20,197 bases of DNA from a virus. The notes under the pieces are model-generated. The model was not told the DNA's origin and made no database searches. It saw only the letters and a list, made by a program, of their open reading frames with translations. Below, piece after piece: positions 1 to 20,197 of the stretch (within the stretch, counting starts at the first letter, position 1; every line of letters starts with the position of its first letter). The translations under genes were made by a program, and so were the position numbers. The stretch covers positions 1 to 20,197 of IMG/VR virus record IMGVR_UViG_3300037042_001426; one strand, written 5' to 3'.

Positions 1-153
1 GTTCTTAGTTTTAGGTTTAACAAATTCTACATGAAACGGTAAGTCCGTTTTAATGTCTAAGTATCTCTTTGATACTGCTCCACTTTTATAGGTTGTGGTT
101 AAAACCTTTGTTAGCTCTCCTTGAAAACTAACAATAGACAATGTTTGTGTCAT
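1..153 (-). CDS. leftward hypothetical protein, 3' part outside window
   Basis: An open frame of 51 codons starts at ATG 153-151 and is still open at the left edge, so only the N-terminus is seen. It begins MTQTLSIVSFQGELTKVL and contains a KSGAVSKRYLDIKTDLPFHV segment. The alternation of short strands (GELTKVL, KRYLDIKT, FHVEFV) suggests a small beta-rich, possibly OB-like fold. It loosely recalls DUF3127-type single-strand-binding-like proteins, but I cannot confirm that. The start is supported by A at -3 and -6 (AAATCACC before ATG), the same context as the next leftward gene. A motif at 181-200 and a terminator at 208-235 separate the two genes, so this one probably has its own promoter. 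Confidence 0.6.
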   Translation of the reverse strand, partial: MTQTLSIVSFQGELTKVLTTTYKSGAVSKRYLDIKTDLPFHVEFVKPKTKN

Positions 154-180
154 GGTGATTTATATCTAGGACCAATGGCT

Positions 181-200
181 GTTTCAGAAATAATTAGGCA
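181..200 (-). promoter_or_regulatory. leftward promoter/operator motif, copy 1
   Basis: Read on the minus strand this is TGCCTAATTATTTCTGAAAC. Near-identical copies lie at 681-699 and 948-966. It sits 28 bases upstream of the ATG of the leftward gene ending at the window edge and just after the terminator of the preceding gene, which is where a promoter is expected. Whether it is a polymerase site or a regulator-binding site cannot be told from sequence. Confidence 0.5.
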
Positions 201-207
201 GTGTGCT

Positions 208-235
208 TGGGAAAAGAAAACCCCGTTAGGGGTTT
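208..235 (-). terminator. rho-independent terminator of the 242-628 gene
   Basis: A perfect 7-bp stem (AAACCCC/GGGGTTT, 218-224 with 229-235) closes a 4-base loop. On the minus strand it is followed by TTTTCTTTT. It lies 7 bases beyond the TAG stop of the leftward gene. Confidence 0.8.
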
Positions 236-241
236 ATCTGT

Positions 242-628
242 CTAGAAGGGAAGTCCATCATCAAGTATGATAACTTGTGGTGGTGGTGGAAGCAAGTTTA
301 GTAGCTGATGTGCTTCAGCTAGCTTCTTCTCTGCAATGGCTATTTTCTTGTCAGCCTTTGCTTGTATCTTCTCGTTTTGGAACACGCTTTGTATGTAAGC
401 AAGTTCCTGCCAGATAGGATGTCCTGAATGACAAACAATGGCAATGAAAGCATGTCCTGTCCTTGTATAAAACATAGACAAGTGCTTTCTGTTATCAGGT
501 GAGATAGCCTGATAAACACGTTCAGCGTCAGCTGTTTTGTAACGTGTTTTGAAGGTTAATGCATTAGCAATGAACCCGTAACCGTATTTCAACGGTTTAA
601 TGCTGTCAAACGTGCAGTTTGTGTACAT
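242..628 (-). CDS. 128-aa protein with SSB-like acidic C-terminal tip
   Basis: The frame runs from ATG 628-626 to a TAG stop at 244-242 and ends at a good terminator. The protein has a mixed N-terminal part (residues 1-75), a lysine/alanine-rich helix (about 85-112, with QAKADKKIAIAEKKLAEAHQ) and a proline run. Its C-terminus is VIILDDGLPF. That ending resembles the DDxxPF tip by which bacterial and phage single-strand-binding proteins recruit partner enzymes. I do not recognise the rest. A role at replicating DNA, as a DNA binder or as a mimic of the SSB tail, is inference. The AAAATCACC start context matches the other leftward gene. The motif copy at 681-699 lies 53 bases upstream. Confidence 0.75.
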   Translation of the reverse strand: MYTNCTFDSIKPLKYGYGFIANALTFKTRYKTADAERVYQAISPDNRKHLSMFYTRTGHAFIAIVCHSGHPIWQELAYIQSVFQNEKIQAKADKKIAIAEKKLAEAHQLLNLLPPPPQVIILDDGLPF

Positions 629-680
629 GGTGATTTTTGAGTAGAGGAATGGTTTGTCTCTAACTCACACAAAATGCATG

Positions 681-699
681 GTTTTGAAATGATTAGGCA
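681..699 (-). promoter_or_regulatory. leftward promoter/operator motif, copy 2
   Basis: The minus strand reads TGCCTAATCATTTCAAAAC, nearly identical to copy 1 apart from one gap and two substitutions. It is 53 bases upstream of the ATG of the 128-residue leftward protein, with no other gene in between. Confidence 0.5.
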
Positions 700-749
700 C
701 ACAGGTTAAGTGCGCGGAAGCGCGTTGGCCCGTGCGGTGGGATGTGTGT

Positions 750-821
750 GAAAAAAAAACATGCAGTTACCGCGTGCCATCCCCTTGCTGCGGTAACCCC
801 TTAGGTATCAGTTGCATGTTT
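750..821 (-). terminator. two-tier hairpin and nine-T terminator (leftward)
   Basis: The outer 9-bp stem pairs 757-765 with 813-821. The inner 8-bp stem pairs 766-773 with 790-797 and has a 16-base loop. Both are perfect. On the minus strand the structure is followed directly by a run of T, whereas the plus side has none, so it acts leftward. The hairpin is more complex than a plain terminator and may be functional RNA in its own right. Confidence 0.65.
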
Positions 822-935
822 AATTCCATGGATATAACTCTACCATGGTAAGTCAGTGTTTTCTTGTACTGGGATTACACTTAACCCAGGCTGACCAAGC
901 TGTGCTCAAAGGTTTATTCCTTATGTTGCAGTCAA
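750..935 (-). ncRNA. putative structured leftward RNA
   Basis: Motif copy 3 (948-966) would start leftward transcription near 935. The first strong stop is the U-tract at about 751-759, giving an RNA of roughly 180 bases with no plausible ORF. Pairings visible within it are: GTCAG/CTGAC (852-856 with 891-895) enclosing CTGGG/CCCAG; two self-complementary CCATGG sites (827-832 and 843-848) able to pair; and the terminal two-tier hairpin at 757-821. The last carries the perfect stems AAACATGCA/TGCATGTTT and GTTACCGC/GCGGTAAC. No tRNA-like cloverleaf fits. Existence, ends and function are inferred. Confidence 0.45.
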
Positions 936-947
936 TACAAATGACTG

Positions 948-966
948 GTTATGAAATAACTAAGCA
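948..966 (-). promoter_or_regulatory. leftward promoter/operator motif, copy 3
   Basis: The minus strand reads TGCTTAGTTATTTCATAAC, 15 of 19 bases identical to copy 2. No gene lies downstream within reach, only the structured RNA candidate and its terminator. A short CAGTCA/TGACTG inverted repeat (930-935 with 943-948) abuts it. Confidence 0.45.
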
Positions 967-970
967 GCCC

Positions 971-1056
971 TATATATACAAATACATTCAAAGCTCTACA
1001 TATATATAAGACATACATTCTCTCCTGTGCCTCCATATACTAACTACTACATACTC
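971..1056. repeat. degenerate ~30-base direct repeats, TATATATA..ACATTC
   Basis: TATATATACAAATACATTC starts at 971 and TATATATAAGACATACATTC starts at 1001. A weaker copy (CATATACTAACTACTACAT) begins about 1034. The spacing is about 30 bases, close to three helical turns. The block is very AT-rich and would melt easily. Confidence 0.5.
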
Positions 1057-1057
1057 A

Positions 1058-1102
1058 ATGACATAGCATCACATGACATAGCCATCACATGTCATAGCCT
1101 CA
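1058..1102. repeat. three tandem 15-16-base repeats, ATGACATAGCCATCAC
   Basis: The copies are ATGACATAGCATCAC (1058-1072), ATGACATAGCCATCAC (1073-1088) and ATGTCATAGCCTCA (1089-1102). They lie head to tail and look like iterons bound by a replication initiator or regulator. No such initiator is encoded in the window. Confidence 0.65.
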
Positions 1103-1115
1103 ATACTCCCAGACA

Positions 1116-1131
1116 AAAAAGAATTCTTTTT
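1116..1131. repeat. 16-bp AT-rich perfect palindrome
   Basis: AAAAAGAATTCTTTTT is perfectly self-complementary and flanked by more A/T. It could be a dimer-binding site or an unwinding element. It lies directly after the tandem repeats. Confidence 0.45.
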
Positions 1132-1171
1132 ATTTTATTCCCAGATTCTAAAACGCCTTGGCTTTTCACAT

Positions 1172-1205
1172 GGGGGGTACCCCTCCCAGCGTTATGACCC
1201 GGGGG
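1172..1205. other. GC palindromes in AT-rich DNA
   Basis: GGGGTACCCC (1174-1183) is a perfect 10-bp palindrome inside GGGGGGTACCCCTCCC. ACCCGGGGGC follows at about 1197-1206. No U-tract follows on either strand, so these are not simple terminators. They stand out sharply from the surrounding base composition. Confidence 0.4.
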
Positions 1206-1219
1206 CTGTTTATAAGAGA

Positions 1220-1291
1220 CCCCTTACACGTTATCACTTACCTGAAAATCCCCTTACACAAGATCACACACATTAAAATTCCCTCACACAT
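1220..1291. repeat. 30-base tandem repeats starting CCCCTTACAC
   Basis: Units start at 1220, 1250 and 1280 with an exact 30-base period. The first two share CCCCTTACAC, a central ATCAC and a terminal AAAAT. The third is shorter and starts TCCCTCACACATAA. The period matches that of the repeat block at 971-1056. They immediately precede the rightward -7-like element. Confidence 0.6.
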
Positions 1292-1317
1292 AATTTTCAT
1301 ATACCAAAAAAAAATTT

Positions 1318-1325
1318 TATATTTG
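1318..1325 (+). promoter_or_regulatory. TAnnTTTG -7 element, rightward
   Basis: TATATTTG matches the Bacteroidota housekeeping -7 consensus TAnnTTTG. A TTTTC at 1294-1298, about 20 bases upstream, is a weak -33 candidate. Transcription would start near 1332. Confidence 0.45.
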
Positions 1326-1331
1326 TAATGC

Positions 1332-1427
1332 TTTGTTCATGTCCTGTGGTTTTGTTTGGTTACGTTCCACAGCAGTGAATTGTTAAATAGAGAGAAACTC
1401 AGAGTAATACTCTGGGTTTTTCTTTTT
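1332..1427 (+). ncRNA. putative rightward small RNA or attenuating leader
   Basis: This is the roughly 95-base interval between the -7 element at 1318-1325 and a strong terminator. It holds one more hairpin (CTGTGG 1344-1349 with CCACAG 1367-1372) and no useful ORF. As no plus-strand gene lies upstream in the window, the terminator must serve this short transcript, either as a free small RNA or as an attenuator ahead of the methyltransferase operon. Confidence 0.35.
1395..1427 (+). terminator. intrinsic terminator just before methyltransferase gene
   Basis: An 11-bp stem with one G-U pair (1395-1405 with 1409-1419) and an AAT loop runs into TTTTTCTTTTT. It ends 10 bases before the ATG of the next gene, an odd place unless it controls that gene or ends a leader RNA. 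Confidence 0.75.
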
Positions 1428-1434
1428 ATATTTG
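1427..1434 (+). promoter_or_regulatory. TATATTTG overlapping terminator tail
   Basis: A second exact TAnnTTTG lies in the U-tract of the terminator, 3 bases before the ATG at 1438. If used, the start site would fall almost on the ATG and give a leaderless message. It could equally be a chance match in T-rich DNA. Confidence 0.3.
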
Positions 1435-1437
1435 TGT

Positions 1438-1980
1438 ATGGAACATTATTATAAGCGTATTGGAGAAGACTGGTTTTCTTATCCTGGATTGTATGAAGGT
1501 ATGGTTGATAGTGCTGAAGATGGCGCGCACTTTGTTGAAGTTGGTACTTGGAAGGGTAGAAGTGCCGTGTTTATGGCTGTAGAGATTATTAACTCTGAGA
1601 AGAAAATACAGTTTGATTGTGTGGATACTTGGACGGCTGTGGATACTCAGTTACCTAAACACATGTACAAGAAGTTGTATGAAACATTCTTGAAGAATAT
1701 AGAGCCGGTTAAGCATGTTATTAATCCTGTGAAAATGCTTTCTGTTAAAGCGGCTGAGGAGTATCAGGATAATAGTCTTGACTTTGTTTTTATTGATGCG
1801 TCTCATGATTATAATTCTGTGCTTGCTGATATTACTGCCTGGTATCCCAAGGTTAAACGTAAGGGTGTTATTGCTGGGCATGATATTGATAGAAAGCCTG
1901 TAAAGGATGCTGTCAAAAAGTATTTAGAAGGGGCTGAGTTTCAAGAGGCTGAGAATTGCTGGATATATTGGAAACCATGA
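1438..1980 (+). CDS. class I SAM-dependent methyltransferase
   Basis: This 180-residue protein looks like the small TylF/Methyltransf_24-type methyltransferases that modify sugars or other small acceptors. The SAM-binding motif I is FVEVGTWKGRSA (residues 32-43). FDCVDTW (59-65) gives the acidic end of strand 2, and DFVFIDASHDY (115-125) and GVIAGHDI (143-150) are the later core motifs, including the metal/acceptor-side DASHDY that is common in this group. I chose ATG 1438 over the in-frame TTG at 1432, which lies inside the terminator tail. The stop overlaps the next ATG (ATGA), so it is translationally coupled to a glycosyltransferase. The substrate is unknown; the pairing suggests O-methylation of a transferred sugar. 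Confidence 0.85.
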   Translation: MEHYYKRIGEDWFSYPGLYEGMVDSAEDGAHFVEVGTWKGRSAVFMAVEIINSEKKIQFDCVDTWTAVDTQLPKHMYKKLYETFLKNIEPVKHVINPVKMLSVKAAEEYQDNSLDFVFIDASHDYNSVLADITAWYPKVKRKGVIAGHDIDRKPVKDAVKKYLEGAEFQEAENCWIYWKP

Positions 1981-2624
1981 AAGTAGAAATTTTTACAACG
2001 GTGGGTAATATGGAGTACATAGTGCCCTTATTTCTTAAACATTACAGGTCAGCTTTTCCTGATGCTGTTATTAATGTTGCTGCTTGTAATTCAACTGATA
2101 ATAGTGTGAAGCTTTGTGAAGAAGCCGGGTGTAAGATTTCTTTCTTCCACGGGTATGTGCCTTATAAGAAAGAGCCTATACTCACACATCTTAAGAATAG
2201 CTGCTGGAAAAAATCTGATGCTGATTGGATTATTGTTTGTGATATAGATGAGCTATGTCACATCAGTCAGAAGGATCTAGTGGACCTAGATGATGTTGAC
2301 ATCATTCGCTTCAATGGTTATAACATGTTTGATGAAGAAGATGTACAAGATCCTGAACTAATGGTCTGGGGTGCTCCTTCTGGACCGTACTCTAAGTGTT
2401 GTATGTTCCGGAAGAGAATAGGTGAGATCCGTTATCAACATGGTGCTCATCTTTGTAAGCCTGCCAAAAACCTTAGAGTTCTAGAAAACAAGTATAAACT
2501 GTTACATTATAAGAGGGGCTGCTTCAATTTTGAGAATTATTGTGCTCTAAATCCTACAGTAAAACGCTCAGCTCATGAGTTAATTTGGAATTATACCCGC
2601 AAAGGTTTAACAAAAGTTTTATAA
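1977..2624 (+). CDS. GT-A fold glycosyltransferase
   Basis: This 215-residue protein is a compact family-2-like glycosyltransferase. The N-terminal strand MKVEIFTTVGNMEYIVPLFLKHY and the DAVINVAACNSTDNSV segment form the usual nucleotide-sugar pocket. DADWIIVCDIDE (residues 81-92) carries the DxD metal-binding motif at D89-D91. The C-terminal part has GAPSGPYSKCCMFRK and YQHGAHLC, reminiscent of acceptor-binding segments. ATG 1977 overlaps the methyltransferase stop by 4 bases. It is shorter than most cellular family members. It probably adds sugar to a virion protein or host glycan; the gene lies directly upstream of the fibre block, but the acceptor is inference. Confidence 0.8.
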   Translation: MKVEIFTTVGNMEYIVPLFLKHYRSAFPDAVINVAACNSTDNSVKLCEEAGCKISFFHGYVPYKKEPILTHLKNSCWKKSDADWIIVCDIDELCHISQKDLVDLDDVDIIRFNGYNMFDEEDVQDPELMVWGAPSGPYSKCCMFRKRIGEIRYQHGAHLCKPAKNLRVLENKYKLLHYKRGCFNFENYCALNPTVKRSAHELIWNYTRKGLTKVL

Positions 2625-2651
2625 AAATTTGCTTCTTTGACAAAAAAGTGT

Positions 2652-2659
2652 TATATTAA
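2652..2659 (+). promoter_or_regulatory. rightward promoter-like TTATATTAA before fibre block
   Basis: TATATTAA sits 19 bases before ATG 2679, with TTTG at 2628-2631 (20 bases upstream) as a candidate -33 element. The same core recurs at 9670-9677 and 19070-19077, each time at a transcription-unit boundary. Confidence 0.45.
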
Positions 2660-2678
2660 AGTATAAAAACTTAATCTC

Positions 2679-3071
2679 ATGAATGAATTCAATCTACAAA
2701 AAAAGTACAACTGGGAACTAGCACATGAACCAATTGTAAAAACCTATAAAGCAATATTATCACAAATAGGTACTAGTGCTCCTGTGCCAACTGTATTAGT
2801 TAACACCTTAGGTGAAAACATAACTATTAACTGGACAAGAACCGGTACGGGTGCTTATGTAGGTACATTATCTGCTGGAGAGTTTAATCCTGCAAAAACT
2901 TACATAACTATACAAGCTGGTTACTATGCACAAACTTATTTTATATTTGCTGGTGTTAATCCTTCTATTACAAGTACAATTGTAGTTGACTCAGAAGATG
3001 CTGCTGCAGCTAATATAGACTTAGGTTTATTAACAGCAGGTACAGCTTTCATAGAAGTGAACTTATACTAA
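2679..3071 (+). CDS. small beta-rich phage structural protein (hypothetical)
   Basis: The protein has 130 residues. An N-terminal helix (EFNLQKKYNWELAHEPIVKT) leads to ISQIG-type text 'YKAILSQIGTSAPVPTVLVN' and then to alternating strands rich in T, G, A and I (residues 45-130) such as INWTRTGTGAYVGTLSAGEF. This pattern is common among small structural or fibre-associated proteins encoded next to tail fibres in Bacteroidota phages, where they are usually left as hypothetical. It is the first gene after a promoter-like motif and is followed 9 bases later by a fibre gene. I infer a virion or fibre-accessory role but recognise no catalytic motif. Confidence 0.6.
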   Translation: MNEFNLQKKYNWELAHEPIVKTYKAILSQIGTSAPVPTVLVNTLGENITINWTRTGTGAYVGTLSAGEFNPAKTYITIQAGYYAQTYFIFAGVNPSITSTIVVDSEDAAAANIDLGLLTAGTAFIEVNLY

Positions 3072-3080
3072 TAATCCAAT

Positions 3081-4568
3081 ATGGACATATTTAATATACA
3101 AGCTCTTATAAGAGAGGGTAGACTTGTTGAACTAAGTGATATAGATCCAACATCATCCTACCTACAAGTAGGTGTGTTTCAGACAGGTAACAGACAGAGT
3201 AATGCTGGTAACGCCGACACCTATCCTTCTTATGCTATTGCTATTAGTGAGATTGGTGGAAACAGTGTCAGTAATAAGAACATAATAGTAGTAGATGCTA
3301 CTTATGGTAATGATGCTTCAGCAGCTGCTGCTGGCAACTATGACTTTAACAAACCATTTCAATCTATTGATAATGCTATATTAAATGCTAGTGTTGGAGA
3401 TACTCTTTGGTTAATGCCTGGTGGAGTTTATTTTGTTAATAACAATCTTCTAGATAAAGCTCTGACTATTTATGCATGGAGTTGTCTATTAATATTTGAA
3501 GGCCCACAAACAGGATCAGCGAATACAACGCTTACAATTAAAGGTAATGCTGATATATATATTTACCCTGGTGGAAGCTTTAATACAACCCCTTGTGTGT
3601 ATGCTAATATAAACATAGAGTGTAAGTTATTCAATACACTTGATGATGTACCTTTTTTACTAGATAACTTTAGCTATATTAGACCCTCTTACTTTACATT
3701 AAAAGCAGATTACTTATTGATAGAAGGCACATTCTTTGCTTTTATAGCATTAAACTATAATGTAAATGTTGATGTAAAAACCTTTGAAAGAAATGTTAGT
3801 GCTCCTCCTCCACTTACTATGGGAGATTTCTGGTTTACTAGTCTTAGTGCTGGTCCTGTTACAGGATTTGATACAACATCTAGATTTAACTTTGGGGGTA
3901 CTGACATTACTTCAAATAATGGTTACTCTGTTATAAAACTAGACTTTGGTGCACCAGAAAATAAATACTTTGTAACAGGTAATTACGTTGCACAAAACAA
4001 TGCTGGAGTAAGTGCTCCAACAGCTATTGTTTCTCATGATACTTCACAAAGTTTTGTAGAGATAGATGCTACAATGAATCTTACAGGTGTAAGTGTTTAT
4101 TGTTCAAGAGGTGATTTATCACAAGCTATAATCAAAGGTAATATTATCCATGATGCTAATACTTATGTATCAGATTTTGCTTCTTGCTATTATATAAGAG
4201 ATGGCAAATTAAAACTGTATGCTGATACTAGAAGTAGGGGTAACCAAATACTTGTTGTACCTGCAGTAACTACATTAACTCCACAAATAGATATTAATAA
4301 CTGTAAGCTAGTTAATGCAGGAGGTCTTAATAATATAATCCTTAATCTAAAAGGTGTTTGTACAATAAGAATGTTTAATGCCAAATTTATAGTAGATCTT
4401 GCTAATACATTTTCAGCTATAGCATCAGCAACAGTACTAGCAGAAGTTTATTCATTATATGATAATGTAGTAATGGATCCTACTATAGGTAATACTTTGA
4501 GTACAGCTTCACCAGATGCTTCAATAGGTGAGCTTACTAACACAAACATGACAGACATAGGATTCTAA
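3081..4568 (+). CDS. tail fibre/adhesin with beta-helix, paralogue A
   Basis: This 495-residue protein has two parts. Residues 1-60 (beginning MDIFNIQALIREGRL, then SYLQVGVFQ, NADTYPSYA) are about 75% identical to the start of the fibre at 5065 and probably form the virion attachment domain. From about residue 66, IIVVDATYGNDAS, NKPFQSIDNAI and GDTLWLMPGGVY are the classic entry to a right-handed parallel beta-helix of the pectin-lyase-like kind. The remainder is a ladder of short T/N/G-rich strands, as expected for a trimeric spike. No catalytic depolymerase residues can be assigned. It is a good candidate for a host-surface receptor-binding protein. Confidence 0.75.
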   Translation: MDIFNIQALIREGRLVELSDIDPTSSYLQVGVFQTGNRQSNAGNADTYPSYAIAISEIGGNSVSNKNIIVVDATYGNDASAAAAGNYDFNKPFQSIDNAILNASVGDTLWLMPGGVYFVNNNLLDKALTIYAWSCLLIFEGPQTGSANTTLTIKGNADIYIYPGGSFNTTPCVYANINIECKLFNTLDDVPFLLDNFSYIRPSYFTLKADYLLIEGTFFAFIALNYNVNVDVKTFERNVSAPPPLTMGDFWFTSLSAGPVTGFDTTSRFNFGGTDITSNNGYSVIKLDFGAPENKYFVTGNYVAQNNAGVSAPTAIVSHDTSQSFVEIDATMNLTGVSVYCSRGDLSQAIIKGNIIHDANTYVSDFASCYYIRDGKLKLYADTRSRGNQILVVPAVTTLTPQIDINNCKLVNAGGLNNIILNLKGVCTIRMFNAKFIVDLANTFSAIASATVLAEVYSLYDNVVMDPTIGNTLSTASPDASIGELTNTNMTDIGF

Positions 4569-4585
4569 CATTTAAAAATAACACA

Positions 4586-4780
4586 ATGAAAATATCAATC
4601 AATACATTAGAAGTAAAAGCAGAAGGCACAAACCGTACATCTATTAGCCTTACTAATACAAACTTTAATACAGAAGTTACTAAACTAGGAATGTCTACTA
4701 AAGTTGTAGACACTGAATCTTTCTCTTCTGGAGAAAAAGCAATAGTGGCTGCATTTGTTAATCTTATAAACAGCAAGTAA
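4586..4780 (+). CDS. 64-aa hypothetical protein in fibre block
   Basis: It begins MKISINTLEVKAEG and ends FVNLINSK. The frame fills the space between two fibre-associated genes exactly, stopping 2 bases before the next ATG, and has the local A-rich start context. The composition is beta-like in the first half and helical (EKAIVAAFVNLI) in the second. I do not recognise it. Position suggests a small assembly or decoration partner of fibre A. Confidence 0.6.
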   Translation: MKISINTLEVKAEGTNRTSISLTNTNFNTEVTKLGMSTKVVDTESFSSGEKAIVAAFVNLINSK

Positions 4781-4782
4781 TT

Positions 4783-5052
4783 ATGAGTGTAGGCAATACA
4801 AAAGATTATGGTAATAAGTGGGGTAACAACTTCCCATACCAGTTAGCAGTATTAAAATTGCTAGATCAAATAGCTAATGTATCACCGGCATCCGCAGTCT
4901 CCGATGCTTACTTTGAAGGAGCTACAAATGCTGCTACTATAGCTTTATACCAAGCTTGGAAAGTAGCTAATCCTACTAAGCAGGTATTATCCAAAATCAT
5001 GATGGTTGATAACACAACCCTACAGTCAGGACTATACATTGAATATGTTTAA
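4783..5052 (+). CDS. 89-aa fibre-partner protein, paralogue A
   Basis: The N-terminus MSVGNTKDYGNK, then NNFPYQLAVLKLLDQI, matches the start of the 215-residue protein at 6418 (MSIGN, GNK, NNFPYQL, LQLLGAI). Each copy directly follows or accompanies a fibre with the shared MDIFNIQAL start, so fibre and partner appear to have been duplicated together. Its remaining 55 residues end in a short strand (SGLYIEYV). A role as connector or fibre-tip partner is inferred from order only. Confidence 0.65.
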   Translation: MSVGNTKDYGNKWGNNFPYQLAVLKLLDQIANVSPASAVSDAYFEGATNAATIALYQAWKVANPTKQVLSKIMMVDNTTLQSGLYIEYV

Positions 5053-5064
5053 CTTAAAAATCAA

Positions 5065-6408
5065 ATGGATATATTTAATATACAGGCCCTTATAAGAGAG
5101 GGAAGACTTATTACAGCTAATGATGTTGACCCAACTGAATCATACTTACAAGTGGGTGTGTTTCAGAAGGGGAATAGACCAAGTAATTCTAGCAATGCTG
5201 ACACTTACCCTTCTTATGCACTTCCTCTTTCTGAGCTATCAGGAAGCTCACTACCTATAGTACGTTATGTTTATTTAGTACAAGATGCTAGTGATGCTCT
5301 CCTAATGGGAGGCATAGCAAGTAATGTGTATACTACTTTTCAAACAGCTTATGATGCAGCTAATGCTTTACAATTAGTTTTAGGTGGATCAAATACAGTT
5401 GTTATACTAGTTGGAAATACTACTGCAGCAACAGTAGGTAATCTTACACTTACAGCAAACTATAACCGGTTTGTCTTAATAAAAGGGATAAACCTTCAGT
5501 CCTCTATCCTTGGAAATATTATTGCTACAAATGCACTAGGTAGTGGGTATCATGTGGGTGTAAATAGCAGTACATCTGTTGCTATAACAGATGTAAGAAT
5601 TGGAACAATAAGTACTAATGCAACAGGTGCTACAGGAACTTCAGGAAATGTGGCTATTCGCCTCAATGCTACCCAGTTAGGAAATATAAACACGTCTATA
5701 ACAAACACATTAAACACAACAGGAAATGGGGGTTCAGTTACTGTAAGTGTTAATAGCAGTAATTTTGTTGTATTTGGAAATATAACAACTTCAAGCAAAG
5801 GTCCAACAAGTTCTGCCGGATCAGTTGGCATTTCTGCAACTTCTTTTTCATTTGGTCAAATTATTACATCAACTGGAAACTTAAACGGAAATGTAACACT
5901 TAGTGCACCACAAGGAAAATTTTTTGGATTGCTTGTTTCATTATCAAGTGTTGGTGGCCCGCAGTCAACATTCTCAATGCAGAATGGACAAATAAGTCAA
6001 TTAAACTTATCTACAGCAGGCAGTATAACTATATTGGAAGCAGTAGTTGGAAGTCTTACTGTAGTTAACACTAGTCCAACACTTACTCCTAATACTTTAA
6101 CCATTACAGATTCAAGACTTATTAATGAGACAGCTTCCGATTTCTTAACAGTAATAACAGCAAAACTAAGTGCCTTCAATTCTATAGAACAAGTAGGTGA
6201 TAATTCTATTATCTCAAATTGTGTATTTGATGGTATAGATACAAGTGGTGCTAGTCCAACAATAGACGGGATTGGTCCAGGTTGTTCAATATACAATTGC
6301 ACTGTACTGCAAGGAAGCTTAGGTATTGATAATGGTTCACCAGTAACTGTAAATGGTTTTGGAACTATATTTGTGAATGGTATAGGAGCAAATGTAACAG
6401 TAATTTAA
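5065..6408 (+). CDS. tail fibre with solenoid, paralogue B
   Basis: The protein has 447 residues. Residues 1-60 repeat the attachment domain of the fibre at 3081, with 45 of 60 positions identical by hand alignment. The rest is unrelated in detail: FQTAYDAANALQLVLGG (about 92-108) leads to a T/S/N/G/V-rich solenoid with repeated GNI, GNV and ITTS elements (about 130-320) and ends in NGFGTIFVNGIGANVTVI. Low-complexity beta-solenoids of this sort form fibre shafts. The contrast between conserved anchor and divergent shaft argues for two different receptor specificities on the same attachment site. Confidence 0.75.
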   Translation: MDIFNIQALIREGRLITANDVDPTESYLQVGVFQKGNRPSNSSNADTYPSYALPLSELSGSSLPIVRYVYLVQDASDALLMGGIASNVYTTFQTAYDAANALQLVLGGSNTVVILVGNTTAATVGNLTLTANYNRFVLIKGINLQSSILGNIIATNALGSGYHVGVNSSTSVAITDVRIGTISTNATGATGTSGNVAIRLNATQLGNINTSITNTLNTTGNGGSVTVSVNSSNFVVFGNITTSSKGPTSSAGSVGISATSFSFGQIITSTGNLNGNVTLSAPQGKFFGLLVSLSSVGGPQSTFSMQNGQISQLNLSTAGSITILEAVVGSLTVVNTSPTLTPNTLTITDSRLINETASDFLTVITAKLSAFNSIEQVGDNSIISNCVFDGIDTSGASPTIDGIGPGCSIYNCTVLQGSLGIDNGSPVTVNGFGTIFVNGIGANVTVI

Positions 6409-6417
6409 AACATAATT

Positions 6418-7065
6418 ATGAGCATAGGAAACTTAAATAATAATGGTAACAAGAGAAATAACTTTCCCTACCAACTAAGTAATCTCCAATTACTTGGAGC
6501 TATTAATGACTGTTGTGCAACATCAGGAGGTACTTTATTAAGTATACTTGCTGCTTTACAGAATGGTCAAAATTTTATTCAAATCCTGGTGGAAGATCAA
6601 GGTGGTACAGGGTGCCCTACCAACTGTCCAGTATATCTAGAAGTAAAGATCTGGAATGGTACTAGTTTTGATCCTCCTGTATATTATGATGCTGAAGGAA
6701 ACATAGTAGTGCCAGTAGGACCAGTAGTATATCTTAATCCAGATTTTCATTTGGCTCAAATGGTTGCTTTACTTACAAGTATCAATACTGATACTGGAAA
6801 TATTGCTGCAGATACTACGGCTACTAGAACTGCTAAAGTAATTAGTACTACAGGTTCAGGAACTATCCCTGGCAACCCAATGACTGTATCTATCTTTAAT
6901 GCTAATACAATGTCTGGTGCAGTTACTATTGGAGGTACTACTATTTCTGTTCCGGGTGGAGTAACTTTAAGTTATGATGCTGGTGGATTAAACAACAAGT
7001 TTGCTACTGGTAACTTTGTATATGATGCAACGGGTACTACATTTATAATCACTTATGTAATCTAA
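6418..7065 (+). CDS. 215-aa fibre-partner protein, paralogue B
   Basis: The protein starts MSIGNLNNNGNKRNNFPYQL, homologous to the 89-residue protein at 4783, and then extends with CCATSGG, a VYLEVKIWNGTSFDPPVYYDAEGN beta segment (about 75-100) and a C-terminal beta region with GSGTIPGNPMTVSIFNAN (about 146-163). The C-terminal half resembles small beta-sandwich modules of phage structural proteins. It is 9 bases downstream of fibre B and 2 bases before the next gene. Its job is presumably structural. Confidence 0.65.
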   Translation: MSIGNLNNNGNKRNNFPYQLSNLQLLGAINDCCATSGGTLLSILAALQNGQNFIQILVEDQGGTGCPTNCPVYLEVKIWNGTSFDPPVYYDAEGNIVVPVGPVVYLNPDFHLAQMVALLTSINTDTGNIAADTTATRTAKVISTTGSGTIPGNPMTVSIFNANTMSGAVTIGGTTISVPGGVTLSYDAGGLNNKFATGNFVYDATGTTFIITYVI

Positions 7066-7067
7066 TC

Positions 7068-7739
7068 ATGGGAAATCAGATAAGTAGAACAGGATATACA
7101 TTAGCTCAAGAAGAAGGTTCTAATCTTCCTCATAGACAGATTATAAATTTTGTTGGTACAGGTGTAACAGCAACAGATGCCGGTGGTAAAACAGTAGTTA
7201 CAATTCCAGGTAATATTCCAGCTACTAACTATGGTCTATTTGCTCAAACAGGAAATAGTACGCCCATTACAGGAACGATTGTAGAAAGTTCTTTGATAGG
7301 TAGTGGTTTAGGAACTCTTACAATTCCTGCAAATGGATTTCAAGTAGGGGATAGCTTCAGCGGTGTATTAATAGGCCACCTATCTTGTGTAGGTACAGCT
7401 ACTTTGCATATTAGAGTTAAAACTGCTTCAGGAATATTACTAGCAGATACAGGAGTAATGGCAATGAGTGCAGCTACTGCTAAACATTGGAAGCTAGATA
7501 TTAATTTTACTGTAAGAACTTTAGGAGTAGCTACTGTAGCTTCTATAGCATCAGGAGGATTGTTTGCATATACTAAAAATTCAGGTCTTAACTTTGAAGG
7601 AGTAAATTTTAGTATTGTTAATAACATAACTTTTGATACTACTACCTCTAACACACTTGTTGTTACAGCTGAATGGAATACTAATAATGCAGGAAATTCT
7701 ATTTATTCAGAAATATTTGTTTTAAATAAAATATACTAA
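7068..7739 (+). CDS. fibre/spike protein with C-terminal jelly-roll-like domain
   Basis: This 223-residue protein has a typical fibre adaptor start: GYTLAQEEGSNLPHRQIINF then GTGVTATDAGGKTVVTIPG (residues 8-48). The C-terminal domain (about 55-223) contains the landmarks TPITGTIVESSLIGSG, GFQVGDSF, HLSCVGTATLHIRVKT, AKHWKLDINFTVRT, NFSIVNNITFDTT and YSEIFVLNKIY. These recur in beta-sandwich tip domains of head- or tail-fibre proteins from several environmental phages. That resemblance is from memory. It closes the fibre block and is followed after 2 bases by the lysis cassette. Confidence 0.7.
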   Translation: MGNQISRTGYTLAQEEGSNLPHRQIINFVGTGVTATDAGGKTVVTIPGNIPATNYGLFAQTGNSTPITGTIVESSLIGSGLGTLTIPANGFQVGDSFSGVLIGHLSCVGTATLHIRVKTASGILLADTGVMAMSAATAKHWKLDINFTVRTLGVATVASIASGGLFAYTKNSGLNFEGVNFSIVNNITFDTTTSNTLVVTAEWNTNNAGNSIYSEIFVLNKIY

Positions 7740-7741
7740 TC

Positions 7742-8287
7742 ATGAAAAAATATACAGTAGAAGAGCTTAAAGCTCAGTTTCAAAAACACAATTATGAGTG
7801 GCTTCCATTTCACTTTGTAGGTATTAGATCTACAGCTAACTTACCTAACCAGTTTGATGACTTGTTTGGAGTAGTTATGGGTGATAAAGTAGAATGGTTT
7901 ACATGCACTACTAACCCAGGTACACATTGGTTAAAAAACTTGCTTAACCCAAAAGGTGCTGCATTACTTAAAGCTAACCAGTATAAAGATACTTGGAGTA
8001 TAGGAATGCACCAAGGAAAGTACAAAGCTTTTTGTCAAGCTAAACCGGTTGAGGTATTCCGTGATAAAAATCTAGATGACAAAGCAGAAGAAACAGCAAC
8101 TATTGACAAAGGCTTGTTTGGTATAAACATTCACAGAGCTAATGAGAAGTTTACTTCTAAGCTTATAGACAAGTGGTCAGCTGGTTGTCAAGTATTTAAC
8201 AATCCTGCAGACTTTGCTAAAGTATTGTTTGCAGCAGAATCTACAAAACAAAAGTTTTTTACTTACACCCTTTTAAAAGAGTTCTAA
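7742..8287 (+). CDS. putative lysis enzyme (endolysin candidate)
   Basis: The protein has 181 residues and no signal peptide. FGINIHR (residues 126-132) and WSAGCQVF (145-152) place a histidine and a cysteine in an H...S-x-G-C arrangement like the HG...SHGC active site of YkuD L,D-transpeptidases and related phage cell-wall domains. An earlier region (GIRSTANLPNQFDD, CTTNPGTHWL) is also strongly patterned. It is immediately followed by spanin-like and holin-like genes, so it is the best endolysin candidate in the window. The exact bond cleaved is unknown and the family assignment is by motif only; another hydrolase or a structural protein is possible. Confidence 0.55.
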   Translation: MKKYTVEELKAQFQKHNYEWLPFHFVGIRSTANLPNQFDDLFGVVMGDKVEWFTCTTNPGTHWLKNLLNPKGAALLKANQYKDTWSIGMHQGKYKAFCQAKPVEVFRDKNLDDKAEETATIDKGLFGINIHRANEKFTSKLIDKWSAGCQVFNNPADFAKVLFAAESTKQKFFTYTLLKEF

Positions 8288-8288
8288 T

Positions 8289-8570
8289 ATGAAACTACCC
8301 ATAGACTTTAAAGACTTTGCAAAAGATCCAGTTAAGGGTCTCTTGTTTATTGTCTTGCTTGCTGTTGGTTATCTCTACTATGATAACAAAGCCAGCTACC
8401 AAAAACAAACTGAAGAGTATAAATCTCAGTACACAGAGTGCGGAACTAAAGTAGAAGCTCTAGAAAACAAGCTAGATGAAAAAACTGAAAGACTTAGAAG
8501 AGCAGACAGTGTAATGGCTATATCAGTAGCTAGACTTGAGGTGTTAAATGAAATAAACAAGATAAAATGA
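8289..8570 (+). CDS. inner-membrane spanin-like protein
   Basis: The protein has 93 residues: a short cytoplasmic N-terminus, one membrane segment (GLLFIVLLAVGYLYY, about residues 18-32) and a long charged coiled coil (35-85, with EALENKLDEKTERLRRADS). This is the N-in, C-out layout of i-spanins, which bridge to an outer-membrane partner and help fuse the two membranes at lysis. The stop overlaps the next ATG, whose product is a predicted lipoprotein, which strengthens the reading. Spanins diverge too fast for sequence proof. Confidence 0.65.
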   Translation: MKLPIDFKDFAKDPVKGLLFIVLLAVGYLYYDNKASYQKQTEEYKSQYTECGTKVEALENKLDEKTERLRRADSVMAISVARLEVLNEINKIK

Positions 8571-8950
8571 AAAAGATTTTAATATTATTTGCAGTAATCC
8601 TTTCCTCTTGTAAGGAAGCTTCTGTAGAAGAAGGTCAGGTTCCTATGTTTGACAGCATTGTTGCTGAAGAAAACAGTATAGATATTAGCATGATAGATAC
8701 AGCTTCTATAGACTCTATGGCTGAAAAGATAACAAACCTTCTTATATCTACAGCTCATGCTGATAAAAAAGTAAAAGAGATCAAAGACATTAAAAAAGAA
8801 AATGTATCTTTAAAACAAGAGCTTGTAGAAACTAAGGCAGAGCTTAAAGAAGTTAAAGCTGTACTTGCTGATACAACTGAGCCTGTTAAAAAGAAAAAAA
8901 GTTTTATACAAAAAGTAATATCAACTATTAAAAAAGACACAGCACAATGA
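8567..8950 (+). CDS. lipoprotein, outer spanin-like
   Basis: The protein has 127 residues. It has a short signal peptide, MKKILILFAVILSSC, with a lipobox LSSC and the modifiable cysteine at residue 15. An acidic linker follows, then a coiled coil (about 66-105, KEIKDIKKENVSLKQELVET) and a basic C-terminus. It begins in a 4-base overlap with the i-spanin-like gene and ends in a 4-base overlap with the holin-like gene. An o-spanin is usually shorter, so a different surface lipoprotein cannot be excluded, but the gene pairing is characteristic of a two-component spanin. It implies a host with an outer membrane. Confidence 0.6.
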   Translation: MKKILILFAVILSSCKEASVEEGQVPMFDSIVAEENSIDISMIDTASIDSMAEKITNLLISTAHADKKVKEIKDIKKENVSLKQELVETKAELKEVKAVLADTTEPVKKKKSFIQKVISTIKKDTAQ

Positions 8951-9207
8951 AAAAGTTTTGGACAATGTTTGATGACACAAACAACATCAATGAAAAAGCA
9001 GTAGTAGGCTTTATTGCCTTCATAGTAATGATCATCTTTGCTGCTGTGGATATAGGCACAGGTATAGCTAATAAACCTTTACTGGTTAATGAGTTTATCT
9101 TCAACTCATTCCAAGTTATAACTATAGCTTGTTTTGGTATAGCCTCTGTAGACAAGTGGATCAACAAAAAACATAATTCAGAAGAAGAACCCTCATCACA
9201 AGAATAA
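8947..9207 (+). CDS. holin-like protein, two membrane segments
   Basis: The protein has 86 residues with two hydrophobic helices (about 18-38, AVVGFIAFIVMIIFAAVDIG, and about 50-65, FNSFQVITIACFGIAS) and a charged C-terminal tail ending EEEPSSQE. Length, topology and location fit a phage holin, which would open the inner membrane and release the lytic enzyme. The ATGA overlap couples it to the lipoprotein gene. Holins have no common sequence, so the call rests on topology and neighbours. Confidence 0.6.
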   Translation: MKKFWTMFDDTNNINEKAVVGFIAFIVMIIFAAVDIGTGIANKPLLVNEFIFNSFQVITIACFGIASVDKWINKKHNSEEEPSSQE

Positions 9208-9210
9208 ACT

Positions 9211-9645
9211 ATGAACGCAACAGAACTCACATTTGGTACAAAAGAAGTTGTAGAGATTGTAATAGGTATATTAGGTATTGCTGGTTTTTTGTATGCAATG
9301 AAAAGAGCTTCAGAAAAAACTAAAGATAAACTGAACGTGATTGAAAAAGATCTTCAAGATCTTAAAAAAGACACAGAAGAAAGATTTTTACATGCAAGAA
9401 ATGCAAAAAAAGCTAATATACAAACTGTTATGGAATCAATTCAAAAACAAAAAGAAGAAGTAGAAAAGAAAGAACAACAAATCTATTCAAGAATCAGTGA
9501 GATCCGTCAAGAACAACAAGATGCTCATGAGAAACTTTGGGTAAAACTAGATGGTGTAGAGAAAATGCAGTTCTCAATGAACACCGCATTGGCTGAATTA
9601 ACAGGTTACATGAAAGCTAAAACTCAGGATAAATCTGAGAAATAA
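9211..9645 (+). CDS. membrane-anchored coiled-coil protein
   Basis: The protein has 144 residues: one N-terminal membrane segment (about 13-30, VVEIVIGILGIAGFLYAM), then an almost continuous coiled coil (about 35-130) rich in K, E and Q. The layout is like the i-spanin at 8289 but longer. It is the last gene of the lysis cassette, 3 bases after the holin-like gene. It might be a second spanin component, an antiholin-like regulator or an infection-related membrane protein; I cannot choose among these. Confidence 0.55.
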   Translation: MNATELTFGTKEVVEIVIGILGIAGFLYAMKRASEKTKDKLNVIEKDLQDLKKDTEERFLHARNAKKANIQTVMESIQKQKEEVEKKEQQIYSRISEIRQEQQDAHEKLWVKLDGVEKMQFSMNTALAELTGYMKAKTQDKSEK

Positions 9646-9669
9646 CTTGTGTAATTAAAACCTTTTTCT

Positions 9670-9677
9670 TATATTAA
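9670..9677 (+). promoter_or_regulatory. rightward promoter-like TATATTAA, near-leaderless
   Basis: CTTATATTAAG lies in the only gap between the lysis cassette and the next gene, with TTG at 9647-9649 (20 bases upstream). The ATG follows 4 bases after the core, so a transcript from here would have almost no leader. Confidence 0.4.
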
Positions 9678-9681
9678 GACT

Positions 9682-10362
9682 ATGGCGGCAAATGACAAAT
9701 TAATACCAACAGCATTAACTCTTGCTAATAATTTAAAGGGTACAAAGTTGTACGCAACAAACACTTTTAAATTACCAGGCAAAAAGAAATCTAAATGGGA
9801 AAACCCATACATAGATGCTGTAAACTATTTTGCTAGTATCTACGCAAAAGAAGTTAAGGTGGCAGCTTTTAATTCTACTTGGAATCATGAGTTGATTAAT
9901 GGGGAACCACAAGTTGATCCTCACACACTAGATCAAAACATTCATCACTTAAGTTTAGGAATGGTTGTTGCCTTCTCTGAATATGAGTGGGATGAATTAC
10001 AAATCACAATAAGCAAAGCCTTTAATATTATTGGTGTAGTTTACAGCTTACCTGCTGGCATATATTCCGTAAGTGATTACGCGTATATTTTAAGTCAGAT
10101 GGGAGTGTTTAGTGGTGGAATAACAGGAACTTTAGCTCTTGTAGATGCTGCATCAAATCCAATACCCGGCTCTCCTTTTGCCCAAGGTGTGGCTTATGCA
10201 ACAGCGTGGAATAACTTAAAAGTTCCTGCTGACAAACTATTAGATGTTGAAACACAATACATTGCTCCTGTGTATAAACCAACAGGACAGACAGAATACT
10301 TTTACCGTTTTACAGGTATAAGAAAGTGGGCTTCTCCCTTTACTGGCTACAACACAAATTAG
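9682..10362 (+). CDS. 226-aa protein of unknown function, solitary unit
   Basis: The frame runs from ATG 9682 (MAANDKLIPTALTLANN) to a TAG stop. There is no signal peptide and no clear membrane helix. A basic stretch (PGKKKSKWENPY, about 32-43) is followed by a mixed region with HHLSLGMVVAFSEYEWDELQ (about 92-111), a hydrophobic GIYSVSDYAYILSQMGVFSGG (about 131-151) and a C-terminal YFYRFTGIRKWASPFTGYN. I recognise no family. It has its own promoter-like motif upstream and an intrinsic terminator downstream, so it is probably transcribed independently. A minor virion protein or a host-interaction factor would both fit. Confidence 0.65.
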   Translation: MAANDKLIPTALTLANNLKGTKLYATNTFKLPGKKKSKWENPYIDAVNYFASIYAKEVKVAAFNSTWNHELINGEPQVDPHTLDQNIHHLSLGMVVAFSEYEWDELQITISKAFNIIGVVYSLPAGIYSVSDYAYILSQMGVFSGGITGTLALVDAASNPIPGSPFAQGVAYATAWNNLKVPADKLLDVETQYIAPVYKPTGQTEYFYRFTGIRKWASPFTGYNTN

Positions 10363-10388
10363 TCAGAAACAATATCTTGTATAAACAT

Positions 10389-10420
10389 AATCCTGGCACT
10401 AGTCAGGATTTTTTTTGTTT
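10389..10420 (+). terminator. intrinsic terminator after 226-aa gene
   Basis: A perfect 7-bp stem (AATCCTG 10389-10395 with CAGGATT 10404-10410) closes an 8-base loop and is followed by TTTTTTGTTT. It ends the fibre/lysis half of the rightward block. Confidence 0.85.
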
Positions 10421-10448
10421 AAATGTGTAAAGTTTAAACTTTTCTTAT

Positions 10449-10456
10449 TATATTTG
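10449..10456 (+). promoter_or_regulatory. TAnnTTTG promoter of the packaging operon
   Basis: TATATTTG is an exact TAnnTTTG. It lies between the terminator and ATG 10484, giving a leader of about 20 bases. The -33 region is weak. The TGTGTAA and TTTTCTTAT text around it resembles the upstream region of the gene at 9682. Confidence 0.55.
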
Positions 10457-10483
10457 CTGTACATAAAATTAAAAAAGTTTAAC

Positions 10484-10771
10484 ATGTCAGAAAACACCAA
10501 CACCAACCCAGAAGAAAGAGAGCCTACTCCAGAAGAGATTAAAGCTTTTAAAGACAATCAGCACAAACACTACAAGGAACAATTACCGTTTTTGAAAACA
10601 ACCCTTGAGTATGAGTCTCTTATTGCAAACATAGAAGAAGCAAGACTAAAGTACTATACCATGAGAATGCGTGTTGCACAATTACTGGCACCTCCTCCGC
10701 CGGAAGAGCTAGAAGGTGAACCAGAAGCGCCAGTTGAAAAGAAAGAGCGCAAATTGAAAAGCCAAAACTAA
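10484..10771 (+). CDS. 95-aa charged helical protein, hypothetical
   Basis: I placed the start at ATG 10484 (MSENTNTNPEERE). The longer frame reaching back to 10415 would run through the promoter. An acidic disordered N-terminus leads to a helical core (EEIKAFKDNQHKHYKEQLPF then LEYESLIANIEEARLKYYTM, about 19-62) and a P/E/K-rich tail with PPPPEELEGEPEAP. Similar short helical proteins accompany the packaging genes of crAss-like phages as far as I recall. The function is unknown. It is first in a long operon. Confidence 0.6.
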   Translation: MSENTNTNPEEREPTPEEIKAFKDNQHKHYKEQLPFLKTTLEYESLIANIEEARLKYYTMRMRVAQLLAPPPPEELEGEPEAPVEKKERKLKSQN

Positions 10772-10789
10772 TTACATTTCCATACCAAC

Positions 10790-11215
10790 ATGGCAAAAGT
10801 AAACGTAGTAAACAAACAAGTCCGCATGGATTTGGATGATATAATCAAGTATCAGCTGATCACTCATTGCTATATTAACCGTATACTTTTGAGTGATCTA
10901 GATCTTGATTGTCTTACAAGTCTTGGTAAAATGGGTGAGTCAGAGCTTACAGACTTTTGTGTGTACATGGCTGAAAAGCGTTTACAACACAAACTTAAGA
11001 GCTGGAAACCCACAAAAGCAAGTGAAAGAATGCCGGATGCATCTCCACAGACCATCCGCAATGTGTTAATCAAAGTTGAAAAAGAAAACTTAATAGTAAA
11101 ATCTGGTAAGGGACGTAAGCGTATAAGTTTAAATCCTGACTTGAAAATACAAACAAGTAACAGCATTTTACTAAATTACAAAATTGTACATGTTGCTGCC
11201 GAAGAAACCAACTGA
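10790..11215 (+). CDS. winged-helix-like DNA-binding protein
   Basis: The protein has 141 residues. The C-terminal third has the look of a winged helix: SPQTIRNVLIKVEKENLI (85-102) as recognition helix region and VKSGKGRKRISLN (103-115) as a basic wing. The N-terminal part is helical (MDLDDIIKYQLITHCYINRI). A transcriptional or DNA-architecture role is likely; as it opens the packaging operon it could be a late regulator or a packaging accessory. The 3' end overlaps the next gene by 26 bases. The fold is inferred from pattern only. Confidence 0.6.
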   Translation: MAKVNVVNKQVRMDLDDIIKYQLITHCYINRILLSDLDLDCLTSLGKMGESELTDFCVYMAEKRLQHKLKSWKPTKASERMPDASPQTIRNVLIKVEKENLIVKSGKGRKRISLNPDLKIQTSNSILLNYKIVHVAAEETN

Positions 11216-11648
11216 GTTCTATAAAAAAACTGCTGAGGAAAACAACGTGAGTGAAGAACTCGTAGCTGACTTAATTTCCTTCTACTGGAAAGAAATCCGT
11301 AGAGTAATGTCTAACTGTGAAGCTCATAATGTAATAGTTGAAGGCTTAGGAACCTTTAAAGTCAAGTATTGGAAAATAAAAGAGATTCTTCTAAAACATG
11401 AGAACATCTTAAACAAGTACAAGATTGATGTTGAAGCAGGTGATAAAATAAGCTTTTATAAGTTCTCTATACTCAAAGATGTACAAGGGAACATGAATAA
11501 AATTCTAGAACTTGAGAAGATGATTGAAGAAGACAACCTTAAAAAACAAAGTGTAAAACAAAAACGTTATGATCAAAAAGTTAAAAACAATTTGGAAGAA
11601 CCGAGCTCAGATATGGGCCGGCTTCAAGAACCTGATATTCAAGACTGA
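11190..11648 (+). CDS. HU/IHF-like DNA-bending protein
   Basis: This 152-residue protein has the HU/IHF core at its N-terminus: helices at 8-42 (FYKKTAEENNVSEELVADLI, then KEIRRVMSN) and the hallmark turn VEGLGTFKVKYWKI (50-63), where cellular HU has GFGTF. The beta-arm region is replaced by a helical, lysine-rich extension (64-152). HU/IHF-like genes near capsid genes are a known feature of crAss-like phages. I chose ATG 11190 over an upstream TTG at 11184. It overlaps the previous gene by 26 bases and the next by 80. It may organise DNA for packaging or act in replication. Confidence 0.7.
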   Translation: MLLPKKPTEFYKKTAEENNVSEELVADLISFYWKEIRRVMSNCEAHNVIVEGLGTFKVKYWKIKEILLKHENILNKYKIDVEAGDKISFYKFSILKDVQGNMNKILELEKMIEEDNLKKQSVKQKRYDQKVKNNLEEPSSDMGRLQEPDIQD

Positions 11649-11850
11649 CTATACTGAAGAAGTATATCACATGCGTATGAAAGAATGCAAGAAGTGTCCT
11701 ATGATGGACACTCTTGGAACAGATTGCGAAGTAATAGGTACCCAACCTTGCTGCTCTGTTTGTGGATGCAGTCTTGCCTTAAAACTAAGATCACTAGAAT
11801 CTGAGTGTCCACATCCTGATGGACCTAAGTGGAAGGAGGTAGTATTATGA
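11569..11850 (+). CDS. zinc-binding cysteine-rich small protein
   Basis: The protein has 93 residues with eight cysteines: CKKC (40-43), C53, CCSVCGC (61-67) and C80 in SECPHP. It resembles a widespread phage family ending in CCxxCGCxLxxKxRSxxxxCP plus a tryptophan, usually uncharacterised. The N-terminus (MIKKLKTIWKNRAQIWAGFK) also looks like that family, so I keep ATG 11569 even though it overlaps the HU-like gene by 80 bases in another frame. Its last bases form a strong AGGAGGT ahead of the next start. It probably binds zinc; the partner is unknown. Confidence 0.7.
   Translation: MIKKLKTIWKNRAQIWAGFKNLIFKTDYTEEVYHMRMKECKKCPMMDTLGTDCEVIGTQPCCSVCGCSLALKLRSLESECPHPDGPKWKEVVL
11834..11840 (+). 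promoter_or_regulatory. strong Shine-Dalgarno site
   Basis: AGGAGGT sits 6 bases before ATG 11847, an ideal spacing. Other genes here lack such sites, as is usual for Bacteroidota. It lies inside the KEVV codons of the upstream gene, so it could be fortuitous, but it decides ATG 11847 over the in-frame GTG at 11829. Confidence 0.5.
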
Positions 11851-12272
11851 GCTGGCAAAAATGTCCAATATGTAATGGTACAGGTATAGAACCTTTATCA
11901 GGTACAAGTACTAACACACAAGCAAGATGCTTAGTATGTGATGGTAGAAGAATCATCAACAAAAAAACAGGCTTACCACCAAATAGAATTAGCATTGAGA
12001 AAGTTGTAAGAGAAATGCCTAAGACTGTCAAAGATGCTCAGATCAATTATGCTACACAAGAACATGTCAAAAATGTTATAGATGAGCTAGACAAAACTGG
12101 TGAACTACCTTATCACATTAGACCTACTAATGCTCTTAAAAGAACTGAGCAAGAAAAAGAAAAGATAAGACTTGAAAGACTGGTAGATCCTACTTTACAC
12201 AAGATAGATGAAGAAAGTGGTAGAGACATCTTTGATAATCTTGAACACAAACCTACTCAAACATCAACTTAA
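11847..12272 (+). CDS. DnaJ-type zinc-finger protein
   Basis: The protein has 141 residues. CPICNGTG (6-13) and CLVCDGRR (28-34) form a CxxCxGxG-type pair as in the DnaJ cysteine-rich domain, giving one four-cysteine zinc site. The rest is charged and helical (VVREMPKTVKDAQINYATQE, then LKRTEQEKEKIRLERLVD) with no J-domain. Phages often carry such minimal zinc proteins without known function. It overlaps the upstream stop by 4 bases and ends one base before the nuclease ATG, so all three are probably one translation unit. Confidence 0.7.
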   Translation: MSWQKCPICNGTGIEPLSGTSTNTQARCLVCDGRRIINKKTGLPPNRISIEKVVREMPKTVKDAQINYATQEHVKNVIDELDKTGELPYHIRPTNALKRTEQEKEKIRLERLVDPTLHKIDEESGRDIFDNLEHKPTQTST

Positions 12273-12273
12273 T

Positions 12274-13092
12274 ATGTCAGTCATATTCAAAGCGGAGAAT
12301 CACAAGTATGAAAGCTTGGATCCCAATGAAAGAATAGACTGGTTAAGCGTTACAAAGTTTGTAAGTGAATTCAAGCAAGCTTTTGATGCAGTAGCTCAGT
12401 CTATAAAATCTTCAAAGAACCCAAAGTCTAAATGGTATGGACTTTCTCCTGAAGAAATTCAAGCTCACTGGGCAACAAATACAGAAGAAGCAATTAATAG
12501 AGGATCTGTTTATCATGAACAGAGAGAACTAGATATTACTAGTTTAGACTCCATACAAAAATCTGGAAGAGCTATTCCTATTATAAGACCTATCTTTGAA
12601 AATGGTGTAAAAAAAGCTCCTGAGCAAAGATTAACAGAAGGCATTTATCCTGAACATTTTGTATATTTGAAATCAGCAGGTTTGTGTGGACAATCAGATA
12701 TGGTTGAAGTAGTTAAGGATCTAGTAAACATAATTGACTATAAGACAAACAAAGAGATTAAAAAGACCGGCTTTACAAATTGGGAAAAGATTACACAGAA
12801 AATGACTGGCCCATGTGCTCATTTGGATGATTGCAATTTTAATCACTATTCATTACAGCTGAGCATATACATGTACATCATTTTAAAACATAATCCTAAG
12901 TACAAACCAGGTAAAATGTTTTTGCACCATGTGATCTTTGAAAAAGAGAGAGAGGACAAATTTGGGAATGCAATTCCAAAAAAGGACGCAAATGGAGATC
13001 CTGTTGTTAAAACAGTAATACCTTATGAGGTGCCGTACTTGAAGAGTGAAGTAATTGCAATGGTTAACTATTTAAAAGTAAACAAAAAATGA
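12274..13092 (+). CDS. PD-(D/E)XK (RecB/Cas4-like) nuclease
   Basis: This 272-residue protein has the order of motifs expected for the PD-(D/E)XK exonuclease superfamily. RGSVYHEQRE (77-85) is the early helix motif. YPEH (125-128) and GQSDMVEVV (139-147) supply acidic residues, IIDYKTNKE (153-161) is the D-x-K core (D155, K157), and LQLSIYMYI (194-202) is the QxxxY helix. I see no four-cysteine cluster of the iron-sulphur Cas4 kind. ATG 12274 is chosen because the longer frame starts deep inside the previous gene. In phages such nucleases process replicating or host DNA; its place upstream of the terminase may mean a part in DNA end-processing before packaging. Confidence 0.75.
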   Translation: MSVIFKAENHKYESLDPNERIDWLSVTKFVSEFKQAFDAVAQSIKSSKNPKSKWYGLSPEEIQAHWATNTEEAINRGSVYHEQRELDITSLDSIQKSGRAIPIIRPIFENGVKKAPEQRLTEGIYPEHFVYLKSAGLCGQSDMVEVVKDLVNIIDYKTNKEIKKTGFTNWEKITQKMTGPCAHLDDCNFNHYSLQLSIYMYIILKHNPKYKPGKMFLHHVIFEKEREDKFGNAIPKKDANGDPVVKTVIPYEVPYLKSEVIAMVNYLKVNKK

Positions 13093-13104
13093 AGCACTTG
13101 AAAA

Positions 13105-13296
13105 ATGAGTAATAATGAATTTGAAAACAGATACTTGTTCTGTGAAAAAGTTAAAATGAAAAAGAAAAGGTTTAAAATTGATGTCACGTACTTTACTGGA
13201 ATATGCTTTGGTGTATCTTTTCCAATGACAGACTACGTTGACTGCACGCTTTGTATAGCGTGTTTTGGTATTCACATTAAATGGCGTAAGAGATGA
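13105..13296 (+). CDS. 63-aa basic hypothetical protein
   Basis: The frame MSNNEFENRYLFCEKVKMKK to GIHIKWRKR fills the gap between the nuclease and the next gene and overlaps the next ATG by 4 bases, which favours a real gene. It has a lysine-rich segment (17-23), a repeated hydrophobic pattern (VTYFTGICFGVSF, VDCTLCIACFGIHIKW) and four cysteines. It could be a small beta-hairpin protein. I do not recognise it. Confidence 0.55.
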   Translation: MSNNEFENRYLFCEKVKMKKKRFKIDVTYFTGICFGVSFPMTDYVDCTLCIACFGIHIKWRKR

Positions 13297-13805
13297 TTAT
13301 TAAAATGTTTGACATAGTAGGAGGACACGTTGTGATCAATCATAATTGTCTGTCTATACCTGAGCTTAAAGCTATACATGATTTTTATGAGGACCCTATT
13401 CCAGCGTTTAATTTTTTACATTTCAGATATGACGTAGAAAGCCCTTATGCAAATATTCCTGAGGGTGAAAAAGATGATGTTTTGATTACAGACTTTGCTG
13501 GAGAGTATACTCTTGAAGATGATGTAATGATTGCAGCCATGAATAAACTAGAAGAACTTTATGTAACACCAACTTACAGATATTACCTTGACAACAAAAA
13601 CTTACTTGAGAGGCTTAGTCACTTTGCAAGAACTGCACCTGTTACCACAGGAAGAGATGGTAATATTGGAGCATTACAATCACAAGTAAAATCTGTAGGT
13701 AAAACCATACTAGAATTTAAACAGCTTGAAAAAGTAGTATTACAAGAACTTGAAGAATCAAAAGGCCGCACACGCGGAAATAAAAAATTAGCATATGATC
13801 AATAG
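13293..13805 (+). CDS. 170-aa hypothetical packaging-operon protein
   Basis: The start is ATG 13293 in an ATGA overlap; ATG 13305 (MFDIVGGHV) is a possible alternative. Sequence landmarks are CLSIPELKAIHDFYEDP (19-35), FLHFRYDVESPYANIPEGE (41-59) and a basic C-terminal coil (SQVKSVGKTILEFKQLEK, about 129-146). Proteins with this SIPE...SPY pattern recur next to terminase genes in Bacteroidota phages as I recall, without assigned function. It ends with TAG and overlaps the following gene by 11 bases. A small terminase or head-assembly role would suit the position, but there is no motif to prove it. Confidence 0.65.
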   Translation: MIIKMFDIVGGHVVINHNCLSIPELKAIHDFYEDPIPAFNFLHFRYDVESPYANIPEGEKDDVLITDFAGEYTLEDDVMIAAMNKLEELYVTPTYRYYLDNKNLLERLSHFARTAPVTTGRDGNIGALQSQVKSVGKTILEFKQLEKVVLQELEESKGRTRGNKKLAYDQ

Positions 13806-14013
13806 TCAAAGTCATCTTTATGATTGGTTGTTTCATTACAATTATCATACAAACTCATGGGCAGCTTTTAGAAGAGAAGATGTTCAAGATTATTTTAATG
13901 GCATTTACAAAAATGTAATTAAAAGCAAAGCTCAAAAAACTCTAGAAGGTTTAATAGTAGCACATGAAGGAGATCTTAAAAGCATTCAAGATTTTATGAA
14001 AAAAATTAAGTGA
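13795..14013 (+). CDS. 72-aa hypothetical protein before terminase
   Basis: The protein starts MINSQSHLYDWLFHYNYHTN, with a short aromatic-rich N-terminus and a helical rest (EDVQDYFNGIYKNVIKSKAQ, LEGLIVAHEGDLKSIQDFM). It overlaps the previous gene by 11 bases and the terminase GTG by 4. A gene of this size directly upstream of a large terminase is sometimes the small subunit. Here it is short and lacks an obvious DNA-binding helix pair, so I leave it as unknown. Confidence 0.65.
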   Translation: MINSQSHLYDWLFHYNYHTNSWAAFRREDVQDYFNGIYKNVIKSKAQKTLEGLIVAHEGDLKSIQDFMKKIK

Positions 14014-16214
14014 GCACAGAGCCTTACATAACAATCCCTACTTGGGATAATGGTGAATGGACTACAACTTCTTTTGAAACACAAGAGTCATACAAAACTT
14101 TTGTTGTGTCAATGTTTAAAGTACCAGGCAAATATAATTTTGATGACACAGCTATTGAGTTTAATGCGCAAGCACGGAAGTTTCAAAGAACCGGATACTT
14201 TTGTCCATATCCTGAAGGCAGCCGTGATTTTATTGGATATTGGAATGATCAAAAAGAAAAATGCAGAAAAGGTGTAATTTTTAAAGGGTCTAAAGATACT
14301 TGGTTTCTTCCACGGGAATACTATATGTGGGTTAACTTCCTTTCAATCAATGACAAGGTAAAACGTAAGTTTGACTTTCCTGAAATTTGGGATGGTCAGT
14401 ATCACATGGCTCTATATGAACTATGTGCAGAATTACATTCAATGCACTGTGTAGTTTTAAAGAAACGTCAGTTTGGATCATCTTATTACCACTGTGCTAA
14501 ACTCATAAATCAAATCTGGTTTGAAGAAACACCTATACTTAAAATGGGTGCAAGTCTTAAAGACTACATCAATGATAAAGGTTCATGGAAATTTTTAAAT
14601 GAGTACAAGTCTTTCTTAGATGACAAGACTGCTTGGTACCGTCCTATGAATCCTGGTAAAGTTTTAATGTGGCAACAACAAATTGAAGACACAGGTCCTG
14701 ATGGACGTAGTACATTAAAAGGACTAAAAGGAACTTTACAAGGTGTAAGTTTTGACCAAAATGACACAACCGGTGTAGGGGGTGCAATACGTTACTTTTT
14801 TTATGAAGAAGCAGGTATAGCACCTAGCATGGATAAAACAGTTGAGTACTTGTTTCCCGCCTTACAATCTGGTGATATTACAACGGGAACTTTTATAGCT
14901 GCAGGTACTGTGGGTGATCTTGATCAATGTGAACCATTGAAGCACATGACCTTGTTTCCTGTAGTGAATTCTATATACCCTGTGACTACAGATTTATTAG
15001 ATGATAAGGGTACAATAGGTGAGTCAGCTTTGTTTATTCCTGAACAATGGTGTATGCCACCTTATATTGACAAGTATGGTAACTCACTTGTTGAGGAAGC
15101 TTTAGAAGCTTTAAATGCTAAATTTGAAAAGTGGAAAAAGGATCTCTCACCAGAGAAGTACCAGTTACGTATATCACAACATCCACGTAATATTGCTGAG
15201 GCTTTTGCTTACAGAAAATTATCAATCTTTCCACAAAATCTTGTTGCTGCACAGAAGAGGAGAATTGAGGAGAAAGATTATCCTTATGAGTTTGTACAAC
15301 TAGAGCGTAAAGTTGATGGCAAAATAGAACCTAAGGTCACAAACAAATTACCAATACTAGAATTTCCAATTACAAAAAACACAGAAGATAAAACCGGATC
15401 AATTGTTGTTTGGGAAAGACCTAGCCCTAAAGCAGAGTGGGGAACTTATTATGCTTCTATTGACCCTGTGTCTGAAGGTAAAACTACTACATCAGAATCC
15501 TTGTGTTCTATTTATGTTTACAAGAATCCAGTAGAAGTAACAAAGGTTGACACAGATCAAACACAAACAAACGTTGACAGAGATGGTATTGTAGCTGCAT
15601 GGTGCGGACGTTTTGATGACATCACTAAAACCCATGAAAGATTAGAGATGATCATTGAGTGGTATAACGCGTGGACAGTTGTAGAGAACAACGTTTCTCT
15701 CTTCATCCAATACATGATCAGTAAAAGAAAACAGCGTTACTTGGTACCTAAAGACCAAATGCTTTTCTTAAAAGACTTAGGTTCTAACAAGAATGTATTC
15801 CAAGAATATGGCTGGAAGAATACAGGAACTCTCTTCAAAGCCAACATGTTAAGCTACTTAATTGAATTTCTCAAAGAAGAGATTGATGTTGAGACCAAGG
15901 AAGACGGAACCATTGTAAGAACTACATTTGGCATAGAGCGTATACCTGATATAATGGCTCTAAAAGAGATGGAAGCTTACACAGATGATGTCAATGTGGA
16001 TAGATTAGTATCACTTGCAGCACTCATTGCTTTTGCAAAAGTTCAACAAGCTAACAGAGGTATACGCAAAAGAGTTGAAATTTTAGACAAGAAACATTTG
16101 CAAAAGTCAGAAAATTTGTATAAATTAAATAATAGCCCGTTTAAACATATAGGAATGGGCAAAGGAACTTTGGGTGGAAAGCCATCTAGAAATCCTTTTA
16201 AAAATATAAGATAA
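14010..16214 (+). CDS. terL: terminase large subunit (packaging ATPase/nuclease)
   Basis: This 734-residue protein is the motor that translocates and cuts phage DNA at the portal. In the ATPase half, VVLKKRQFGSSYY (148-160) is a deviant Walker A with lysines at its front and GSS where GKT/GKS is usual. AIRYFFYEEAG (259-269) is Walker B plus catalytic glutamate, and TFIAAGTVGD (294-303) fits the coupling motif. In the nuclease half, YYASIDP (480-486) gives the first RNase H-like aspartate, TVVENN (556-561) the glutamate, and YTDDVNVDRLVSLA (657-670) the last acid. The start is GTG, overlapping the upstream stop by 4 bases; the next ATG (residue 35) would remove conserved-looking sequence. The portal gene follows after 4 bases. 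Confidence 0.9.
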   Translation: MSTEPYITIPTWDNGEWTTTSFETQESYKTFVVSMFKVPGKYNFDDTAIEFNAQARKFQRTGYFCPYPEGSRDFIGYWNDQKEKCRKGVIFKGSKDTWFLPREYYMWVNFLSINDKVKRKFDFPEIWDGQYHMALYELCAELHSMHCVVLKKRQFGSSYYHCAKLINQIWFEETPILKMGASLKDYINDKGSWKFLNEYKSFLDDKTAWYRPMNPGKVLMWQQQIEDTGPDGRSTLKGLKGTLQGVSFDQNDTTGVGGAIRYFFYEEAGIAPSMDKTVEYLFPALQSGDITTGTFIAAGTVGDLDQCEPLKHMTLFPVVNSIYPVTTDLLDDKGTIGESALFIPEQWCMPPYIDKYGNSLVEEALEALNAKFEKWKKDLSPEKYQLRISQHPRNIAEAFAYRKLSIFPQNLVAAQKRRIEEKDYPYEFVQLERKVDGKIEPKVTNKLPILEFPITKNTEDKTGSIVVWERPSPKAEWGTYYASIDPVSEGKTTTSESLCSIYVYKNPVEVTKVDTDQTQTNVDRDGIVAAWCGRFDDITKTHERLEMIIEWYNAWTVVENNVSLFIQYMISKRKQRYLVPKDQMLFLKDLGSNKNVFQEYGWKNTGTLFKANMLSYLIEFLKEEIDVETKEDGTIVRTTFGIERIPDIMALKEMEAYTDDVNVDRLVSLAALIAFAKVQQANRGIRKRVEILDKKHLQKSENLYKLNNSPFKHIGMGKGTLGGKPSRNPFKNIR

Positions 16215-16218
16215 GACC

Positions 16219-18990
16219 ATGAAAGTACTAAACGCAATGCAATTAAAGGCTGGGGCCAAATCCGAATACAACCGGATGGGGAGTATAACACAGCCTATTC
16301 AGTTTATTCCAAGAAAAGAAAAAGATGATGAGTGGACAGCATGGAACTTGGATTGGCTTGAGTGGAACGGATTAAAACAAATCCGTAGAAACGCCCGTAG
16401 GCTAATGAAGAATTACAAACTTGCAAAAGGTGTAATTGATAAAGCAGACTACATTGTTGAACCAGATAATGAAATGAGAGATCTTGTAGAGACTCTTATT
16501 CAAGAAGATGCAACAGCTTTAGAATTAAAGTTTTATCCTATTATCCCTAATGTTATAAATGTTCTTACATCAGAGTTTGCTAAACGTAATACAAAAACCA
16601 CGTTTAGAGGAGTTGATGAATTTTCATACAATGAACAACTAGAAGCAAAAAGACAAGCTGTAGAAAATGTTTTATATCAACAAGCTGAACAAAAACTTCT
16701 TACGCAAATGCTAGAACAAGGTCTGGATCCTGATGATCCTGAAGTTCAACAGCAAATGCAACAACAAATGTCTCCAGAGAATCTTAAAACTCTTCCTGAA
16801 ATACAAAGCTTTTTTGACAAAGATTACAGAAGCATGTGTGAACAATGGGCTTCTCATCAAATGAAAGTTGATGAAGACCGTTTTCACATGGATGAATTAG
16901 AAGAAAGAGCTTTCAGAGATATGCTTATTACTGACCGTGAGTTCTGGCATTTTAAAATGGGTGAAGATGACTATGAAGTAGAATTATGGAACCCTGTTCT
17001 TAGCTTCTACCACAAGTCACCAGATGCCCGTTATATTTCTCAAGGTAACTGGGTTGGCCGTATAGACATGATGACTATCGCTGACGTTGTTGACAAGTAT
17101 GGTTACATGATGACTCAAGAACAAATGGAGTCTATTGAAGCCATCTACCCGGTAAGATCTGCAGGTTATCCTTTACAAGGATACCAAAATGACGGTTCTT
17201 ATTATGATGCTACTAAGTCTCATGACTGGAATACACAAATGCCTGGCCTAGCTTACCGTCAATACACCTCAATGTGGGACAATTCTATTGCTCCTGGTGG
17301 AGATATCATAAATTGGATTATGTCTGAGAGTGAAGATTACGCTCCTATGGGTGCAGCTTTCTTACTCCGTGTAACTACAGCTTATTGGAAGTCTCAAAGA
17401 AAAGTAGGACACTTAACAAAAATCTCTGAGTCAGGTGAAACTATCACAGACATAATTGATGAAAGTTATGAGATCACAGATAAACCTGTTTATAACAACA
17501 GATTAATTAAAAACAAAACCAAAGACACATTAGTATTTGGTGAACACATAGATTGGATATACATCAATGAAGTTTGGGGTGGTGTAAAAATTGGACCAAA
17601 TCATCCTTCCTTCTGGGGTATGAACAACCCAGGCGGTATCAACCCAATGTACTTAGGTATAGACAAAAACAAAATGGGACCTCTAAAATTCCAGTTCAAA
17701 GGTGATAATACGCTTTATGGATGCAAGCTTCCTGTAGAAGGAGCTGTATTCTCAGACCGTAATACACGTTCAACTGCAATGGTTGATTTAATGAAACCAT
17801 TCCAGATTGGCTACAATATTGTCAACAATCAGATTGCTGACATACTAGTGGATGAGCTGGGAACCGTAATTCTGTTGGATCAGAACGCGTTACCCCGCCA
17901 TTCATTAGGTGAAGATTGGGGAAAAAACAACTTAGCTAAAGCTTATGTTGCCATGAAGAACTTCCAGATGTTACCATTGGACACGTCTATAACAAACACT
18001 GAAAATCCTCTTAACTTCCAACACTTCCAAACTTTGAACCTAGAGCAGACACAACGTATGCTATCCAGGATTCAAATGGCCAATTACTTTAAGCAACAAT
18101 GCTTTGAAGTTATTGGTATAACTCCTCAACGTCTTGGTCAACAGATAGGTCAAACAGATACTGCAAAAGGTATTGAGCAGGCTGTAACAGGATCATATGC
18201 TCAGACTGAAGTTTACTTTATTCAGCATTGTGATTACTTGATGCCGCGCGTACATCAGATGCGTACAGACATTGCACAACATTATCATTCAACTAAACCT
18301 TCTTTACGTTTACAGTATGTTACAAGCAGTGAAGAGAAAGTTAATTTTGAAATCAATGGTACGGATCTTCTCCTCAGGGACTTAAACATCTATTGTACAA
18401 CAAAAGCAAATCAACGTTCTATATTAGAACAGATGAAGCAAATGGTTTTAGGTAACAACACTACAGGAGCAACTATCTTTGACCTAGGTAATATCATGCA
18501 AACAGAATCTCTTGCTGAATTAAACAATATCTTAAAAGCTACAGACCGTAAAGCTAATGAGCAACGTCAAGAGCAGATGCAGCATGAACAACAAATGCAA
18601 GAACAAGCTCAGCAAACAGCTCTTCAACAAAAACAAATGGAGATTGATGCTGAGATGCGTAAAGAAGAAATGCGTAACAGAACAACTCTTCTTGCAGCTG
18701 AAATCAAATCTGCAGGTTATGGTTCTATGCAAGACATTAATCAGAACATGCAGTCTGACTATGTGGATGCTATGGACAAAATTAAAGAGACTGATGAGTT
18801 TCAACAAGTGATGAGCTTTGATCAACAGAAAGAAGGAACTAAGGTTAACTTAGCCCGTGAGAAAAACACTATAGCCAAAGAAAAAATACAAGCTCAAATG
18901 ACTATGAAGCAGATGGATTTAAACATAGCCCGTGAAAACAAGAACCGTTTTGACGTGTCAAAGAAGAATCCACCAAAAAAGAAAAAATAA
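16219..18990 (+). CDS. portal protein
   Basis: This 923-residue protein is long, as crAss-like portals are. The N-terminal text FYPIIPNVINVLTSEFAKRN (about 105-124), the WNPVLSFYHKSPDAR region (about 257-271), a long central beta/helical body and DLMKPFQIGYNIVNNQIADI (about 517-536), followed by a helical stretch with RMLSRIQMANYFKQQCFEVI (about 613-632), fit the clip, wing, stem and crown of a dodecameric portal. A glutamine-rich coil (about 772-815) and a basic tail (NPPKKKK) end the protein; these may line the crown or touch DNA. It lies between the terminase and the presumed pre-capsid gene, exactly where a portal is expected. No frameshift or truncation is seen. Confidence 0.85.
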   Translation: MKVLNAMQLKAGAKSEYNRMGSITQPIQFIPRKEKDDEWTAWNLDWLEWNGLKQIRRNARRLMKNYKLAKGVIDKADYIVEPDNEMRDLVETLIQEDATALELKFYPIIPNVINVLTSEFAKRNTKTTFRGVDEFSYNEQLEAKRQAVENVLYQQAEQKLLTQMLEQGLDPDDPEVQQQMQQQMSPENLKTLPEIQSFFDKDYRSMCEQWASHQMKVDEDRFHMDELEERAFRDMLITDREFWHFKMGEDDYEVELWNPVLSFYHKSPDARYISQGNWVGRIDMMTIADVVDKYGYMMTQEQMESIEAIYPVRSAGYPLQGYQNDGSYYDATKSHDWNTQMPGLAYRQYTSMWDNSIAPGGDIINWIMSESEDYAPMGAAFLLRVTTAYWKSQRKVGHLTKISESGETITDIIDESYEITDKPVYNNRLIKNKTKDTLVFGEHIDWIYINEVWGGVKIGPNHPSFWGMNNPGGINPMYLGIDKNKMGPLKFQFKGDNTLYGCKLPVEGAVFSDRNTRSTAMVDLMKPFQIGYNIVNNQIADILVDELGTVILLDQNALPRHSLGEDWGKNNLAKAYVAMKNFQMLPLDTSITNTENPLNFQHFQTLNLEQTQRMLSRIQMANYFKQQCFEVIGITPQRLGQQIGQTDTAKGIEQAVTGSYAQTEVYFIQHCDYLMPRVHQMRTDIAQHYHSTKPSLRLQYVTSSEEKVNFEINGTDLLLRDLNIYCTTKANQRSILEQMKQMVLGNNTTGATIFDLGNIMQTESLAELNNILKATDRKANEQRQEQMQHEQQMQEQAQQTALQQKQMEIDAEMRKEEMRNRTTLLAAEIKSAGYGSMQDINQNMQSDYVDAMDKIKETDEFQQVMSFDQQKEGTKVNLAREKNTIAKEKIQAQMTMKQMDLNIARENKNRFDVSKKNPPKKKK

Positions 18991-19069
18991 AGCTAGCGTT
19001 ATAATGCGAAAAATTTTATATGAGTTTTAAAATAAAGCAAATTTTTAAAGTTTATTTGCATAATTTTGT

Positions 19070-19077
19070 TATATTAA
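19070..19077 (+). promoter_or_regulatory. rightward promoter-like TATATTAA before pre-capsid gene
   Basis: TTGTTATATTAAGTA lies in the 128-base gap between the portal and the last gene, 41 bases before ATG 19119. It shares the GTTATATTAA-GTAT core with the element at 2652. An extra promoter here would raise capsid protein over portal and terminase. Confidence 0.5.
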
Positions 19078-19118
19078 GTATAGAGTCAGTCAATTAAAAC
19101 CAACCAACAAAAAAAACC

Positions 19119-20197
19119 ATGAGTGAAAACAAAGAAACAACAAGTGTTGAAACAGTAGATATGGATCTGGATCAGATCTTAAACATTGGTGCCAGTGTTA
19201 TGCTACCGTCAACAGGTTCTGCAGAACCCGCTAAACAATCATTGTTTAGCAGAAAAACAGAAGACCTATCGTTCCTTGACAAGCCTGAAAAAATTGAACC
19301 TGCAAAAGCAGAATCTACAGAATCAGGAAAATCAGAACCTGCAGCAACAGCTGCTCCTTCAGTTTCTAAACAAGAAGTTGATGATCTTATCAACATGACA
19401 GCTGAAGAAGATGAGACTAAAAAAACAGGAAGACCAACACTTCAAAAAGAAGGTCTTGTAGAACTAACTAGTAAACTTATTGAGAAAGGCTTACTTGTAC
19501 CTTTTCAAAATGACAAAGGTGAAGATGAAGATATCAGCAAATACAGTTTAAAAGATTTTGAAGAATTAATTGAAGCTAATTTTTCAGACAAAGAAGAAAA
19601 GCTTGGTAATGAAGTTACTAAAGATTTTTTTAAAGCTTTACCTGAAGAGTTTCAATTTGCGTACAAGTATGTTGCAGATGGCGGAACAGATTTAAAAGGA
19701 TTATTTAGAACACTTGCTCAAGTTGAGGAAGTACGTCAAATGGATCCAGGTAATGAGGGTGATGCTAAACATATAGTACGTAGCTACTTACAAGCCACAA
19801 ACTTTGGTACAGTAGAAGAAATAGAAGAAGAGATTGTAGCATGGGATGACAGAGGTGAAATTGAGGCTAAAGCTGCTAAGTTTAAACCAAAATTAGATGC
19901 AATGACTGAACGTCAAGTTGCATACAAACTACAACAACAAGAAGTTTTACGCCGTCAACAAGCTGAACAAGCTCAACACTATATGGACAGTGTTTATAAA
20001 ATACTGGAGCCAGGTGATTTAAACGGGATAAGACTAGACAGAAAAACACAAAACCTTCTCTTCACCGGACTTACTCAAGTTAACTATCCTTCTGTTTCTG
20101 GAAGACCTACTAACTTACTAGGTCATCTACTAGAGAAGTATCAGTACGTAGAACCTAATCATAGTTTACTTTCTGAAGCACTTTGGTTACTTGCTGA
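19119..20197 (+). CDS. pre-capsid protein (scaffold-like, crAss gp77-like), 3' part outside window
   Basis: The frame is open for 359 codons from ATG 19119 to the right edge. The first 105 or so residues are acidic, T/S/E/P-rich and probably disordered. The following region contains KTGRPTLQKEGLVELTSKLI, ALPEEFQFAYKYVADGGTDL and LFRTLAQVEEVRQMDPGNEG (about 193-213), then a long Q/R-rich helix (about 266-290). The charged, helical character and the place between portal and expected major capsid gene resemble the gene 77 product of crAss-like phages, thought to assist head assembly. A scaffold role is inference. The true length and C-terminus cannot be seen. Confidence 0.7.
   Translation, partial: MSENKETTSVETVDMDLDQILNIGASVMLPSTGSAEPAKQSLFSRKTEDLSFLDKPEKIEPAKAESTESGKSEPAATAAPSVSKQEVDDLINMTAEEDETKKTGRPTLQKEGLVELTSKLIEKGLLVPFQNDKGEDEDISKYSLKDFEELIEANFSDKEEKLGNEVTKDFFKALPEEFQFAYKYVADGGTDLKGLFRTLAQVEEVRQMDPGNEGDAKHIVRSYLQATNFGTVEEIEEEIVAWDDRGEIEAKAAKFKPKLDAMTERQVAYKLQQQEVLRRQQAEQAQHYMDSVYKILEPGDLNGIRLDRKTQNLLFTGLTQVNYPSVSGRPTNLLGHLLEKYQYVEPNHSLLSEALWLLA

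Follow-up and report, generated by a model that had tools for sequence, protein, structure and literature searches.

What, if anything, is made from a stretch of about 180 bases that begins at a promoter-like motif, ends at a terminator-like hairpin and contains no gene? The stretch lies on the minus strand of virus record IMGVR_UViG_3300037042_001426 (20.2 kb; 20,197 nt), which was analysed as a whole and is referred to here as the window. The best tblastn records for the window terminase were crAss-like phages at approximately 26% identity. Judged by its terminase and portal, which place it in the Crassvirales, the window represents part of the genome of a distant crAss-like phage. It shares with crAss-like phages the terminase and portal families and the divergent early and structural blocks, and it differs from those with known early transcription (phi14:2 and phi-crAss001) in being an environmental phage of a distant lineage (TerL approximately 26% identical). 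Its nearer relatives were environmental IMG/VR contigs only; one of them, G002, is a syntenic phage with a terminase 81% identical to that of the window. An intergenic region of approximately 800 bases splits the leftward small genes (1-153 and 242-628) from the rightward genes (from 1432), and the gene-less unit sits within this divergent region, with no replication gene beside it. The relevant features are as follows.

1-153, minus strand: partial leftward gene, the aligned part 42% identical to the syntenic G002 gene
167-200, minus strand: first motif copy, upstream of the partial leftward gene (leave-one-out matrix analysis)
218-235, minus strand: terminator of gene 242-628, AAACCCC TAAC GGGGTTT
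242-628, minus strand: 128-aa gene of the next leftward cassette, no PHROG match
666-699, minus strand: second motif copy, upstream of gene 242-628 (leave-one-out matrix analysis)
751-932, minus strand: predicted ORF-less early transcript of about 180-190 nt, between motif and terminator, no ATG ORF above 20 aa
933-966, minus strand: third motif copy, TGCTTAGTTATTTCATAACCAGTCATTTGTATTG (leave-one-out matrix)
967-1183, minus strand: leading non-coding unit (P0), with GGGGTACCCCCC at 1172-1183, position-homologous by alignment to the relatives' leading unit
1201-1223, minus strand: conserved element GGGGTCTCTTATAAACAGCCCCC, pattern GGGGTCTNTTATAANNNNNCCCC
14010-16214: terminase large subunit gene, match to phrog_6681 (head-and-packaging family)
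16219-18990: portal gene, match to phrog_6547 (head-and-packaging family)

The leftward motif is 34 nt long and occurs in three copies in the window. When the third copy was scored with a matrix that drew only on the copies at 167-200 and 666-699, over the whole 20 kb and both strands, it reached 25.3 bits, compared with 5.0 bits for the next best site. This result indicated that the copy reported at 948-966 by the first-pass annotation is real and forms part of a longer motif at 933-966; the 14-nt motif core by itself was not significant. The copies at 167-200 and 666-699 each lie upstream of a leftward gene starting AAATCACCATG, and gene 242-628 is followed by an ordinary terminator. The leftward side thus has a cassette layout of motif, gene, and terminator, and the studied unit, as far as its sequence tells, is a cassette without a gene. 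A sigma-70 promoter scan gave chance-level hits only. In addition, a matrix derived from the relatives' motif did not recognise the window copies, so that the identity of the motif as a promoter, which we infer, rests on its repetition and position. For the same reason, we discarded the view that the window copies and the promoter of the relatives are recognisably one sequence.

At the other end of the unit, a hairpin scan resolved the following elements, given from 5' to 3' on the minus strand.

821-813, minus strand: outer stem 5' arm AAACATGCA, 9 bp
812-798, minus strand: one-sided 15-nt stretch between the outer and inner 5' arms
797-790, minus strand: inner stem 5' arm GTTACCGC, 8 bp
789-774, minus strand: apical loop, 16 nt
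773-766, minus strand: inner stem 3' arm GCGGTAAC, with no gap to the outer 3' arm
765-757, minus strand: outer stem 3' arm TGCATGTTT
759-751, minus strand: T9 run, its first three T paired in the outer stem

The nested 9-bp and 8-bp stems, the run of nine T and the one-sided 15-base stretch described earlier were all borne out. Since the 3' arms of both stems abut, the two helices can stack. Among the hairpins preceding T-runs of seven or more in the whole window, this one was the strongest (−21.3 kcal/mol), the next reaching −11.6 and the best across ten shuffled windows −15.2. Moreover, the 83-nt hairpin segment had a z of −3.2, with 2 of 1000 shuffles as stable. A stable hairpin with a U-run directly 3' of it is what defines an intrinsic terminator, and the best reading of 751-821 is a predicted two-tier intrinsic terminator. 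It resembles intrinsic (Rho-independent) terminators in its stable stem and the T-run at once after it, and differs from them in its two stacked stems, in the 15-nt stretch present on one side only, and in an outer stem that is AT-rich and overlaps the T-run. The suggestion that it is more elaborate than a plain terminator thus holds for its shape but goes no further, since an intrinsic terminator explains the hairpin.

No ATG ORF above 20 aa was found between the motif and the T-run, in agreement with the reported lack of an ORF across about 180 bases. The ATG frames in the unit measure 8, 16, and 20 aa, and both the 16-aa frame and the longest, 20-aa frame (829-767) run into the terminator hairpin. 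The whole unit folded no better than its shuffles (z −0.4 to −0.9), and the "several perfect stems" noted upstream of the hairpin proved to be at chance (z +0.2 and −0.3). The 3' end appears to be the sole clearly structured part of the predicted RNA.

Comparison with relatives showed early regions made up of successive cassettes, each with a lineage-specific repeated motif, a small gene, and often a terminator, some of them gene-less. In each lineage a distinct motif recurs ahead of the early genes (G002, G018, G023, L208-L222, and L202-L207): TATTATACCAGGCCTTTCCTTGT in G002, TACAGCTTnnnACT in L208-L222, and CAACCCC(C)TT or AAACCTTCCC in L202-L207. In six relatives, the leading non-coding unit could be aligned with window positions 1245-940, the GGGGTACCCCCC, GCTATGTAGTAT, and TATATATA blocks among them, which indicates that the studied unit is the cassette of the second promoter slot. 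This slot is highly variable among the relatives: it is ORF-less in L214 (and by eye in L215), holds a 48-aa frame in L222 and a micro-ORF in L208 and L209, and otherwise contains other small genes. Units that lack an ORF and close with a hairpin and T-run were found at L208 5822 (110 nt), L211 4702 (117 nt, with a 16-aa frame overlapping the hairpin), and L214 4798 (117 nt), and L215 4468 looks by eye like an ORF-less terminated unit. None of the relatives' ORF-less units resembled the window unit in sequence by eye.

G002 has a homologue of gene 1-153 and the conserved element, which is directly followed there by the first gene; the studied unit is absent and is therefore dispensable. The pattern GGGGTCTNTTATAANNNNNCCCC had one exact IMG/VR match besides the window, at the syntenic place in G002. 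Its seven matches in genome_contigs, all chance-like and in unrelated prokaryotes, were discarded. A covariance model of 748-905 searched against 53 loci (717 kb) matched the window itself and no homologue, so that no conservation among these loci supports a function of the RNA. Rfam 15 gave no match above the gathering score in the window, where matches were at chance level only (E up to 5), and tRNAs only in the relatives. DNA searches returned no match among annotated phages and, among 26 related records, short chance-level matches only, of which one fell at the syntenic position of G002. Searches of IMG/VR with the 128-aa protein, the partial leftward protein, and the motif pattern yielded no useful close relatives.

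In L208-L222, a 3-bp hairpin with a TNC triloop lies 7-13 nt upstream of TACAGCTT in 37 of the 66 early promoter copies (for example at L208 4775 and L214 4798), against a shuffled mean of 0.1; these loci are related to one another, and the copies are therefore not independent. The hairpins take the forms GCC-TNC-GGC (all four bases at N), GCT-TTC-AGC, TGC-TTC-GCA, and GGG-TAC-CCC, with a variable central loop base and some compensated stems. Promoters of the N4 virion polymerase require the C-GNA-G closing pair and loop bases (PMC4496689). At the sequence level, many L208-L222 copies share C-GNA-G on the template strand with these N4 hairpin promoters; the relatives' hairpin differs in its 3-bp stem, and the N4 and crAss polymerases are unrelated enzymes. 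The window copies at 167, 666, and 933, read directly, contain no C-GNA-G triloop hairpin.

In crAss-like phages, the early genes of phi14:2 are transcribed by a giant virion RNA polymerase, and those of phi-crAss001 are expressed within 10 min of infection (PMC8375218). Neither the window nor the examined parts of its close relative G001 yielded a gene for a giant virion RNA polymerase, and a sequence search for this polymerase against solved structures gave no match. A giant G001 frame containing ADYDPDE was rejected as a polymerase because its surroundings are unlike the crAss enzyme. The relative G018 contains a 2256-aa frame (L235 12394-19161, minus strand) with the crAss-type catalytic stretch GADFDIDK, which resembles the sequence GADFDVDK of a giant protein encoded by crAss phage cr55_1; this frame is likely a crAss-type virion RNA polymerase. 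The motifs that differ between lineages would fit a polymerase that changes along with the phage.

Taken together, we lean towards reading the unit as the source of a leftward early RNA of about 180-190 nt that is non-coding, is synthesised by the phage's own polymerase, and ends at the two-tier terminator. Early in infection, this polymerase would start at the 933-966 motif, copy leftward through the unit without encoding a protein, and stop at the terminator 751-821, just upstream of the motif of the next cassette (666-699). A free-standing small RNA would result. Early synthesis by a virion polymerase is presumed here, as is any function. Because the slot is filled in relatives by micro-ORFs, small genes, and unrelated ORF-less units, the RNA would most likely act on the host or its defences, not in a conserved step of phage replication. 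A phage early small RNA would have its own promoter and terminator and no ORF; the unit shows a motif, a predicted terminator, and the lack of an ORF, the promoter activity of the motif being putative. Of the original proposal, the early leftward RNA is thus retained as an ORF-less unit with motif and terminator, best supported by the comparison of cassette architecture and homologous position, whereas the replication-control role is not. The unit resembles phage-encoded small RNAs such as VpdS, PreS, and DicF (reviewed in PMC12197685) as a short predicted non-coding phage transcript, and a terminator-like hairpin has been reported for DicF (PMC12197685). These three differ in having demonstrated transcripts and targets (PMC12197685), the window unit being a prediction from its DNA.

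A serious rival, possible although less probable than a small RNA, is that the hairpin acts as nothing more than a plain intrinsic terminator and halts leftward transcription from P0 or from the third motif before the gene cassettes, the upstream RNA being a functionless by-product. This explanation fits the hairpin being the only part more structured than chance, the absence of any terminator found between the leading unit and 751, and the lack of the unit in G002 and of a homologue among the 53 loci. However, a motif copy belongs to the unit itself, the next gene is equipped with both a motif and a terminator and so leaves no long operon to stop, and ORF-less terminated units recur in other lineages. 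The same recurrence argues against a decayed cassette, in which promoter and terminator were left from a lost small gene; although small genes or micro-ORFs occupy the slot in other relatives, the motif and terminator are intact and no trace of a frame above 20 aa is present, and we regard decay as unlikely. It is more improbable still that the unit encodes a microprotein below ORF size limits. A similar 22-aa micro-ORF does occur in early cassettes of relatives (a set given as L186/L208, L209, L217, and L218), and the 8-, 16-, and 20-aa ATG frames (the last at 829-767) lie within the unit, but the two longer frames end in the terminator hairpin, and none of the frames is similar to the micro-ORF of the relatives or has the AAATCACC context seen at the two neighbouring genes.

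A replication-control RNA, for instance a primer or an antisense RNA at an origin located between the divergent gene blocks, is hardly credible: the region does contain conserved elements and 30-nt direct repeats (1220-1279), but these elements lie upstream of the unit and not inside it, no replication gene adjoins it, Rfam gave no match, and exact complementarity of at least 12 nt, as expected of an antisense RNA to a replication gene or primer, was absent from the window and the examined parts of G001.

On the small-RNA reading, a broader and rather doubtful speculation is that environmental crAss-like phages keep, in their early regions, a fast-changing class of RNA cassettes that lack an ORF. 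Each would have a promoter for the virion polymerase and a terminator of its own and would work in trans on the host within minutes of the start of infection; the window unit would belong to this class. The first early transcripts of crAss-like phages have been little studied beyond a few isolates, and no description of early ORF-less units turned up in the papers searched. If some early cassettes encode RNA alone, gene-based annotation misses part of the phage takeover kit. Furthermore, the comparison yields candidate early promoter motifs for several lineages.

Several other observations were made in these early regions. The two 30-nt direct repeats at 1220-1279 lie beside the conserved 1201-1223 element and could be origin iterons or activator sites; repeats of different sequence occupy the same place in G002 (L182 7530-7597) and G018 (L186 3265-3322). 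The 22-aa micro-ORF (like MVSYVIINGIVTVKEWVLNPNA) is conserved in an early cassette at L186 3662-3754, L209 2344, L217 3538, and L218 3821. A similar hairpin-rich 3' region (GAACTACATAGAAATATGTGGTTC) follows the same early gene in two phages (L186 5245-5343 and L188 7778-7880). Stretches of 1.5-1.8 kb that lack any ORF above 60 aa lie downstream of the early cassettes (L186 6139-7695 and L188 5235-7014) and represent a possible long non-coding RNA or regulatory region. Finally, approximately 20 tRNA genes on the minus strand adjoin the early cassettes of a related phage (L202 2-2623).
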